Origin: Natronospirales bacterium
Lineage (GTDB): Bacteria > Pseudomonadota > Gammaproteobacteria > Natronospirales > REEB76
DNA: 64,000 nucleotides
Reading direction: 5' to 3'
Assembly: GCA_021816765.1 (NCBI GenBank)
Contig: JAKAXB010000005.1
Span: forward strand, 62,001-126,000
Below the pieces are notes generated by a model. It was not told where the DNA came from and did no database searches. It saw nothing but the letters and a program-made list of their open reading frames with translations. Shown piece after piece: positions 1-64,000 of this stretch (positions are counted from its first letter, which is position 1; each line of letters begins with the position of its first letter). The translations under genes and the position numbers were made by a program.

Positions 1-1
1 C

Positions 2-3000
2 TACGGTCTGTGGACGGTATTTCACACCCGTCTTGATGTCTTCCCGGAATTTGCGCCACCCATCATCACTATCGAGACCTCAGCCCCCGGGCTTTCCCCC
101 GAGCAGGTGGAGGCTCTGGTGACTCAACCGCTGGAGGATGCGCTGAATGGCGCCGGCGGGCTCCGCAATCTGCGCTCGCAGTCCATCCAGGGTTTGTCCT
201 ACCTCACCCTGACGTTTGCCAGCAGCAGCAATATTTACCAGGACCGGCAGTCAGTCAGTGAACGCCTGGGGGCGGTGGCGGCCGCGCTGCCTGTCGGTGT
301 GAAACCGCCGGTGATGCTGCCGCTCATCTCGGCCACCAAACTGGTGGCGATCATTGGACTCAGCTCCAGGACCCGCTCGCTGATGTACCTGCGTACCCTC
401 GCGGATTGGGTGCTCAAGCCGCAATTGCTGAGCGTGCCGGGCGTAGCGGGCATGGCGATTTTCAGCAAAGACAAGCAGCAATTGCAGATCCAGGTGCATG
501 CGCATGCGCTGGTCCAATACGGACTTTCCCTGAATGACATCGTGCGGGCTGCGCGACGGGCCACGGGCGTGCGCGGCGGCGGCTTTATCGAAACCAGGAA
601 TCAGAACATCCTTCTGGCACCCCACGGCCAGGCCGTGACTCCCGCCGAGCTCGCCCAAGTGGTGCTGCGTCACGCGCACGGCGAGACCCTGCATCTGGGG
701 GATGTCGCCAGGGTTCTGTACGCACCGGCACCACCCGTCGGCGCGGCCATGATTGACGGCAAGCCGGGCGTGATGATCAAGATCGCCATGCAGTATGGCG
801 CCAATACCGTCACGGTGACCCACGCAGTCAATCAGCGTCTTAAACAACTGACCCCGGTTCTGGAAAAAGACGGCGTTCATGTTTATCCGGACCTGTTCGA
901 ACCCGCGAGTTTCGTGCATACCGCTCTCGGCAACATCGAACGTTCACTGGCAATCGGCGCGGTGCTGGTGGTAATCGTTCTTTTCCTGTTTCTGTTCAAC
1001 GCGCGTACTACCATCATTTCCGTGGTCGCCATTCCGCTGTCGCTGCTCACTGCCGTCATCTTCCTGAACTGGCTGGGCGACGGCATCAATATCATGACGC
1101 TCGCCGGACTCGCCATCGCGCTGGGCGAGGTGGTGGATGACGCCATCATTGACGTGGAGAACATTTTCCGGCGGTTGCGCGAAAACCGCACGCGCTCCGC
1201 GCCGCGACCGCTCCTGCGTGTGGTGTTTGACGCCTCCCTGGAGGTGCGCAGTGCCGTGGTGTATGCGACCTTCACAGTGGTGCTGATCTTTTTGCCGGTG
1301 CTCACGCTTACGGGTGTGACAGGCCGGTTGTTCAGTCCGCTGGCTTTTGCTTATATCGCCTCCATTCTCGCCTCACTGCTGGTGGCGCTTACCGTGACTC
1401 CGGCACTTTGTTGCGTGCTGCTGGCCCGTCAGCCACTGGATAAACAGGAGCCACGTTACATCCGTTGGCTGAAACGGCATTACCAGGACTGGCTGACGGG
1501 AATCCGGAAACATGCGGGCTTCGTGATGCTCGCGGTGGCGGTGCTGTGTGCGGCCGCGCTTGCCGCCATTCCATTTTTCAAGGGACAGTACCTGCCGGAG
1601 ATGAGAGAAGGGCATTTCATCGTTCACATGCAACTGGATCCCGGTGCCTCCCTGGACGAAGGCTTGCGCATGGGAAATCGCGTTACGGCTGCCATCGCAT
1701 CGGTTCCGGGGGTGGAATCCGTCGCCCAGCGAGTGGGGCGTGCAAATCTTTTGAGCGGGCCCGCGCCCAGCTATAAAAGTGAAATCCAGGTGAACTTGAA
1801 GAAATCGTTGTCGGGTAATGCTCAGGCAAGAATACTCAAACAGTTTGATTCGTTATTGCGCAGGTTCACCGGCGCGAAATTTACCGTCAACACTTTCCTG
1901 ACCGAGCGTATCCATGAAACCCTCAGCGGCTATTATGCGCCTGTGGTGGTGAACATCTTTGGCAACAGCCTGGCCACACTCGACCGGGCGGCGCAACAGG
2001 TGACAGGCATCTTGTCGAAAATACACGGGGCGCGTGATGTGCAGGTGCAAGCGCCTCAGGGCAGCCCGCAGCTTGCGATCCGTCTCCGGGAACGGGTGCT
2101 CGCCCGCTGGGGCATCGCGCCGGTGGATGCCCTGGATGCCATTGAAACCGCCTACCAGGGCATGCGTGTCGGACAGATTTATCTGGGCACACGTGTCTTC
2201 AATGTGAGCGTCATTTTTCCGCCCGCGGCGCGCCGCAATCCCATGGCGGTAGGTTCCCTGCTGCTGAAAAATCCCCAAGGGTTGCTCGTGCCCCTCAGGG
2301 CGGTAGCGGATATCCGGCTCACATCCGGCCGCTTCATGATTTTGCATGAAGCGGCACAGCGGGTACAGACGGTGACGGCATACCTGAGCGGACGCTCATT
2401 GACGGGATTCGTTCACGAGGCCGAGACAAACTTGCATGCCGCAAACCTGCCGCAAGGTACCTATGCGGTATTCAGCGGGGCAGCCCAGGCACGCGCGCAG
2501 GCCACCCATGAGCTGCTGCTCAAGACCGCCGTGGCCATTGCGGCCATCATGATGCTGCTGTTCCTGGCGTTGCGGTCCATGCGCTCGCTGCTGCTGGTGC
2601 TGGTGAACCTGCCCTTTGCCCTGGTGGGCGGCGTCGCCGCCGTACTTCTCATGGGCGGCGTGGTGTCCATCGGTTCCCTGGTGGGGTTTGTGACCCTGTT
2701 CGGCATCACCTTGCGCAACTCCATCATGCTGATCTCGCACTACAAGCATCTGGTGCAGGCAGAGGGTATGACCTGGGGGCCGGAAGCGGCCCTGCGGGGT
2801 GCGAGTGAGCGACTCGTGCCCATACTTATGACCGCCCTGGTCACGGCTCTGGCCCTGCTGCCGCTGGCGATCGGCAGAAATGTGCCGGGTCAGGAAATCG
2901 AGGGTCCCATGGCCATTGTGATTCTCGGCGGATTGATTACCTCCACGGTCCTGAACCTGTTGATACTCCCGGCCATCGCCCTCAAGTTCGGGCGCTTTGA

Positions 3001-3034
3001 TAAAATCACCGCGGAGACCGATTTTCTGGTGTGA
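2..3034 (+). CDS. RND efflux permease, CzcA/CusA (HME)-like, 5' truncated by window edge
   Basis: Inner-membrane proton-driven RND pump subunit, expected to work with a periplasmic adaptor and an outer-membrane channel that are not in this window. The frame is open from base 2; the start codon and probably only a short N-terminal piece lie upstream. Visible parts are the first porter domain (residues DVFPEFAPP near the start), a TM block with the motif GEVVDDAIIDVENIFRRLREN near base 1120, which is typical of the heavy-metal (HME, COG3696) branch, a second porter domain and a second TM block ending with LLILPAIALKFGRF. The HME branch assignment rests on that motif; metal specificity cannot be read. 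It ends about 110-150 bp before the next gene on the same strand, so cotranscription is possible. Confidence 0.9.
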   Translation, partial: YGLWTVFHTRLDVFPEFAPPIITIETSAPGLSPEQVEALVTQPLEDALNGAGGLRNLRSQSIQGLSYLTLTFASSSNIYQDRQSVSERLGAVAAALPVGVKPPVMLPLISATKLVAIIGLSSRTRSLMYLRTLADWVLKPQLLSVPGVAGMAIFSKDKQQLQIQVHAHALVQYGLSLNDIVRAARRATGVRGGGFIETRNQNILLAPHGQAVTPAELAQVVLRHAHGETLHLGDVARVLYAPAPPVGAAMIDGKPGVMIKIAMQYGANTVTVTHAVNQRLKQLTPVLEKDGVHVYPDLFEPASFVHTALGNIERSLAIGAVLVVIVLFLFLFNARTTIISVVAIPLSLLTAVIFLNWLGDGINIMTLAGLAIALGEVVDDAIIDVENIFRRLRENRTRSAPRPLLRVVFDASLEVRSAVVYATFTVVLIFLPVLTLTGVTGRLFSPLAFAYIASILASLLVALTVTPALCCVLLARQPLDKQEPRYIRWLKRHYQDWLTGIRKHAGFVMLAVAVLCAAALAAIPFFKGQYLPEMREGHFIVHMQLDPGASLDEGLRMGNRVTAAIASVPGVESVAQRVGRANLLSGPAPSYKSEIQVNLKKSLSGNAQARILKQFDSLLRRFTGAKFTVNTFLTERIHETLSGYYAPVVVNIFGNSLATLDRAAQQVTGILSKIHGARDVQVQAPQGSPQLAIRLRERVLARWGIAPVDALDAIETAYQGMRVGQIYLGTRVFNVSVIFPPAARRNPMAVGSLLLKNPQGLLVPLRAVADIRLTSGRFMILHEAAQRVQTVTAYLSGRSLTGFVHEAETNLHAANLPQGTYAVFSGAAQARAQATHELLLKTAVAIAAIMMLLFLALRSMRSLLLVLVNLPFALVGGVAAVLLMGGVVSIGSLVGFVTLFGITLRNSIMLISHYKHLVQAEGMTWGPEAALRGASERLVPILMTALVTALALLPLAIGRNVPGQEIEGPMAIVILGGLITSTVLNLLILPAIALKFGRFDKITAETDFLV

Positions 3035-3145
3035 ACCGGAATCCGATCCAGCGTGAGAATCGGAAATCAATTCGAGTTTGCCGGGATGGAATGATTGCTC
3101 ATTGTTCCCGCAAGCATAGAGGAGTCTGTGTGCGTACTCCCCACG

Positions 3146-3688
3146 ATGACCGACTCTGCTGGGCAGAATGGGGATGGACCTGAATCCATGGATGGCAGCC
3201 CGTACACACGGTATTTGCATCGTCTCTTCTGGGTCAGCATCCTTGTCAAGGGCCTGGACGGTGTGCTGGAAACCATCGGCGGTATTCTCGTTCTGCTGGC
3301 AAGCCGTGTCGATCTGATCAACATCGTCATTTTTCTTACGGCGCCCGAGTTGGCCGAAGATCCGGGGGATCTGGTCGCCAATTATCTGCGCCATGTGGTA
3401 CTCAATCTGTCAGCCAATACAAAATATTTTGCCAGTGTTTACCTGTTGTTCAATGGTGTGGTCAAGGTATTGCTGATGATCGGCATACTGCGTGGCAAAC
3501 TCTGGTCTTACCGGACGGCGTTTGTTTTTATAGCCATCTTTGTTTGTTACCAGTTATACCGGTTCAGTCATACGCATTCACTGGTGCTTTTGGGCTTTAT
3601 GCTTTTCGACGTACTGACGCTGTATCTCATCTGGCGCGAGTACCGCTTGCGAAACCGGACCTTCAGGCCGCAGGCACGCCGGTTCTGA
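3146..3688 (+). CDS. DUF2127-like integral membrane protein
   Basis: Small membrane protein of about 180 residues with four hydrophobic segments and the early pattern HRLFWVSILVKGLDGVLE, which resembles the DUF2127 family (function unknown). The last segment (LLGFMLFDVLTLYLIWREYR) ends in a basic tail. The start is uncertain: a TTG at 3095, ATG at 3146 and ATG at 3188 are all in frame, and the family-like part begins just after 3188. It follows the RND gene on the same strand. No catalytic residues are evident. Confidence 0.6.
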   Translation: MTDSAGQNGDGPESMDGSPYTRYLHRLFWVSILVKGLDGVLETIGGILVLLASRVDLINIVIFLTAPELAEDPGDLVANYLRHVVLNLSANTKYFASVYLLFNGVVKVLLMIGILRGKLWSYRTAFVFIAIFVCYQLYRFSHTHSLVLLGFMLFDVLTLYLIWREYRLRNRTFRPQARRF

Positions 3689-3824
3689 CTGCGCGAGGGC
3701 GGGCCGGCGATGCAGCGCCGGCGCGCGGTCTTTCTCCCCGGGACGGACGGATAAAGCCCCTATGTGGTGGCGATCCGCGTGGGGGCGGGCAGGGCACCCT
3801 CGCCAGCGCAGCCGCTGTACTTGT

Positions 3825-3858
3825 CTGTCACATTTCTGTCATATTTGGCCCCTACACT
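3825..3858 (+). promoter_or_regulatory. Pho box with downstream -10
   Basis: CTGTCACATTTCTGTCATA at 3825-3843 is two CTGTCA-type direct repeats separated by five bases, matching the PhoB-binding consensus (CTGTCATAWAWCTGTCAYW) almost exactly. A -10-like TACACT at 3853-3858 lies ten bases downstream, the spacing known for PhoB-activated promoters where the box replaces the -35. It is oriented toward pstB, about 250 bp upstream of its start. Confidence 0.85.
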
Positions 3859-3995
3859 CCGTATGGCGCTGGATGCGGGGGGTCGGTGGCACAAAAGGCC
3901 GTATCCGCTGGCCGCCGCCAGGAGCCGGGCCTGGCGGGAGCGGCACAGGGCAAACACGATTCCCGGCGCTCAATCAGCCTTTTCGGAGCAGCTCC

Positions 3996-4106
3996 ATGCA
4001 CCGGTCCATCGCCGAGCTGCCGCGGATCTCCATGTCATGTGTTGATTATGTGTTCAATCTGATGGGCCATACCCCAGTCTTCCTGTCCACTTTAAATATG
4101 AAGTAA
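3996..4106 (+). CDS. Possible 36-codon leader ORF upstream of pstB
   Basis: A short ORF (MHRSIAELPRISM...FLSTLNMK) has GGAG seven bases before its ATG and a TAA three bases before the GTG start of pstB. It lies inside the transcript predicted from the Pho box. No homologue is recognised. The good ribosome-binding site and the tight stop-start spacing suggest translational coupling, but a chance ORF is not excluded. Confidence 0.35.
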   Translation: MHRSIAELPRISMSCVDYVFNLMGHTPVFLSTLNMK

Positions 4107-4109
4107 GCC

Positions 4110-4955
4110 GTGAGCCAGCCTGATCCCACCCTGACCCATGCGATATCGCCGGAAGTCCTGGCGGCTGCCGCACGCGCCCCGGACGGAAAGATTTCCATTG
4201 AACGTCCCAAATTGTCCATCCGCCGGCTCAATTTTTATTATGGCCAGTTTCAAGCCCTGCACGACATCAGCCTGGATATTCCTGAACAGCAGGTGACCGC
4301 CTTCATCGGCCCTTCCGGCTGCGGCAAGTCCACATTGCTGCGAACCATCAACCGCATCTATGAGCTGTATCCGGAGCAGCACGCCAGCGGCGAGATCACC
4401 CTGGACGGCGAGAACATCCTCAATCGGGATCAGAACCTGACTCTTTTGCGCGCCAAGGTCGGCATGGTGTTTCAGAAACCCACACCCTTTCCCATGTCGG
4501 TGTACGAGAATATCGCCTTCGGAGTGCGGCTTTACGAGCGGCTTTCACGGGTGAACATGGATGACCGGGTGGAATGGGCGCTGCGCAAGGCGGCGCTGTG
4601 GGAGGAAGTGAAGGACAAGCTGCACCAGGGCGGCACACGTCTGTCCGGCGGCCAGCAGCAGCGCCTGTGCATCGCCCGCGCCATCGCGGTAAAGCCGGAG
4701 GTGTTGCTGCTGGACGAGCCGGCGTCGGCGCTGGATCCCATTTCCACGTTGAAGATCGAAGAACTGATCGCCGAATTGAAAACCGATTACACCATCGTCA
4801 TCGTCACCCACAACATGCAGCAGGCGGCGCGCGTCTCCGATTACACCGCCTTCATGTACCTGGGGAATCTGATCGAATACGCCGACACCAGCACCCTGTT
4901 CACCAATCCCGTCCAGAAACAGACCGAGGACTACATCACCGGCCGCTACGGCTGA
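4110..4955 (+). CDS. pstB: Phosphate ABC transporter ATP-binding protein PstB
   Basis: ATPase that powers high-affinity phosphate uptake through PstSCA and, in many bacteria, takes part in PhoR signalling. The 281 residues hold Walker A GPSGCGKS (about 67-74), Q-loop [11 protein letters not shown], signature LSGGQQQR (about 178) and Walker B VLLLDEP followed by ASALDP, all PstB-typical (the [10 protein letters not shown] and YGQFQAL segments are diagnostic). Start GTG at 4110 follows a weak AAGTAAG. The N-terminus has about 30 residues more than many PstB proteins. No pstS, pstC, pstA or phoU is adjacent: upstream is a DUF2127-like gene and downstream a repeat block. A dedicated Pho box lies at 3825. 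Confidence 0.95.
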
Positions 4956-4972
4956 CAGCCTGGTTGTGAGTG

Positions 4973-5330
4973 GCGATGAATGTCATCGCTCCCACCGGGT
5001 GAATGGATCGGCCCTGTAGAAGCGGTGTTACACACCACGACAAATTGCAATTGCGGAGAATGTCGCCGCTCCCAGCGGGTGAATGGATCGGCCCTGTAGA
5101 AGCGGTGTCATACACCGCGACAAATTGCAATCGCGGAGAATGCCGCCGCTCCCATGGGTTGAATGGATAGGTCTTGTAGGAGCGGTGTCACACACCGCGA
5201 CGGATTTCAGTCACGGCGAATATCGCCATATCTCTCCCGTAGGAGCGGTCGCCTGCCTGTGCGGTGCACGCGACAGATCTCGACCGCGATTCTTTGAAGC
5301 TGTCGCGGCGAAGGTCGCCGCTCCTGCAAT
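4973..5330. repeat. 80-bp tandem repeat plus degenerate palindromic (REP-like) units
   Basis: Three copies with an 80-bp period are seen: GAATGGATCGGCCCTGTAGA begins at 5001 and 5081, and GAATGGATAGGTCTTGTAGG at 5161. Each unit contains a short hairpin (CGGTGT...ACACCG) and outer GGAGCGG/CCGCTCC arms. After about 5213 the repeat degenerates into a further inverted GTAGGAGCGG ... CCGCTCCTGC pair ending near 5330. No gene is seen in this 378-bp interval between pstB and the convergent TPR gene. The core resembles GTAGGAGCGGC-type intergenic repeats of xanthomonads and pseudomonads. Confidence 0.85.
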
Positions 5331-5333
5331 TCG

Positions 5334-7391
5334 TCAATGCACAGCGGGCGCAGGCGGCAGGTTCATTATCTTGCGGATAACTTCAAAACGCGGGTCGGCG
5401 CGCACGCCGGCGCCCAGAGGGCCGAAGACGAACATCATGACAAAATCATGGTCGCGCACGGCGCGCTGAAGTTGGGTGAAAGTCAGGGTTTTTTCACCCA
5501 GATTCCAGTACAGCCAGGCGAGCAGCACACCGGAAACATAGTGGCGGGTGGCGTGTTGCTGCAATTCATCCAATGCCTGGCGAGCGCGGGCTTTTCTGTC
5601 CAGTAAAGCCTCGCTTACGCCAATCTCGGCCACCGAATACTCGGGTGGATGGCCCCAGATAGTGACCGCCGTGCGGGCGTCGGCCAGCGCTTGGCGGGGG
5701 TTTCCCATCGCCAAATCGGTTTCGGCCATGAAGGCATAGGTCAGGGCGAAACGTGGGGCGAGCGCCACAGTGGTGCGATACTGCGCCAGGGAGGCCTGCC
5801 ACTGCCCCGCGTAACACAGTGCACGTCCCAGGTCGGCGTTGATGATGGGCGATAAGGGATCCAAGCGGTGCGCCGCCTGCATCTCGTGCAATGCCGCTTG
5901 CATCTGACCCATGAACCAGAGATGGATCGCGTACCACTGGTGGGCGGTGGCGTCGCTGGGGTCGAGTCGCAGCGCGAGCCGGTATTCCCGCCCGGCCGCT
6001 TGCCATTCCCAATGCTCATCGTCCAGCAAGCCCAACACCTCGTGGGCTCTGGGTAGCGACGTATCGAGCGCGATTGCCCGGTCGGCGGCCGCGAGCGCGT
6101 CGTCGTAGTGCGTGTCCGGCAGCACGTTGGCCTGATAGGAACGCATCACCGCATACGCCATGGCCAGTGCCGCCCACGCCTGCGCGTAGTCTCCGTCGGC
6201 TTGAATGGATTTACGCAGGTAGGCAATGGACTGGGTGATGTCGCCAGGGTCGCGGTTATTGAGGTATTCCAGGCCGACCAGGTAAAAATCATGTGCCTGC
6301 GGGTTGACCGCTGCCTGCCGTTGCACCGGTTTCATGAGCGATTGAGCGGGCGATAAATTCAACCTTTTTACAATCGCCTGGGCAATCGCATCTTCGGTAT
6401 GAAAGACCTCGCTGCGGCGCACGGTGAATTCATCGGTCCATAATTCATAGCCGTCAGCGGTGTTGACCAGCGCCACATCAATGCGCAGCGCGGGTCCCGC
6501 CCGCTGGATGCTGCCCTCGACGATCTTGTCGGCCCCCAGCAGGCGTCCGGCCTCGCGCACGTCCATGGGCTTGCCGCGCAAACTGAAAGAGGAGGTCTGC
6601 GCGACTACCCGCAGAGTGGGGATGCGCCCCAGGCGGGCAATCAGTTCGTCGGTAATGCCGTCGCTCAAATAGCGGGTTGCAGGATCATGATTCACGTTAA
6701 GAAAGGGCAGCACCGCCAGCGTGCGAGGGTTCACCGAGCTCGCGCGCGGCTTGGTGCGGCGCAGGGGAGCATGCAGAAGTATCACGCCCACGCCTGCCGT
6801 AAGGAGGATCACCACAGTGGTAGCCGCGAGCCAGCCCCAACGTCGCATCGGCGTCGCTGAGTGTGGCGGGACTTGTGCCGCACCCGCCGCCAAAGTGGTG
6901 TCCGGGACCTTGGGTACGGGGACACGGGAGGTGGATTCCGATTCCCACAACGCCACCGCGAGTAATTGGGTCGCCTCGGCTAGGTACCGACGGTAGGTAC
7001 TCCAGCTCAGATGCAGTGCTTCGGCGACCGCCTGCTGACTGCGCAGGGGAGCCAGATAGGTATGTATCAGAACGTGTTTGAGCCGACTGAACTTGACGTT
7101 CTCCCCGAGGCGCTCGCAATGCGCCCGGAGGATTTCGCGCAGGGCTTGCGCCGGCGGGGTCGTGGGTTCGCGCTCCAGAACTGCGATCACGATCCGGGAA
7201 GCCAGCAGCGGGTTGTTTCGCAGGCAGTTCGGCCGGTGAAAATCCCGCAGCGCTTGGCGTACCGCGGCTGCGAACCCGGCTTCCGTGCGGATGTCCGGCG
7301 CAGATAACGCGGCTGACTCCCTATCCGTTGGGATCGGATCCCCGGGCCCGGTGCTGGGCTGATTCCCCGCAGGGGGTTCGCCGTTATTCAT
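5334..7391 (-). CDS. Membrane-anchored protein with N-terminal HTH-like, TolB/FlgO-like and TPR domains
   Basis: Roughly 685 residues. The N-terminal 150 residues are predicted cytosolic, with a helix-turn-helix-like stretch (SQQAVAEALHLSWSTYRRYL). One TM segment follows (GWLAATTVVILLTAGVGVILL), then a TolB-N/FlgO-like domain (LAVLPFLNVNHDPATRYLSDG onward; RVVAQTSSF; ADKIVEGSIQRAG) and a C-terminal series of TPR helices. This layout is like CadC-type or adenylate-cyclase-associated sensors, in which a cytosolic DNA-binding head is joined to an external sensing tail; that role is inferred. Two close starts exist, 7403 and 7391. The latter is preferred because GGGGGGCGAG lies immediately upstream. 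The gene is divergent from the FG-GAP gene at 7621, with a 230-bp gap. Confidence 0.75.
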   Translation of the reverse strand: MNNGEPPAGNQPSTGPGDPIPTDRESAALSAPDIRTEAGFAAAVRQALRDFHRPNCLRNNPLLASRIVIAVLEREPTTPPAQALREILRAHCERLGENVKFSRLKHVLIHTYLAPLRSQQAVAEALHLSWSTYRRYLAEATQLLAVALWESESTSRVPVPKVPDTTLAAGAAQVPPHSATPMRRWGWLAATTVVILLTAGVGVILLHAPLRRTKPRASSVNPRTLAVLPFLNVNHDPATRYLSDGITDELIARLGRIPTLRVVAQTSSFSLRGKPMDVREAGRLLGADKIVEGSIQRAGPALRIDVALVNTADGYELWTDEFTVRRSEVFHTEDAIAQAIVKRLNLSPAQSLMKPVQRQAAVNPQAHDFYLVGLEYLNNRDPGDITQSIAYLRKSIQADGDYAQAWAALAMAYAVMRSYQANVLPDTHYDDALAAADRAIALDTSLPRAHEVLGLLDDEHWEWQAAGREYRLALRLDPSDATAHQWYAIHLWFMGQMQAALHEMQAAHRLDPLSPIINADLGRALCYAGQWQASLAQYRTTVALAPRFALTYAFMAETDLAMGNPRQALADARTAVTIWGHPPEYSVAEIGVSEALLDRKARARQALDELQQHATRHYVSGVLLAWLYWNLGEKTLTFTQLQRAVRDHDFVMMFVFGPLGAGVRADPRFEVIRKIMNLPPAPAVH

Positions 7392-7620
7392 CTCGCCCCC
7401 CATCCCGCACTACGTCCACCGCCGTCCCTGGCCAATTGTAATGGACCGGGACAGGCCCGCGCTGCGGTTACCCCGTTATTTCCCGGGAGGTGAGCAGAAA
7501 TCGAGCAGTTTTTGACGTAGAAACTGAGCACCATTCCGCACTGTAATTGCGCGTGACCCACGGTCGTAAAGTCGGCTATTGGGTGGACCGAATCCAAACC
7601 ATGACGAGGGGCGAGCCAGC

Positions 7621-10554
7621 ATGAGAAGCATAAGAACGGGATTGAGATGGGGGGTGAGTGCCGGCGTGCTGGCAATGGCCCTGACGATGACGGCGGTGTC
7701 CGCCGCTTCGGCGCCGAACGGCGCGCGGGGGCTCAGCCGCGCACCCACCGGATTGGTGGCGGCGATGGTGCAGAGCACTGCGCGCGAAGCGGCCCGCGAT
7801 CCCGCCTACCGTATTGATTCCCGCGGCTGCGCACAACTTTCTGTTCAGCGTTTTACCGCCTGTTTTGCCCCGGGTGCGACGCGCTTCCGCACGCCCCACG
7901 TCGCGCTGCAACTACGCCTGGCCGCCTGGGGCCGTCCCGGCCGCCTCACGGCGCTGGCGCTGGCCCCCGGCCGGCCACACGCCAACCGGATCGAGTACCT
8001 GGGCAGCGGCATCCGGGCCTGGTGGCGAGTGCTGCCTTTGGGTTACGAGCAGGGCTTCACGATTACGCGCGCCCCAGCGGGGCGGGGGCCAGTAATAATC
8101 GAACTGCGTGCGAGCCGTGCGCCCGCGATAGCCGGCAACAGTCTTGCTTGGGGACGGCTGCACTATGGCCAGCTCGTGGTGACCGATGCGCGGGGGCGGG
8201 TGCTGCCCGCCACGCTCACGGCCGTCGGCCGCAAGGTAGTCCTGCGCTTCGACGCCGCCCATGCCCGCTATCCGCTCAACGTGGACCCGCTGGTGTGGGT
8301 CGAGCAGGAAGTGACCGCCAGCGATGGCGCGGCCTCGGATATGTTCGGCTACTCGGTTGCCCTCAGCGGTCCCACCGCTCTGGTAGGCGCGCCGCAACAT
8401 CAAGTCGGCGGCAACGCCGACCAAGGCGCGGCTTATATCTATAACAAGATCAACGGCGTCTGGAGCCAGACGGCGGAGCTGACCGCCAGCGATGGCGCGG
8501 CGCGCGACTATTTCGGCAACTCGGTTGCCCTCAACGGCACCACCGCCCTGGCGGGGGCACCGTTCCACCAAGTCGGCAGCAACGGCAGTCAAGGCGCGGC
8601 TTATGTCTATACCGAGACCAATGGCGTCTGGAGCCAGACGGCGGAGCTGACCGCCAGCGATGGCGCGGCCTCGGATGCGTTCGGCTACTCGGTTGCCCTC
8701 ATCGGTCCCACCGCCTTGGTGGGGGCGCCGAACCACAACAGTAAAGTTGGCGCCGCTTATGTATTTACGGGCGGTAGCGGTATCTGGAGCCAGGCGGCGG
8801 AGCTGAGCCTGAGCGGTGTGACGGGGGACATTGAACTTGGCTATTCCGTCGCCCTCATCGGACCCAACACGATCGCGCTGGTGGGGACACCGTTCATCAT
8901 GATCGGCGCCCAGACGGAGCAGGGTGCGGTCTTCGTGTATACCGAACCGGCGGGTGGCTGGACCAGTACCTCGAGTTACACCACTCGACTGACTGCCGGT
9001 GATGGCACGGCGTACGATTGGTTCGGCACGTCGCTCGCCGGCTCCGGTTCCAACGTCTTGGTGGGAGCGCCGCAACATCAAGTCGGCAGCAATATCCAAC
9101 AAGGTGCGGCCTATATCTATACCGATACCAACGGCAGCTGGAGCCAGACGGCGGAGCTGACCGCCAGCGATGGCGCGGCCTCGGATATGTTCGGCTACTC
9201 GGTTGCCCTCGGTCCCAACGCCTTGGTGGGGGCGGTGAACCACCAAGTCGGCAGCAACGGCAGTCAAGGCGCGGCTTATGTCTATACCGAGGCCAATAAT
9301 GGCACCTGGAGTCAGACGGTGGAGCTGACCGCCAGCGATGGCAGGTTGAGCGACCGGTTCGGCATGTCGCTCGCCGGCTCCGGTTCCAACGTCTTGGTGG
9401 GAGCGCCGCAACATCAAGTCGGCAGCAACACCAACCAAGGCGCGGCCTATTTCTTCGGCAATGCCGACCTCGGCCTGGTGCTGAGCACCCCGGCCATGGT
9501 GGCGTCCGGCGCCAACTATACCAGCCAGGCGATCCTCACCAACAACGGCTCGTATACGAGCCCGGCGCTGAGTGTGCTGTTGCCGGTGCCCACCGGCACG
9601 AACTACGTGTCCTCCAGCGCCACCCAGGGGAGCTGCAGCCAGACCGCGGGCACCGTCACCTGCAATCTCGGCAGTCTCGCGGCCAGCGGTGGCAGTGCCA
9701 GCGGCAGCGTCACACTCCAGGCCACCGCGGCGGCGGGTACTGCGCTGGCCAACAGTGCAAATTTGGCTTTGAGCACCCCGGCCCTGAGCCAGACTTCCAC
9801 GACCACGGTGGCCGTGGCGCCGGCCGTCACGGGCCTCGCGAACGCGCGCGTGACCATCGGCCAGAGTGTGCCAGCGGAGAGTTTCACGATCTCCGGCACC
9901 GGCAGTCTCACAGTGACCGCGAGCTCATCGAACACCACGTTGTTGCCGAACGCCGGCTTGAGCATCTCTTCGGGCTGCAATGCCAACGGTGCGAAGTGCA
10001 CGCTTTCTATCACCCCGGCGGCGGGGCAGACGGGCACGGCTACGGTGACCGTGACGGTGACTGATACCAACGGGCAGCAGGGCAGCGGCAGCTTCACCCT
10101 GACGATTAAAGACATACCTGCGACCGCCAACAATGACAGTGTGACCACCACGGCCGGCCAAGCGGTGAGCGGCACGCTCTCGGCGAGCACGGCCTACCAA
10201 GGTCAGACGCTCACCTATCAACTCGTGACGCAGCCGGCCCACGGCACCGCCACGCTCACCAACGCCAGCACCGGTGCGTTCACCTACACGCCAACGGCGG
10301 GATTCTCCGGCAGCGACAGTTTCACGTTCAACGCAAAGGACAGTGCCGGCACGCTCTCCAACACCGCCACCGAAAGCCTCACGGTGAATGCTTTACCATC
10401 GCCTCCGCCCAGCAGTGGGGGTGGGGGAGGCGGTGGCGCACTGGGTCTGTGGAGTCTCGGCTCACTGCTGGCTTTGCTGCGGACGCGCTGGCGGCTTCGG
10501 CCGGGTTCCGATCCGGCGCCGAGGACTGATTCGGCCTGCGGCAGTATGGAGTAG
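7621..10554 (+). CDS. Secreted FG-GAP repeat protein with Ig-like domains and GlyGly-CTERM-like tail
   Basis: A large exported protein (977 residues) with a signal peptide (MRSIRTGLRWGVSAG...TAVSAAS). After about 220 residues come about seven near-identical repeats of the type LTASDGAASDMFGYSVAL...VGAPQHQVGSN...GAAYIY (bases 8300-9470), consistent with a beta-propeller of the FG-GAP/integrin type. A DUF11-like conserved-repeat domain, a further beta-sandwich and a VCBS/cadherin-like domain (NDSVTTTAGQ...PTAGFSGSDSFTF) follow. The C-terminus has a Gly-rich run, a hydrophobic helix (ALGLWSLGSLLALL) and basic residues, the GlyGly-CTERM pattern recognised by rhombosortase. Start 7621 is chosen for GAGGGGCGAG upstream and for the signal peptide; an in-frame ATG at 7579 would bury it. 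Confidence 0.8.
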   Translation: MRSIRTGLRWGVSAGVLAMALTMTAVSAASAPNGARGLSRAPTGLVAAMVQSTAREAARDPAYRIDSRGCAQLSVQRFTACFAPGATRFRTPHVALQLRLAAWGRPGRLTALALAPGRPHANRIEYLGSGIRAWWRVLPLGYEQGFTITRAPAGRGPVIIELRASRAPAIAGNSLAWGRLHYGQLVVTDARGRVLPATLTAVGRKVVLRFDAAHARYPLNVDPLVWVEQEVTASDGAASDMFGYSVALSGPTALVGAPQHQVGGNADQGAAYIYNKINGVWSQTAELTASDGAARDYFGNSVALNGTTALAGAPFHQVGSNGSQGAAYVYTETNGVWSQTAELTASDGAASDAFGYSVALIGPTALVGAPNHNSKVGAAYVFTGGSGIWSQAAELSLSGVTGDIELGYSVALIGPNTIALVGTPFIMIGAQTEQGAVFVYTEPAGGWTSTSSYTTRLTAGDGTAYDWFGTSLAGSGSNVLVGAPQHQVGSNIQQGAAYIYTDTNGSWSQTAELTASDGAASDMFGYSVALGPNALVGAVNHQVGSNGSQGAAYVYTEANNGTWSQTVELTASDGRLSDRFGMSLAGSGSNVLVGAPQHQVGSNTNQGAAYFFGNADLGLVLSTPAMVASGANYTSQAILTNNGSYTSPALSVLLPVPTGTNYVSSSATQGSCSQTAGTVTCNLGSLAASGGSASGSVTLQATAAAGTALANSANLALSTPALSQTSTTTVAVAPAVTGLANARVTIGQSVPAESFTISGTGSLTVTASSSNTTLLPNAGLSISSGCNANGAKCTLSITPAAGQTGTATVTVTVTDTNGQQGSGSFTLTIKDIPATANNDSVTTTAGQAVSGTLSASTAYQGQTLTYQLVTQPAHGTATLTNASTGAFTYTPTAGFSGSDSFTFNAKDSAGTLSNTATESLTVNALPSPPPSSGGGGGGGALGLWSLGSLLALLRTRWRLRPGSDPAPRTDSACGSME
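8300..9470 (+). repeat. Near-identical tandem coding repeats in the FG-GAP gene
   Basis: Blocks such as GCGGAGCTGACCGCCAGCG and GCGCCGCAACATCAAGTCGG recur with a spacing of about 150-200 bp across seven repeat units. Identity at the DNA level is high, so recombination or copy-number change within the gene is likely. The repeat also produces a long antisense open frame that I do not regard as a gene. Confidence 0.8.
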
Positions 10555-10595
10555 CGGGGTCTGCCGGTGTGTTGGTTGCGCGAGCGGGAGCGATG

Positions 10596-11075
10596 ATGAA
10601 GACGTGGCGATATGCGGGCTTCGGGTTGGCACTGTGGGTTGGTGCGATGGCGGGGGAGCTGAGTCCCACAGGCAGCACGGCGGAATCGGGAACGGCTACC
10701 GCGCGCGCTCCGCCGCCGCCCGCTGCGGTTCCCTTCGTAACTGCCCGTTGGCGTTATGCTCCGCCGCCGGATGCGGTTCTGGCTTCGATGCAGCGTGACG
10801 CGGCGGCGCTCAGTACGAGTTATCGGGAATACCGGCGGAGGTGGCGTGACTATGACCGGCAATTGCGCTATTGCAGGAGGCTGCACTTGACCGCAGAGGT
10901 ACGCGCCGCCGCCGGCTGTCATGCCAACGATCAGGCGGACCGGTGCCGGGACGCGGTGCTCGGGCGCTGTCTGCGCACGGTGCTTCCGCCGCTGGATCAC
11001 GCCCGGTACGCGGTCCATGACCGCGCCATCGAACTCGAACAAGCCGCCCGGCGTTTGGCGCGACAAACCGAGTGA
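10596..11075 (+). CDS. Exported hypothetical protein with cysteine-rich helical domain
   Basis: About 159 residues, family not recognised. The start at 10596 is preferred because GGGAG lies five bases before it and MKTWRYAGFGLALWVGAMAG reads as a signal peptide; ATG 10593 and GTG 10569 are alternatives. A proline/alanine-rich linker (ARAPPPPAAV) is followed by a charged helical part with Cys in LRYCRRL, AAGCHAND, ADRCRDA and LGRCLRT. Paired cysteines suggest a disulfide-bonded periplasmic domain. It lies 41 bp after the FG-GAP gene and overlaps or abuts the ankyrin gene, so the three probably form an operon. Confidence 0.55.
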   Translation: MKTWRYAGFGLALWVGAMAGELSPTGSTAESGTATARAPPPPAAVPFVTARWRYAPPPDAVLASMQRDAAALSTSYREYRRRWRDYDRQLRYCRRLHLTAEVRAAAGCHANDQADRCRDAVLGRCLRTVLPPLDHARYAVHDRAIELEQAARRLARQTE

Positions 11076-11533
11076 GCCGCATGAGGCCTGCATACCTTAT
11101 ATGTGTTGCGTGGGGTACGAGCGCACCCCTACTCCACGGACAGTGCCCCGCCGCCAAGGCAATTCATGGTCTGGGAGTCGGGGTGTTTCTGCTGGCGAAC
11201 ATTGTGGTAGTCAGCGGCGTGCATGCCGGGCAGTTGGCCCAGACCCACCTCGCATCGTTGGATAAACAACTGCTGCTCCAAGCGGCGACTGCCCCGGCCG
11301 CGCGCGTGCAGGCCCTGATCCGGCGTGGTGCCCACGTGAATGCGCAGGACCGCTTCGGTGTGACACCGCTGATGCAGGCCGTCATCGGCAACAATCTTGC
11401 GGCGGCGCGTGCGCTCATTGCGGCTGGCGCGAACCTGAAACTCAGGGATATACGCGGTGATACCGCCCTGGATCTGGCGCGCCAGCTTGGACGCAAGCAA
11501 ATAGTGAAAATACTTGTGGACGTCATAAAATGA
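11072..11533 (+). CDS. Small ankyrin-repeat protein, probably exported
   Basis: The C-terminal half holds two clear ankyrin repeats (LIRRGAHVNAQDRFGVTPLM and LIAAGANLKLRDIRGDTAL), giving a short protein-protein interaction module. The N-terminal 55 residues contain two hydrophobic stretches, the second (VGVFLLANIVVVSGVHAG) being signal-like. GTG 11072 overlaps the stop of the preceding gene by four bases (GTGA); ATG 11081 is also possible. An internal GTG preceded by GGGAG just before the second hydrophobic stretch would give a cleaner signal peptide. The partner protein is unknown. Confidence 0.65.
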   Translation: MSRMRPAYLICVAWGTSAPLLHGQCPAAKAIHGLGVGVFLLANIVVVSGVHAGQLAQTHLASLDKQLLLQAATAPAARVQALIRRGAHVNAQDRFGVTPLMQAVIGNNLAAARALIAAGANLKLRDIRGDTALDLARQLGRKQIVKILVDVIK

Positions 11534-11582
11534 CCGTGGCGGGAAGCAACAGGAATTCATTTAATCACGAGGAGACAAGCCC

Positions 11583-12020
11583 ATGAAAATCAGTACGCTG
11601 CTGATCGCACCCATTTTACTGGCATCGCCGCTCCTGGCCTGGGGCGGCAATCCATCCATCACCCCGGGACTGTGGAAGGTATCCATCATTATGCAGATGA
11701 ACGGCATGACCCTGCCACCACAAATCATTCGTCACTGCGTCACGCCCGCGGCGCTGAAGAAGCCCCACGGGGCCATTCCCCTGCCGCCGATGAGTGCCAA
11801 GGCCGCCTGCAAGGCCATGGATGTCACGCGTCACGGCAATACCGTGAGCTGGAAGATGAGTTGTAGCGGCGCGGAGAAGATGGAGACGGTCGGCACCATG
11901 ACCTATTACGGTGCTGATCACTACAAAGGCCAGACGAAGATGACGATGATCCAGCACGGCCACGCGATGCACATGACGCAGAGCATTGAAGGATGGCGTC
12001 TCGGCAACTGTCCCAAGTGA
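11583..12020 (+). CDS. DUF3617-like exported protein
   Basis: A 145-residue protein with a signal peptide (MKISTLLIAPILLASPLLAWG), followed by the hallmark ITPGLWKVSI and RHCVTP segments and conserved cysteines (AACKAMD, KMSCSGA, GNCPK) of DUF3617. The family occurs in the periplasm of proteobacteria; its function is unknown. GAGGAG lies about ten bases before the ATG. It follows the ankyrin gene by 49 bp on the same strand. Confidence 0.75.
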   Translation: MKISTLLIAPILLASPLLAWGGNPSITPGLWKVSIIMQMNGMTLPPQIIRHCVTPAALKKPHGAIPLPPMSAKAACKAMDVTRHGNTVSWKMSCSGAEKMETVGTMTYYGADHYKGQTKMTMIQHGHAMHMTQSIEGWRLGNCPK

Positions 12021-12150
12021 GGCGCGCGTCTGTGTACTCCAGCACATTCAGTGAATGTCAAACCTCTCGTCACGATCCATCGCCGTACCGTGTGTGTCGC
12101 AGTCATCTCTCCGGGTGGCAAACGGAGAGGTGGCGGATAAGGGTGAGAGT

Positions 12151-12990
12151 ATGATGGAACGAATGCAGGTACGTGCCGCTGCGCTAGTATCCGCAACGCA
12201 GGTAGCGGTGGCGGGATGCACTGTGTTCAGAAATAAAATCTTGCACGCTGGGGAGGGTGTCCATATAAAACGCGGTGCGATCCTGGTTCTCATGGCTTTG
12301 GAATTAATTCCGGCGCATGCTGCACATGCCGCTCCGCCCGGCCCACCCGCCCGGCACGCTCTTTGTCAGAGTACTGTCACCGCCAAGTTCCCGGGGATCA
12401 CGGTTCACTATAGCTGTTTCGCAGGCGAGTCCCGCTTTTTCTTCCCCGGTTTATCCCACGTCGGATTCTTTCTCTCGCCTGCTGAAGAGACGGTCTCGCT
12501 CAACCGGGCGGCGAAATCGTTCGGTGGCGGCAACGGCGAAATGTACATCTTTTTCTCGTCAGCGCCGGGGTGCCACTACGGCGCGGGGGTGACGCTCAAG
12601 CTCAACGATCCGTGCCTGCTCATCCTGTCGCAGGCCGGGTTTGCCGATTCTCTGCCTTTCGCCTTTCTGCATTCCCACGGCTACTCGACCGTTCAAGGGT
12701 ACGTGAGCCGCTGCGGGTTCAAGGGTGGGCAACCCGTCTTCAGTATGGTGCAGTGCGCGCCCGGCCACCCGCCAGCCAATCGTACCGCCGGATCCATCAC
12801 TTTCACCCGTTTCGCGTTCCCGCCCCGCCTGCCGCCAGGCGCTGATCGGTGGGCACCCCAGCACATCGGCCACTTCGCGTTCCGTTTCTCGGCCGGCGCC
12901 CAAGTGACGGGTTTCTATGTCAACCAGTCCTTGGCCACGGTAACGGTGGCGGTGCCGCTCGCCGGTGCGGCCAGTGGCATCATTGACTAG
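12151..12990 (+). CDS. Hypothetical protein, probably exported
   Basis: No family recognised. The start at 12151 has AAGGGTGAGAG directly upstream; an in-frame start at 12055 has no clear ribosome-binding site. The first 60 residues end with a hydrophobic stretch and a signal-like AHAAHA motif, so the mature part may begin near residue 62. The mature region is rich in beta-like Phe/Gly/Pro patches (SRFFFPGLSHVGFFLSP) and has several Cys (HALCQS, HYSCFAG, APGCHYG, SRCGFKG). It sits between the DUF3617-like gene and another exported-protein gene on the same strand. Confidence 0.5.
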   Translation: MMERMQVRAAALVSATQVAVAGCTVFRNKILHAGEGVHIKRGAILVLMALELIPAHAAHAAPPGPPARHALCQSTVTAKFPGITVHYSCFAGESRFFFPGLSHVGFFLSPAEETVSLNRAAKSFGGGNGEMYIFFSSAPGCHYGAGVTLKLNDPCLLILSQAGFADSLPFAFLHSHGYSTVQGYVSRCGFKGGQPVFSMVQCAPGHPPANRTAGSITFTRFAFPPRLPPGADRWAPQHIGHFAFRFSAGAQVTGFYVNQSLATVTVAVPLAGAASGIID

Positions 12991-13023
12991 GTCATCCACG
13001 CCCCAATTGTGAGGAAATCCATC

Positions 13024-14700
13024 ATGTATCACATCATGCCAAACAACAGGGTCGCCGTCCGCCGCGGCGGGTGTTTGTCCCTCAAGCCCCGCCACGCCTC
13101 CGGGCGCGGCCGGCGAGCGTGGCTGGCGGCCGCCTCCGTGATCCTTATGTATGCCGCACTGGCCGCCCAACCCGTGGCCAGCGCGCCGCGGCTCGGGTGG
13201 ACGGCGGCAAAAATCGTGATCCGGCCGGGTAACAATGACACGCGCGGGTATGCGGCCACCGCCTTTCAGGGCCACGCGTATGTGGTGGACCTCACCGACG
13301 CGCACGCCGGGGGCAACAGCACGTCACAGATCTGGTTCAGTACCAACCGCAGCGGTCATTGGGTACGCTCGCTGGTGGCCCAGGTACCGGATGATCCCGA
13401 CCAGAACGGTGCACTGACGCCACAGATCACGGTGGTGCCGGCGTCCGACCACGTGGTGATCGCAGTCACAGACGACACCGCCTCGGGTGCGAAGTTGCTG
13501 AGCTTCAGTAACCAGTCGGGAAGCTGGCAGCCACTGGCGTTACCGCTTGGTAGCGGTAGCGGTGCAATCCATGATGCGATGGCGCCCGCGCTCGCAGCCC
13601 ACGGTAGCACGGTGGCACTCGCCTTTAACGCGACCTATGTGGATACCACGGCTGTGTGCAGCCAGCAGGAGGGCAATATTTTCCTGAGTGCCCTCACGGA
13701 TGGCGACAGCACCTGGTCGCAACCTCGGAACGTGACGCAGGACTATTGCAAACCGGGCCTGTTTGGCCAGCATCCGGTACTGGCCTACAGCCCCTCCGGC
13801 ATCCTTTACATGCTTTACCAGTACACCGGCGACCCGAACTCGCTGAATCAGTTGCGCTTGCGCTCAGGTACGCTCGCCGCCAATACGGAGGAAGTCATTG
13901 AACCGGCACCCGCCGCTGGCAACTGGGGACTGAACGGGCAACCTGGATTCTATGCGCTCGCTTTTGATGAGCAAGGAGCGCCGCAGGTAGTCTATTGGCT
14001 GGGCGGCGGCGGGAGTTCGATTCCCGGGCGCCTTATGTATGCCGTGCGTAGCCCGGGCGGCTGGCAGCGGACAGTGCTCCACCAGGCGCCCAAGGTGGCG
14101 GTTGACACCGATGTCGTTCCGCTCGCACCGGCGATCGCCATCGGTGATACAGGGATCACCGTCGCCTATGTGGGTACTGCAAATTACCCGTTGGGCGGCG
14201 AGAGTAGTCAAGCCGTATACCTCCTGCATGCAACCGGCGGCGGTTGGCGCGCGCCCGCGAACGTCACCCGCAGTGCGCATAGCGACAGCTTGCCGCTGCT
14301 GGCCTCCTCCGCCGGGCGGATGCAATTGCTCATGGTCCGGGACGGCGTGGATTACCTCTATGCCCGCCAGTTGCCGTTTCCGCAAATCGTGGAGCGTCTG
14401 ACCGGCACCGGCGTGTCGCCTGCCTACGCCGCGCACCAGCCGGTGATCCTGGCCGGTAGCGTCGCGCCCGCCTCCCGGCCCGAAACGGTCCACGTCTGCC
14501 TGCAACACAAACTGTCCGTCATGCATTGGGGAACGTGCCAAAGTCAGGGCGCGAGAACCGCGATCCAGGCGCAGGCCGGGCAGTTTACCTACACACAGGG
14601 ATCGCTTCCCGCCGGCCAGTACCGGCTGCGGGTGGCAGTGTCACAGACCGACGACCACCTGTCAGGAGTGGGAGCTTGGCGGGAATTCATGGTTCACTGA
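13024..14700 (+). CDS. Large exported hypothetical protein, beta-propeller-like
   Basis: About 558 residues. Start 13024 is favoured by GAGGA eight bases upstream; a GTG at 13009 is also in frame. An unusually long basic N-terminal region precedes the hydrophobic core (RRAWLAAASVILMYAALAAQ) and a VASA cleavage-like site. The mature part has recurrent short beta segments of the type SQIWFSTNRSGHWVRS, GAKLLSFSNQSGSWQPL and GRLMYAVRSPGGWQRTV, a spacing seen in sialidase-like or BNR-like propellers. This is a structural guess only; no catalytic residues were identified. It closes the block of exported proteins on this strand. Confidence 0.55.
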   Translation: MYHIMPNNRVAVRRGGCLSLKPRHASGRGRRAWLAAASVILMYAALAAQPVASAPRLGWTAAKIVIRPGNNDTRGYAATAFQGHAYVVDLTDAHAGGNSTSQIWFSTNRSGHWVRSLVAQVPDDPDQNGALTPQITVVPASDHVVIAVTDDTASGAKLLSFSNQSGSWQPLALPLGSGSGAIHDAMAPALAAHGSTVALAFNATYVDTTAVCSQQEGNIFLSALTDGDSTWSQPRNVTQDYCKPGLFGQHPVLAYSPSGILYMLYQYTGDPNSLNQLRLRSGTLAANTEEVIEPAPAAGNWGLNGQPGFYALAFDEQGAPQVVYWLGGGGSSIPGRLMYAVRSPGGWQRTVLHQAPKVAVDTDVVPLAPAIAIGDTGITVAYVGTANYPLGGESSQAVYLLHATGGGWRAPANVTRSAHSDSLPLLASSAGRMQLLMVRDGVDYLYARQLPFPQIVERLTGTGVSPAYAAHQPVILAGSVAPASRPETVHVCLQHKLSVMHWGTCQSQGARTAIQAQAGQFTYTQGSLPAGQYRLRVAVSQTDDHLSGVGAWREFMVH

Positions 14701-14840
14701 AGACGCCAGCGGCGGGTGCGCGCAGAGGTAAGCGTGATTGGAGCACGATAATTCAACGGGTTTAAAGTGGATACCATTCGAATACTGGAATTCAACATGG
14801 CGAATTTCCCGCCATACAGGACGGGAAGGGAGGGAGTGAA

Positions 14841-15203
14841 ATGAAGAGTAGATGGATAGCACTGCTTTCGTTCGTCGGTTTGGTGATTTCGGGAATCGCC
14901 GTTTCACAGCAGGCCCGGGCGCCTTCAACGGGCCCGCAATCTCGGCCCGTGGCGCGAGACGCATATATGAAATTTATGCGGCATGAGGCTGAGCAGAAAC
15001 GGCAGAAACAGCAGGCGGAGTTAAAGATGCAGCAGCAGCGGCGGGAATCCAAGCGGAATCTGAATGCCGCCGAACATAAAGCCGCCCAGCATTTCAGGGA
15101 AAACCAGGCAGCCAGGAACCAGGCAAAATTGAAGTGGCGGAAATTCCAGCAGGAGCATAAAGCCAACCAAAGCAAGGTCACGCCGCCGAAGCCGTTGAGG
15201 TAA
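14841..15203 (+). CDS. Small exported basic coiled-coil protein
   Basis: A 120-residue product with a signal peptide (MKSRWIALLSFVGLVISGIA) and a mature part that is one long charged helix rich in Lys, Arg and Gln (AEQKRQKQQAELKMQQQRR). A very strong ribosome-binding site, GGGAAGGGAGGGAG, precedes the ATG. Its role is unknown; a periplasmic, possibly polyanion-binding, protein would fit the composition. It stands 140 bp after the propeller-like gene. Confidence 0.6.
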   Translation: MKSRWIALLSFVGLVISGIAVSQQARAPSTGPQSRPVARDAYMKFMRHEAEQKRQKQQAELKMQQQRRESKRNLNAAEHKAAQHFRENQAARNQAKLKWRKFQQEHKANQSKVTPPKPLR

Positions 15204-15283
15204 CCAGTGCTGGATGAGTGCCGCTGATTATCTGGGATCAGACCAGTGCAACGCATTGCCGCAAAACAGGGAACACGTTATTC

Positions 15284-15823
15284 ATGATGCCTTTTCCTTC
15301 GTTGTTCCGACGGCATTCACGCGGCAGCGCGTTTGATGCACAACGGGCGGCACTGCGCACCGCAGCGGAGTTTTATCCTGCACCGCTGGCGGTAGCGCGG
15401 GAGATGCTGGAGCTGGCGGAAGTCAGCGCCGACGATACAGTCTATGACCTGGGTTCCGGGGATGGCAGGATTCCCATCCTGGCGGCACAGGAGTTTGGCT
15501 GCCGGGCGGTGGGTATCGAGCTGGATCCGAAGCTCTGCAAATACACGCTGGCGCGAATTGCTGAGTACGGTTTGCAGGAGCGGATATCCCTTCGGCAGGA
15601 AAACTTTTTTGAAGCCGACTTGCGCCCCGCCACGGTGATCACGCTGTACCTGCTGGGTGCGGTCAACGGCCAACTGCAGCCGCGCATGGCGAGCCACCTG
15701 CGGAGTGGGGCACGGGTGGTGGCTTTGGAATTTCCGGTGCCGGGCTGGCGTCCCGAGCGGGTGGTGCCGGTGCGCTCGGAAAATGACGTGGGGTACACGC
15801 TCTATTTGTATCGTCGGCGATGA
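15284..15823 (+). CDS. Class I SAM-dependent methyltransferase
   Basis: Rossmann-fold methyltransferase of about 179 residues. Motif I DLGSGDGR, the acidic GIELDP after beta-2 and the post-I region (CKYTLARI) are clear; NFFEADL could be motif II. The start at 15284 (the first of two adjacent ATGs) gives a family-like N-terminus (PFPSLFRRHSR); an earlier in-frame ATG at 15218 has no support. The substrate is not predictable. It is a single gene ending at a bidirectional hairpin. Confidence 0.75.
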   Translation: MMPFPSLFRRHSRGSAFDAQRAALRTAAEFYPAPLAVAREMLELAEVSADDTVYDLGSGDGRIPILAAQEFGCRAVGIELDPKLCKYTLARIAEYGLQERISLRQENFFEADLRPATVITLYLLGAVNGQLQPRMASHLRSGARVVALEFPVPGWRPERVVPVRSENDVGYTLYLYRRR

Positions 15824-15838
15824 AGTTAAGGGGATTCT

Positions 15839-15877
15839 GCATAAAAAAACCGCGACATAGCCACGGTTTTTATGCAG
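15839..15877. terminator. Bidirectional rho-independent terminator
   Basis: An inverted repeat of the form AAAAACCGCG ... CCACGGTTTTT, flanked by GCAT/ATGC, gives a stem with T-runs on both strands. It can end the methyltransferase transcript on the plus strand and the tRNA-Val transcript on the minus strand. Confidence 0.75.
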
Positions 15878-15880
15878 ACT

Positions 15881-15955
15881 TGGTGGGCGGTGCAGGGATT
15901 GAACCTGCGACCCCTGCCGTGTGAAAGCAGTGCTCTACCGCTGAGCTAACCGCCC
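15881..15955 (-). tRNA. tRNA-Val (CAC)
   Basis: The minus strand reads GGGCGGTTAGCTCAGCGG as acceptor and D arm, then an anticodon loop TTCACAC closed by CTGCT/GGCAG, a GGTTCAATCC T arm and the acceptor return ACCGCCC followed by A and an encoded CCA. Anticodon CAC decodes GUG valine. Confidence 0.95.
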
Positions 15956-16128
15956 GTTGGTTGACTTGCCCCCTGTCGCTCAGTCACCCGCGAAGAGGCA
16001 GCACGGCTGCTGCGATATCCATATACAAGTAGCCCGTCCGGGAGGCGGATTTTACGGGGCTGGTGATGGGCGGTCAAATTGTACGGGTCACGCGGAGGGC
16101 ATGGGCACATATATATAGAATAGCCCCC

Positions 16129-18615
16129 ATGGCGTCGCTTCCCATTGACAGTCTGCTGCCGGAGATCCGTGCCACGCTGGCGGAAAAAACCGCGCTGGTG
16201 ATCCAAGCGCCGCCGGGTGCGGGCAAGACCACGCGCGTGCCGTTGGCACTGCTGGATGCGCCCTGGCTTACAGGCCGCAAGCTCATCCTGCTGGAACCGC
16301 GGCGCTTGGCCGCGCGTGCCGCTGCCCACTACATGGCCAAGCTGCTGGGCGAAACGGTCGGGGCAACGGTCGGTTACCGGATACGCATGGATACGCGCGT
16401 CGGCCCCCGCACCCGCATCGAAGTGGTGACCGAGGGCATCCTGACACGTCTGCTGCAATCCGATGCCGCACTCAGCGGCTACGGACTGGTGGTCTTCGAT
16501 GAATTTCACGAGCGCAGCCTGCACGCGGATCTGTCATTGGCCCTGTGTCTGGAAGCCCGCCAGATATTGCGGCCCGATCTGCGTCTGGCGGCGATGTCGG
16601 CGACTCTGGACGCGGCGCCGGTGGCGCAACTGCTGGGGAATGCACCGCTGTTGACCTCGGAGGGCCGCAGTTTCCCGGTGACCACCACCTACCGGCCGTT
16701 ATTGGCGCGGGAGCGCCTTGAGGCGCAGGTGGCGAATAGCGTGCGGCGGGTGCTGGCGGAGGACAGCGGCAGCGTGCTGGTGTTTCTGCCGGGCACGGGC
16801 GAAATCCGCCGCGTCGCCAACTTGCTGGCGGAACAAATCCCCAGCGATGTGACGGTCATGCCGCTGTATGGCGATCTTTCCCAGGCGCAGCAGGAGGCGG
16901 CCATTCTTCCCGCCGAGGCGGGCCGCCGCAAACTGGTGCTGGCCACGTCCATTGCGGAAACCAGCCTCACCATCGAGGGCGTGCGTGTGGTGGTGGATGC
17001 GGGGCTCATGCGCATGCCGCGCTTCGATCCAGTAAGCGGCATGACACGTTTGCTGACCATGCGGGTGTCGCGGGCATCGGCGGATCAGCGCCGCGGGCGT
17101 GCCGGCCGTCTCGAAGCAGGTGTGTGTTACCGCTTATGGAGTGAAGGCGAACGCTTGGAGACGCAGAGCGTTCCTGAAATCCTCCAAGCTGATCTGGCAC
17201 CGTTGGCGCTGGAACTGGCCCGCTGGGGTACGCAGGAGGCGGGTATGCTCGCTTGGCTCGATGCACCGCCTGCCGCGGCGCTGGCGCAGGCGCGCGAGCT
17301 GCTGCAGCGACTGGAAGCGCTGGATGAACCGGGGCGCATCACCGCCCACGGAAGCCGTCTGCTGGAATTACCGTTGCATCCGCGCCTGGCGCACATGGTG
17401 GTAACAGGCGCCGCCGACGGTCACGGCGGACTCGCCGCACTCATGGCAGCGCTGTTGAGCGAACGCGACATCCTGCCGCCCGGCGCATCGCAGGCCGATA
17501 TTGCTGCAAGGTTGCAGCTTTTCGCAGCAGACGAACGCGCGGACAGCAGGGCGGATCCGCAGCAGCTCAAGCGCGTACTCATGGCGGCAAAGGATATCGC
17601 GCACGCGGCGGGTATGAAGTTCGAGGCGCGCAATATGGACATTCACGCCGCCGGCCGTTTGCTGGCGCTGGCCTATCCGGACCGTATCGCCAGGCGTCGG
17701 CCGGGGAATGTGCCGCGTTATCTTCTGAGTGGGGGTCGCGGTGCATTCCTGCCGGAAGCGGATCCACTGGGTGCCGCCGAATGGCTGGCGGTGGCGGAGC
17801 TGGACGGTAATCCCCGTGAAGCGCGCATTTATCTGGCGGCCGCCATGGATGAAGCCGATGTGCGTCGGCTGTTTGCGAAACAAATCAACCGACATGAAGT
17901 GGTGGAGTGGGACGAAGCGAACGGCGGCGTGATGGCGGTGATGGAACAGCGTCTGGGCGCGCTGGTGCTGGAGCGCCGGCCTCTGGATGCTCCCGATTCC
18001 TCGCAAGTGGCAGTTTTGTTGTTGCAGGCGATCCGTCGCCGCGGCCTGGCATGCCTGCCCTGGACGCCGGCGCTCAGGAACTGGCAGGCGCGCGTGTTGT
18101 TTCTGCGGCGCGTGGCTGGGGAGACGTGGCCCGCTGTGGAGGATGCCAGCTTGCTGGCGACGCTGGAAACCTGGCTGGCGCCGTTTCTGCAGGGCCTGTC
18201 GCGGCTGAGCCAGTTGGCGAACCTTCCCTTGCAGCACGCCCTCAACTGTCTGCTGGATCAGGCACAGCAGCGTCGGCTGGACGAACTGGCGCCGACTCAT
18301 TGCGTGGTACCCACCGGCTCGCGTATCCCGATTGATTACACGGCGGGAGACACGCCGGTACTGGCGGTGCGCCTGCAGGAATTGTTTGGTCTCGCACACA
18401 CGCCGGCCGTCGTGGATGGCAGGGTAGTCTTGCTGCTGCATCTGCTCTCGCCCGCCCACCGGCCGGTGCAGGTGACGCGGGATCTGGCGGGCTTCTGGCG
18501 CACGAGCTATCAGGACGTGAGGAAGGATATGAAGGGACGTTACCCGAAGCATTTCTGGCCGGATGATCCCATGGCCGCCACACCCACCCGCCGTGCGAAA
18601 CGCCCCTCGCCCTGA
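16129..18615 (+). CDS. hrpB: ATP-dependent helicase HrpB
   Basis: DEAH-box (DExH) helicase of the HrpB type, probably acting on RNA; its cellular role is poorly defined. The 828 residues show Walker A APPGAGKTT, the DEFH box in VVFDEFHERSLHADL, motif III MSATLDA, motif V/VI regions (TSIAETSLTIEGV and QRRGRAGR) and the HrpB C-terminal segment (WRTSYQDVRKDMKGRYPKHFW). ATG 16129 (MASLPIDSLLPEI) matches the usual HrpB N-terminus; 16063 would add 22 unusual residues. An AT-rich TATATATAGAAT just upstream could be a -10 giving a leaderless or very short-leader mRNA. Confidence 0.93.
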   Translation: MASLPIDSLLPEIRATLAEKTALVIQAPPGAGKTTRVPLALLDAPWLTGRKLILLEPRRLAARAAAHYMAKLLGETVGATVGYRIRMDTRVGPRTRIEVVTEGILTRLLQSDAALSGYGLVVFDEFHERSLHADLSLALCLEARQILRPDLRLAAMSATLDAAPVAQLLGNAPLLTSEGRSFPVTTTYRPLLARERLEAQVANSVRRVLAEDSGSVLVFLPGTGEIRRVANLLAEQIPSDVTVMPLYGDLSQAQQEAAILPAEAGRRKLVLATSIAETSLTIEGVRVVVDAGLMRMPRFDPVSGMTRLLTMRVSRASADQRRGRAGRLEAGVCYRLWSEGERLETQSVPEILQADLAPLALELARWGTQEAGMLAWLDAPPAAALAQARELLQRLEALDEPGRITAHGSRLLELPLHPRLAHMVVTGAADGHGGLAALMAALLSERDILPPGASQADIAARLQLFAADERADSRADPQQLKRVLMAAKDIAHAAGMKFEARNMDIHAAGRLLALAYPDRIARRRPGNVPRYLLSGGRGAFLPEADPLGAAEWLAVAELDGNPREARIYLAAAMDEADVRRLFAKQINRHEVVEWDEANGGVMAVMEQRLGALVLERRPLDAPDSSQVAVLLLQAIRRRGLACLPWTPALRNWQARVLFLRRVAGETWPAVEDASLLATLETWLAPFLQGLSRLSQLANLPLQHALNCLLDQAQQRRLDELAPTHCVVPTGSRIPIDYTAGDTPVLAVRLQELFGLAHTPAVVDGRVVLLLHLLSPAHRPVQVTRDLAGFWRTSYQDVRKDMKGRYPKHFWPDDPMAATPTRRAKRPSP

Positions 18616-18634
18616 TATGGAACCCTGAAAACCG

Positions 18635-18658
18635 CGAATCCGGTGTGAGCCGGGTTCG
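18635..18658. terminator. Strong hairpin after hrpB
   Basis: CGAATCCGG, a six-base loop, then CCGGGTTCG: nine pairs with one G-T. There is no T-run, so termination is only presumed from its position between the convergent hrpB and the small minus-strand gene. Confidence 0.4.
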
Positions 18659-18686
18659 TGGATCCTCACGCCGGGACATTCAATCG

Positions 18687-18893
18687 TTATTCGTAATATT
18701 CCTTCAGTTTGCGCTGCAGGCGTTTATCATCCAGGTGATCTTCCAGCACGCGCCAGGCCTGCGACATCTGCGGCTTTGCGAGTTTGCGGTCGCGCTTTTT
18801 GGAGGGCATGACCAGTGCCTCCATGTTGTCCGCCTCGGAGTCGTCGTTGCTGCGGATGAGTGCGTCAATGCCGGATGATTTTGAAATAGCCAT
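18687..18893 (-). CDS. Small conserved-type charged protein, PA3496-like
   Basis: A 68-residue protein (MAISKSSGIDALIRSNDD...) that ends in AWRVLEDHLDDKRLQRKL. The ATG at 18893 is preceded by GAGGAGAAAC, an excellent ribosome-binding site, so the longer open frame reaching 19031 is not the gene. The charged C-terminus with AWR-LE-KRL spacing resembles the small PA3496-type family of gammaproteobacteria, in which I have limited confidence. It lies downstream of the RND pump gene on the same strand. Confidence 0.6.
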   Translation of the reverse strand: MAISKSSGIDALIRSNDDSEADNMEALVMPSKKRDRKLAKPQMSQAWRVLEDHLDDKRLQRKLKEYYE

Positions 18894-18975
18894 GTTTCTC
18901 CTCAAGCAACACGATGGCAATGCGGCGCGCTTTATACCCTTTCTGGGGGCATTTGTACAATATGCCGCAGGGATT

Positions 18976-21900
18976 TCATTTTTCCCCGCTGGCCGGCGCA
19001 GCCGCAGCGTTCCCGTGGTGGGTCTTGGCAAAGAAGGTGTACATGGTGGGCACCACGAACAGCGTGAAGCCGGTACCCATGGTCATGCCGCAGGCGATGA
19101 CCAGGCCGATGTCGAAGCGGCTCACGGCGCCGGCGCCGGTGGCGATGAGCAACGGTATTACCCCCAGCACCATGGCGGCGGTGGTCATGAGGATGGGGCG
19201 CAGACGCACCGCGGCCGCATGCTCGATGGCTTCGCGCCTGGAACAGCCCGTCTGCGTCTGCCATTTGTTGGCGAAGTCCACCATCAGGATGCCGTGTTTA
19301 CTGATGAGACCGATGAGCGTCACCAGCCCCACCTGGGTGTAGATATTGATGGTGGCGGCGCCGAGCGCAATGGGGATGAGTGCTCCGCAGATGGCCAGCG
19401 GCACGCTCAGCAGGATGACGAATGGGTCACGCCAGCTCTCGAACTGCGCCGCCAGCACCAGAAAAATGATGACGATGGCGAAGAAGAAGGTGTAGAGCAG
19501 CGTATTGCCTTCCTGGATGTACTGGCGTGATTCGCCGGCGTAGTTGATGTAAAAGCCCTTTGGGAAAATCCGCTGTGCCTGGGTTTTGAGAAAGTCCAGC
19601 GCCTGGCCCAGGGTCACGTTGTATTTCGGTACCGCCTGGATAGTCGCGGCGTTCAACTGCTGGAACTGGTTGAGCTGGTCGGGTTGCACGCTGGAGTGCA
19701 GGGTCGCTACCGTGGACAGCGGCACCATGGTACCGTCCGCTGCCCTCACGTAATAGCTGTTGAGCTGATTGGCGTTGCGGCGGAACCGGTCGGCAACCTG
19801 CGGAATGACCTTGTAGCTGCGACCGTTGAGATTGAAAAAATTGAGATAGCCGCCGCCGAGCATGGTGCTCAGGGAAGAGCCCAGGCCCTGCATGGACAGG
19901 CCGAGCTGCTGGGCCTTGTTGCGGTTGATATCAATGCTTACCTGCGGGCTGTCGAACTTGAGGTCGTCGTCCACGAAATAAAACATGCCGCTTTTGCGCG
20001 CCGCGTCCATGAGGCGTTCCGCCACGCCGTAGATACGCGGGTAAGGCTCCGTGGAGCTCACCACGAACTGCACGGGCGTGCCAAAGGCCCCGGGAAGCGA
20101 GGGAAAATTGAGCGCCAGACTCTGCAGGCCGGCTATCCGGTTTATGCCCCGCTGGACTTCGGAGGTGATCTGCATCTGGCTGCGCTTGCGTTGATCCCAG
20201 GGCTTGAGCACCAGACCCCCGATCAAGTTGTTGACCGAACCCAGGCCGTTGATGAGGAAAGATGCATCCCGCTCTGGAATGCCGTTGAATACCGTGTTTA
20301 CCTGGGCGGCATATTTGTCCATCTGGGCGTGCGTCACGTCCCGTGCGCCGTTGGCGGTGATGAATACGAAACCCTGGTCCTCCGTAGGCGCGAGTTCCTT
20401 TCCGGAAATCATGTACAGCCCAAAGCACAGGAATAGCACCACCACCGCCACCATGACGGTCACCGGGCGCCAGTTGAGGGACTGGTGCAGCAGGTGTGCA
20501 TAGCGGGTGCGGAGACGCTCGAATTGGTGATTCAGCCATTTTTCCAGGCGCCCTTCGCCGGTCATGGGCTGCAGGAACTTGGAGCACATCATGGGTGAAA
20601 GGGTGAGGGCGATTACGCCGGAGAGAATCACCGAACTCGCAAGCGTGAAGGCGAATTCCCGGAACAGGCTGCCGGTGAGGCCGCCGATGAAGCCGATGGG
20701 GGCGTACACCGCCGCCAGCGTGATGGTCATGGCGATCACCGGGGTGGCGATCTCGCGCGCGCCGATGAGCGCGGCCTGGAACGGTGTCTTGCCCTCCTCG
20801 ATGTGGCGGTGGGTATTTTCCACCACCACGATGGCGTCGTCCACCACCAGACCGATGGCCAGTACCATGGCGAGCAGCGTGAGCAGATTGAGCGAATACC
20901 CCAGCAGCAGCATGATGAAGGTGACGCCGATCAGCGACAGTGGAATGGTGATCACTGGAATCAAGACCGCTCGGAGCGCGCCCAGGAACAGGAAAATCAC
21001 CAGGATGACGATCAGCGCCGCCTCTACGATGGTCTTGATGACCTCGTAGATGGAGGCGCTGATAAATTTGGTGGCATCGTAGGCGATGGTCACCTTGAGA
21101 GCCGTGGGCAGCTGCGGCTTCATATCCTCAATGGCCGCACGCACCCGTTTCACGGTGGTGAGCGGATTGGCGTCCGGCGTAGGTGAGATCGCCATGTAAA
21201 CCGAGGGCACGCCGTTGAAAGTGGCGGAGGAATCGTAGCTCTCGGAGCCGAGCTCCACGCTCGCCACATCCTTGACGCGCACCAGGGCATTGCCCTGCTG
21301 GCGGATCACGATGTCACCGAAACCGCGCGCACTGTGCAGGTCCGTGGTGGCAGCGATATTGATGGCAACCGCGTGGCCCTTGGTATTGCCCACGGCGGCG
21401 AGATAGTTATTTGCCATCAGGGCGTTGGCCACATCGCTCGCCGTGACGCCGAAGGCGGCCATTTTCTCCGGATTGAGCCAGATGCGCATGGCGAAGGGCT
21501 GGCCGCCGAGGATCTGCGCCTGCGCCACGCCGTCCAGCGTTTGCAACTTGGGCTGAACCACCCGCGCCAGGTAATCGGTCACCTGCCCGCGGCTCATCTC
21601 GTGGGAGTAGAAGCTGATGTACATGATGGCGGTGCCGCGCACATCGGATGACTGGATCACCGGCGCCTGGGAAGCGGGTGGCAGGATGTTTTTCACCTGA
21701 TCCACCTTGGCCATGATGTCGGTGAGCGCTTTGTGCACCGGATAGTTGAGCTTCAGGTACACGGTAACGGTGCTCAGGCTCTGCTGGCTGGAAGAGGTGA
21801 TGTAGTCAATACCCTCGGCGCTCGCCACCGCCTGCTGGATGGGGGTGGTGATGAACCCCTGCACCAGATCCGCGCTGGCGCCCGGGTAAGCGGTGATAAT

Positions 21901-22038
21901 GGTGATCTGGCTGGTTTCAATCTGCGGGTACTGGCGTAACTGCAGTTCGTTGATGGAGCGCAAACCGAGCAGCAGAATCACCAGGCTGACGACGGTCGCC
22001 AGTACCGGGCGGCGGACGAAGATATCCGTGAATTTCAT
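18976..22038 (-). CDS. HAE1-type RND multidrug efflux permease
   Basis: A full-length inner-membrane drug/proton antiporter (1020 residues) of the AcrB/MexB/MdtB superfamily. It begins with the typical MKFTDIFVRRPVLATVVSL, has two porter halves and two TM halves, and carries the TM4 proton-relay Asp pair in LAIGLVVDDAIVVVENTHRH, near base 20830. YPGASADLVQGFITTPIQQ and the C-terminal GLISKHGILMVDFAN are class signatures. It is the last efflux gene of a padR-adaptor-pump operon; only 21 bp separate it from the adaptor. No TolC-like channel gene is present, so an unlinked one is presumably used. Confidence 0.93.
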   Translation of the reverse strand: MKFTDIFVRRPVLATVVSLVILLLGLRSINELQLRQYPQIETSQITIITAYPGASADLVQGFITTPIQQAVASAEGIDYITSSSQQSLSTVTVYLKLNYPVHKALTDIMAKVDQVKNILPPASQAPVIQSSDVRGTAIMYISFYSHEMSRGQVTDYLARVVQPKLQTLDGVAQAQILGGQPFAMRIWLNPEKMAAFGVTASDVANALMANNYLAAVGNTKGHAVAINIAATTDLHSARGFGDIVIRQQGNALVRVKDVASVELGSESYDSSATFNGVPSVYMAISPTPDANPLTTVKRVRAAIEDMKPQLPTALKVTIAYDATKFISASIYEVIKTIVEAALIVILVIFLFLGALRAVLIPVITIPLSLIGVTFIMLLLGYSLNLLTLLAMVLAIGLVVDDAIVVVENTHRHIEEGKTPFQAALIGAREIATPVIAMTITLAAVYAPIGFIGGLTGSLFREFAFTLASSVILSGVIALTLSPMMCSKFLQPMTGEGRLEKWLNHQFERLRTRYAHLLHQSLNWRPVTVMVAVVVLFLCFGLYMISGKELAPTEDQGFVFITANGARDVTHAQMDKYAAQVNTVFNGIPERDASFLINGLGSVNNLIGGLVLKPWDQRKRSQMQITSEVQRGINRIAGLQSLALNFPSLPGAFGTPVQFVVSSTEPYPRIYGVAERLMDAARKSGMFYFVDDDLKFDSPQVSIDINRNKAQQLGLSMQGLGSSLSTMLGGGYLNFFNLNGRSYKVIPQVADRFRRNANQLNSYYVRAADGTMVPLSTVATLHSSVQPDQLNQFQQLNAATIQAVPKYNVTLGQALDFLKTQAQRIFPKGFYINYAGESRQYIQEGNTLLYTFFFAIVIIFLVLAAQFESWRDPFVILLSVPLAICGALIPIALGAATINIYTQVGLVTLIGLISKHGILMVDFANKWQTQTGCSRREAIEHAAAVRLRPILMTTAAMVLGVIPLLIATGAGAVSRFDIGLVIACGMTMGTGFTLFVVPTMYTFFAKTHHGNAAAAPASGEK

Positions 22039-22059
22039 AGTGCGCAGCTCCGTTCGCCG

Positions 22060-23157
22060 TCAGTTCACGCTGACGCTATTGTTGATTTCCACGCGGGTGC
22101 CGTTCTGCAGTTTCTGCTGGCCGGCAGTGACCACGAGTTCGCCGGGCTTGAGCCCCTCAGTAATGGCGACACGGTGATCACGTTGTTCACCGATTTTCAC
22201 GAATCGCTGCTGCACTTTCAGAATCGGCTTGCCATTGTGGTCTTTACCTTTTTCCTGCACCACGAACACGGAATCGCCATACAGGGAATAGTTGATGGCT
22301 GCGGCCGGCACCGACAGCACCTGCTGGGGCTCACCGGCAAATACCGTGACATTGGCAAACAGACCGGCACGCAACAGATGTCCTGGGTTGTGGATCCGGG
22401 CCTGCACGGTGATGTTGTGGGTGTTGGCGTTGACTCGTGAGTCAATGGCGGTGATTTCACCCGTGAAAATCTTCTTGGGATAGGCGTTCACACGCACCTC
22501 TACCCGTTGCCCGACCCGGAGCAGCGCCAGATGCTGTTCCGGCAAAGCGAAGGTGGCATACAGGCTGCCAAGGGACTGCAGGGTCACGATGTCAGCGCCT
22601 GCGGCAAGATACTGGCCGAGGTCAATATTGCGGATGCCGAGCTGACCGGAAAACGGCGCGCGCATGGCCTTTTTGGCGATGGCCGCCTCGGTGTTCAGTA
22701 CGGTGGACTGGGCGGTTTTGAGGGCGCTCTCGGCGGCGTCCAGATCGGACTTCGAATCCAGGTGGCGGGCCACGAGTTCCCGGGTGCGCCGCAGGGTGAT
22801 TTCCGCCAGTTTCTGCTGGGCCTGGAAGCCAGGCAATTGGGCGCGCTCGCTGGAGTCGTCCAACTGCACCAGTAACTGCCCCTGCTTCACCGTCTCGCCG
22901 GAGTGGAAATAGATGGCGGTCACGGTACCGGCGATCTGGTTGCTCACCTCCACGCCCTCCACCGGCGTCAGGTTGCCGACTGACGGGAGTTCCGGCTGCC
23001 AGGTTTCAACCGTCGCAGGTGCGTCGGATACGAACGTTTCCTGCACCATGTGTGCAAATTGCTTCTTCAGGCTGATGATCTGGTAGGCCTTGATGCCCGC
23101 GATGGTTGCGATCACCAGCAGCAGGGCGACGATGGCGATGATCATGCGCTTGGCCAT
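22060..23157 (-). CDS. RND periplasmic adaptor (membrane fusion protein)
   Basis: A 365-residue adaptor linking the RND pump to an outer-membrane channel. It has an N-terminal membrane anchor (MIIAIVALLLVIATIAGIKA), split lipoyl halves (GTVTAIYFHSGETVKQGQLL and KKAMRAPFSGQLGIRNIDLG), an alpha-hairpin between them, a beta-barrel domain and a membrane-proximal domain (EGLKPGELVVTAGQQKLQNG). The short hairpin fits MexH/MdtA-type adaptors. It lies 15 bp after the PadR gene and 21 bp before the pump gene. Confidence 0.93.
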   Translation of the reverse strand: MAKRMIIAIVALLLVIATIAGIKAYQIISLKKQFAHMVQETFVSDAPATVETWQPELPSVGNLTPVEGVEVSNQIAGTVTAIYFHSGETVKQGQLLVQLDDSSERAQLPGFQAQQKLAEITLRRTRELVARHLDSKSDLDAAESALKTAQSTVLNTEAAIAKKAMRAPFSGQLGIRNIDLGQYLAAGADIVTLQSLGSLYATFALPEQHLALLRVGQRVEVRVNAYPKKIFTGEITAIDSRVNANTHNITVQARIHNPGHLLRAGLFANVTVFAGEPQQVLSVPAAAINYSLYGDSVFVVQEKGKDHNGKPILKVQQRFVKIGEQRDHRVAITEGLKPGELVVTAGQQKLQNGTRVEINNSVSVN

Positions 23158-23172
23158 GAATGGTCCCTCGTT

Positions 23173-23769
23173 TCAGGAATTATGGATGCCGTGACGACTG
23201 TGATTGCCACGGCACGGTGATTTCTTATCCTGCCTGTGGAGATCGGACGCGGTGATGAGCGCATGCCGATGGACACGCAGGTAATCCCGCGCTGCGGTCA
23301 GGACAGTCTCGCCGAAGCCGCGTACGAATTTTTCACCCACGGGTCCGTCGTCCTCCTGTGCGGATCGCCGTTTGCCTTGCGCATGGGACGACAGTTGCCG
23401 TTCAATCGCGGCAATACGCTCGTCCAGGATGGTTTCGAGGCGTTGCGGCGGCAGCAGGTGGGCAAAGTACAAGCTCAGCAGAAAGTCGGATTTCACCGTG
23501 TGCCGGGGCGCGGTTTTTTTCAGCTTTTGCAAAAATGTCTTGCGGCCCGCGGCCGTCAGTTGATACAGCTTGCGGCCGGGACGGCCCTGCCGCGGCTGTT
23601 CGTGACAACTCACCAGGCCTTCGGCTGCGAGTTCCGCCAGGGCGGGATAGATGGAACCGTAACCCGCGACGCAGAAATGACTGAAAGTGGTTTCGAAGAA
23701 CTTCTTGAGGTCGTAACCGCTGGCATCACCGAAGGTCAGTGCGCCGAGGCACAGGTCCTTGACATTCAC
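23173..23769 (-). CDS. PadR-family transcriptional regulator
   Basis: Winged-helix regulator of about 198 residues. DNA-binding head: LCLGALTFGDASGYDLKKFFE, SIYPALAELAAEGLVS and a wing GRPGRKLYQLTAAG, all PadR-typical; the C-terminal half is a helical dimerisation region with KSDFLLSLYFAHLLPP. GTG 23769 is chosen because AAGGA lies nine bases upstream and family members begin here; a start at 23844 adds an unconserved tail. As first gene of the operon with the efflux adaptor and pump it is the likely ligand-responsive repressor of its own operon. Confidence 0.85.
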   Translation of the reverse strand: MNVKDLCLGALTFGDASGYDLKKFFETTFSHFCVAGYGSIYPALAELAAEGLVSCHEQPRQGRPGRKLYQLTAAGRKTFLQKLKKTAPRHTVKSDFLLSLYFAHLLPPQRLETILDERIAAIERQLSSHAQGKRRSAQEDDGPVGEKFVRGFGETVLTAARDYLRVHRHALITASDLHRQDKKSPCRGNHSRHGIHNS

Positions 23770-23811
23770 CGCGGGAAATCCTTGCGGGTGGGGAAAACGA
23801 GACGCGCATGG

Positions 23812-23850
23812 TATATCGGGCTGATATATGACGGCAAGTGACAAATGTCA
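23812..23850 (-). promoter_or_regulatory. Candidate PadR operator and promoter
   Basis: A perfect inverted repeat TATATC-GGGCT-GATATA (23812-23828) sits 43-59 bp upstream of the padR start. On the minus strand TTGCCG, a 16-base spacer and TATACC form a plausible promoter that overlaps this repeat. A second repeat TGACA-AA-TGTCA lies at 23839-23850. Repressor binding here would block the promoter. Confidence 0.5.
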
Positions 23851-24168
23851 GGCTTCGATGCGCACACCGCGCCAGAAGGCGATGTAGCCGCGGATATTGG
23901 CGGCGGCGGGTTTGGGGCGCGCACAGTACCGGGCCGCGTCGGTGTTTTGCTGACCATTCACTTCCACGTGATAGTAGCTGGCCGTGCCTTTCCATGGGCA
24001 AAGCGCATGGCTGTCGCTGGGTTTCAGGCAGGCGCGCTGCACACCATCCGGCGGGAAGTAGCCATTGCCTTCCACGCGCTCGCAGCGGTCACTTTCGGCG
24101 ATGACGGTGCCGTTCCAGATGGCTCTTGGTATGGGGGTCAGTCTCGTAGGGCGGTCACTGCAACGCAT
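23848..24168 (-). CDS. DUF427 domain protein
   Basis: A 106-residue protein with the DUF427 pattern: AIWNGTVIAESDRCERVEGNGYFP, then CPWKGTASYYHVEV and the C-terminal ANIRGYIAFWRG. Function of the family is unknown. It lies immediately upstream of the padR operon and after the peroxiredoxin gene on the same strand (20-bp gap), so it may share a transcript with the peroxiredoxin. Confidence 0.85.
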   Translation of the reverse strand: MRCSDRPTRLTPIPRAIWNGTVIAESDRCERVEGNGYFPPDGVQRACLKPSDSHALCPWKGTASYYHVEVNGQQNTDAARYCARPKPAAANIRGYIAFWRGVRIEA

Positions 24169-24188
24169 CGCAAACAGGTGCGTCCGCT

Positions 24189-24641
24189 TCAGGAAGTTTT
24201 GTCAATGAGCCGGTGGGCAACGGCCGCATGGCGCGCCACCCGGAATGCCGCACTGACAGCCTCCACGATGCGGCCGTCCTTGCCGATGAGATAGCTGACA
24301 CGTTTCACACCCAGGCCCAGCGGACCGTCACAACCGTAGGCGCGGATGACGCGCTTTCCCGGATCCGCGAGCAGGGGGAAGGTCAACCGGTGGCGGTCGC
24401 GGAAACGTGCGTGGCTCGCACTGTCCTGTGGGCTGACGCCGATGAAGGTTGCGCCCCGGCGTTCAAGATCGGGTTGCAGTTCGCGGAACACACAGGCTTC
24501 ACGGGTGCAGACCGGCGTGAAATCCGCCGGATAGAAATACAGCAACACCGGCCCGCGGGTGAGCAGCGTTGACAGCCGCACGGGATTGCCATCCTGGTCG
24601 GACAATTCGAAATCGGGCGCAGTGTCGCCGGCTTTGAGCAT
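24189..24641 (-). CDS. Peroxiredoxin, PrxQ/Bcp type
   Basis: Thiol peroxidase of about 150 residues that reduces hydroperoxides, recharged by thioredoxin in this family. The active site reads FTPVCTREAC: peroxidatic Cys45 and a resolving Cys50 five residues later, the arrangement of alpha-2-linked PrxQ enzymes. The N-terminal LKAGDTAPDFEL and the FIGVSPQDSASHARF segment agree. Start 24641 is chosen because GGAG lies about six bases upstream; the longer frame to 24746 overlaps the ugd promoter. Confidence 0.9.
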   Translation of the reverse strand: MLKAGDTAPDFELSDQDGNPVRLSTLLTRGPVLLYFYPADFTPVCTREACVFRELQPDLERRGATFIGVSPQDSASHARFRDRHRLTFPLLADPGKRVIRAYGCDGPLGLGVKRVSYLIGKDGRIVEAVSAAFRVARHAAVAHRLIDKTS

Positions 24642-24709
24642 GGGTTCTCCGCTGTCGCAGTATGCACTGAAACCGGCCATGCACCCAGAGCGAAGGACGA
24701 CGGTACCGC

Positions 24710-24718
24710 TGCTATAAT
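24710..24718 (+). promoter_or_regulatory. Extended -10 promoter for ugd
   Basis: TGCTATAAT is a perfect extended -10 (TGnTATAAT) 39 bp before the ugd start. No good -35 is visible, as is usual for extended -10 promoters. Confidence 0.6.
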
Positions 24719-24756
24719 GACCGGCCTTTCCGGGCCGGAATTCCAAAGGTCAGGTC

Positions 24757-26097
24757 ATGAAAATCAGCGTACACGGCAGCGGCTACGTGGGCTTGGTGAG
24801 CGCAGCCTGTTTTGCCGGCATGGGGAACGACGTGCTGTGCGTGGATGTGGACCCGGCGCGCATCGCACGGCTGCAACGCGGCGAAGTCCCCATTGTGGAA
24901 CCGGGCCTGGATCACCTGCTGGAGGAGGGCATCGGGAGCGGCCGACTCAAGTTCACCGGCGTACCCGAGGAGGGCGTGCATTTCGGCTTGCTGCAGTTCA
25001 TCGCCGTGGGCACGCCGCCGGACGAGGACGGCTCCGCGGATCTCAAGTACGTGCTGCAAGTGGCGCGCACCATCGGCGAGCACATGCAGGATGAGAAAAT
25101 CGTGGTGGACAAATCCACGGTGCCGGTGGGCACCGCCGACCAGGTGCGCGAGGCCATCGGTGCGGAACTCAAGAAGCGCGGCGTCACGCTGCCGTTCGAC
25201 GTGGTTTCCAATCCGGAATTCCTCAAGGAAGGCAGCGCGGTGGAGGATTTCGCCCATCCCGACCGCATCGTGGTGGGTGCCAACCAGGTGCGCAGCATCG
25301 AGGTGATGCGCGCCCTGTATGCTCCCTTTACCCGCAACCATGAGCGCCTGATGATTATGGCGGTGCGCGACGCGGAGTTCACCAAGTACGCGGCTAACGC
25401 CATGCTGGCGGCGCGCATCAGCATGATGAACGAGTTCGCCAACATCGCCGAGCGCCTGGGAGTGGATATCGAGCAGGTGCGCAAGGGCATCGGCTCCGAT
25501 CCGCGCATCGGCTACCATTTCCTGTATCCCGGCGTGGGCTACGGCGGCTCCTGCTTTCCCAAGGACGTCTCGGCGCTGACGCGCACCGCGGTCAAATCCG
25601 GCTACGAGCCGGTGCTGCTGCACGCGGTGGAGGAGTTGAATCGGCGCCAGAAAACCACCCTGTTCCAGAAAATCAACACCCATTTCAGGGGTGATCTCAA
25701 GGGTCGCACCTTTGCGCTCTGGGGGCTGGCTTTCAAGCCCAACACCGATGACATGCGCGAAGCGCCGAGCCGCATGCTCATGGAGGCTTTATGGAAGCAG
25801 GGTGCGAAGGTACAGGCCTTTGACCCGGCGGCCATGCAGGAAGCCCGGCGGCTTTACGGCGATGAGCCCCTGCTCCGGCTCTGCCGCGCGCAGATGGACT
25901 GTCTGGACGGCGCCGATGCGCTGGCGGTGGTCACGGAATGGACCCAGTTCCGCAGCCCGGATTTCGGGGAACTCAAGCGGCGTCTGAAACAGGCGGTGAT
26001 CTTCGACGGCCGCAACCTCTACAGCCCGGAGGAGATGCGTGCCGCCGGTTTTGTGCATTATTCCGTGGGCCGGCCCAGCGTGGGGACAACACGCTGA
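24757..26097 (+). CDS. ugd: UDP-glucose 6-dehydrogenase
   Basis: Converts UDP-glucose to UDP-glucuronate with two NAD+, a precursor for exopolysaccharide and lipid A sugars. The 446 residues show the NAD motif GSGYVG at 8-13, the catalytic cysteine in YGGSCFPKD (Cys266), the central PDRIVVGAN and the C-terminal UDP-binding domain ([18 protein letters not shown]). Length and motifs are typical. The gene stands alone, without polysaccharide genes next to it. Confidence 0.95.
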
Positions 26098-26101
26098 GTT
26101 T

Positions 26102-26216
26102 CTAACGCGCTGCCGAGCTGAAATCCCGTTCCAGCACTGCGTGGTGCCCCGCGCGCATGCCGAGCGCCTGGTAAATGCGTTGCGCGCTGAGGTGCAAGGC
26201 ACGGCCGTTACTGCAT
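26102..26216 (-). pseudogene. Possible C-terminal remnant of a GNAT-like gene
   Basis: In one minus-strand frame the short space between ugd and the protease encodes about 38 residues ending in LHLSAQRIYQALGMRAGHH. This resembles the last strand and helix of GNAT acetyltransferases (RLY--LGF). There is no start or upstream domain; upstream in this frame it runs into the protease gene. A chance resemblance is quite possible. Confidence 0.25.
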
Positions 26217-28514
26217 GAAAATTCCACTTGTCGTCGGGATAGCTGACTTGGCCCGTGGCAATCTCGCCGCCCAGGCAGCAAGCAGCAAGGCCAGCAGAGA
26301 CAGGAATCCCAGTCCGCCGCCGCCGCCACCGCCAGTGCTTGTGGGAGTTACCACCTTCACGGTGATGGTCCGGGTCGTGGAGGCAGAAGCGCCAAATGCG
26401 TTGCTGCAGGTCAGTGTCACCGTGAACACCCCTCCGCCGCTATAGATGACGGTGGGATTCAGCTGTGTCGAGTCGGGTATGTTCGATCCACCGCCAAAAT
26501 TCCAAAGGGCCTTCATACTGCCCGGCGCGCCGTTGCTGGAGCAATTGCTGGAGAAAGTTGTGGTCTGTCCGGTGTTGATGGTGGCATTGGCTCCGGGGCT
26601 GATGATGCTGGCCGACGGGGCAGGGTACAAAGAAGCCACGGATGCCAGGACATTCACCAGCCCATAACCATAGACCCCGTTCGGGTAGCCCGTGCCAAGA
26701 TGGGTGGCGCCATTTTTCAGCAAGGTGTAAGGGTTCTGTTGTGGATATCCGGATTCCAGCAGCGCGATCAATCCGGCAATATGCGGTGCCGCGGCGGAGG
26801 TGCCGCAGAAGGGCGACACGAATCCACCGACGCCGGTGACGCTTACGCAATCCACCCCGACGAAATCCGGTTTCATGCGGGTGCTGGTGCCGGTGGCGGG
26901 TTGCGACAGAAACACCGGTCCCTGCGAGCTGTACGATTCAATGACATCATTGCCGTTGCTGGCGCCGGACGCGCTGATGGCGCCGACGGTGATCTCATCG
27001 GGGTACGGCAAGGCCGACTGGCCGAAGATGCTGCCGGCGGCGGTGTGGGGCGTCAGGTTCATCTGGCTGGCACTCACCGAATTCACCAGCACTTTCAGGT
27101 TTTTCCCGGGGTTGCCGCCGCCATAAAAAATTTCCAGATAGACCGTCGCGGTGCTGCTGCCACTGTTCTTCCACTGATTGCCCTGGACCGGCTGCGGGCC
27201 GGGCGTGCCGGTGGGTCCGGCCGGAGTGTTGGTGTAGGGGCAGCTGGCGGGGGAAGGCGGAGTGGCGCTGCCACCCAAATTGTCGCCCTGATTGCAGGCG
27301 AGAATGTTGCCGTTGCCATCCACCAGGAATACGTCGTAGTCGTTCGGATCATTCGGTGTGCTCTTGGTGATCTGACTGCTGGGAATCCAGGTGTCATCCC
27401 ATTCCAGCAGGTAATCAATGGTATCGCCCGGCTGCACCGCAAAGGACATTTTGGTATTGGGATTGGAGGTGCTGCCGAAATTCTGTGCCTGGGTATAAGT
27501 GATGCTGTTGATGGTTGTGTTGACCGGCGTGGGATTCCAGATACCGGACCAGAAACCGGTGGCGTCGTTGCCGGCGGCGCTTACCAGCTGGATGTTTGGA
27601 TGCGCCTGCGCGAATTGCTGCACCGCGGTTGCAAAACCGCCGTCCGTAAACATGGCCACACCGGGGAAGCCCAGATCGTCCACAATGACATTGGGGAGGA
27701 AACCGGCGGAATTGCTCGCAAAATCGTTCAGGCAGGTGATGAAATCCACGCTGGTCTGCGGACCACAGAATCCCAGCTTGGCGCCGGGAGCGAGGTCGTA
27801 GATGATTTCCATCATGGCGGTCCCCTCGTAGCCCGAGCCCGGCAAACTCGGATTCACCCAGGGGGCGGGGTTCGAGGGCAGATCCCCTGTGGACTGATCC
27901 TGGGAGATATCACCGGCGCCATCGGAAATCACCCCCACCGAGGTTCCCGAACCGTTGAAGCCCGTGGCCTGCCGAAACGCCGCGGCACCGAGAATCTGAT
28001 CGCCTTGCGTATCCACCGAACCGGTACGCGGTATGGCGCCGCTATGCGGCGCACGCTTCACATAGGCATAACGCGGCACCGTGACACGTGCCACTTGCGG
28101 CAAGGCGGCGACTGCATCCAGCTGCGTGGCCGGCACCCAGGCCTGCACCACGCCGAGCGCCGGGCTGGTCACCACGCCGCTCGCGCCCAGCGCGCGCAAC
28201 TGGGTCCGGCTCGGCGGGATGCGGTAACTGTCGTAGTGCAGATACACCTGCACCTGGCCGGCTGCGTTCCAGCGCGCTTCGAGCGGCGAATTGCTCCGTG
28301 TGAGCTCGCGGTCCAGCGCCGCCCCCATCAGGGGGGCGAGGCGCTGCTCTGCCGCCGCGTGGGCGATGGTCGCCAGCCGCGCATCCAGTTTTCGGGACAC
28401 AGCAGGAGCAGGTGTGCCGGGGCTGGTCGCAGACGCGAAGCAGGCGCCCGCCGGCAATGCAAGAGCGAAGGCCAGGGCAATCAGGCATGAAATGCGTGCA
28501 GATTTGATGTTCAT
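26208..28514 (-). CDS. Secreted subtilase-fold (S53-like) protease with PKD domain and GlyGly-CTERM-like tail
   Basis: A 768-residue exported protein. Signal peptide MNIKSARISCLIALAFALAL; propeptide-like region; peptidase domain from about 185 with SVGVISDGAGD; catalytic Ser in FCGTSAAAPHIAGLIALLES near residue 570. A canonical subtilisin HGT motif is absent: the matching place reads GYEGTAMMEIIYDLAPGA, where E236 and D240 form the E-x3-D pair known from sedolisins (S53). This suits the S53-like group of proteobacterial proteases. A PKD-like domain (about 640-725) is followed by a Gly-rich run, a hydrophobic helix (LGFLSLLALLLAAW) and basic residues. Confidence 0.8.
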   Translation of the reverse strand: MNIKSARISCLIALAFALALPAGACFASATSPGTPAPAVSRKLDARLATIAHAAAEQRLAPLMGAALDRELTRSNSPLEARWNAAGQVQVYLHYDSYRIPPSRTQLRALGASGVVTSPALGVVQAWVPATQLDAVAALPQVARVTVPRYAYVKRAPHSGAIPRTGSVDTQGDQILGAAAFRQATGFNGSGTSVGVISDGAGDISQDQSTGDLPSNPAPWVNPSLPGSGYEGTAMMEIIYDLAPGAKLGFCGPQTSVDFITCLNDFASNSAGFLPNVIVDDLGFPGVAMFTDGGFATAVQQFAQAHPNIQLVSAAGNDATGFWSGIWNPTPVNTTINSITYTQAQNFGSTSNPNTKMSFAVQPGDTIDYLLEWDDTWIPSSQITKSTPNDPNDYDVFLVDGNGNILACNQGDNLGGSATPPSPASCPYTNTPAGPTGTPGPQPVQGNQWKNSGSSTATVYLEIFYGGGNPGKNLKVLVNSVSASQMNLTPHTAAGSIFGQSALPYPDEITVGAISASGASNGNDVIESYSSQGPVFLSQPATGTSTRMKPDFVGVDCVSVTGVGGFVSPFCGTSAAAPHIAGLIALLESGYPQQNPYTLLKNGATHLGTGYPNGVYGYGLVNVLASVASLYPAPSASIISPGANATINTGQTTTFSSNCSSNGAPGSMKALWNFGGGSNIPDSTQLNPTVIYSGGGVFTVTLTCSNAFGASASTTRTITVKVVTPTSTGGGGGGGLGFLSLLALLLAAWAARLPRAKSAIPTTSGIFMQ

Positions 28515-28595
28515 GGTTCGAGCCAGTGAATTTTGTGAATCAGCGCAGGACTCTCGATGGCTTGCGACATTGGATTGAGAGTACGCACCACCAAT

Positions 28596-28611
28596 CGCTA
28601 TCCGGATAGCG
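28596..28611. promoter_or_regulatory. Perfect 16-bp palindrome upstream of the protease
   Basis: CGCTATCCGGATAGCG is fully self-complementary, about 80 bp upstream of the protease start. A weaker inverted repeat CCTAC ... GTAGG follows at 28616-28635. Either could be an operator; nothing else was recognised in the 225 bp between the protease and tRNA-Ala. Confidence 0.35.
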
Positions 28612-28739
28612 TTAGCCTACCATAACCTTAGTAGGTCTCAATGGTTGTCTGGGTATATCCACAATGCAGGATAATCGCTGCACGAGTGCGCACGCGCGCT
28701 GGCAGGGGCGGGTGGGCGATGCTAGAATTTCAAGCCTTT

Positions 28740-28812
<73 letters not shown>

Positions 28813-28895
28813 CAACTTTGCAGGCATAATCTTCAGTTGGGTTCTACCCGGCTTTCTTGTTTGCGCCCAGGACCATTGTCTCCATTGTCTAAGGA

Positions 28896-29246
28896 TCCGG
28901 GCCGGCGGGTCTGCCAGGGAGGGCGGCAACCGCCGAGGCAAAGAATTGCGTTTGGCCCCGGTAGCTCAGTGGGGTGAGGGCGGTGATCCCGTGCGAACAC
29001 AGTTCGCATCCGCCCGAACGCCCGGACAGGAAGTCCGGGCAGGCGGGTCTGCCAGGGAGGGCGGCAACCGCCGAGGCAAAGAATTGCGTTTGGCCCCGGT
29101 AGCTCAGTGGGGTGAGGGCGGTGATCCCGTGCGAACACAGTTCGCATCCGCCCGAACGCCCGGACAGGAAGTCCGGGCAGGCGGGTCTGCCAGGGAGGGC
29201 GGCAACCGCCGAGGCAAAGAATTGCGTTTGGCCCCGGTAGCTCAGT
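28896..29246. repeat. 138-bp tandem repeat containing tRNA-Arg 5' fragments
   Basis: GCCCCGGTAGCTCAGT, the first 16 nt of the tRNA-Arg at 29231, also occurs at 28955 and 29093, exactly 138 bp apart. The intervening 122 bp are the same in the two full copies, and about 59 bp of a partial copy precede the first. Each unit holds an 8-bp perfect hairpin (GCCCGGAC-AGGAA-GTCCGGGC), a second (TGCGAAC-ACA-GTTCGCA) nested in GGGCGG/CCGCCC arms, and GGCGG-CAA-CCGCC. The copies cannot fold as tRNAs because the 3' acceptor strand is missing. No gene is supported from 28813 to 29230. Confidence 0.9.
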
Positions 29247-29307
29247 TGGATAGAGCATCCCCCTCCTAAGGGGAAGGTCGGCGGTTCAACTCCGCCCCGG
29301 GGCACCA
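29231..29307 (+). tRNA. tRNA-Arg (CCT)
   Basis: Acceptor GCCCCGG pairs with CCGGGGC; the D arm is TAGCTCAGTTGGATAGAGC; the anticodon stem-loop is TCCCC-CTCCTAA-GGGGA, giving anticodon CCT for AGG arginine; the T arm is GCGGTTCAACTCCGC; CCA is encoded at 29305-29307. It sits at the end of the 138-bp repeat block. Confidence 0.95.
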
Positions 29308-29356
29308 AATCGCCGTCAGCCCCCCATCGCCGGCCCGTCAAGCAGTGGCGGGAGTT

Positions 29357-31084
29357 TCAGACAGGCAAAAACCGGTTATACGCTTCGCGGTCCTCGCCCA
29401 GGGCCGTCATCAGCGGACCCAGATACTCCCGGTAAGGTTCCCATCCTTTGACTGATGTTGCATACAGAGGCTGGCGTACCTGCAACACGCTGGCTGTGGT
29501 AATGGGGCGCGCGACTTCATGGAAATTCAGGCAGCGCGCATCGAATTCCAGTCCGCAGAAATCCAGTAGGCGCCGGATTTCCTGCTCCGGAATCGCTATG
29601 ATTTTTTCATAGTCCACATCGAGTATTCGCCCGGGAAGAACCGCATGCCAGTGCTGCATGAGGCGCTGGTAAAGACGGTAAAACTGGCCGAGTTCCGTCA
29701 AATCGTAAGCGTATGGCAATTCGGACGTGAACAGGCGTTTATAAGAGCTTACGCAAGTGGCCATGGGGTCACGCCGGCAATGAATGATATGCGCTCTTGG
29801 AAACAGTAGATGTATGAGCCCGATAAACATGAAGTTGCCGGGCATTTTATCGGTAAAGCGCGGTTTGTATTTGTGCAGCTCCTGGGTAAGTTCCGTGTAG
29901 TCTTTTGCCATTTCCTGCAGATCGGCCGTTACCTGTGCCGCATCGCCCGGTGACGCTTCTCCGCGGGATCCCCATCTTTCACCGATGCGCTCGGCGATAC
30001 TCAGCATGTGATGCAGCTCACCCCCACCCTCGACGCCCGGATGAGCCGCAAGAATCTGCTCAATCAGGGTGGTTCCGGAACGCGGCATGCCCAGTACGAA
30101 AATCGGGGCGAGAGCGGAATCGCTGCGGTTCTGAAAACGTTGCAGCATTTCCGCAGTGAAAAAAGTCCTGATGCGCTCCGTCAAGGCTTCCTGCATGTGT
30201 ATCGAGTAGTTGAGGGTCGAGCGTTTCAGTGCATTGGCGCGTTGCAGGTGCGCAAAAGCCGCAGCGTAATCGCCTGAATCCTCATATATCTTGGCCAGTG
30301 CAAAGCCGGCATCCAGTCGGGCAGCAACCGGAGTCCCGGTCTCATCCAGAAAGCGATTTTCAAGAAGTGCAGTGCGGGGATCATCCTTTGTTATTGTCTT
30401 CAGGTTGGCAAGCTGGGCGTAACCCCGAAGCTCAGGGTCAAGCTGCAAAGCGTTTTCACAGGCCTCGGCCGCTTCTTTTGTGTGTCCGAGGATCATCAGC
30501 GCCGTACCGATGTTGTAATGCACAGCCGCATCATTGGGGTCACGGCGCAACGCTTCCCGCAGGAAAACCAATGCGTCTTTGTGCCTCTCGTTTTGGATAA
30601 GCAGGACGCCTATCTGCAAGCAAGGCAGGGCATCAGTCGGGTAACGCTGCATGGCCGCGCGCAGGATGTCCAGAGCAGCATTCAGCTTGCCGGCCTCAGC
30701 CAGGGCGCGGGTATATTCGATCATATACTGCCGGTTGCCCGGATCATTGAGGGTGGCACGGCGGAAGGCCTCTTCCGCCTGACGCGGATCATTTGCGGTG
30801 CGCAAGGCCTGACCGAGTCCGTACCAGCCACGGGCCATCTCGGCACTGTCTGTGGCAAAGTGAATCGCGCGTTTGAAAAGATCGGCCGCCTCGCCCAGGC
30901 GTTGTTCCGCGAGGGCCACTTCGGCGGCGATTTGCAGCCCTGCGTATGCGTTCGGATGCGTCTCCAGCAGGCGATGGGATATTTCCGCCGCCTTGGCAAC
31001 CTGGCCGGTACGCAGATACTCCGCCGCCTGTTCCAGTGCATCCCGTTTTGCGTCTGCCTTTTCCTCAGTGAGGGGCCGGTTCAT
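29357..31084 (-). CDS. TPR-containing sulfotransferase (copy 1)
   Basis: A 575-residue cytosolic protein predicted to transfer sulfate from PAPS to an unknown acceptor. Residues about 10-255 are TPR helices (e.g. ALVFLREALRRDPNDAAVHY). The sulfotransferase domain has the 5'-phosphosulfate loop FVLGMPRSGTTLIEQILAAH near 330 and the 3'-phosphate motif HCRRDPMATCVSSY near 435. The C-terminus carries TTASVLQVRQPLY...W--Y---LGPL, shared with the three related genes nearby. ATG 31084 overlaps the stop of the sseB-like gene (ATGA), indicating translational coupling; the track upstream of it is not conserved. Confidence 0.88.
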   Translation of the reverse strand: MNRPLTEEKADAKRDALEQAAEYLRTGQVAKAAEISHRLLETHPNAYAGLQIAAEVALAEQRLGEAADLFKRAIHFATDSAEMARGWYGLGQALRTANDPRQAEEAFRRATLNDPGNRQYMIEYTRALAEAGKLNAALDILRAAMQRYPTDALPCLQIGVLLIQNERHKDALVFLREALRRDPNDAAVHYNIGTALMILGHTKEAAEACENALQLDPELRGYAQLANLKTITKDDPRTALLENRFLDETGTPVAARLDAGFALAKIYEDSGDYAAAFAHLQRANALKRSTLNYSIHMQEALTERIRTFFTAEMLQRFQNRSDSALAPIFVLGMPRSGTTLIEQILAAHPGVEGGGELHHMLSIAERIGERWGSRGEASPGDAAQVTADLQEMAKDYTELTQELHKYKPRFTDKMPGNFMFIGLIHLLFPRAHIIHCRRDPMATCVSSYKRLFTSELPYAYDLTELGQFYRLYQRLMQHWHAVLPGRILDVDYEKIIAIPEQEIRRLLDFCGLEFDARCLNFHEVARPITTASVLQVRQPLYATSVKGWEPYREYLGPLMTALGEDREAYNRFLPV

Positions 31085-31536
31085 AGGGGTTTTGCCTTGG
31101 CCGCTGCGTGCATGCGGCCCGCAAGATGCTTTTCCGACAGGGCACGCAATTGGGCGGCGAGTTCCGGCGTGATGCGGAAACCGGGGGTGGTGTTGGGATT
31201 GATTATGATGCCGGCCCCCTGGGCTACGCCCAATAACGCCCACGCCGCATCCACTTCGACGGCATGGCGGTAGGGGCTGTCATCCTTGCGGGATTGCTCG
31301 GCACGATCTTTCGAGGTGAACAAGGCCAGCATGGGTTGCTGCTCATTGGATCCGTCGCTTACGAATAAAAGCCGCATGGAGGTGCTGGGAAGCGACAGTC
31401 CGTCCCAGGGGGTGTCGAGTATCACCACCACTCTTGACTGCACCAGCTTGGCCAGTATGGCGCGCCGGCTTTCCAGATTGTCTTCAAAGGATTCCAGCGC
31501 CTGTTCCAGGGAAACGGCTTCGGTGTTGATGTTCAT
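31081..31536 (-). CDS. SseB-domain protein
   Basis: A 151-residue protein matching the SseB N-terminal-like family: it has LLFVSDGSNEQQPMLALFTS followed by the hallmark GAGIIINPNTTPGFRITPE. SseB in E. coli is a little-understood serine-sensitivity factor; the molecular role is unknown. Its stop codon overlaps the start of TPR-sulfotransferase copy 1 by four bases. An extended -10 (TGATATAAT) lies 33 bp upstream on the minus strand, so these two genes likely form their own transcript. Confidence 0.8.
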   Translation of the reverse strand: MNINTEAVSLEQALESFEDNLESRRAILAKLVQSRVVVILDTPWDGLSLPSTSMRLLFVSDGSNEQQPMLALFTSKDRAEQSRKDDSPYRHAVEVDAAWALLGVAQGAGIIINPNTTPGFRITPELAAQLRALSEKHLAGRMHAAAKAKPL

Positions 31537-31568
31537 GTGTTTGTCTAAATGCGGCTGGGCAGATTTTT

Positions 31569-31577
31569 ATTATATCA
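31569..31577 (-). promoter_or_regulatory. Extended -10 for the sseB-like/sulfotransferase transcript
   Basis: On the minus strand TGATATAAT is a perfect extended -10 (TGnTATAAT). It lies about 33 bp before the sseB-like start and overlaps the stop region of TPR-sulfotransferase copy 2. No strong -35 is seen. Confidence 0.5.
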
Positions 31578-33389
31578 ACCGGCAGGGAGAGGGCCAGCAT
31601 CATGCAGAGCCTCCCGCAAGGGTCCGAGGTGGCTTGCGTAATGCCGCCAGCGGCCCACGGCCGAGCGATAGACCGGTTGGCGTACCTGGTAAACGCTGGC
31701 GGTTGTCACCACCCGCGCGGACCGGTCGAATGCAAGGCAGGCCGGATCCCACACAAGTCCACAGTGCGCTATCAAACGCCGCGACTGCCCTTCCGGGTCT
31801 TCGACAAGCTGTTCATATTGCAGGTCGAGCATGGTTTCCGGCGGCAGCAGGCTTTTCCAGTGCTGCATCAGTTCTTCGTGCAGGCGGTAAAAAACCCCGA
31901 GGTCGCGCAGATCGGAACAAAACTCATGGCCGCTCTTGAACAGTGTCGTGAAACAGGAAACACAGGTATCCAGCGGATCGCGGCGACAGTAGATGATGCG
32001 CGCGCGGGGATAGAGCATGTGGACAAGCCCGAGTATCATGAAGTTTGAAGGCATCTTGTCGGTGATATGCTTGGCCTGCGGCGCCAGTGCGTGCATGCCT
32101 GCCAGGCATTCCTCCGCCAGACCCCGCAGATCTGCATCACCCAGGCCGGCGAGACCGACGGCGAAATTCAGGCGATAATCGGCTCCCAGGCGCCGGCGTA
32201 ATGCACTGTGCAGCAGCATCAATTCTCCGCCTCCCTGTACTTGGGGATGGCTGGCCAGTATTTGTTCCACAAGGCTGGTGCCGGAGCGCGGCATGCCGAC
32301 GATGAAGATCGGCGCATCGGAGATGCTGCCGGCGGCGTGCTTGCGGGCGATGAAATCACCGCCGCATACGCGTTTGAGGGCATCAAAAAACCGCCGCTGC
32401 GCCTCGCTGGAATAGTGCAGCGTCTGGCGGCGCAGCCGATTGCCCTCCCGGTAATGCTCGAAAGCACGGTCGTAATCGCCGTTGTCTTGATGGATTTTTG
32501 CCAGCGTGAAGTGCACGTTGACGCCCTGTCCGGGGTCGGACCAGGTGCCGCGCCGAGCCGCGGCCTGCAGGCGCCGGGCCAATGGATCAGTGGGAGCAAC
32601 CCTGCGGATGGCCACCAGGTGCACGCTGGCCTGATGAAAATCCGGAGCCAGTCGTAACGTAGTCTCGAACCGCTCGCAGGCGCCGGGAAATTTGCCGAGG
32701 TTGGTGAGCAACACACCTTTCTGATAGTGCGCTTCGGGTGAATCCGGGTGTTCCACGAGCACGCTGTCCAGCATCCTGTCGGCTTCATCGAGCGCTCCGG
32801 ATTCGATCAGCAGCGACGCGAGGCGGGTGCGGATGGCGGGATCATCCGGACTGAGTGCCAGCGCCTGACGGCAGGCCACCACGGCTTCCGGCAGCAGGCC
32901 CAGGGATTGCTGCGTGTCAGCCAGTGCTTGCCAGGCATCCCGGTAGCGGGGTGCCACACGCAAGCCCCGCTGCCAGCAGGCGACTGCATCTTCCGGATGG
33001 CCGAGTGCGTGTAGCGCCAGGGCGAGCCCGTGCCAGGCTTCCGCATAGCCGGGTTGCAGCTCCAGGGCACGCTGATAATACGGTATCGCTTCCGCAAAGC
33101 GTTGCTCCCCGGACAATACCCCGGCGTAGTTGTATTGGAAGCCGGCATTGCCCGGCGCGAGTGCAAGGGATTGGGCCAGCAGATCGTGCGCCACCGCCGC
33201 CCTGCCGGTCTGATGCGCCAGAAGCCCCATATAATGAAGTGCATCCGGCTGTTGCGGTTGTGTTTCCAGCACCCGGCGGTACAGGTTTTCCGCTTGCGCG
33301 TATTCGGCATGCTGCTGGTGCCGGATCGCTTGCGCAAGGGTCTGCTGAACAGGTTCGGCGGAGGTAACCGCGCTATCGGATTGCATCAT
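31575..33389 (-). CDS. TPR-containing sulfotransferase (copy 2)
   Basis: About 604 residues: a long TPR array (about 20-290; repeats such as YYQRALELQPGYAEAWHGLA) followed by a Sulfotransfer_3-type domain with FIVGMPRSGTSLVEQILASH near 364 and YCRRDPLDTCVSCFTTLF near 466. The C-terminal block is TTASVYQVRQPVYRSAVGRW. No signal peptide. Two adjacent ATGs (33389, 33386) follow the upstream stop within ten bases, so it probably forms an operon with copy 3; neither has a strong ribosome-binding site. Confidence 0.88.
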   Translation of the reverse strand: MMQSDSAVTSAEPVQQTLAQAIRHQQHAEYAQAENLYRRVLETQPQQPDALHYMGLLAHQTGRAAVAHDLLAQSLALAPGNAGFQYNYAGVLSGEQRFAEAIPYYQRALELQPGYAEAWHGLALALHALGHPEDAVACWQRGLRVAPRYRDAWQALADTQQSLGLLPEAVVACRQALALSPDDPAIRTRLASLLIESGALDEADRMLDSVLVEHPDSPEAHYQKGVLLTNLGKFPGACERFETTLRLAPDFHQASVHLVAIRRVAPTDPLARRLQAAARRGTWSDPGQGVNVHFTLAKIHQDNGDYDRAFEHYREGNRLRRQTLHYSSEAQRRFFDALKRVCGGDFIARKHAAGSISDAPIFIVGMPRSGTSLVEQILASHPQVQGGGELMLLHSALRRRLGADYRLNFAVGLAGLGDADLRGLAEECLAGMHALAPQAKHITDKMPSNFMILGLVHMLYPRARIIYCRRDPLDTCVSCFTTLFKSGHEFCSDLRDLGVFYRLHEELMQHWKSLLPPETMLDLQYEQLVEDPEGQSRRLIAHCGLVWDPACLAFDRSARVVTTASVYQVRQPVYRSAVGRWRHYASHLGPLREALHDAGPLPAG

Positions 33390-33396
33390 AAGCAAT

Positions 33397-34992
33397 TCAG
33401 GTTGCCTGGGCCAATTCCGGACCCAGCGCCTGGATCAGCGGCTGCAATTGCGGGAGGTAATGACGCCAGCGACCGATGGCGCCGGTATAGAGCGGCTGGC
33501 GGGCCTGCCAGACGCTGGCGGTGGCGATACTGTCCGGTTGACGGTGAAAATCCAGGCAATGGTCATCCCACGGGAGTCCAAGGTATTCCAGGAGCGTGCG
33601 TATCTGGGTTTCCGGGTGGGTGACCAGGTTTTCATACTCAAGTTCAAATAGCATGTCCTGGGGGAGTGCGGCGCGCCAATGTGACATGAGATCGTGATAG
33701 GCACGGTAAAAGAAGGCGACATCCTGCAGATCATAGGAGTAATTGTTGCGCGGATGCGCGAAGTTCTGAAAGTAGAGGGAGAGGCAGGTGTCCAGAGGAT
33801 GGCGGCGGCAGTGAACAATTCGGGCCTGCGGAAAGACCCGCGCAATCAGGCCAAGGTGCAGGAAATTCAGGGGATTCTTGTCCACCACCCGTCGGACCTC
33901 CCCGGCCCGCTCCGGCCAGCGTTGCCGCTGCGCGCGGGCCAGCCCGGCCAGCGCCGCCTCATCGAGTTGGGCCAGGCACTCGGGATATCGGGTATGGGTT
34001 TGTGCCGCTGCCGCGGTGGCAAGCACTTCAATCCAGTCGGATTCGCCCAGACTGCAGACTTGCGGATGGCTGGCGAGTATGCGTTCCAGGAGCGTCGTGC
34101 CGCTGCGCAGCATTCCCACGATGAATACCGGGATCCGGGCGTCATCGCTATCCCGTGGGCGCCGGGGCAAGGGCGCGGCTGAAGCGACGCGCAGGCGTCG
34201 GAAGTAGTCCGCCCAGACGGCTGTCTGAAAGGGTTCCTCTGTCCGGCGCAGTGTATTGCCCTCCTGGATATGGCTGAAGGCCGGCGAATAGTCGCCCAGG
34301 TCGTCGTACATCTTGCCCAGGGCAAAGTGCAGGCAGGCCCGGGTCGCGGTCGTCAGGGCCTGGTTTTGCAGAGCAGTTTTGTAGCGCGCCACCAGGGCAG
34401 TGTCCTGTTCTGTGAGGCGACGGGTATGTACCAGCAACAGGTAGGCCGCTCCCATGTCGGGATCCAGTTCAATGGCCCTGGAGAGAGCCTGTTCCGCTTC
34501 CCGGTAGCGGCCGAGCTTCTGCCGGAATTCCCCCAGGCGCAGATAACTGCGCGCGCTGGGTTCCCGGACGATGATTCCGGCGTAGAGCATTTCCGCCTCC
34601 TCGAAACAGCGCAAATCAGCCAGCAGCGTACCGGTGCGGTGGAGCAGGGGCAGGTTACCGGGGTGGTTTTCGGCCAGTGTCAGGAGCAGACGCCCGGCTT
34701 CGGCCGTCCGGCCTTGCCCGTGCAACAGATAGGCCAAGCTGAAACCGGCTTCCTCCAGGTGCGGATCAAGCCGCAGTGCTTCCCGCAGGGCGGTTTCCGC
34801 CTCCTCCGCCCTGGCCTGGAGGCGCAGGCAGTGGCCCAAGGCGCAGTGCGCGGCGGCAAATCGGGCCTCTTCCCGGATGGCCTGCTTCAGCGCTTTTTCG
34901 GCAGCCGCATAGTCGCAGGATCTGAGAAATTGTTGCCCGCGTGAATAGGCGTCCGCGGCGGACTGGGATTGCCTGGGGGCATCGGTCAGCAA
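33397..34992 (-). CDS. TPR-containing sulfotransferase (copy 3)
   Basis: About 531 residues with TPRs in the first half (EEAETALREALRLDPHLEEA) and a sulfotransferase domain with FIVGMLRSGTTLLERILASH near 291 and HCRRHPLDTCLSLYFQNF near 392. The usual Pro of the PRSGT loop is replaced by Leu (MLRSGTT). C-terminal block TASVWQARQPLYTGAIGRW matches the sister genes. No ATG is available near the N-terminus; the frame starts with a TTG at 34992 and the start is uncertain. It is the first gene of the minus-strand run 34992-29357 and is divergent from the TonB receptor. Confidence 0.85.
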   Translation of the reverse strand: MLTDAPRQSQSAADAYSRGQQFLRSCDYAAAEKALKQAIREEARFAAAHCALGHCLRLQARAEEAETALREALRLDPHLEEAGFSLAYLLHGQGRTAEAGRLLLTLAENHPGNLPLLHRTGTLLADLRCFEEAEMLYAGIIVREPSARSYLRLGEFRQKLGRYREAEQALSRAIELDPDMGAAYLLLVHTRRLTEQDTALVARYKTALQNQALTTATRACLHFALGKMYDDLGDYSPAFSHIQEGNTLRRTEEPFQTAVWADYFRRLRVASAAPLPRRPRDSDDARIPVFIVGMLRSGTTLLERILASHPQVCSLGESDWIEVLATAAAAQTHTRYPECLAQLDEAALAGLARAQRQRWPERAGEVRRVVDKNPLNFLHLGLIARVFPQARIVHCRRHPLDTCLSLYFQNFAHPRNNYSYDLQDVAFFYRAYHDLMSHWRAALPQDMLFELEYENLVTHPETQIRTLLEYLGLPWDDHCLDFHRQPDSIATASVWQARQPLYTGAIGRWRHYLPQLQPLIQALGPELAQAT

Positions 34993-35431
34993 TGGGTTAA
35001 CCCGCGTCTCTTTTTCATAACACTCAAGGAGGCACCGCTCAAATATAACCGAGGGGCAGTGTATCCGAATCCCCTTTCCCGACCCATCTTTTACTGTGCC
35101 TGGGCAACTGGTGCAAATTTACAACAAAGATTTACGTGGTTAAGAGTTAGTTGTATTATAGCAACATTATTTCATTCCTTGAGGTCGTGGCAAGAAGAAT
35201 AAAGGGTAATCAGCCAAGCTCTCGAAGAGGAGTGTGTTTCCTGATTACAACACAAGCTTCCATTTTGGAATTCTTGTGCTACTATTACCACTGATACCTT
35301 AGTCCGGCGGATGGCACGGGTCCATCGCTTCAGGCCGGATGGTTGTAAATGTCGGGCCTTCGCGACGCGCCCATGCGCCTTGAAGGTCATTGAGCGTTCC
35401 AAACCAATTCACTCGCTTAGGAGTATGTGGG
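34993..35431. other. AT-rich divergent intergenic region
   Basis: 439 bp between TPR-sulfotransferase copy 3 (minus) and the TonB receptor (plus). It is clearly AT-richer than the surrounding genes, mostly between 35110 and 35300. Apart from the promoter at 35131-35159 I see no gene that can be supported; short open frames here lack ribosome-binding sites and recognisable content. Confidence 0.7.
35131..35159 (+). promoter_or_regulatory. Candidate sigma70 promoter for the TonB receptor
   Basis: TTTACG, a 17-base spacer, then TATTAT, facing the receptor gene. It would give a leader of about 270 nt, which is long enough to carry regulation, but no known motif was recognised in it. Confidence 0.4.
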
Positions 35432-38425
35432 ATGAACAGCAATCTAGTCAGCAAAGCGGTGCGCTATGCCCTGGTGGCCGGCGCCGCCACTGCCTTGGTG
35501 GCCCCGGCGGTCTTCGCCCAGGATGCCACGCAGAGCAGCAGCAATCAGAACCAGAATTCCAACACGGCCCAGTTGGGCAAGATCGAGGTGACGGGTACGC
35601 GCATTCTGCGCACGGACGTGGAGACGGCCCAGCCGGTCACCATCATCACCCGCAAGCAGATTCAGGAATCGGGCCTGACCTCCATCGGCGACGTGCTGCA
35701 GTCCTTGACCCAGTCCGGTAATGCCTTGAACACCGCCTTCAACAACGGCGGTAACGGTGCCGAGAACATTGACTTGCGCTTCCTGGGCGCGCAGCGCTTG
35801 CTGGTGCTGGTCAACGGGCGCCGCTGGATCCCGGGGCTGAACGGCACCGTGGACCTGAATCAGATCCCCGTGTCCATCATTGACCACGTGGAAATCCTGC
35901 AGGACGGTGCCTCAGCCATTTACGGTTCCGATGCCATCGCGGGGGTGGTGAACATCATCACCGTCAAGAACTACAACGGTGCCGAGGCCCATGCCTACTT
36001 GGGGATGTATGACGGTCATAACGACGGCGGCGGCTGGGACGGCAAGGTTCAGGAATACGACTTCACCATCGGCAGCAGTGGCAACCGCGGCGGCGTGGTG
36101 ATGAACGCGAGCTACGTGAACCAGAGCCCGGTATGGGCCGGCCAGCGCACCATCTCCAAGGAACCGGTATGGGGCGAAGGCCCCTCCACGGGCAGTTCCG
36201 CGAGCCCGAGCGGGCGGTTCCTGTTGACGGGGTCGGCTTTTGCCGGCAAGAGCTTCGGCCAGGCGAGTTGCGGTGCGTTCAATCCCGCCGGTCACTCCTA
36301 TGGCACCTGCGACATGACCCTGATCACGCCGGGCCAGACCAGCCAGCCGGTGCCGATCGGCAATTTCCGCAATTTCACCAATCCCGACCATTACAACTAT
36401 GCTCCGGCGAACTACTTCGTGACGCCCAACGAGCGCACCGGCTTGTACGTGCAGGGCCATTACAACTTGGCGGATAACCTGGAATTCACCACCAGCGTGC
36501 TGTACAACGACCGGGTATCGCAGCAGTCCCTGGCGCCCTCGCCCATATTTATCGGTGCCTTCGGTTATACCGCCAACGGCAAGCCTTTCGGCATCGGCAA
36601 ATCCAATCCCTACAATCCGTTCGGCACCAATCTGGTGGGTTCGTTCGGCTCGCCGTGCTATGCCGCGGGTACCTGCGAAGCGATTGCCTTCTCCGGCCGT
36701 CGTCCCATCGAAGGGGGCAACCGCTACTTCAACCAGAACGTGGAAACCTTCATGTTCCGTTCGGGATTGAACGGCTACTTCAATATGATGGGCAGCGAAT
36801 GGGACTGGAACGTAGGCTATACCTACGGCAACAACTACGAGACCGATGTCACCCGCGGCCTGTTCAACACCCTGAACCTGGCCCAGGCCCTGGATGCGCC
36901 CGGCTTCACGCCGTGCAGCCAGAGTCCGGGTTGCGTGCCCTTCAACTGGTTCGGCGGCAATCCCTCGATCACGCCCGCCATGCTGGCCTACACGCAGTAC
37001 GAGGATCACGCGGTCACCGAGAACACCATGCGGGACTACACCGCCAACATCACCGGCGACCTGGCCCAGCTTCCGGCCGGCCCCCTGGGGGTCGCGCTGG
37101 GCGCCGAGTACCTGGAGTACGACGGTTTCCAGCATCCGGATGCCACCACCTCCTCGGGCAACACCACCGGCAATGTGACCCAGCCCACGGACGGCGCGCA
37201 GTGGACCCATGCGGAGTATGTGGAGTTCAACATTCCGCTGGTGTCGGATGCGCCGTTCATGAAGAGCGTGAGCCTGGACATCGCCAACCGCTGGTCGCAG
37301 TTCAAATGGGCGGGCGGCGAGCCCTCGAGCCCTAACTACGGCGTGCAGCACAGCGCCAATGCCTCCACCGGCCGGGCAGCCCTGCGCTGGCAGGCCACCA
37401 ACGACCTCCTGCTGCGCGGCAGCTGGTCCCAGGGCTTCCGCGTGCCCAGCCTGAGCGAACTGTATCTGGGCGACAGCCAGAACTTCCCGTCGGCGCAGGA
37501 TCCCTGCGCACCGCCGCCGGGTTCGCTGCCGCCGGGTGGGCCCCTGCCTCCCGGATGCAACGGGGTGACGCATACCCAGCCGAACAGCCAGATCCAGTCC
37601 ACCATCGGCGGCAATCCGGGCCTGACGCCGGAGAAGGCCATCTCCCGGTCCGTGGGCTTTGTGTACAGCCCCAACTGGTTCCCGGGCTTCGACTTCAGCG
37701 CCGATTACTACCAGATCGTGCTGACCAATGAGGTGAGTGCCATCGGGGTGCAGACCATTCTGAACGGCTGCTATATCGCGCAGAATCAGAACTACTGCAA
37801 AGACATCACCCAAACGGGTAATTCGATTACCAACATACTGGATACCAATGTCAATATCGGCGGCATCCGCACCAACGGCATTGATATCTCCACCCACTAC
37901 CGGTTCCCGTCCACCGCCATCGGCGACTTCAAGCTGGGGCTGGACTGGACCTTCCTCCGTTCCTTCGTGCAGACCATCCCCAACAGCCAGAGTCCCACAG
38001 GGTTCTCCAGCACGGAGCTGGCGGGGACCACCACCGGTTTCGGCGGGTTCCCGAGGCAGCGGGCCAACCTCAGCCTGAACTGGAACTACGGCAACTGGTC
38101 GGCGAACTGGATGATGCAGTACATCCACTCCATGATCGAAGGCTGCACCACCACGACCATTACGGACGGGTTCTGCTCGGATCCCACGGGGTTCTACTCC
38201 CCGACGGGCGGCACCGGCGTGAACCATGTGGGCGGCACGGTCTACAACGACGTGCAGGCGACTTATCATGTGGATAGCCTGAATTCCGACTTCACCTTCG
38301 GTATCCGCAACGTCCTGGACAAGAAGCCGCCGGCGGTGTTGACCGCCTTCGCCAACAGCTTCCTGCCCTCCTTCTACCGCGTACCGGGCCGGTTCTTCTA
38401 CGTCCAGGTCGGGGTGAAGTTCTAA
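35432..38425 (+). CDS. TonB-dependent outer-membrane receptor
   Basis: A 997-residue outer-membrane active transporter that imports a ligand with TonB/ExbBD energy. Signal peptide MNSNLVSKAVRYALVAG...AVFAQ; plug domain with IEVTGTRILRTDVETAQPVT, SIGDVLQSLTQSGNAL, INGR-like LVNGRRWIPGLNG and EILQDGASAIYGSDAIAGVVN; a 22-strand barrel ending in FFYVQVGVKF. A proline-rich segment between Cys692 and Cys709 is probably an external loop. ATG 35432 has AGGAG eight bases upstream. The ligand is unknown. It is flanked by sulfotransferase and 2-oxoglutarate-oxygenase genes on both sides and followed by a terminator. Confidence 0.93.
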   Translation: MNSNLVSKAVRYALVAGAATALVAPAVFAQDATQSSSNQNQNSNTAQLGKIEVTGTRILRTDVETAQPVTIITRKQIQESGLTSIGDVLQSLTQSGNALNTAFNNGGNGAENIDLRFLGAQRLLVLVNGRRWIPGLNGTVDLNQIPVSIIDHVEILQDGASAIYGSDAIAGVVNIITVKNYNGAEAHAYLGMYDGHNDGGGWDGKVQEYDFTIGSSGNRGGVVMNASYVNQSPVWAGQRTISKEPVWGEGPSTGSSASPSGRFLLTGSAFAGKSFGQASCGAFNPAGHSYGTCDMTLITPGQTSQPVPIGNFRNFTNPDHYNYAPANYFVTPNERTGLYVQGHYNLADNLEFTTSVLYNDRVSQQSLAPSPIFIGAFGYTANGKPFGIGKSNPYNPFGTNLVGSFGSPCYAAGTCEAIAFSGRRPIEGGNRYFNQNVETFMFRSGLNGYFNMMGSEWDWNVGYTYGNNYETDVTRGLFNTLNLAQALDAPGFTPCSQSPGCVPFNWFGGNPSITPAMLAYTQYEDHAVTENTMRDYTANITGDLAQLPAGPLGVALGAEYLEYDGFQHPDATTSSGNTTGNVTQPTDGAQWTHAEYVEFNIPLVSDAPFMKSVSLDIANRWSQFKWAGGEPSSPNYGVQHSANASTGRAALRWQATNDLLLRGSWSQGFRVPSLSELYLGDSQNFPSAQDPCAPPPGSLPPGGPLPPGCNGVTHTQPNSQIQSTIGGNPGLTPEKAISRSVGFVYSPNWFPGFDFSADYYQIVLTNEVSAIGVQTILNGCYIAQNQNYCKDITQTGNSITNILDTNVNIGGIRTNGIDISTHYRFPSTAIGDFKLGLDWTFLRSFVQTIPNSQSPTGFSSTELAGTTTGFGGFPRQRANLSLNWNYGNWSANWMMQYIHSMIEGCTTTTITDGFCSDPTGFYSPTGGTGVNHVGGTVYNDVQATYHVDSLNSDFTFGIRNVLDKKPPAVLTAFANSFLPSFYRVPGRFFYVQVGVKF

Positions 38426-38470
38426 GGGGGGAGTGAATCGCCTGAGAAAACAGAGAGAGTGTCCTATTCA

Positions 38471-38498
38471 GCGGCCCCGCGAGGGGCCGCTTTCTTTT
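38471..38498 (+). terminator. Rho-independent terminator after the TonB receptor
   Basis: GCGGCCCC-GCGA-GGGGCCGC, an 8-bp perfect stem with a tetraloop, is followed by TTTCTTTT. It lies 46 bp after the receptor stop. Confidence 0.9.
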
Positions 38499-38631
38499 GC
38501 GCGGCGGTTTCCGTGATTGCAGCGATCGGCTGCCTGCTCGCGCGGCACTGCATCCGCACCGGGGAACCGGATAATCTAGGAACTCGACGCCCGGGCAGCC
38601 TGGGATATTCGCCAGCTTGATGACAATGCGG

Positions 38632-39339
38632 TTAACCGGTGCGCAGGCGCAGTACCGGTTCTTCGGCGGCTTGACCCGCCTCCCGTACCCAGGCGTTGAA
38701 TGCCACGGTGATACGTTCGCGCGTACCGTAGTAAGGCGCCACTTCGTGCATCAGGTAGGAGGGAAACAGCAGCAATTGCCCTGCCCGCAGACTGAAGGCC
38801 AATTCACCCAGGCCGAAAGGCGTTTGCCAATGGGCGTTGCCCGGATCGAGATACATGCCGGCCGTGGTACGGGCTTCCAGGAAGCGCAAGGCCCCGTTGT
38901 TGGGTTTGTCTGCCACCGCATCACCCGGATCCACGCAGTACACACCGGACCAGGACGCCATGGGGTGGTTATGCTGGGCGGTGTAGCCGCCGTGGCGCGT
39001 CAGGTGGTACCAGCTATGGTGAAAGATGCGCAGCCGGGCCATCTCCTCGTTGGAATAGCCGTTCAGCCGCTGGATGACGAGCCCGGTGTATTGCAGGCAG
39101 AAACGCGCCAGCGCCTGGATTTCCGTTTCCGGGTTTTCAAACAGGCTGAAATCGCTCTCGTACACCGCAACCTTGATGACCGGCGTGGGCACCGAATGGC
39201 GGGGGCGGTCTGGGTCCTGCTCCCATCGCAGAAACAACTCCCGCAGGCGCGCATTGAGCGCCTCGAAATCCGGCATCTGCGTCTCAATGAGGGGGGAGGC
39301 AAAGGCCGTGCTGATGTTGATGTGCGGCGGTTGCGGCAT
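38632..39339 (-). CDS. Fe(II)/2-oxoglutarate oxygenase, TIGR02466-like
   Basis: A 235-residue putative 2-oxoglutarate-dependent hydroxylase of the TIGR02466 type. Hallmarks are QHNHPMASWSGVYCVDPGD and the C-terminal LLLFPSYLMHEVAPYYGTRERITVAFN, containing the metal-binding histidines and the 2-oxoglutarate Arg. The N-terminal third is helical. No signal peptide, so it acts in the cytosol. The ATG at 39339 is only a few bases from a minus-strand TATTAT/TATAAG (39348-39356), suggesting a very short leader. It is head-to-head with the next oxygenase gene (120-bp gap) and tail-to-tail with the receptor. Confidence 0.82.
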   Translation of the reverse strand: MPQPPHINISTAFASPLIETQMPDFEALNARLRELFLRWEQDPDRPRHSVPTPVIKVAVYESDFSLFENPETEIQALARFCLQYTGLVIQRLNGYSNEEMARLRIFHHSWYHLTRHGGYTAQHNHPMASWSGVYCVDPGDAVADKPNNGALRFLEARTTAGMYLDPGNAHWQTPFGLGELAFSLRAGQLLLFPSYLMHEVAPYYGTRERITVAFNAWVREAGQAAEEPVLRLRTG

Positions 39340-39461
39340 GCTGCAATCTTATAATAAACGGCCGGCGTGGGGCGCGGCGCCAGGCTCCGTGCATTGTTTA
39401 TTTTGCAGCAGCGTATTACAGTCAGACCCGGAGCAGCACAATCCGGGGAAGTCTCATCGTG

Positions 39462-40028
39462 ATGGGATACACGCGGACACAACAGATTGAAGGCCGCGAA
39501 ATCCGCGTCTATGACGGCCTGCTGAACCCCCAGGATATCCACGCACTCACCGCCCTGTTTGAAGGGGGGGCCTTTGTGCGCAGTGAGGTGGCCCGCCCCG
39601 ACACGGCGGTATTTCGTCACTGGGCTCTCAATATTCCCCTGGAAACCGCGATCCGCCTGCCGGTGTACGCGCCGACGCTCGCGGCAGTGCGGGATTTTCG
39701 TGCGGACCGGCAGTACCGGCTGTACCGGTGCTACTGCAACCATGCCGCCTATGGAGACATGCTGTTCACCCACACCGATTGCCCACCGGGAGAGCAGCAT
39801 CTCACCACGCTGTGGTACGTCGCGCCGGAATGGAACGTGGAGTGGGGCGGTGAAACCGTGTTTTTCAATTCGCGCCAGGATGCGGAAGCGGTGGTCAGCC
39901 CGCGGCCGGGGCGGCTGGTGGTTTTTGACGGCTCCCTGACCCATGTGGGACGCCCGCCCAACCGCGTTTGCTACGTCCCCCGCTATACCCTGGCGCTGAA
40001 ATTTGATGTGATGGCGAAACCATCCTAG
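39462..40028 (+). CDS. Fe(II)/2-oxoglutarate oxygenase, prolyl-4-hydroxylase-like
   Basis: A 188-residue single-domain P4H-superfamily enzyme. The metal triad is HTD (in FTHTDCPPGEQHLTTLWY) plus the distal His in LVVFDGSLTHVGRPP; Arg in VPRYTLALKF is the 2-oxoglutarate binder. The GGETVFF strand is typical of P4H folds. ATG 39462 has GGGGAAG about ten bases upstream; the GTG directly before it is also possible. Its stop overlaps the stop of the convergent TPR-sulfotransferase copy 4 by four bases. Confidence 0.85.
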   Translation: MGYTRTQQIEGREIRVYDGLLNPQDIHALTALFEGGAFVRSEVARPDTAVFRHWALNIPLETAIRLPVYAPTLAAVRDFRADRQYRLYRCYCNHAAYGDMLFTHTDCPPGEQHLTTLWYVAPEWNVEWGGETVFFNSRQDAEAVVSPRPGRLVVFDGSLTHVGRPPNRVCYVPRYTLALKFDVMAKPS

Positions 40029-41788
40029 ATTTCAATCTCGTACCCCAAGGTTTTCGCCAGCGGCCGCAGCGTCTCGATGGTCGGAGCGAGATGTCGGGCG
40101 TAGCGCTTCCAGCGATACAGGGCATCCCGGTAAACCGGTTGAATCACCTGATGATAGCTGGGCGTATAGATGCGCCCGCGTCCGCGGGCATGCGCCGTGT
40201 GATCGGAAAGACCCTCTGCCCACTCCAGTTCAAGAAAATCGAGCAGGGTGCGGATTTCCCCATCTTTGTTTTCCACCAGCGCTTCGTAACGCAGTTCATG
40301 CACTTTGAGCGGCAACTGCTTCCGGTAATGCAGCCACAGATCCATCACAAGGCAGTATAATTGCGTCGCGGTTTGCAGATCGCAGAGATTGGCCAGCACC
40401 GGATTGCGCCCGAAGGGCTGCATGAAGCACGACAGGATGACATCGCAGGGATGGCGCAGGGAAAAAATGAAACGCGCCTCGGGGAAAAGCAGATGGATGA
40501 GAGCGGCATGGGCTGAGAAAAAGGGATTCTTGTCCACGACCAGTGTGGTGTGGGCCTTGTCGCCCAGTTGTTGCTCCAGCGCATGCCAGTAGCGCGTTCT
40601 CATTTCATCCAGATCCGCTGCTGTGAGTCTGGAGAGAGCTTGCGGGTATCCTGCGGGATGCTGACCCAGGGTTTCGATAATCTGGTCAATAAACGGCTCT
40701 TCTTCCAGCACCGATATTCCCGGGTGGGCATCCAGGATGGTATCCAGGAGCGTGGTGCCGGAACGCGGGAAGCCCACCAGAAAGACCGGATTTTGCGCCG
40801 GCAGCGGTCCGATCCCGGCAGCCGATCGCAGGGTAGCGAACGGAAAGGTTTGGAAGAAATCCGCCATGGCGCCCATTTCCCGCCGGTAGTGCCGGGCGCC
40901 TTGTGCGAGTTCCGGCCATAGTTGCAGCGTCTGCCGGTTCCCTTCCAGAAAATACTGATACGCCTGATCGGCGTCTCCGAGCCGGTCATAATCACGTCCG
41001 AGTTCGAACTCCATGGCCCACCGCACATTGACATCCATGCCCTCATTTTGCAGCACTGATTTGAGTCTCAGGACCGCGGCTTTATATGCACCCCGGCGGC
41101 GTTCGCATTTTGCCGCAATCAGGTGCAGATGTTCCTGCTGAGGCGCCAGGGCGAGCCCCCGCGACACGGCTTGCTCCGCCTCGTCCAGCATGTTGGCCTG
41201 TTCATAGAGTGTTGCGAGGTTGGACCATATGTCGGCCCGGGATGGATCCAAGGTTATGGCATTACGATAGGCCGCAATTGCGGCCACATAGTCGTGCTGC
41301 CGATTCAGAGCAACCGCCAGATTGTTGTACAGATCCGGATCATGGGCATTCAGTGCCAAGGCGTCCCGATAGGCCGCAATGGCGGCGCTGATATTTCCCA
41401 ACTCTTTCAGCGCAAGTCCCATCTGGTTCAGTATGCGCGCGTCATTCAGGCCGGCTCTCACGGCATTCTGCAGGGAATGTATCGTCTCGGGCCACCGTTG
41501 CAGTGCAAAGTAGGCCGAGCCCAGTACCCGCCATACCACTCCTTTATTCGGCGCGTACCGTGAAGCGGCTTCCAGATTGGGTAGTGCGGCGGCGGTATCA
41601 CCGGCATTGAGCAGCAGGCTCCCCAGCATGAACAAGGCGCCGGCATGTTGTGGATTTTCAACAAGCGCCTGACTGGCCAGTGCCTGCGCATGACCGGTAT
41701 CACCTGACTCGTAAGCGTCAATCGCGGCGTCGTAAAACTCAGTGGCAGTGCGCGGCGCGGGCTTGGGGGCCCCAATCAGGTTATTCAC
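40025..41788 (-). CDS. TPR-containing sulfotransferase (copy 4)
   Basis: 587 residues: TPR array (about 15-270; AIAAYRDALALNAHDPDLYNN) and a sulfotransferase domain with FLVGFPRSGTTLLDTILDAH near 336 and FSLRHPCDVILSCFMQPF near 440. The C-terminal block TPSYHQVIQPVYRDALYRW is the most diverged of the four sisters. GTG 41788 overlaps the stop of the hydroxylase-sulfotransferase fusion (GTGA), so the two are translationally coupled. No signal peptide. Confidence 0.88.
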   Translation of the reverse strand: MNNLIGAPKPAPRTATEFYDAAIDAYESGDTGHAQALASQALVENPQHAGALFMLGSLLLNAGDTAAALPNLEAASRYAPNKGVVWRVLGSAYFALQRWPETIHSLQNAVRAGLNDARILNQMGLALKELGNISAAIAAYRDALALNAHDPDLYNNLAVALNRQHDYVAAIAAYRNAITLDPSRADIWSNLATLYEQANMLDEAEQAVSRGLALAPQQEHLHLIAAKCERRRGAYKAAVLRLKSVLQNEGMDVNVRWAMEFELGRDYDRLGDADQAYQYFLEGNRQTLQLWPELAQGARHYRREMGAMADFFQTFPFATLRSAAGIGPLPAQNPVFLVGFPRSGTTLLDTILDAHPGISVLEEEPFIDQIIETLGQHPAGYPQALSRLTAADLDEMRTRYWHALEQQLGDKAHTTLVVDKNPFFSAHAALIHLLFPEARFIFSLRHPCDVILSCFMQPFGRNPVLANLCDLQTATQLYCLVMDLWLHYRKQLPLKVHELRYEALVENKDGEIRTLLDFLELEWAEGLSDHTAHARGRGRIYTPSYHQVIQPVYRDALYRWKRYARHLAPTIETLRPLAKTLGYEIEI

Positions 41789-43617
41789 AAGCGGTTACCC
41801 AGTTGCTTGAGCCGCTGCATGAGCGTGTCGGTGCCGGGCAGGACCGGGGACAGTTGCGACTCATGGCGACGCCACTTGTCTCTGGCGGGCGGGCTGAGCG
41901 TGTACCGCGAGTAGGGCAGGCTGCTCGACAGAGCCTTCTCCCTATCCGGCTGCGCAGGCAGCCCCAGCCAGGCACAAACTCTTGCAAATACGTTGCCGGG
42001 CTCTTTCACCAGCGTTTCATAGTCCAGTACCCGCCAGCGGGAGGCAGGCAGCGACGCCAGGTTTTCCAAGATGGTCTCATTGGCTCGTTGCCATTGGCGG
42101 GCAACGATCTCAGCCAACGGTTTGTTGCGCAACTGCCGCCAGCCGGGAATGAGCAGCAGTGACCAGGGCCGGTCCGGCCAATCGGGCAGGTCGGGGTACG
42201 TGACAAAACTGCCGGATTGCCAGGCATCCAGCATGCTGCCGAGATTGGCGGCGACCTCACGGTACAGAAACAGGTAGTGTGCATCGGGAAACAGGGCGTC
42301 AAAAAACGGAATGCGCAGGGAATTCTTCGGGGTTTTTTCCATAAAACGCACCGTGTCCGGCCGCTGGATTTCCGCGAACGCGAGGAAGGCGTCACCGCTT
42401 CCGTTGGCAAGTTGCAGGGTGAAATTGCGCAGCAGGGCGTCCCGCCTTTCGGAGGTCAGATCGGCGGCGGCGAGTGCGTTGGATGCATAGCCGCGTTCAC
42501 GCGGTGCCAGGCCGGGAACATTTTCAATTTCCGCATGGCTTTCATCCGCCAGTGACCATAAATCCGGATGTTTCGACAGCATCTCGAAGAGCAAGGTGCT
42601 GCCACTGCGTGGTGCGGCAACAATAATGAGTGGCCGGCTGAAGCGGGGAATCGGCAGAGTGTGCAGAAATTCCTGGAAGGCTCCAAACAGCGGCGGCAGG
42701 TAACTCTGCAATATCAGACCCACCCGCAGTCCGTTGCTCGGCAGCACGGTTTCACCACACTGCTGTCCGGCCGTCCTGAGCGTATTTTGCAGGAGCCTGG
42801 CGTAATGGGCGTAGCCTGAGACAGCCTCACCATGGACTGCCCATAGCGCCTGCCATTCATTTGCAAGATCAAACAGTATATTTTCCAGCCCCAGACTTTG
42901 GGTATTCCGCGTGCCGGTGCTCCGCAAATCGGCGAGCAGATCCTGGACGACCGCCTTGACGGTGGCGGGAGAGGCGACCTGTGAAGTGTTCACGCGCTCT
43001 ACAGTCAGGCTCTTGACTGCCGGGCTTGAATCGAATGTGACGAGTTCGGCATGCGTCGGCTGGCTGGTGCCGGGCACGCCGCCGCGGGATACCAGATGCC
43101 AGAAAGCGGCACTGCCGACCGTATCAATGACAAGGTGGATTCGGGTGATGCCGCTGTTGTTGATGACGCGGTGCGGGCGCCAGTTATCAAAAATCCAGGC
43201 TTCTCCTGCGCCCATGTGTATTTCCGTGCCATCGCAGTTGAAGCGCACTCCGGGGTCTGTGACGATGGGCACATGGATACGCACGCGCTCGCGCCAGTAA
43301 TATTCTATATCGGCGTGTGGTTTGACCTCGGCACCGGCCGACAGACGCATGAGCCGCGTACGGCCGATCACGGCGTGGAAACTTGCCAGTACCTGCCGGA
43401 GGTAAGGGCATTGAGCGAGCCTCGGCGCAGGCGCCATTTCACCCGCCGTATCGTCATTATCCCCCCCAGCGACGGAAATCAGGATGAGCGCTGAATTACC
43501 CAAAAATCCCTGTGGATGCGCCCGCCATTCCGTTTCCGGAAACTGCTCGATTTCGGATCGCAGGCGTGCGACATCAAAGCGCAATGGGAGCTTGATAAAG
43601 GGGGTGGAAAGCCGCAT
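41785..43617 (-). CDS. Fusion: aspartyl/asparaginyl beta-hydroxylase-like domain + sulfotransferase
   Basis: A 610-residue two-domain protein. Residues about 5-190 form an Asp/Asn beta-hydroxylase-like oxygenase with PHADIEYYWRERVRIHVPIV (HxD near residue 100), WIFDNWRPHRVINN (distal His) and RIHLVID. Residues about 310-600 form a sulfotransferase with IVAAPRSGSTLLFEMLSKHP near 332 and the later YREVAANLGSMLDAW, in which Arg and Ser of the 3'-phosphate site keep their spacing. ATG 43617 is chosen because the hydroxylase homology begins there; the open frame continues to 43869 but would overlap the divergent gene. It begins a two-gene unit with copy 4. Confidence 0.82.
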   Translation of the reverse strand: MRLSTPFIKLPLRFDVARLRSEIEQFPETEWRAHPQGFLGNSALILISVAGGDNDDTAGEMAPAPRLAQCPYLRQVLASFHAVIGRTRLMRLSAGAEVKPHADIEYYWRERVRIHVPIVTDPGVRFNCDGTEIHMGAGEAWIFDNWRPHRVINNSGITRIHLVIDTVGSAAFWHLVSRGGVPGTSQPTHAELVTFDSSPAVKSLTVERVNTSQVASPATVKAVVQDLLADLRSTGTRNTQSLGLENILFDLANEWQALWAVHGEAVSGYAHYARLLQNTLRTAGQQCGETVLPSNGLRVGLILQSYLPPLFGAFQEFLHTLPIPRFSRPLIIVAAPRSGSTLLFEMLSKHPDLWSLADESHAEIENVPGLAPRERGYASNALAAADLTSERRDALLRNFTLQLANGSGDAFLAFAEIQRPDTVRFMEKTPKNSLRIPFFDALFPDAHYLFLYREVAANLGSMLDAWQSGSFVTYPDLPDWPDRPWSLLLIPGWRQLRNKPLAEIVARQWQRANETILENLASLPASRWRVLDYETLVKEPGNVFARVCAWLGLPAQPDREKALSSSLPYSRYTLSPPARDKWRRHESQLSPVLPGTDTLMQRLKQLGNRL

Positions 43618-43713
43618 GCGGAGGCAATGGGAATGCGCGTCGGTGTTTCGGGCGTTTGTGCCGACACTATAACGAAAGCGATGGCACTCATACAAGGGAA
43701 CCGCGGGGAGGCA

Positions 43714-44385
43714 ATGCGCTACACTTGGGCCATGGACATGGACTTCGATAAACGCGCCTATGTGAGGGGGTGCCGTCATCTGCCTTTCAGGCTGGAACTC
43801 GAACGCTTGCAGCACGAGGTAGCGGGGTTGCCAGCCGGGGTCTGGAGTGACAACCGGGCGCCCGTGCATCGGGAGACGGTGTCGGTGTTTTTAAAAGGCC
43901 ACCCCCCTCTTCTGAATCTGCCGGATGATCCGGACCAGCCGGTCCTGGAGCAGTGCCCATACATCCGTCAGTTGCTCTACCGGCTTCTTCCAGGGACACC
44001 GGGTAAATGTCTGCTGGCGGCGCTCAAGCCCATGGGTATCGTGTACCCCCATATTGATGCGGCCAATGACTATTTCATCCGTTCATTCCGGATACACATC
44101 CCGGTATTCACCAACGAAGCGGTATGGTTCTATTGCGACGGGCGGCTTTTCCGCATGCTGGCGGGAGACGTCTGGGCGGTCAACAATCTTGTACCGCATG
44201 CTGTGATCAATGATCATTCCAGCGATGTGCGCATACACCTGATTTTTGATATTTTCCCCAGCGAAGCCGCGGTACAAATCGTCAGCCATGCAGCAGAAGC
44301 GCCGGGGGAACTAGACCCGGTTTTATTGCGCCGGCTTGCCTCGCGCAGCTCGTTCCGGCAGGGTCAGTCAAATCAGAATTTGTAG
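43714..44385 (+). CDS. Aspartyl/asparaginyl beta-hydroxylase-like oxygenase
   Basis: A 223-residue single-domain enzyme similar to the N-terminal half of the neighbouring fusion: VYPHIDAANDYFIRSFRIHI holds the HxD pair, VWAVNNLVPHAVIND the distal His and VRIHLIFDIF the 2-oxoglutarate Arg. GGGGAGG sits directly before ATG 43714, an excellent ribosome-binding site that rules out the longer open frame from 43516. It is divergent from the fusion gene with a 96-bp shared promoter region, and its 3' end overlaps the convergent sulfotransferase by 13 bp. Confidence 0.82.
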   Translation: MRYTWAMDMDFDKRAYVRGCRHLPFRLELERLQHEVAGLPAGVWSDNRAPVHRETVSVFLKGHPPLLNLPDDPDQPVLEQCPYIRQLLYRLLPGTPGKCLLAALKPMGIVYPHIDAANDYFIRSFRIHIPVFTNEAVWFYCDGRLFRMLAGDVWAVNNLVPHAVINDHSSDVRIHLIFDIFPSEAAVQIVSHAAEAPGELDPVLLRRLASRSSFRQGQSNQNL

Positions 44386-45083
44386 GGATAATTGCCAAGA
44401 AATTCGCGCTCGCGATCCAGCACAATATTCCGCAGTTCATCGTCATAGTATTTATGGTAATCCGGCCGTGCGGAAACATTGACGGCCGGTGCCTGCAGAA
44501 CCATGTTCCGCTGTTCAATTGATAACGGCTGATGCACTTCATCGAGCAATCGAATCAGATCATGGCGCAGATCCTCCATCCTGCCCGTGTGCATACCCGC
44601 CAGCTCACCATCCACGAAGAACATGTAGCGCCACAGCCAGGAGAAGTAACCCGCATTTTCATCATTAAATCCCATCATTATTGTCTTGGTAATGCCGCTG
44701 CCCAGATTATTGTCCCGCGATATTGGCAGAGAGTTAATGATCCGTTGACGCATAAGCCGATGGCTCGCGCAACCCAGATGCAGCATATTGAAAATGGATT
44801 GTTTGAAATCTCGTTGACCATCATCCGATACGGCTGCGAATATGGGGTTTCTGAGCGGATTGGCCGCATTGAAGTTGTACCAGGAAACATACCAGTCCCA
44901 CGGATTTCTCACAAAGCCGATCGCTGGCAGATGGCGTAGTTCCCCGGGCGTCTCGGCACGTGGAAGATGGTAAAAAATCGGGCGGGCATCGGGCAGCATG
45001 TGCAGCAGCAAACGATTTACAAATTGTCCGCCAGTCTTGTGTAGATGCACAAAAATGAAGCGTGAAGTGGCTAGCATGGTCAA
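44373..45083 (-). CDS. Sulfotransferase without TPR, Sulfotransfer_2-like
   Basis: A 236-residue stand-alone sulfotransferase. The 5'-phosphosulfate loop reads FIFVHLHKTGGQFVNRLLLH and the 3'-phosphate site GFVRNPWDWYVSWYNF, a pattern closer to carbohydrate-type sulfotransferases (HKTGG; RNPWDWYVSWY) than to its TPR neighbours. ATG 45083 and ATG 45077 are both possible. It lies 27 bp after the TPR-hydroxylase gene on the same strand, so the two probably share a transcript. Confidence 0.82.
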   Translation of the reverse strand: MTMLATSRFIFVHLHKTGGQFVNRLLLHMLPDARPIFYHLPRAETPGELRHLPAIGFVRNPWDWYVSWYNFNAANPLRNPIFAAVSDDGQRDFKQSIFNMLHLGCASHRLMRQRIINSLPISRDNNLGSGITKTIMMGFNDENAGYFSWLWRYMFFVDGELAGMHTGRMEDLRHDLIRLLDEVHQPLSIEQRNMVLQAPAVNVSARPDYHKYYDDELRNIVLDREREFLGNYPYKF

Positions 45084-45110
45084 TAGGGGGGCGGCCGATG
45101 GATCAGGGGT

Positions 45111-46436
45111 TCAGTTCGCGGGATTCACATGACGTTGCCGGAAAGCGCTGATTGCATCCACCAGCGCCATGATGCCTTGCCGTTCATTTTCAGGTACAAG
45201 CGGGTTCCATATCTCGGTGATCAGTACGGCACGCACGGAATCACTGCGATTCCAGGCTTCATGCTGAAAACTATCGTCAAATATGAGGCATTCGCCTTCT
45301 CTCCAGCCGCGGGTCTCAGTGCCGACACGTAGTGTGCAATTATCCGGCACGATAAGCGGAAGGTGTACCACCAGCTTGTAATTTCCCAGACCATGGTGAG
45401 AGGGGATGTGTGTACCCGGTCTGAGGATGGAGAACAGCACTTCAGGCGCGTGCCCAGGAATCCAGGGCAGTGGAAGTTTCATGACACTCTCAAGGGTTGC
45501 CGGGCAGCGTGCGCAGTTTCCGTCTGATCGCATTCCACCCTTGTACAGGTGAAATGAGCTCCACTTGAGGGAGTTGGCAAGTTCGCGCCATTGTTGTGGA
45601 TCGGTACCTTTTTCGACCTGAACATAGGGGGCGAGCCCGTTCCCGGCGCTGAGTACCTGGCCAAGTTCCGTGCGTATGGCCGCCGTGGCGGCTTCCAGTT
45701 CGGCTATCCACGGAAATTCTTTGCGTTCAAAGAAGGGGCGCGGCGGAATCCCCGGAAGATGGAGGAACGAGGGTCGCTGCAAGGGATCGGCATAGGCGGG
45801 TTGTTTGAGGCCGACATAAGTCTCTGCGCATGCCTCTACACGGCCCAAAAACTCGGAACCCTGCCGCTCGCGTAACGGCGTCAGGGCATGCGTGATCAAT
45901 TCCATTTGCGCCGAGCGGATCAACTCCGCTGCATGGGTGAACAGGTGGCGCAGACTCTCGGGAGCGGTGACGTCGTTGGCAAGCGTTTCAGCGTTTGGAA
46001 ATTGCTGCCAGCCTTGCCAATAGAGGGTGATGGCTTCTTCTGTGCGGCCAAGCGCCTCAAGCACTGAACCCTTATGCAATAGGGCAGTACGCAAGTCGGG
46101 GCGGAGAGCGATGGCGCGGTCCAGCGCGGCCAGGGCCAGCTCAAGCTCGCCCCGCGCCTTGTGCACCAGTCCGACGTTCTGGTAGAGGATGGGGCGACGC
46201 GGATCCGCGCGTAATGCCTGCTCAAGAAGGCGGAGGCTTTCATCCAGTTCATCACGTTCCAGGGCACGAACCGCGAGGAAGTTGAGCGCACGCACGTGGT
46301 ATGGTGCGCTCTGCAGCAAGGCGCGGTAGATGCGTTCCGCCTCCACAAGCTCGCCCTGATCGGCCAGCTTCTGGGCACTGTCTGCCAGTACATTGACTTG
46401 CCATGCGGCATCGGGCGGATGGTTGGGCGGGCTCAT
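45111..46436 (-). CDS. TPR protein with C-terminal aspartyl/asparaginyl beta-hydroxylase domain
   Basis: About 441 residues. The N-terminal half holds TPRs (LRLLEQALRADPRRPILYQN, ALAALDRAIALRPDLRTAL). The C-terminal domain closely follows the animal AspH catalytic domain: ILRPGTHIPSHHG, LPLIVPDNCTLRVGTETRGW, EGECLIFDDSFQHEAWNRS and ITEIWNP. The metal site appears to be two His with Gly in place of the usual carboxylate (SHHG; FQHEAW), as in AspH. ATG 46436 is chosen; 46445 and 46532 are in frame. It is divergent from the sulfotransferase-like gene at 46680. Confidence 0.85.
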   Translation of the reverse strand: MSPPNHPPDAAWQVNVLADSAQKLADQGELVEAERIYRALLQSAPYHVRALNFLAVRALERDELDESLRLLEQALRADPRRPILYQNVGLVHKARGELELALAALDRAIALRPDLRTALLHKGSVLEALGRTEEAITLYWQGWQQFPNAETLANDVTAPESLRHLFTHAAELIRSAQMELITHALTPLRERQGSEFLGRVEACAETYVGLKQPAYADPLQRPSFLHLPGIPPRPFFERKEFPWIAELEAATAAIRTELGQVLSAGNGLAPYVQVEKGTDPQQWRELANSLKWSSFHLYKGGMRSDGNCARCPATLESVMKLPLPWIPGHAPEVLFSILRPGTHIPSHHGLGNYKLVVHLPLIVPDNCTLRVGTETRGWREGECLIFDDSFQHEAWNRSDSVRAVLITEIWNPLVPENERQGIMALVDAISAFRQRHVNPAN

Positions 46437-46679
46437 GCCTGTCATTTCAGGTATGCGTTGGATTAGGTTCTGGACATGTATATTATCCCAGAGCCGGGGT
46501 GGGCATAATAGGGATGCGCATGGCTTCCTCAAACAGGATGATACCCAAGTCCCTTGATACGGAGCTTCTCCCGGTACAGGGACGCCCCATCATTTCCAGG
46601 CGCTTGCGTGCTTGAAAGGCGTGAAAACCGCGGATTCGTCAAATTCGTCCAGGACCGCATTCGAAACAGCTACGGTACG

Positions 46680-47738
46680 ATGAATATCCTGAACTCGCCG
46701 GAAGAAATCCTTCGGCCAGATTTGTATCTGAATCAGATTGATTTGGATCAGTCGCTGATGGGGTTCGCGCATATTAATGTTGCCCAATTCCGGCGGGCGG
46801 CATTTATTGATGCGCGCCTGCAGGCAATCGAGGGCAGTCAACAGCAGTACCTGCATTTCCAGGCGGCCTCAGAGCTGAAGGAAAAATTACAGACAAAAAA
46901 ACAAAAACAGATCAATTACATTTTTCATTCCGCTTTTTGCTGCTCTACATTGCTTTCAAAATGTATGGACGTGGAAGGTGTCTGCATGACTCTGAAAGAA
47001 CCTTCCGTGATCATGCAACTGGCGAATTACAAACGTACAGGGCATCCCTCCCTGGCGAGCAGAGCGGCACTCATGTCATTGATCGAGTTGACGGTATTTT
47101 ATCTCTCATCAGCCGGTAATATAAATGAACGGATAATCATTAAACCCACTAATGCCGCAAATAATATTGCGGGCGAAATCATGGAGAGCGCAAGCACCGG
47201 GAGCATATTGTTGCTCTATTCAGGTCTTGAACGCTTCCTTGTCTCGGTAATCAAGAAGGGCGAAGAATGCCGGGCCTTTGTGCGAAAACTTTTCAATATC
47301 ATCAAGAATGACTCTGACCGCATGAGAGATATCATGCCGGGAGCGCTGGTGCAGATGACGGATTTGCAGATTGCCGCTCTTGTCTGGAATCTGCAAATAG
47401 ACCAGTATCTGTATTTGCTGAAACGCTACCCGCAGGCAAATATCAGAACGCTGGATTGCGACGTGTTTCTGGAAAGTCCCGCTGAAGTGTTGCAGCAACT
47501 TTATGGACATTTTGCATGTGATGTACGGGCTGGAACCGCCAGAGAGGTTGCTGCAGGCCCGGTGTTCAGCCGGTACTCGAAAAATCAGGATAAAAGTTAC
47601 AGCCCTGAACTCCGGGAGTCGGAGTATGCCGGGATTCGAAACATTCACAGGAAGGAAATCGATCTGATTCTGTCCTGGAGTGATCAGGTCAGGCCGGATG
47701 GCGCAGTGAAATTGCCGTTGCCGAGAGCCTTGTTATAA
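46680..47738 (+). CDS. Sulfotransferase-like P-loop protein, AT-rich
   Basis: 352 residues, family not securely recognised. INYIFHSAFCCSTLLSKCMD occupies the place of a sulfotransferase 5'-phosphosulfate loop, with CCSTLL replacing RSGTTLL; LREP-like TLKEPSVIMQLANY and the later RTLDCDVFLESPAEVLQQLY agree with a distant sulfotransferase or kinase-like P-loop fold. Composition is visibly more AT-rich than its neighbours (runs such as AAAAAAACAAAAACAG), hinting at separate acquisition. The ATG at 46680 is chosen; the frame is open from 46554. No signal peptide. Confidence 0.6.
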   Translation: MNILNSPEEILRPDLYLNQIDLDQSLMGFAHINVAQFRRAAFIDARLQAIEGSQQQYLHFQAASELKEKLQTKKQKQINYIFHSAFCCSTLLSKCMDVEGVCMTLKEPSVIMQLANYKRTGHPSLASRAALMSLIELTVFYLSSAGNINERIIIKPTNAANNIAGEIMESASTGSILLLYSGLERFLVSVIKKGEECRAFVRKLFNIIKNDSDRMRDIMPGALVQMTDLQIAALVWNLQIDQYLYLLKRYPQANIRTLDCDVFLESPAEVLQQLYGHFACDVRAGTAREVAAGPVFSRYSKNQDKSYSPELRESEYAGIRNIHRKEIDLILSWSDQVRPDGAVKLPLPRALL

Positions 47739-47786
47739 CCAGGCGATTGCGGGCAGGGGCCTGATTCAGGAGGAGTATGATGAATC

Positions 47787-48491
47787 TCAGCGGCTCATCC
47801 CCCAACCGGTGATGGCATAACGGCCGTGCGGGGCATAAGGGGCGGTGTAGGATACGTGGTGGGACATCGGGACCTTGAATAGGGTCAGGGAATTGAATAC
47901 AGGGTCGAATGTTTCTGTCACCATGCCTTCTTCATCCAGAAACTGCAGTAAGCCACCCCAGTCAGCCCGCCAGCCCTTTGTCAGGTTGATCACATAGGCC
48001 ACCTGTCTGGTTGCATCCTTGCCGGTGTCGTCATGCTTTCTCAGGAAACAGCCTGGCATATAACGGGTTGCCTGCGCATCGGCTTTGATGATGTTCTCAA
48101 CCCCGCTGACACCTTTGAGGAAATCCAGGAATAGATTGCTGTTGATATACTCGACTGCGCGATGCAGAAGCAAGTGCGGATCCCGTTTCTCCAGGTAGGC
48201 GGTGACCATCATGTAGCTGTTGTAAAGGAATTGGAACTCGTCCGGCCGTGTTTCTTGTACCTTGCGATGCAGATTATGCCAATCAGTCTGCGTGTAGCCG
48301 GTTAAAGTATCAGCCATGATCAGGGCCGGTTCCTTGCCCTCAAGATAGGCGACTCCCCATGGAACTTCATGTTCCAGACAATAAAGAAGTCTGTCCGCGA
48401 TCTCCGGTTGCAGGGCATTCCGGATCTGAATGCGGTTTTTTATTTTAAATTGTGCGGCAAGCGCGGGAACATCTAATTGTGGATTCAGCAT
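47787..48491 (-). CDS. Fe(II)/2-oxoglutarate oxygenase, Tpa1/P4H-like
   Basis: A 234-residue oxygenase. The HxD pair lies in RYMPGCFLRKHDDTGKD, the distal His in FKVPMSHHVSYTAPYAPHGR and the 2-oxoglutarate Arg in RYAITGW; WRADWGGLLQFLDEEG is the characteristic double-stranded-helix segment. This arrangement resembles the Tpa1/Ofd1 group that hydroxylates ribosomal protein prolines in eukaryotes, although bacterial members have diverse or unknown substrates. It is convergent with the sulfotransferase-like gene (48-bp gap) and divergent from the Sel1-P4H gene. Confidence 0.82.
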   Translation of the reverse strand: MLNPQLDVPALAAQFKIKNRIQIRNALQPEIADRLLYCLEHEVPWGVAYLEGKEPALIMADTLTGYTQTDWHNLHRKVQETRPDEFQFLYNSYMMVTAYLEKRDPHLLLHRAVEYINSNLFLDFLKGVSGVENIIKADAQATRYMPGCFLRKHDDTGKDATRQVAYVINLTKGWRADWGGLLQFLDEEGMVTETFDPVFNSLTLFKVPMSHHVSYTAPYAPHGRYAITGWGMSR

Positions 48492-48635
48492 CTGTCATGC
48501 AAGTGGTTTCCAGTCTGGACATTATAGTGGCATACGTTACAAAAATCCGGCTCGCCAGCGGCAAATGTGCGACGCCGTTCTCGCAGACTTGGCGGCCGTC
48601 AAATGCACTGAAGGCCGCCGGGAAGGTAGCCAAGT

Positions 48636-48723
48636 GTCCCCTTCGGGGACGGTGGAAACCCCGCTTCTTTCAAGTGAGGGTCATTCGGTTCATGTTGGTG
48701 AACCGGCATCATGATGGTGATGC
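48636..48723. promoter_or_regulatory. Three consecutive hairpins between divergent oxygenase genes
   Basis: GTCCCC-TTC-GGGGAC (48636-48650), CGGTTCA-6-TGAACCG (48686-48705) and GCATCA-6-TGATGC (48706-48723) are perfect stems. They lie in the 291-bp gap between the Tpa1-like and the Sel1-P4H genes, within the presumed leader of the latter. No known riboswitch was recognised. Nothing else is supported in this gap. Confidence 0.4.
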
Positions 48724-48782
48724 TGTCCCGGCTCCCGCTTATATCTGGTATCCACCGGCCTGCCGTGGGAGGATAAGCCGAC

Positions 48783-50114
48783 ATGACGGATAAACTGGAA
48801 GGCGATGAATTATCCGCGACTGCCCGGATGGGGCAGCCGCAGGCTCAATACCGTCTCGGCGCACTGCATTTTTCCAGAGGCGAGATCAAGCCTGCCATGG
48901 ATTGGTTGGAGCAGGCGGCGGAGCAGGGTGTTGAGGAAGCCCAGAATCTGCTGGGTGTCATCTATCTGAACGGTATCGGGATACCGTGTCAGCCGCAGAA
49001 AGCCGTTGAACTATTCAGCGCGGCGGCGCAGCGGGATCTCAAGGAAGCTCACTTCAATCTGGCGGGCCTGCTTTTCAGCGGCGTTGTTATCCGGGATAGC
49101 GATGCGGTGGCGATCAAGCATCTGCTGCGGGCGGCGGAACTGCGTCATCGCCCCGCATTGCGGGTATTGGGGTATCTCTACAGTATTGCAGGGGATACCG
49201 CCCTGCAGGAGCTTGCAACCTTGTGTTTCACCCATGCTGCTCTCCAGGGTGACGCGCATGGTGAGTATATGCTGGGAACATGCTATACGAAGGGTGTGGG
49301 CGTGGACGCTAATCACGATGAAGGGGCGTACTGGCTGTACCGCGCCGCCAACAGGCAACTGTACTGCGCGGGGCAGCATCTCGCAGCATTGAGAATGGAA
49401 ATGGGGGAAGCGCGCCTGCAGCGGATCGCACGACTTCATGTACCTGAGGCAAACAGACTGGCTGCCCGTGCAATTGAATGGCGGGATCCAGGCATAATCG
49501 CCGCGCCGCTACCGCAATCCCGCCAATATCCTGGTTCAGTTTGCGAATACCCCGGCATTCTTGAAGAGCCTCTCTGCGATTATCTGGTGAATCTCGCCGC
49601 ACCCCATGTGCAGCTATCCGGAGTGATAGACCCGGCCACAGGGCAGCCCTTGAAGACCGCGCTGCGAACCAGCAGTTCGATGAATTTTCAATTATCCATG
49701 TATGATATGGCGGTGAGCGTTATCTGCCGTCGCATGGCCGGACTGTCCGGCATGACGGCAAATCATGCGGAACCCATTTCCGTGTTGCGTTATCTGCCGG
49801 GCGAAGAATACCGGCCGCATTATGATCATTTTGCCGTGGATGAACACGGCGCACCCATGGTGCGGGACGATAATGGCCAGCGGACCATGACGGTGTTTGT
49901 ATATTTGAACGCCGTGGATGCCGGTGGTGAAACCGACTTTCCGCGCCTCGCTCTCCGGGTACAACCACAGAAGGGCAAGGCAGTGGCTTTCTTGAACTGC
50001 AACACGGCCGGCAACCCCAATCCCGATACCCTGCATGCCGGCTTGCCGGTTGTGCGCGGCGAAAAATGGCTTGCGACCCTGTGGTTTCGTGAGCGGCCCT
50101 TCCACTGGGTGTAG
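48783..50114 (+). CDS. Sel1/TPR-repeat protein with C-terminal prolyl-4-hydroxylase domain
   Basis: 443 residues. About 15-230 are Sel1-type repeats (AMDWLEQAAEQGVEEAQNLLG, GTCYTKGVGVDANHDEGAYW). The C-terminal 180 residues are a P4H domain: RPHYDHFAVDE holds the HxD pair, DTLHAGLPV the distal His and RGEKWLATLW the 2-oxoglutarate Lys used by collagen-type P4H; GGETDFPRL is a core strand. ATG 48783 is preceded by GGGAGGATAAG at about ten bases. The repeat head suggests a peptide or protein substrate. It is the last gene of the modification region before sucA. Confidence 0.87.
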   Translation: MTDKLEGDELSATARMGQPQAQYRLGALHFSRGEIKPAMDWLEQAAEQGVEEAQNLLGVIYLNGIGIPCQPQKAVELFSAAAQRDLKEAHFNLAGLLFSGVVIRDSDAVAIKHLLRAAELRHRPALRVLGYLYSIAGDTALQELATLCFTHAALQGDAHGEYMLGTCYTKGVGVDANHDEGAYWLYRAANRQLYCAGQHLAALRMEMGEARLQRIARLHVPEANRLAARAIEWRDPGIIAAPLPQSRQYPGSVCEYPGILEEPLCDYLVNLAAPHVQLSGVIDPATGQPLKTALRTSSSMNFQLSMYDMAVSVICRRMAGLSGMTANHAEPISVLRYLPGEEYRPHYDHFAVDEHGAPMVRDDNGQRTMTVFVYLNAVDAGGETDFPRLALRVQPQKGKAVAFLNCNTAGNPNPDTLHAGLPVVRGEKWLATLWFRERPFHWV

Positions 50115-50325
50115 GCACGCGCTGGGCACTCTTGCCCGGTCTGCGGCAAGTGCCAGATGCGGTGAAGTGATTTCCCCGACCGGGTTCTTGGGCTACACTA
50201 TGCAGTCGCGGCCTGAGCCGGCGTTCCTTTCAGAAGAACACCATAAGTCTCTTGAATCCATTGCTATTTTCCCAATTCTTCCGGGCTGACCTTCCGCGGG
50301 GCGCCCATCCTGACTGTCGGCGGAA

Positions 50326-53208
50326 ATGAGTGAATCCTATCAGCAACGTTACCAGACGACCCCGCTCTTTGGCGGCAACGCGACCTACGTCGAGACTCTC
50401 TACGAACAATTCCTTGAGAATCCCGCCGCCATACCGGCGGCCTGGGCGGAGTATTTTCGCGGTTTTCAGGCGGCGTTGAGCGGCTCGCGCGACACGCCCC
50501 GAGGTCCGGTGGAACAGGAAATGCTTGCCCGTGCCCGCACGCAGCGCGTGGTGGCAGGCAACGGCAGCCTGCATCCTGAAGCGGCGCAGAAGCAGGCCGC
50601 GGTTATCAAGCTGATTGAGTCCTACCGCGGCCGCGGTCATCTGCGCGCCAGGCTGGACCCCCTCGGCCGGCACGTGCCGCCGGATGTGCCGGACCTGGAT
50701 CTGTCATTCCACGGCTTGAGCGAGGCGGATATGCACACGGTATTCAGCACCGTGTCGCTTGCCGGTCCCGACCGCATGCCCTTGAGTGATATCTGGTCCA
50801 TGCTGCAGGATGTTTATTGCGGTACGGTGGGTTTTGAATACATGCACGTCAGTAATGGCGAAGAACGCCTGTGGCTCAAGGATCGGATCGAAACCAGCCG
50901 GACGCACGCCAATCCCGGCAGCGGGGAAAAACTCGATATCCTGGCGTCGCTTGGCGCCGCGGAAGGTATGGAGAAGTATCTGCATACGAAATACGTAGGG
51001 CAGAAGCGTTTCTCCCTCGAGGGTGGAGAATCCCTGATCGTCATGCTGCATGATCTGGTGAAGCGGGGTGGCGGCATGGGCGTGCAGGAAGCGGTTATCG
51101 GCATGGCGCACCGCGGTCGACTCAATGTACTCATCAACGTGCTGGGCAAGTCGCCCAAAGAAATTTTTTCGGAATTCGAGGGCGTGTACGACCCGAAAAT
51201 CGCGGAAGGCTCCGGTGATGTGAAATATCACCTGGGATTCTCATCCGACGTCAAGACTCCCCATGGCATCGTGCATGTGGCCCTGGCGTTCAATCCCTCG
51301 CACCTGGAGATCGTCAATCCGGTGGTGGAGGGCTCGGTGCGTGCGCGCCAGGATCGCCGCGGCGATGTCAGGGGTGAGAGTGTGTTGCCGGTGCTGATCC
51401 ACGGCGATGCCGCTTTCGCCGGTCAGGGCATCGGCATGGAAACCCTGCAACTTTCCCAGGCGCGCGGGTTTTATACCGGCGGCACGGTGCATATCGTCCT
51501 GAATAACCAGATTGGTTTCACCATCAGCAATCCGCACGATGCACGCTCCACGCCGTATTGCACGGATATGGCCAAGATGCTGGAAGCGCCGGTATTCCAC
51601 GTGAACGGCGATGATCCCGAGGCGGCGGTATTTGTGACGCGGCTGGCGCTGGATTACCGTCAGAAATTCCACAAGGACGTGTTCGTTGACCTGGTGTGCT
51701 ACCGCCGCCACGGTCACAACGAGGCGGATGAACCCGCGGCCACGCAACCCATCATGTATCAGACCATCAGAAACCACGCCACTACGCGCAGCCTGTATGC
51801 GGATGTGCTGCGGCAGCAAGGCCTGGTCACGGCTGAGGCCGCGAATGCCGTGGCCGAGGAATACCGCAACCGCCTCGATACCGGCAAGCCGGTGGCGCCC
51901 GGCATTGCCGCGCATGTGCCCAATCAGTTCACCGTGGACTGGACCCGCTACCAGCAGCATCGCTGGAATGAGAGCGTGGATACCCGATTGGCGGCGGATC
52001 GTCTCAAGTTTCTCAGCGACGCGATGAACCGTGTACCCGCGGAAGTGGTATTGCATCCACGCGTGGCACGTATTTACGACGAACGCCGCAAGATGGCGGC
52101 AGGCACAATTCCCCTGGACTGGGGTTTCGCCGAAATCCTGGCCTATGCAAGCCTGGTTACCTCGGGGTATCCCGTGCGCCTCACGGGCCAGGATACCGGT
52201 CGGGGCACCTTCTTCCACCGGCATGCCGTGCTGCATAACCAGAAGGATGGCAGCACCTACATTCCACTGGAACATGTCGTCGGGGATCAAAAGCCGTTCA
52301 CCGTGGTGGATTCCCTGTTGTCCGAGGAAGCCGTCATGGGCTTCGAGTACGGCTACAGCACCGCCGAACCCGATGCCTTGGTAATCTGGGAGGCCCAATT
52401 CGGCGACTTTGGCAATGGCGCCCAGGTGGTCATTGACCAGTTCATCAGTGCGGGTGAGGCGAAATGGGGGCGCCTGTGCGGGCTGGTGCTGTTCCTGCCC
52501 CACGGTTATGAGGGGCAGGGGCCGGAACATTCCTCGGCGCGGCTGGAGCGCTATTTGCAGTTGTGCGCGGAGCACAACATGCAGGTGTGCGTACCGTCCA
52601 CGCCGGCGCAGATGTTTCATTTATTGCGCCGCCAGGTTATGCGGCCATACCGCAAGCCGCTGGTGATCATGACACCCAAGAGCCTGTTGCGTCACAAGCT
52701 GTCGGTATCCGCGCTCGCCGATCTTACCCACGGACGTTTTCACGTGGTCATTCCGGAAATTGATCCGCTGCGTCCGCCCAAGGTCAACCGTGTGGTGTTC
52801 TGTTCAGGCAAGGTGTATTTCGATCTGCTGGAAGCGCGCCGTGCCGGCAAAATTGACGACATTGCCGTGGTACGCATTGAGCAGTTGTATCCGTTTCCGC
52901 ACGACGAATATGCGGAGATCATCAATTTCTACGCCAATGCGCGCGATATCGTATGGTGCCAGGAAGAGCCACAGAATCAGGGTGCCTGGTACGAGATCCG
53001 GCATCGCCTGCAGGATCCGCTCAAGGCGCGGCATACACTGAGATATGCGGGACGTGCCGCTTCCGCCTCGCCGGCAGTGGGCTATGCGCAATTGCACCAG
53101 CAGCAGCAGCATGCGCTGGTTCAGGACGCCTTGGGGAAAAATACCGAGCCGGCACAATCCGTTGCCGGGGAAAACATTCAGACTAAAGCCGTTTCGGAGC
53201 AGGCATGA
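50326..53208 (+). CDS. sucA: 2-oxoglutarate dehydrogenase E1 component
   Basis: Thiamine-diphosphate-dependent E1 of the 2-oxoglutarate dehydrogenase complex (TCA cycle), forming succinyl-dihydrolipoyl-E2. The 960 residues have the normal N-terminal peripheral-subunit segment ([20 protein letters not shown]), [22 protein letters not shown], the ThDP site ([13 protein letters not shown]) and [16 protein letters not shown]. Length and motifs are full. The ATG is followed at the 3' end by a four-base ATGA overlap with sucB. An intergenic hairpin (GGCAC ... GTGCC) lies at about 50124-50155. Confidence 0.97.
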
Positions 53209-54461
53209 GCATCGAAATCAAGGTCCCCCAGTTGCCGGAATCCATCCAGGACGCCACCCTCGTCGGTTGGCACAAGAAGCCGGGTGATACGGTCAAGCGC
53301 GACGAGAATCTGGTGGATATCGAGACCGACAAAGTGGTGCTGGAATGCCCGGCCCCCATGGACGGTGTGCTCAAGGAAATCAAAATCCAGGGCGGCACCA
53401 CCGTCACCGCCGGCCAGGTGATCGCCATTCTGGAGCCAGGTGCGGCGTCAACCGTCAAGCCCACCGCAATCGCATCGGCGGCGCCCGCCGTAGCCGCACC
53501 GCCCGCGGTATCCGTGGCAGCGTCATCGCCCCCCCGGACTGCCGCGCCCACCCGGGCCGGAGAGGAAGCCGGCGCGGGCGAAATGCCGCTCAGCCCATCC
53601 GTGCGCCGGCTGGTGGAGGAGAACCAGCTCGATCCCGCGGGTATCCAGGGCACGGGCCGTGATGGCCGTCTCACCAAAGCTGATGTGCTCGACTACCTCG
53701 ACAGGGGCGGCAAGCAGGCGCCGCCGGCCGCGCGTGTGCCCGTCCCCCGTCCGGCGGCGGGTCGCCAGGATCGGCGCGTGCCCATGACGCGCATGCGTGC
53801 GCGCATCGCCGAGCGGCTTACTGAATCTCAGATCAATACCGTGATGCTCACCTCCTTCAACGAGGTGGATCTGTCCGCGGTTATGGCACTGCGCAGCAAA
53901 TACAAGGACAAATTCGAGAAAGAACGGGGCATAAAGTTGGGTTTTATGTCGTTCTTCGTCAAGGCGGTGGTGGAGGCATTGAAGAAATACCCGGTGGTCA
54001 ATGCCTCGGTGGAAGGCAGCGACATCATTTACCACGACTACTGGGATATCAGCGTGGCGGTGTCCACGCCGCGCGGACTCGTGACCCCGGTACTGCGTGA
54101 CGCCGACCAGATGGATTTCGCCGGGATCGAACAGGCCCTGGCGGATCTTGCGGTACGTGCCCGCGACGGCAAAATCAGCATTGAGGAGCTCACCGGCGGC
54201 ACCTTCACCATCACCAATGGCGGGGTGTTCGGCTCGCTGTTCTCCACGCCCATCATCAATCCGCCGCAGAGTGCCATCCTCGGCATGCATGCCATCAAGG
54301 AGCGCGCGGTGGTGGTGGACGGCCATGTGGCGGCTCGGCCCATGATGTACATCGCCATCACTTACGACCATCGTATTGTGGATGGCCGCGAGGCGGTGCT
54401 GTTCCTGGTCTCCATCAAGGAGCAACTGGAAGATCCCGCGCGTTTGCTGTTACAGATCTGA
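53205..54461 (+). CDS. sucB: Dihydrolipoyllysine succinyltransferase (E2)
   Basis: E2 core of the 2-oxoglutarate dehydrogenase complex. One lipoyl domain with the modified lysine in IETDKVVLE (Lys43), an Ala/Pro-rich linker, a peripheral subunit-binding domain ([20 protein letters not shown]) and the acyltransferase core with the catalytic [12 protein letters not shown]. 418 residues, normal length. It overlaps sucA by four bases and is followed 76 bp later by the E3 gene. Confidence 0.97.
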
Positions 54462-54536
54462 TTTTTACTCCTTGTCCATAATCTTCCCATTGGGGGGAAG
54501 CAGGATGAGGGGATATTGCTCAGTAAGGAAAACCAG

Positions 54537-55970
54537 ATGAGTCAAACCTTCGATGTTGTGGTGATCGGCGCCGGTCCGGCCGGTTACGTGGCCGCCATCC
54601 GTGCCGCGCAAAACGGCCTCAAGACCGCCTGCGTGGACAACTGGAAGAACCTCGACGGCAAGCATGCCTTCGGCGGCACCTGCCTGAATGCCGGTTGTAT
54701 TCCCTCCAAGGCGCTGCTGGAATCATCGGAAATGTTCCACAAGGCGCAGCATGAGCTCGCCGCCCATGGCATCCAGGTGGGTAATGCGATGATGAATGTG
54801 GCCGTTATGCAGGCGCGTAAGTCCAGGATCGTACAGAGTCTCACCGGCGGCATTGCCGCGCTGTTCAAGTCCAATAACGTTATCGGCATCCGCGGCACGG
54901 CGAAGCTGCTCAAGAATGGCAGGGTGGAGGTGACCGACTTCGACGCTCCCGATAAGAAAGACACACTCGAAACCAAGCACGTTATCCTCGCCGCCGGTTC
55001 GGAGCCGGTGGAATTGAAGGTTGCGCCCTTTGACCGCAGGGATATCGTGGATTCCTGGGGTGCATTGGAGTTCCCCACAGCACCCAAACGCCTCGGCGTC
55101 ATCGGCGGCGGGGTGATTGGCCTGGAATTGGGCAGCGTGTGGCACCGTCTGGGTTCCCAGGTGACCATCCTCGAAGCCATGGACAATTTCCTGTTCATGA
55201 CGGATCAGCAGATCGCCCAGACAGCGGCACGCGAGTTCAGGAAACAGGGGCTGGATGTCCGCCTGGGCGCAAAAGTCACAGGCGCCGACAAGGGCAAGAG
55301 CGGCATCAGCGTGCATTACGAGGACAGGGATGGCATGCACGACATTGAAGTGGACAAGCTCATCGTCGCCGTGGGCCGGCGTCCCGCCACCCGAAACCTG
55401 TTGGAGGAGGGCACGGGTGTAAAACGCGACCCGCGCGGATTCATACAGGTGGATAAGGAATGCCGCAGCGGCGTGAAGAATGTCTGGGCTGTCGGCGATT
55501 GCGTGCGCGGTCCCATGCTGGCCCACAAGGGTTCGGAAGAGGGCGTTATGGTAGCGGACCTGATCGCCGGCCGGGTTGCCGAGATGAATTACGCTGTGAT
55601 CCCCTCGGTCATTTACACCTGGCCCGAGATTGCCTGGGTGGGTAAGACCGAGGAGGAACTCAAAACACAGGGCGTCCAATACAAGGCCGGCACCTTTCCG
55701 TTCACCGCCAACGGCCGTGCCAAAGCCATGGAGGCACCCGTGGGTTTGGTGAAGATGCTGGCGGATGCCCGCAGTGACGAAATTCTCGGCGTGCACATCG
55801 TCGGGCCCCTGGCGTCAGAAATGATCGCCGAGGCAGTCACCGCCATGGAGTTTCGCGCCAGCGCCGAGGACCTGCAGCGTACCATCCATGCGCACCCGAC
55901 GCTCTCCGAGGCCATGCACGAAGCAGCGCTGGCGGTGGATAAGCATGCTATCCATGCCATCAACAAATAA
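54537..55970 (+). CDS. lpdA: Dihydrolipoyl dehydrogenase (E3)
   Basis: FAD-dependent disulfide reductase that reoxidises E2 lipoamide with NAD+. 477 residues with GAGPAG at 11-16, redox cysteines in GGTCLNAGCIPSK (Cys49, Cys54), NAD-binding GGGVIGLELG and the C-terminal HAHPTLSEAMHEAA. ATG 54537 has AAGGAA at a good distance; a start at 54516 adds seven unconserved residues. It completes the sucA-sucB-lpd operon. Confidence 0.97.
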   Translation: MSQTFDVVVIGAGPAGYVAAIRAAQNGLKTACVDNWKNLDGKHAFGGTCLNAGCIPSKALLESSEMFHKAQHELAAHGIQVGNAMMNVAVMQARKSRIVQSLTGGIAALFKSNNVIGIRGTAKLLKNGRVEVTDFDAPDKKDTLETKHVILAAGSEPVELKVAPFDRRDIVDSWGALEFPTAPKRLGVIGGGVIGLELGSVWHRLGSQVTILEAMDNFLFMTDQQIAQTAAREFRKQGLDVRLGAKVTGADKGKSGISVHYEDRDGMHDIEVDKLIVAVGRRPATRNLLEEGTGVKRDPRGFIQVDKECRSGVKNVWAVGDCVRGPMLAHKGSEEGVMVADLIAGRVAEMNYAVIPSVIYTWPEIAWVGKTEEELKTQGVQYKAGTFPFTANGRAKAMEAPVGLVKMLADARSDEILGVHIVGPLASEMIAEAVTAMEFRASAEDLQRTIHAHPTLSEAMHEAALAVDKHAIHAINK

Positions 55971-56039
55971 CGGGTTATTTTCCATAAGCCAGGGCAGGCC
56001 CCTGCAGGCATCTTTCGTTTTCCGCAGGGCGGTGGGAAC

Positions 56040-57107
56040 ATGGCAACGCGCATGAGCAAGAAACTCATAGCAGTCCTGTGCCTGCTGCTGTCACCGGTCA
56101 TCGGCTGGTGCGCGGTGCCCTCCCACGCGGTGGTGTTCATGTACCACCGCTTCGGTGACAACCGTTATCCCTCCACCAATGTCCGCCTCAGCCGTTTTGA
56201 TGCCCAGCTTGACTGGTTGGCGCAGAACCATTATCAGGTGTGGCCGCTGCCGAAGATCGTGGATTACCTCAAGTCAAATAAACCCATCCCCGATCATGTG
56301 GTGGCGATTACCATCGACGATGCCTATCAAACCGTGTATGAGTACGCCTACCCGCGTCTGAAGGCGCGTGGCTGGCCGTTCACGGTGTTCGTGGAAACCA
56401 ACTCGGTGGACCGGCATTTCCCGGATTTCATGACCTGGCATGAATTGCGCGAGATGGGCCGGCACGGCGCCAACTTCGGCGATCATACCCTGAGTCATCC
56501 GCACCTGGCCTTCCGCCTGCCAGGCGAGAGCGATATGGCGTGGGCGGAACGCATGCACCGCGAAATTCTCGGTGCCCAGGCACGCTTGCAGGCGGAACTG
56601 GGACCGGGCACCAACGAGTCACCGAAACTTTTTGCCTACCCTTACGGTGAGTACGACAGGGACTTGACTGAGCTGGTGAACGGCCTCGGTTTCGTGGCCT
56701 TTGGCCAGCAGGCCGGTGCGCTGGGTGAACCGTTCGATCCGCGCGCGTTGCCGCGTTTTCCCATCGAGGAGGGCTACAGCAGTCTTGCCAGCTTCGCTCT
56801 CAAGGCCGCGAGCCTGCCGCTGCCGATTCAGTCGCTGAGACCCTGGAACCCGTTGGTCACGGCCGCCAACAATCCGCCGCGCCTGGAAGTGAGCCTCGAT
56901 CCCGGCCGCGTGCCGCCTGCGACACTGCACTGCTATCTCAACGGTCCACCCATGCCCATCACTTGGCTGAATACTGCACATACCCGCTTCAGCATCCGGG
57001 CACCGCAGCCGGTGGGGGTGGGACGCACCCGCTACAACTGCACCGCACGGGTCAACGGCCGCTATTACTGGTACAGCCAAATCTGGCTGCTGCCGCCGGC
57101 ATCCTGA
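56040..57107 (+). CDS. Polysaccharide deacetylase (NodB homology)
   Basis: An exported carbohydrate esterase family 4 protein of 355 residues. Signal peptide MATRMSKKLIAVLCLLLSPVIGWC; NodB domain with the catalytic pair in TIDDAYQTVY (Asp93, Asp94; more usually TFDDG), the metal site DHTLSHPHL, and FAYPYGEYD. The C-terminal third is a beta-rich extension. The substrate, peptidoglycan or an exopolysaccharide, is unknown. A GGTGGGAAC ribosome-binding region precedes the ATG. It lies 70 bp after lpd and is convergent with the Bax-like gene. Confidence 0.88.
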   Translation: MATRMSKKLIAVLCLLLSPVIGWCAVPSHAVVFMYHRFGDNRYPSTNVRLSRFDAQLDWLAQNHYQVWPLPKIVDYLKSNKPIPDHVVAITIDDAYQTVYEYAYPRLKARGWPFTVFVETNSVDRHFPDFMTWHELREMGRHGANFGDHTLSHPHLAFRLPGESDMAWAERMHREILGAQARLQAELGPGTNESPKLFAYPYGEYDRDLTELVNGLGFVAFGQQAGALGEPFDPRALPRFPIEEGYSSLASFALKAASLPLPIQSLRPWNPLVTAANNPPRLEVSLDPGRVPPATLHCYLNGPPMPITWLNTAHTRFSIRAPQPVGVGRTRYNCTARVNGRYYWYSQIWLLPPAS

Positions 57108-57207
57108 GACGGCCGAGTGCTTGCGGGTTCAAGCCGGAAGCAGTCTGCGGCCTGTCCCGCTCTGCATCCAAGACCGCCATAACTAAGGAGTGAAGGCACT
57201 CGGGGGT

Positions 57208-58080
57208 TTATTCACCCAGATTGGTAAGTGAAAGGTTGGCGAGCCCGGAAAGATCATTGCCGCGGATCATGGCGCGGATGCTGGCGATGTACACATCTCC
57301 GGTGATGGAATAGCGGTTCAGCGCCCCCGCCAGTTGGAAAGCATCCAGCGGCTTGCCTGCAGCGCGCATTTGTGCGCGCAGGTTGCGGAAATCCACATAG
57401 GCAAAACCGATGTTGATGTTGTGCAGGTAGGCGCGCACCGAGGTCTGGATGTTGGGATAAACGCGTACCAAGTGGTTGGCGTCGCTGGGACGATCAACGG
57501 GCACGCTTCCCTGGTTCTGGTCCCAGGTCCAGATGCCGAAAAGATTGTTGCCCTCGAGGGCGAAGCGCGAAGTGCCCCAGCCGCTTTCTTGTGCCGCCTG
57601 GGCCAGCACCAGCGCCACGGGCACGATATCCACCCGGTTGAGCAGCGTCTCCCGAACCGTCGGATCGTTCAGGTCGCCCGTGACACGGTATCGGCTGGCG
57701 ATGGCAACCACTTCCTGGCCGGCATCGGATTGCGGATCAAGGGCGCCCTGGCCGAATTGCTGCAGCAGAAACACCCGCTGGTTCCAGATACGCAGATTCT
57801 CCGCCAGCACAATTGGCAACAGCGCGCGGAAGAACACCGTCTTTTTTTCTTCCTTGTCGAGGGTGTCGAGGCCGTAAGGTAGGTTTTCGATGGCGTAGGG
57901 CGGTACCGTATCCTGGGGTGGCCAGGAATAGTCCTCGCTGGAAAAGATGTTTTCCAACGCCGCCGCCGATGGCGGCTTGATGGGAATGAGCTGGACGCTG
58001 GCAATAATCGCCGGGGCGGATTTGGCAGGCGCGTGGTAGTGGCGCCAGACGATGAATCCAGCCACCAGGAAGGGGATCAC
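57208..58080 (-). CDS. Bax-like membrane-anchored glucosaminidase
   Basis: Peptidoglycan N-acetylglucosaminidase-like protein (GH73 fold). The catalytic region includes ALVLAQAAQESGWGTSRFALEGNNLFGIWTW, in which the Glu of QESGWG is the likely acid, and a C-terminal SVRAYLHNINIGFAYVDFR. From the GTG at 58080 the anchor is only about 12 hydrophobic residues. The frame stays open to a TAG near 58224 and extends the TM helix (FLGYILLSVIPFLVAGFIVW) behind a basic segment, but no ATG/GTG/TTG occurs there. Downstream of relA on the same strand. Confidence 0.75.
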   Translation of the reverse strand: MIPFLVAGFIVWRHYHAPAKSAPAIIASVQLIPIKPPSAAALENIFSSEDYSWPPQDTVPPYAIENLPYGLDTLDKEEKKTVFFRALLPIVLAENLRIWNQRVFLLQQFGQGALDPQSDAGQEVVAIASRYRVTGDLNDPTVRETLLNRVDIVPVALVLAQAAQESGWGTSRFALEGNNLFGIWTWDQNQGSVPVDRPSDANHLVRVYPNIQTSVRAYLHNINIGFAYVDFRNLRAQMRAAGKPLDAFQLAGALNRYSITGDVYIASIRAMIRGNDLSGLANLSLTNLGE

Positions 58081-58227
58081 GGAGAGCAGTATGTAGCCCA
58101 GAAACCGGCCAATCCGGCCCGCCAGGGTTCTGCGAGGCTGACTGCTTCCTTGGCCGCTGATGACCTGCTCCTCGCTGTGCAGACAGGCGGAATTTAGTAC
58201 ATGTGCGGCCCGAAAGGAACCCCCCGG

Positions 58228-60345
58228 CTAAGCCCGCATGTATCGGCTGGCCCGCAGCACGCCCGCTATCCGGGCAAGGCGCGCCAGCAGGCGCGTGAGA
58301 TCGCACAGGTCGGTGACTGTGAGCGTCAGGCGTATCAGCGCCAAGCCGCTGTCTGCCGCAAGCTGGGTTTGCGTGGCCAGTATCCGGATTTTTTCATGGG
58401 CGATGGCTGCCGTGAGTTCGGCAAGCAGGCCACGGCGCTCCCGGGCTTCAATCGCCACTTCCACCGGATAACCCTGTTCACCGCGTTGCCAGGCCACCGC
58501 TATCTCCCGATCCGGTGAACGGGTCAGCAGACGCTTCAGGCCGGCACAGTCCGTCCGGTGCACGCTGATGCCACGGCCGCGGGTAACGTAGCCCCGAACC
58601 GTATCGCCCGGCAGCGGATGGCAGCAGCGGGCGAGGCTGGTGAGCAGGTTGCTGACATCCGCCACCGCAATCGCGGGTGCGGGTGATTTATGCGGCCGTC
58701 GTTGTTTCGCCATTGACGCGGGCGAGGCAACAGCGGGGGTCCTTGCAGCCAGCTCCCGCTGCAGAGCACCGGCAATCTGCGCGGCGCTGACATCGCCCGC
58801 CCCCATGGCGGCAAACAGTTCATCCAGCGTCGGGAAGGAAAATTGACGCAGCAGCCGTTCAGGGCGGAATTCCCGCAAACCCAGCCGCTCCAGTTCCCGT
58901 TCCAGCGCCTCGTGACCGTGACGGATATTCTGTTGCCGGTCCTGGGCGCGGAAAAAGGCGCGCACTTTGTCGCGCGCGCGACTGGTGGCAAGCAGACCCG
59001 TCAGCGGATTGAGCCAGTCACGGCTGGGTTCCCGTACCCGGCCGGCGAGGATGTCCACCTGGTCGCCGCTTTCAAGTATGCGGGTAAGCACTACCAGGCG
59101 GCCGTTCACGCGTGCGCCGCGGCAGCGGTGGCCCAGATCAGTGTGAATGTAATAGGCGAAATCCAGCGGCGTGGCGCCGCACGGCAAATCCACCACCTCG
59201 CCCTTGGGGGTAAGCACATACACGCGCTCGTCCACCAGTTCGGAACGGAAGCGGTCTATGAAATCCGCATCGCTGTCGTCGGGCGAGAGCAGTTGACGCA
59301 GCCAGCCGAGACGCGTTTCGAGCCCGGCGTCAAAACGCCCGCCTTCCTTGTAGCGCCAGTGGGCAGCCACTCCCCACTCCGCATGCCGGTGCATCTCATG
59401 GGTGCGAATCTGGATTTCCATGGGGCGGTTATCCGGGCCGATGACCGCCGTATGCAGCGAGCGATAGAGGTTGTCTTTGGGCGCACCGATGTAGTCGTCA
59501 AACTCCTTGGGAATGGGATGCCAGAGGTTGTGCACCATGCCGAGTGCGGCGTAGCAGTCAGCCGGCGTGTCCACCAGTACGCGGACCGCGCGGATATCAC
59601 ATAGTTCGCTGAATTGCAGTTGCTTGCGCTGCAATTTTCGCCAGATACTGTAGAGATGTTTTGGCCGTCCGGCCACGGATGCGGCCACGTTTGCTTCCTG
59701 GAGCTTGCGTTCCAATGTCGCGCTTACCTGGGCAATGAAGGCTTCGCGATCGGTGCGCCGCTCACGCAACCAGCCGGCCACCTGCCGGTAGTGTTCCGGT
59801 TGCAGATAGCGAAATGCCAGATCCTCCAGTTCCCACTTGAGCTGCCACATGCCGAGGCGGCTGGCGAGTGGTGCATAGATTTCCCGCGTCGCGCGGGCGA
59901 GGGCCCGCTGATCGGCGGGTGGCGCCTTTTTTGCCGTACGCAGATCGTAGAGACGCTCCGCCAGGCGTATCACCAGCACGCGCGCATCGCGGATGACCGC
60001 CAGCAGCAATTTGCGCAGGTTTTCCGCCTGCTCCGGTGAAGGCGGCAAACCCGTCTGCTCGCTGATGCTTTCCACCGCCGGCAGGGCCAGCACCTCCTGC
60101 GCCAGCCGGGCAGCCTCGCTGCCGATCCGAAGATCCAGGGTTTCCGCCGCCCACACACCCGCCGCCGCCAACGGCACCGCATAGCCCGCACGGGCGAGCA
60201 GCGCATCCAGTTGCAATCCGACGAGGATTGCCGCCACGCCTTCGGCCCGGTTGCGTACTGCATCGGGCAGTGTCACCGGGGCGAGATGCGTGAATTCCCC
60301 CGCCGCCGGTGCGGGGAATGTGGCTGAGGCAAGCGGTGTGGGCAT
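58228..60345 (-). CDS. relA: (p)ppGpp synthetase, RelA type
   Basis: Synthesises (p)ppGpp on stalled ribosomes. 705 residues: the HD domain is degenerate, without the HD pair, as in RelA; the synthetase has GRPKHLYSIWRKLQRK, FDDYIGAPKDN (the EFDD form associated with RelA, next to YRSLHTAV) and HAEWGVAAHWRYKEG; TGS (VYVLTPKGEVVDLPCGATPLDFAY), a middle helical part and a C-terminal ACT domain (PVEVAIEARERRGLLAELTAA). The zinc-finger cysteines appear as CCHPLPGD. The start ATG 60345 is plausible. Confidence 0.93.
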   Translation of the reverse strand: MPTPLASATFPAPAAGEFTHLAPVTLPDAVRNRAEGVAAILVGLQLDALLARAGYAVPLAAAGVWAAETLDLRIGSEAARLAQEVLALPAVESISEQTGLPPSPEQAENLRKLLLAVIRDARVLVIRLAERLYDLRTAKKAPPADQRALARATREIYAPLASRLGMWQLKWELEDLAFRYLQPEHYRQVAGWLRERRTDREAFIAQVSATLERKLQEANVAASVAGRPKHLYSIWRKLQRKQLQFSELCDIRAVRVLVDTPADCYAALGMVHNLWHPIPKEFDDYIGAPKDNLYRSLHTAVIGPDNRPMEIQIRTHEMHRHAEWGVAAHWRYKEGGRFDAGLETRLGWLRQLLSPDDSDADFIDRFRSELVDERVYVLTPKGEVVDLPCGATPLDFAYYIHTDLGHRCRGARVNGRLVVLTRILESGDQVDILAGRVREPSRDWLNPLTGLLATSRARDKVRAFFRAQDRQQNIRHGHEALERELERLGLREFRPERLLRQFSFPTLDELFAAMGAGDVSAAQIAGALQRELAARTPAVASPASMAKQRRPHKSPAPAIAVADVSNLLTSLARCCHPLPGDTVRGYVTRGRGISVHRTDCAGLKRLLTRSPDREIAVAWQRGEQGYPVEVAIEARERRGLLAELTAAIAHEKIRILATQTQLAADSGLALIRLTLTVTDLCDLTRLLARLARIAGVLRASRYMRA

Positions 60346-60438
60346 GGAAGTCAGCGGGCAAAAGCTGCCGGATTCATGTGTTTACCGTTATCATACTCAC
60401 TTTGCAAACCTTGTTATTCACGCTTGAGGAGACCCCCC

Positions 60439-61002
60439 ATGCTGTTGCGCAGTACCGGCCTTTTTGTGGCACTTGCCCTCGCGGCATTTGCCGTCCATGC
60501 GGATAACCTGGATATCAATCTGGGCAGTAACGCAGCCTCCATCAACTATACTGCCAATCTGAGCAGCACCGGATTGGAAGGCGACGTCGGCTACCTGCAC
60601 CACACCGGTTCCGTGGATATCGGCGATGTGGGATTGCAGGTGGTGGGTAACGCCAACCCGGTGGGTTCACCCCTCATTTTCGCCGTAGGCGGCAAGGTAT
60701 TCTTTATCAGCCCCAGGCGATATGCCGGCAACGGCACCGTGCTGGGCCTCGGCGGACGTTTCAATTACACTTGGCCCACCTACAATCGCTTTACCCTTGG
60801 CGGCGAACTTTACTACGCGCCCAAGATCGTGTCGTTCAACAACGCCGATCGCTATCTGCAATACGGCGTGCGCGCCGGTTACGAAATCCTGCGTAATGCG
60901 GAGCTGTATGTGGGGTACCGGCATATTTCCGGGGCGTTTACCGGCACCGGCACGCTTACGCTGGATAGCGGTTTCGTGGCCGGTTTGAGCCTCACGTTCT
61001 GA
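60439..61002 (+). CDS. YfaZ-family outer-membrane protein
   Basis: A 187-residue beta-barrel protein with a signal peptide (MLLRSTGLFVALALAAFAVHA). The mature part has alternating strands with Tyr/Gly-rich turns (GGRFNYTW, YLQYGVRAGYEI) and the YfaZ-type ending LYVGYRHISGAF...FVAGLSLTF. Its function is unknown. GAGGAG lies ten bases before ATG 60439; the open frame from 60376 lacks support. It is divergent from relA and 24 bp upstream of yebC. Confidence 0.8.
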   Translation: MLLRSTGLFVALALAAFAVHADNLDINLGSNAASINYTANLSSTGLEGDVGYLHHTGSVDIGDVGLQVVGNANPVGSPLIFAVGGKVFFISPRRYAGNGTVLGLGGRFNYTWPTYNRFTLGGELYYAPKIVSFNNADRYLQYGVRAGYEILRNAELYVGYRHISGAFTGTGTLTLDSGFVAGLSLTF

Positions 61003-61026
61003 AGGCGCGACCACGCGGGTAAGGTC

Positions 61027-61767
61027 ATGGCGGGTCATAGCAAGTGGGCCAACATTCAGCATCGCAAGAATGCCCAGGACGCCAAGCGCGGCAAGCGGTT
61101 CACGCGCCTCATCCGTGAGATTACCACGGCCGCGCGTCATGGCGATCCAAGTCCGGATTCCAACGCGCGTCTGCGCTTGGCGGTGGACAAGGCGCTCGAC
61201 GCCAACATGACCAAGGACACCATCGAGCGCGCTATCAAACGTGGCGCCGGCGAGATCGGAGGTGCAGCCTACGAAGAGATGCGTTACGAAGGCTACGCGC
61301 CGGGTGGCGTCGCCATTATTGTCGAGTGCCTGTCCGACAATCGCACGCGCACCGTGGGCGAGGTGCGTCATACGTTCTCGAAGCACGGCGGCAATCTCGG
61401 CGCTGATGGCTCCGTGAGTTACCTCTTCAACAAGTGTGGAGTCATAACATTCCCACTCAGGCTGAGCGAGGACAAGGTCATGGAAGCGGCGCTGGAAGCG
61501 GGCGCGGAAGACGTGATTGCCAATGACGACGGTATTGAAGTGTTGACGGACCCACTCGCTTTCCATGCAGTGAAATCCGCCATTGAGAAAGCCGGTCTCA
61601 AAGCGGAGTCTGCGGAAGTCACCCTGCGCGCATCCGTATCCGTGCCGCTTGACAGGGTGCACGCGGAAACGGTGCTGAAGTTGCTGGAGGCATTGGAGAA
61701 TCTGGAGGACGTACAGACCGTGTATTCCAATGCGGAATTCCCCGATGAAGTATTGCAGGCTTTATGA
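61027..61767 (+). CDS. YebC/TACO1-family protein
   Basis: A 246-residue YebC protein: [20 protein letters not shown] at the start, [20 protein letters not shown] in the middle and [19 protein letters not shown] at the end. Family members regulate transcription or assist ribosomes on difficult peptide stretches; which applies here is not known. It is the first gene of the yebC-ruvC-ruvA-ruvB unit. Confidence 0.96.
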
Positions 61768-61786
61768 CCATGTATGAGAAATACAT

Positions 61787-62302
61787 GTGATTTGCATCCT
61801 CGGCATTGATCCGGGATCGCTGTTTACCGGTTACGGCGTGGTGGAAAACGAGGGACAAAACCTGAGGCACGTGGCCAGTGGCTGTATCCGTACCGAAGGC
61901 AGGGAATTTACCGAACGCCTGCGGGAAATATTTTTTGGCATCGGTGCCGTCATGCGGGAATTCACGCCCCACGAGCTGGCGGTTGAAAAGGCTTTTGTGC
62001 ACAAGAATGTCGACAGCGCCCTCAAGCTCGGTCAGGCGCGCGCGGCCGCCATCTGCGGCACCCTGGCCTATGCGCTGCCCCTGCACGAATACACACCGCG
62101 GGAAGTCAAGCTCGCGCTTACCGGCAAGGGCAGTGCCAGCAAGGAGCAGGTGCAGCACATGGTAAAGATACTTTTGGGCCTGCGGGGCAGATTGCAGGCG
62201 GACAGCGCGGACGCGCTGGCGGTGGCCATCTGCCACGCCCATAGCCGTGCTCTCAGGGTCCGGCTTGGCGGGAGTGCCGCACGGCGAAGAGGTGGGCGAT
62301 GA
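61787..62302 (+). CDS. ruvC: Holliday junction resolvase RuvC
   Basis: Endonuclease that cuts Holliday junctions at the end of recombination repair. The four acidic residues are in GIDPGS (Asp), VEKAFVHKNVDSALKLGQAR (Glu), and ADSADALAVAICHAH (Asp pair). 171 residues, normal length. Start is GTG at 61787. It overlaps ruvA by four bases. Confidence 0.97.
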   Translation: MICILGIDPGSLFTGYGVVENEGQNLRHVASGCIRTEGREFTERLREIFFGIGAVMREFTPHELAVEKAFVHKNVDSALKLGQARAAAICGTLAYALPLHEYTPREVKLALTGKGSASKEQVQHMVKILLGLRGRLQADSADALAVAICHAHSRALRVRLGGSAARRRGGR

Positions 62303-62889
62303 TCGGTTTCCTGCGCGGACTGATTTTGCGCAAGCAGCCGCCGCACCTGTTAATAGACGTGCAGGGGGTGGGGTACGAAGTGGAAGCGCCCATGTCCACC
62401 TTCTATAACCTGCCGGAGGCGGGAGCTGAGGTCATGCTCTATACCCACCTGGTGGTGCGCGAGGACGCGCATAACCTGTTTGGTTTTGGCACGGAGACGG
62501 AACGCCGTCTGTTCCGCGCCCTGATTCGCGTGAACGGCGTCGGTCCGCGCCTGGCCCTTACCATCCTCTCGGGCATCAGTGTGGCCAACTTCTTGCGCTG
62601 CGTGCGCGATAATGACACAGCGGCCCTCACGCGTTTGCCGGGTATTGGCAAGAAGACCGCGGAACGTCTGGTGGTGGAAATGCGCGACCGCCTGGAAGAC
62701 GCTGCCAACGGCAGTTCCGCTGCCACCACGGGTGGCATGCATCCGCGGGAGGAAGCCTTGTCGGCGCTGGTGAGCCTGGGTTATAAACCGCAGGAAGCCA
62801 GCCACATGCTGCAGGGTATAAAGGAATCCGATCTGTCCAGCGAAGAATTCATCCGCCGCGCGTTGCAGAATGCCGTGCGCGCGGGTTAG
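62299..62889 (+). CDS. ruvA: Holliday junction DNA helicase RuvA
   Basis: Tetrameric junction-binding subunit of the RuvAB branch-migration motor. 196 residues with the OB-fold N-terminus ([20 protein letters not shown]), the helix-hairpin-helix segments ([38 protein letters not shown]) and the C-terminal domain that contacts RuvB. Overlaps ruvC by four bases; ruvB starts 11 bp after the stop. Confidence 0.97.
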
Positions 62890-62899
62890 GTACACAAGC

Positions 62900-63943
62900 A
62901 TGCCGAGTGAACGCCTGATTACCGCGAAAAGCACCACCGAGGATGATGAGGCGCTGGACCGTGCTATCCGTCCGCGCACGCTTGCGGACTACATCGGTCA
63001 GCCGGCGGTGCGGGAGCAGATGGAGATTTTCATCCGTGCGGCCAAGAACCGCGGTGAAGCACTTGATCACGTACTCATCTTCGGTCCGCCGGGCCTTGGC
63101 AAGACCACCCTCGCGCACATCATCGCCCACGAGCTGGGCGTGAATCTGCGCCAGACCTCCGGACCGGTGCTGGAGCGCCCCGGCGATCTGGCGGCGCTGC
63201 TTACCAATCTGGAACCACGCGATGTGCTGTTCGTGGACGAGATTCACCGCCTCAGCGCGGTGGTGGAGGAAGTGCTGTATCCGGCGCTGGAGGACTACAA
63301 GCTCGATATCATGATCGGCGAGGGCCCGGCGGCACGCTCCATCAAATTGGACATCCCGCCATTCACGTTGGTGGGCGCCACCACGCGCGCGGGATTGCTG
63401 ACCTCGCCGCTGCGCGACCGTTTCGGCATCGTGCAGCGCCTGGAGTTTTACAACCACGAGGAATTGACCCGCATCATCACGCGCTCGGCCCGCATTCTCG
63501 CCCTGAGCGTGGATGCCGAGGGTGCGCGCGAGATTGCGGCGCGCTCCCGCGGCACGCCGCGCATCGCCAATCGCCTGCTCCGGCGCGTGCGCGATTTCGC
63601 CGAAGTGAAGGCGGACGGCAGGGTCACCGCCGGCATTGCCCACCAGGCCATGGACCTGCTGGACGTGGACGTACACGGCTTCGATATGCTGGACCGCAAG
63701 TTGCTCATGGCTGTCATCGAAAAATTCGACGGCGGCCCGGTGGGCGTGGACAGCCTTGCTGCCGCTATCGGTGAGGAGCGCGGCACCATCGAGGATGTGC
63801 TGGAGCCGTTCCTGATCCAGCAGGGGTTCCTGATGCGCACCGCCCGCGGGCGAGTGGCGACCAAGACCGCTTACCAGCACTTCGGCCTTGCGCCGCCGCC
63901 ACGTGACCCTTCCGCGGACCTGTTCGACGCACGGCGGGAATAA
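62900..63943 (+). CDS. ruvB: Holliday junction branch-migration ATPase RuvB
   Basis: AAA+ motor of RuvAB. 347 residues: Walker [13 protein letters not shown], Walker [12 protein letters not shown], sensor 1 LVGATTRAG, Arg-finger region SPLRDRFG, sensor 2 [12 protein letters not shown] and the C-terminal winged helix ([14 protein letters not shown]). ATG 62900 matches the usual RuvB start; an in-frame start at 62870 lies inside ruvA. The stop is 57 bases before the window edge; no gene is visible beyond it. Confidence 0.97.
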
Positions 63944-64000
63944 AGCGTGATCAGGGCGGGAACCGAAAGCGGTACGCAAGGTCCCAGGACGGGGAAACCG

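Follow-up and report, generated by a model that had tools for sequence, protein, structure and literature searches.

A tandem repeat carrying the start of a tRNA-Arg gene points to a family of short, probably integrative DNA units at bacterial gene ends

Why should the beginning of a tRNA gene recur, twice and exactly, within the tandem repeat that precedes it? This question is raised by a 64,000-nucleotide stretch of DNA from a Natronospirales bacterium (the window), in which a repeat with a period of 138 bp occupies positions 28896-29246 in 2.5 copies with a 99% match (TRF score 695; a second repeat search agrees). Directly 3' of the repeat, ARAGORN places a tRNA-Arg(CCT) gene at 29231-29307, the first 16 nt of which (GCCCCGGTAGCTCAGT) are repeated exactly at 28955-28970 and 29093-29108; carried on to the junction, the match is 18/19. 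The fold of one 138-bp unit has an energy of -70.8 kcal/mol (z = -3.5 against shuffles). A preliminary description of this DNA had reported two full copies with tRNA-Arg 5' ends, which TRF, ARAGORN and the exact 16-nt recurrences bear out. It also reported a partial copy; the extra repeat material is present, but it corresponds to the 3' half of an earlier unit that has decayed (15.8 bits), of which 28896-28954 aligns at 99% with the later units. The biological unit boundaries within the array are 28974-29111 and 29112-29249, and its features are as follows, where R1 denotes the covariance model of the core that is described below.

28699-28728: promoter-like site of tRNA-Ala
28740..28813, + strand: tRNA-Ala(CGC), upstream of the array (ARAGORN)
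28835-28853: terminator-like hairpin after tRNA-Ala
28838..28954, + strand: decayed oldest unit, with a weak core at 28838-28924 (R1 15.8 bits, E 0.038), the 3' half of P3, P4 at 28913-28924 and the linker at 28925-28954
28955..28973, + strand: truncated copy of the tRNA-Arg(CCT) 5' end (18/19 nt) with GGG at its end, directly before unit 1
28974..29062, + strand: core of unit 1 (R1 match 28971-29062, 93.4 bits, E 1.4e-22, from a model built in part from this copy)
28974-28983 with 29010-29019, + strand: P1 of unit 1, with tandem G.A
28991-28998 with 29002-29009, + strand: P2 of unit 1
29020-29040, + strand: P3 of unit 1, loop AGGAA
29051-29062, + strand: P4 of unit 1, loop AGGGAG
29063..29092, + strand: linker of unit 1 (GGCAACCGCCGAGGCAAAGAATTGCGTTTG), resembling linkers at other tRNA-Arg genes and not native leaders
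29093..29111, + strand: truncated tRNA-Arg 5' end, second copy, closing unit 1
29112..29200, + strand: core of unit 2, with P3 at 29158-29178 and P4 at 29189-29200 (R1 match 29109-29200, 93.4 bits)
29201..29230, + strand: linker of unit 2, the present immediate leader of tRNA-Arg
29231..29307, + strand: intact tRNA-Arg(CCT) (ARAGORN; Rfam tRNA 70.5 bits)

The array probably represents a short, non-autonomous DNA unit of ~138 bp that is integrative (mobile), present here as two fresh copies and a relic. The arrangement at 28955..28973, a truncated gene end before a unit, is also found in relatives. That the first 19 nt of the tRNA-Arg gene (29231-29249) are a gene end brought by unit 2 is supported but not proven. 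The neighboring tRNA-Ala(CGC) at 28740-28813 ends in ...CTCCACAA, its orthologues in genomes G001, G005, G006, and G008 end in ...CTCCACCA, and the encoded CCA seems to have been lost in the window genome. The window holds other repeats as well: an 80-bp tandem repeat at 4978-5227 (3.1 copies) with a REP-like palindrome (TGTAGAAGCGGTGTCACACACCGCGAC), and a degenerate 168-bp tandem repeat at 8312-9454 within a long ORF (7579-10554) that probably encodes a repeat protein.

A blastn search of 56 related genomes with 197 bp of the repeat (window 29034-29230) gave matches in 10, nearly always adjoining tRNA genes, and each copy found in this way starts after a copy of its own neighbor gene's end. 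Because this query contained a piece of tRNA, R1 was built from the ~90-nt core alone. Every one of the 12 genomes searched from genus g1 and its sister genus has R1 matches (1 to 62 copies each); across the class, 52 of 369 genomes, from 47 of 271 genera, have matches at E <= 1e-5. Among the carriers recognized by a pattern scan are Solimonas terrae, Stagnimonas aquatica, and Sinimarinibacterium flocculans, which suggests that the class is Gammaproteobacteria; the pattern-scan matches in Brevibacterium and a Phycisphaerales genome are ordinary hairpins to which R1 gives only 15-17 bits. The unit is therefore present elsewhere, and the absence from all other genomes that would have told against the preliminary description is not seen. 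Its proposal of a repeat family expanding at tRNA genes was right and can be broadened to both ends of tRNA and protein genes in many genera. Single-contig genomes such as G037 and G099 show the same architecture, with seven comparable tandem units at tRNA-Met in G037. In that locus (L147, 777-2238) the seven tandem units precede a single tRNA-Met gene on its 5' side, and its 3' side has two or more good units and a weak one (antisense). Nested units occur in loci L009, L016, and L105, where a second GGA-hairpin module (AGAAGCG..CTTCGAGCGGGCGCACAGGGATGTGCGCCC) lies inside the P3 or the P4 loop of an older unit. Nearest-neighbor units in another genome share their target gene in 28 of 59 cases against 5.5 expected, as expected of target-specific lineages, inherited or homing alike. 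No Rfam family scored above threshold at the window repeat, no DNA similar to the unit was found in phage and plasmid collections, and a literature search with subscription journals mostly outside its scope returned no relevant account of such repeats. The family of ~140-base units is widespread and apparently undescribed.

Structurally, the core of ~90 nt begins with GYGA and is made up of four hairpins, two of which have GGA loops. P1 contains tandem G.A (GY-GA-...-GA-RC), 108 of 117 copies have GGA within the P3 loop, and P4 is a short hairpin with a loop of the same kind, a GGA hairpin being recovered there by a simple scan in 71 of 117. The helices are perfect in 44 of these copies. Across the 117 distinct copies, 95.5% of cells in the 22 modelled pairs are paired and 21 pairs show two-sided changes. 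The covariation score is 0.686, compared with 0.165 for shuffled and 0.04-0.09 for slid alignments, although the alignment was fitted to R1 and is thus biased towards it; RNAalifold run on the unfitted seed alignment gives compensatory change in 19 of 22 pairs. The small structured RNA proposed in the preliminary description is without support, for although the helices covary, the non-Watson-Crick cells of the units comprise 40 G.U and 34 A.C, while tRNA stems at the same loci have 34 G.U and 0 A.C. Near-equal numbers are seen in every decay class of units, and the tolerance of G.U far above A.C that marks a functional structured RNA is not found. Strong covariation without the G.U excess of true RNA makes DNA the likelier substrate, and palindromic DNA that is copied and then decays fits this pattern better than RNA under lasting selection. 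Conservation of the loops on one strand, and of the G.A pairs, suggests that a single folded DNA strand is recognized.

Units of this family are confined to gene ends. Among 64 loci found with R1, a tRNA start lies no more than 90 nt 3' of the unit in 35, nearly always at 13-45 nt; sites that close to tRNA starts cover a fraction of 1% of a genome. The 5' ends of tRNA-Arg (four anticodons), -Lys, -Phe, -Trp, -Met, -Ser, and -Gln are targets, as are the 3' ends of tRNA-Leu, -Gly, -Pro, -Ala, -Thr, and -Arg, with the unit on the opposite strand, and the ends of the protein genes sdhE, xthA, mtnC, hisI, atpC, spoT, and fabF. A processing substrate, as the preliminary description also proposed, is unlikely, as the unit lies on the opposite strand beyond the tRNA 3' end at roughly half of the tRNA targets. 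From the outside towards the gene the order is constant: a truncated gene end that usually stops at GG, the core, the linker, and the intact gene. Orientation to the gene never varies, with the truncated end always outside and the intact gene inside. To score duplication, the sequence that runs up to the core start was compared with the 140 nt past P4 and the best repeat taken; a direct repeat of the target end reaches significance in 77 of 117 copies, with the gene left intact, and GG falls within the last three bases of the duplicated end in 59 of the 77. P4 and the junction are separated by 36-60 nt (median 48) in 51 of the 55 anchored cases, independent of the length of the duplicated gene part, which is 16 to about 42 nt in single units; a long gene part is thus paired with a short linker. 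There is also a second group in which the gene precedes the unit and the GYGA of the unit gives the stop codon (GGG TGA), as in thiS of L094 and rpmJ of L154 (gene names read from translations).

Which of the two gene ends belonged to the host can be approached through occupied and empty sites. The tRNA-Trp site is empty in G002, G003, G004, G008, and G010 and filled in the window genome, G000, and in G005; empty sdhE sites exist in relatives as well. In G005, the leader to the left of the truncated tRNA-Trp copy matches the leader of the empty site in G003 (z 8.8), whereas the linker does not match the leader (z 1.4), though the tRNA part is 30/30. Linkers at tRNA-Arg genes resemble one another across anticodons and species (36 of 45 pairs at p<=0.05), but only 7 of 70 comparisons of these linkers with native leaders show likeness. 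Among protein genes, sdhE of G011 has a truncated start just after sdhB that reads MPEIAQLKWRCRRG and an intact start that reads VSEVPQLRWKCRRG; both here and in atpC of G225 the truncated copy lies at operon distance from the preceding gene. The corresponding pair of gene ends in Stagnimonas mtnC is MTIRAILTDIEG / MIKAIVTDIEG. One atpC unit occurs in both G102 and G225, which are sister genomes, and the native truncated start of G225 is clearly unlike the intact start. A 57/57 match at atpC of G102 was considered as a fresh target-site duplication and dropped, as the native start of the sister species is different and the left copy in G102 probably remains from an earlier unit. Truncated and intact coding ends show 82 differences, of which 22, 12, and 48 fall at codon positions 1, 2, and 3, in ten pairs that are not fully independent; the third-position excess is weaker if the intact copy alone is constrained (p about 0.01 by a rough estimate). 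As the pairs are partly dependent and constraint on the intact copy alone would lower the excess expected at position 3, the codon-position evidence is moderate. Linkers that are alike across genomes and unlike native leaders, together with the third-position differences, suggest that the unit carries its own replacement end. On balance, the sequences favor a replacement gene end (linker plus gene end) that travels with the unit. Against a travelling end, the bases just outside the tRNA in G095 and G323 agree between copies within a genome and differ between genomes, showing signs of gene conversion between both ends. Parts of the unit pattern can be mimicked by gene conversion, by ordinary homologous transfer, or by recombination between direct repeats that lie close together.

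It is possible to picture how such a unit might move. It would consist of the ~90-nt core, its own linker, and a terminal stretch of 17-41 nt matching the end of one particular gene. Integration would occur inside the target gene near its end, usually directly after GG, so that the host's own gene end stays outside as the truncated copy; the unit would supply the replacement, and the target gene would therefore remain intact. Movement may take place by site-specific recombination in trans on the folded DNA strand, with the matching gene end, in the simplest account, providing the shared sequence for recombination. Conserved genes such as tRNAs would then be favored because the same end exists in each new host. 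We tentatively extend this to a minimal homing unit of ~140 bp, with a folded strand read by a host recombinase and a 3' arm that directs the unit and repairs the gene, although the odds are somewhat against so specific a form. The arm would act as an interchangeable address, with lineages for tRNA-Arg, -Leu, and -Phe, sdhE, xthA, and others. XerC/XerD-like tyrosine recombinases are present in all carrier genomes examined, without linkage to the units, and no resident genes linked to units were found beyond these universal Xer recombinases. Reverse transcription and Y1 transposition by resident enzymes are disfavored, as reverse transcriptase (PF00078) is absent in 8 of 12 carriers and Y1 (RAYT) transposase (PF01797) in 5 of 12, one of them rated 100% complete and holding 37 copies. 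The window genome has two Y1-transposase-like matches. Two tyrosine recombinases, G000:C42:13732-14334 and G008:C20:3375-3977, have ~30 extra residues in the catalytic domain and are possibly integron integrases.

The same gene-end pairs could arise by plain transposition, in which the unit is the ~90-nt core only, a long target-site duplication (about 40-57 nt) is made on insertion, and later conversion and selection keep the gene part alike. The nearly constant distance from P4 to the junction is what such a process predicts, tRNA-Lys in L156 matches at 37/39 nt up to P4, and the 6-12 extra matches outside the tRNA in G323 and G095 agree within each genome as under concerted evolution. We nevertheless consider this account unlikely, given that the gene part at tRNA-Trp is identical (32/32 with flank) yet the linker bears no relation to the native leader in either carrier, that different tRNA-Arg genes and species have linkers in common, and that the apparent duplication at atpC of G102 is probably an older remnant. 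Much more remote is a local tandem duplication or assembly artefact without wider meaning: the 99% identity of the two window units and the assembly of the window genome in 47 contigs speak for it, but relatives already contradict it, with the same architecture in many genomes, single-contig ones included.

A different kind of explanation, which we regard as rather improbable, is that the unit acts as a regulatory RNA in the tRNA or mRNA, sequestering CsrA/RsmA via its two GGA-loop hairpins, with the leader freed by tRNA processing. The GGA loop is a CsrA motif (PMC4333381), and P3-P4 resembles Rfam TwoAYGGAY, which has been proposed as a CsrA-binding RNA (PMC4333381). The near-universal GGA in the P3 loop fits this role, and all 5 genomes that were tested have csrA. 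Many units, however, lie antisense beyond tRNA 3' ends and so outside any tRNA leader, which rules out tRNA-leader regulation as a general account; the units also lack the wobble excess seen in tRNA stems, and some array units follow a terminator-like hairpin without a promoter-like site of their own. CsrA binding is possible as a by-product, since csrA is present and the loops fit the motif.

If the reading as an integrative DNA unit is true, much of the Gammaproteobacteria holds dozens of unnoticed units per genome, and these rewrite 17-41 bases at the start or the end of essential genes, tRNA genes among them. The gene-end replacement known from phages and islands would then work in 140 bp without any gene, the source of many truncated tRNA ends would be explained, and an unknown recombination activity would be indicated. 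Pairs of GGA-loop hairpins, read until now as CsrA-binding RNA, would become possible DNA parts of mobile repeats. In carrier genomes the units affect gene-start annotation and the analysis of tRNA fragments.

Among known elements, TwoAYGGAY (RF01731) shares with the unit two adjacent hairpins with A-N-GGA loops, the unit's own loops being AYGGAY-like, and is itself multi-copy, with 14 and 21 matches in two genomes. Membership of that family was rejected, as the window scores 20.1 bits (E 3.8), below the 43-bit threshold. TwoAYGGAY gave no matches in the window genome or in eight further loci carrying the unit; in turn, R1 scores TwoAYGGAY loci at <=19 bits, and these have no tRNA nearby. At L030-L041 (G043, G027, and G069), TwoAYGGAY copies number 14-21 per genome and have long flanking inverted repeats, so that the Rfam "RNA" may be a mobile repeat in its own right. 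In E. coli, tandem repeats that include a piece of tRNA adjoin the tRNA gene at tyrT (rtT RNA). Unit arrays likewise adjoin a tRNA gene and contain a piece of it, but tyrT is a single locus with its repeats downstream of the 3' end, and no Rfam rtT match was found at the window repeat or at further unit loci. REP/BIME and MITE repeats are, like the unit, short, palindromic, dispersed, non-coding, and non-autonomous; unlike them, the unit has a gene-specific arm and would restore a gene end, and a Y1/RAYT transposase is missing from some of its carriers, as noted above. The closest parallel in behavior is with phages, islands, and ICEs, which attach at the ends of tRNA or protein genes and make good the gene end with a copy that they carry, as phage 21 does at icd. 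The unit resembles these integrative elements in lying at gene ends with tRNA genes favored, in leaving a truncated copy, in tandem accretion, and in a probable replacement end that may carry synonymous changes. It differs in being ~140 bp long with a conserved hairpin core and no integrase gene, in using 5' and 3' ends alike, and in reaching many copies per genome, and we place it among the short non-autonomous integrative repeats as a further variant.
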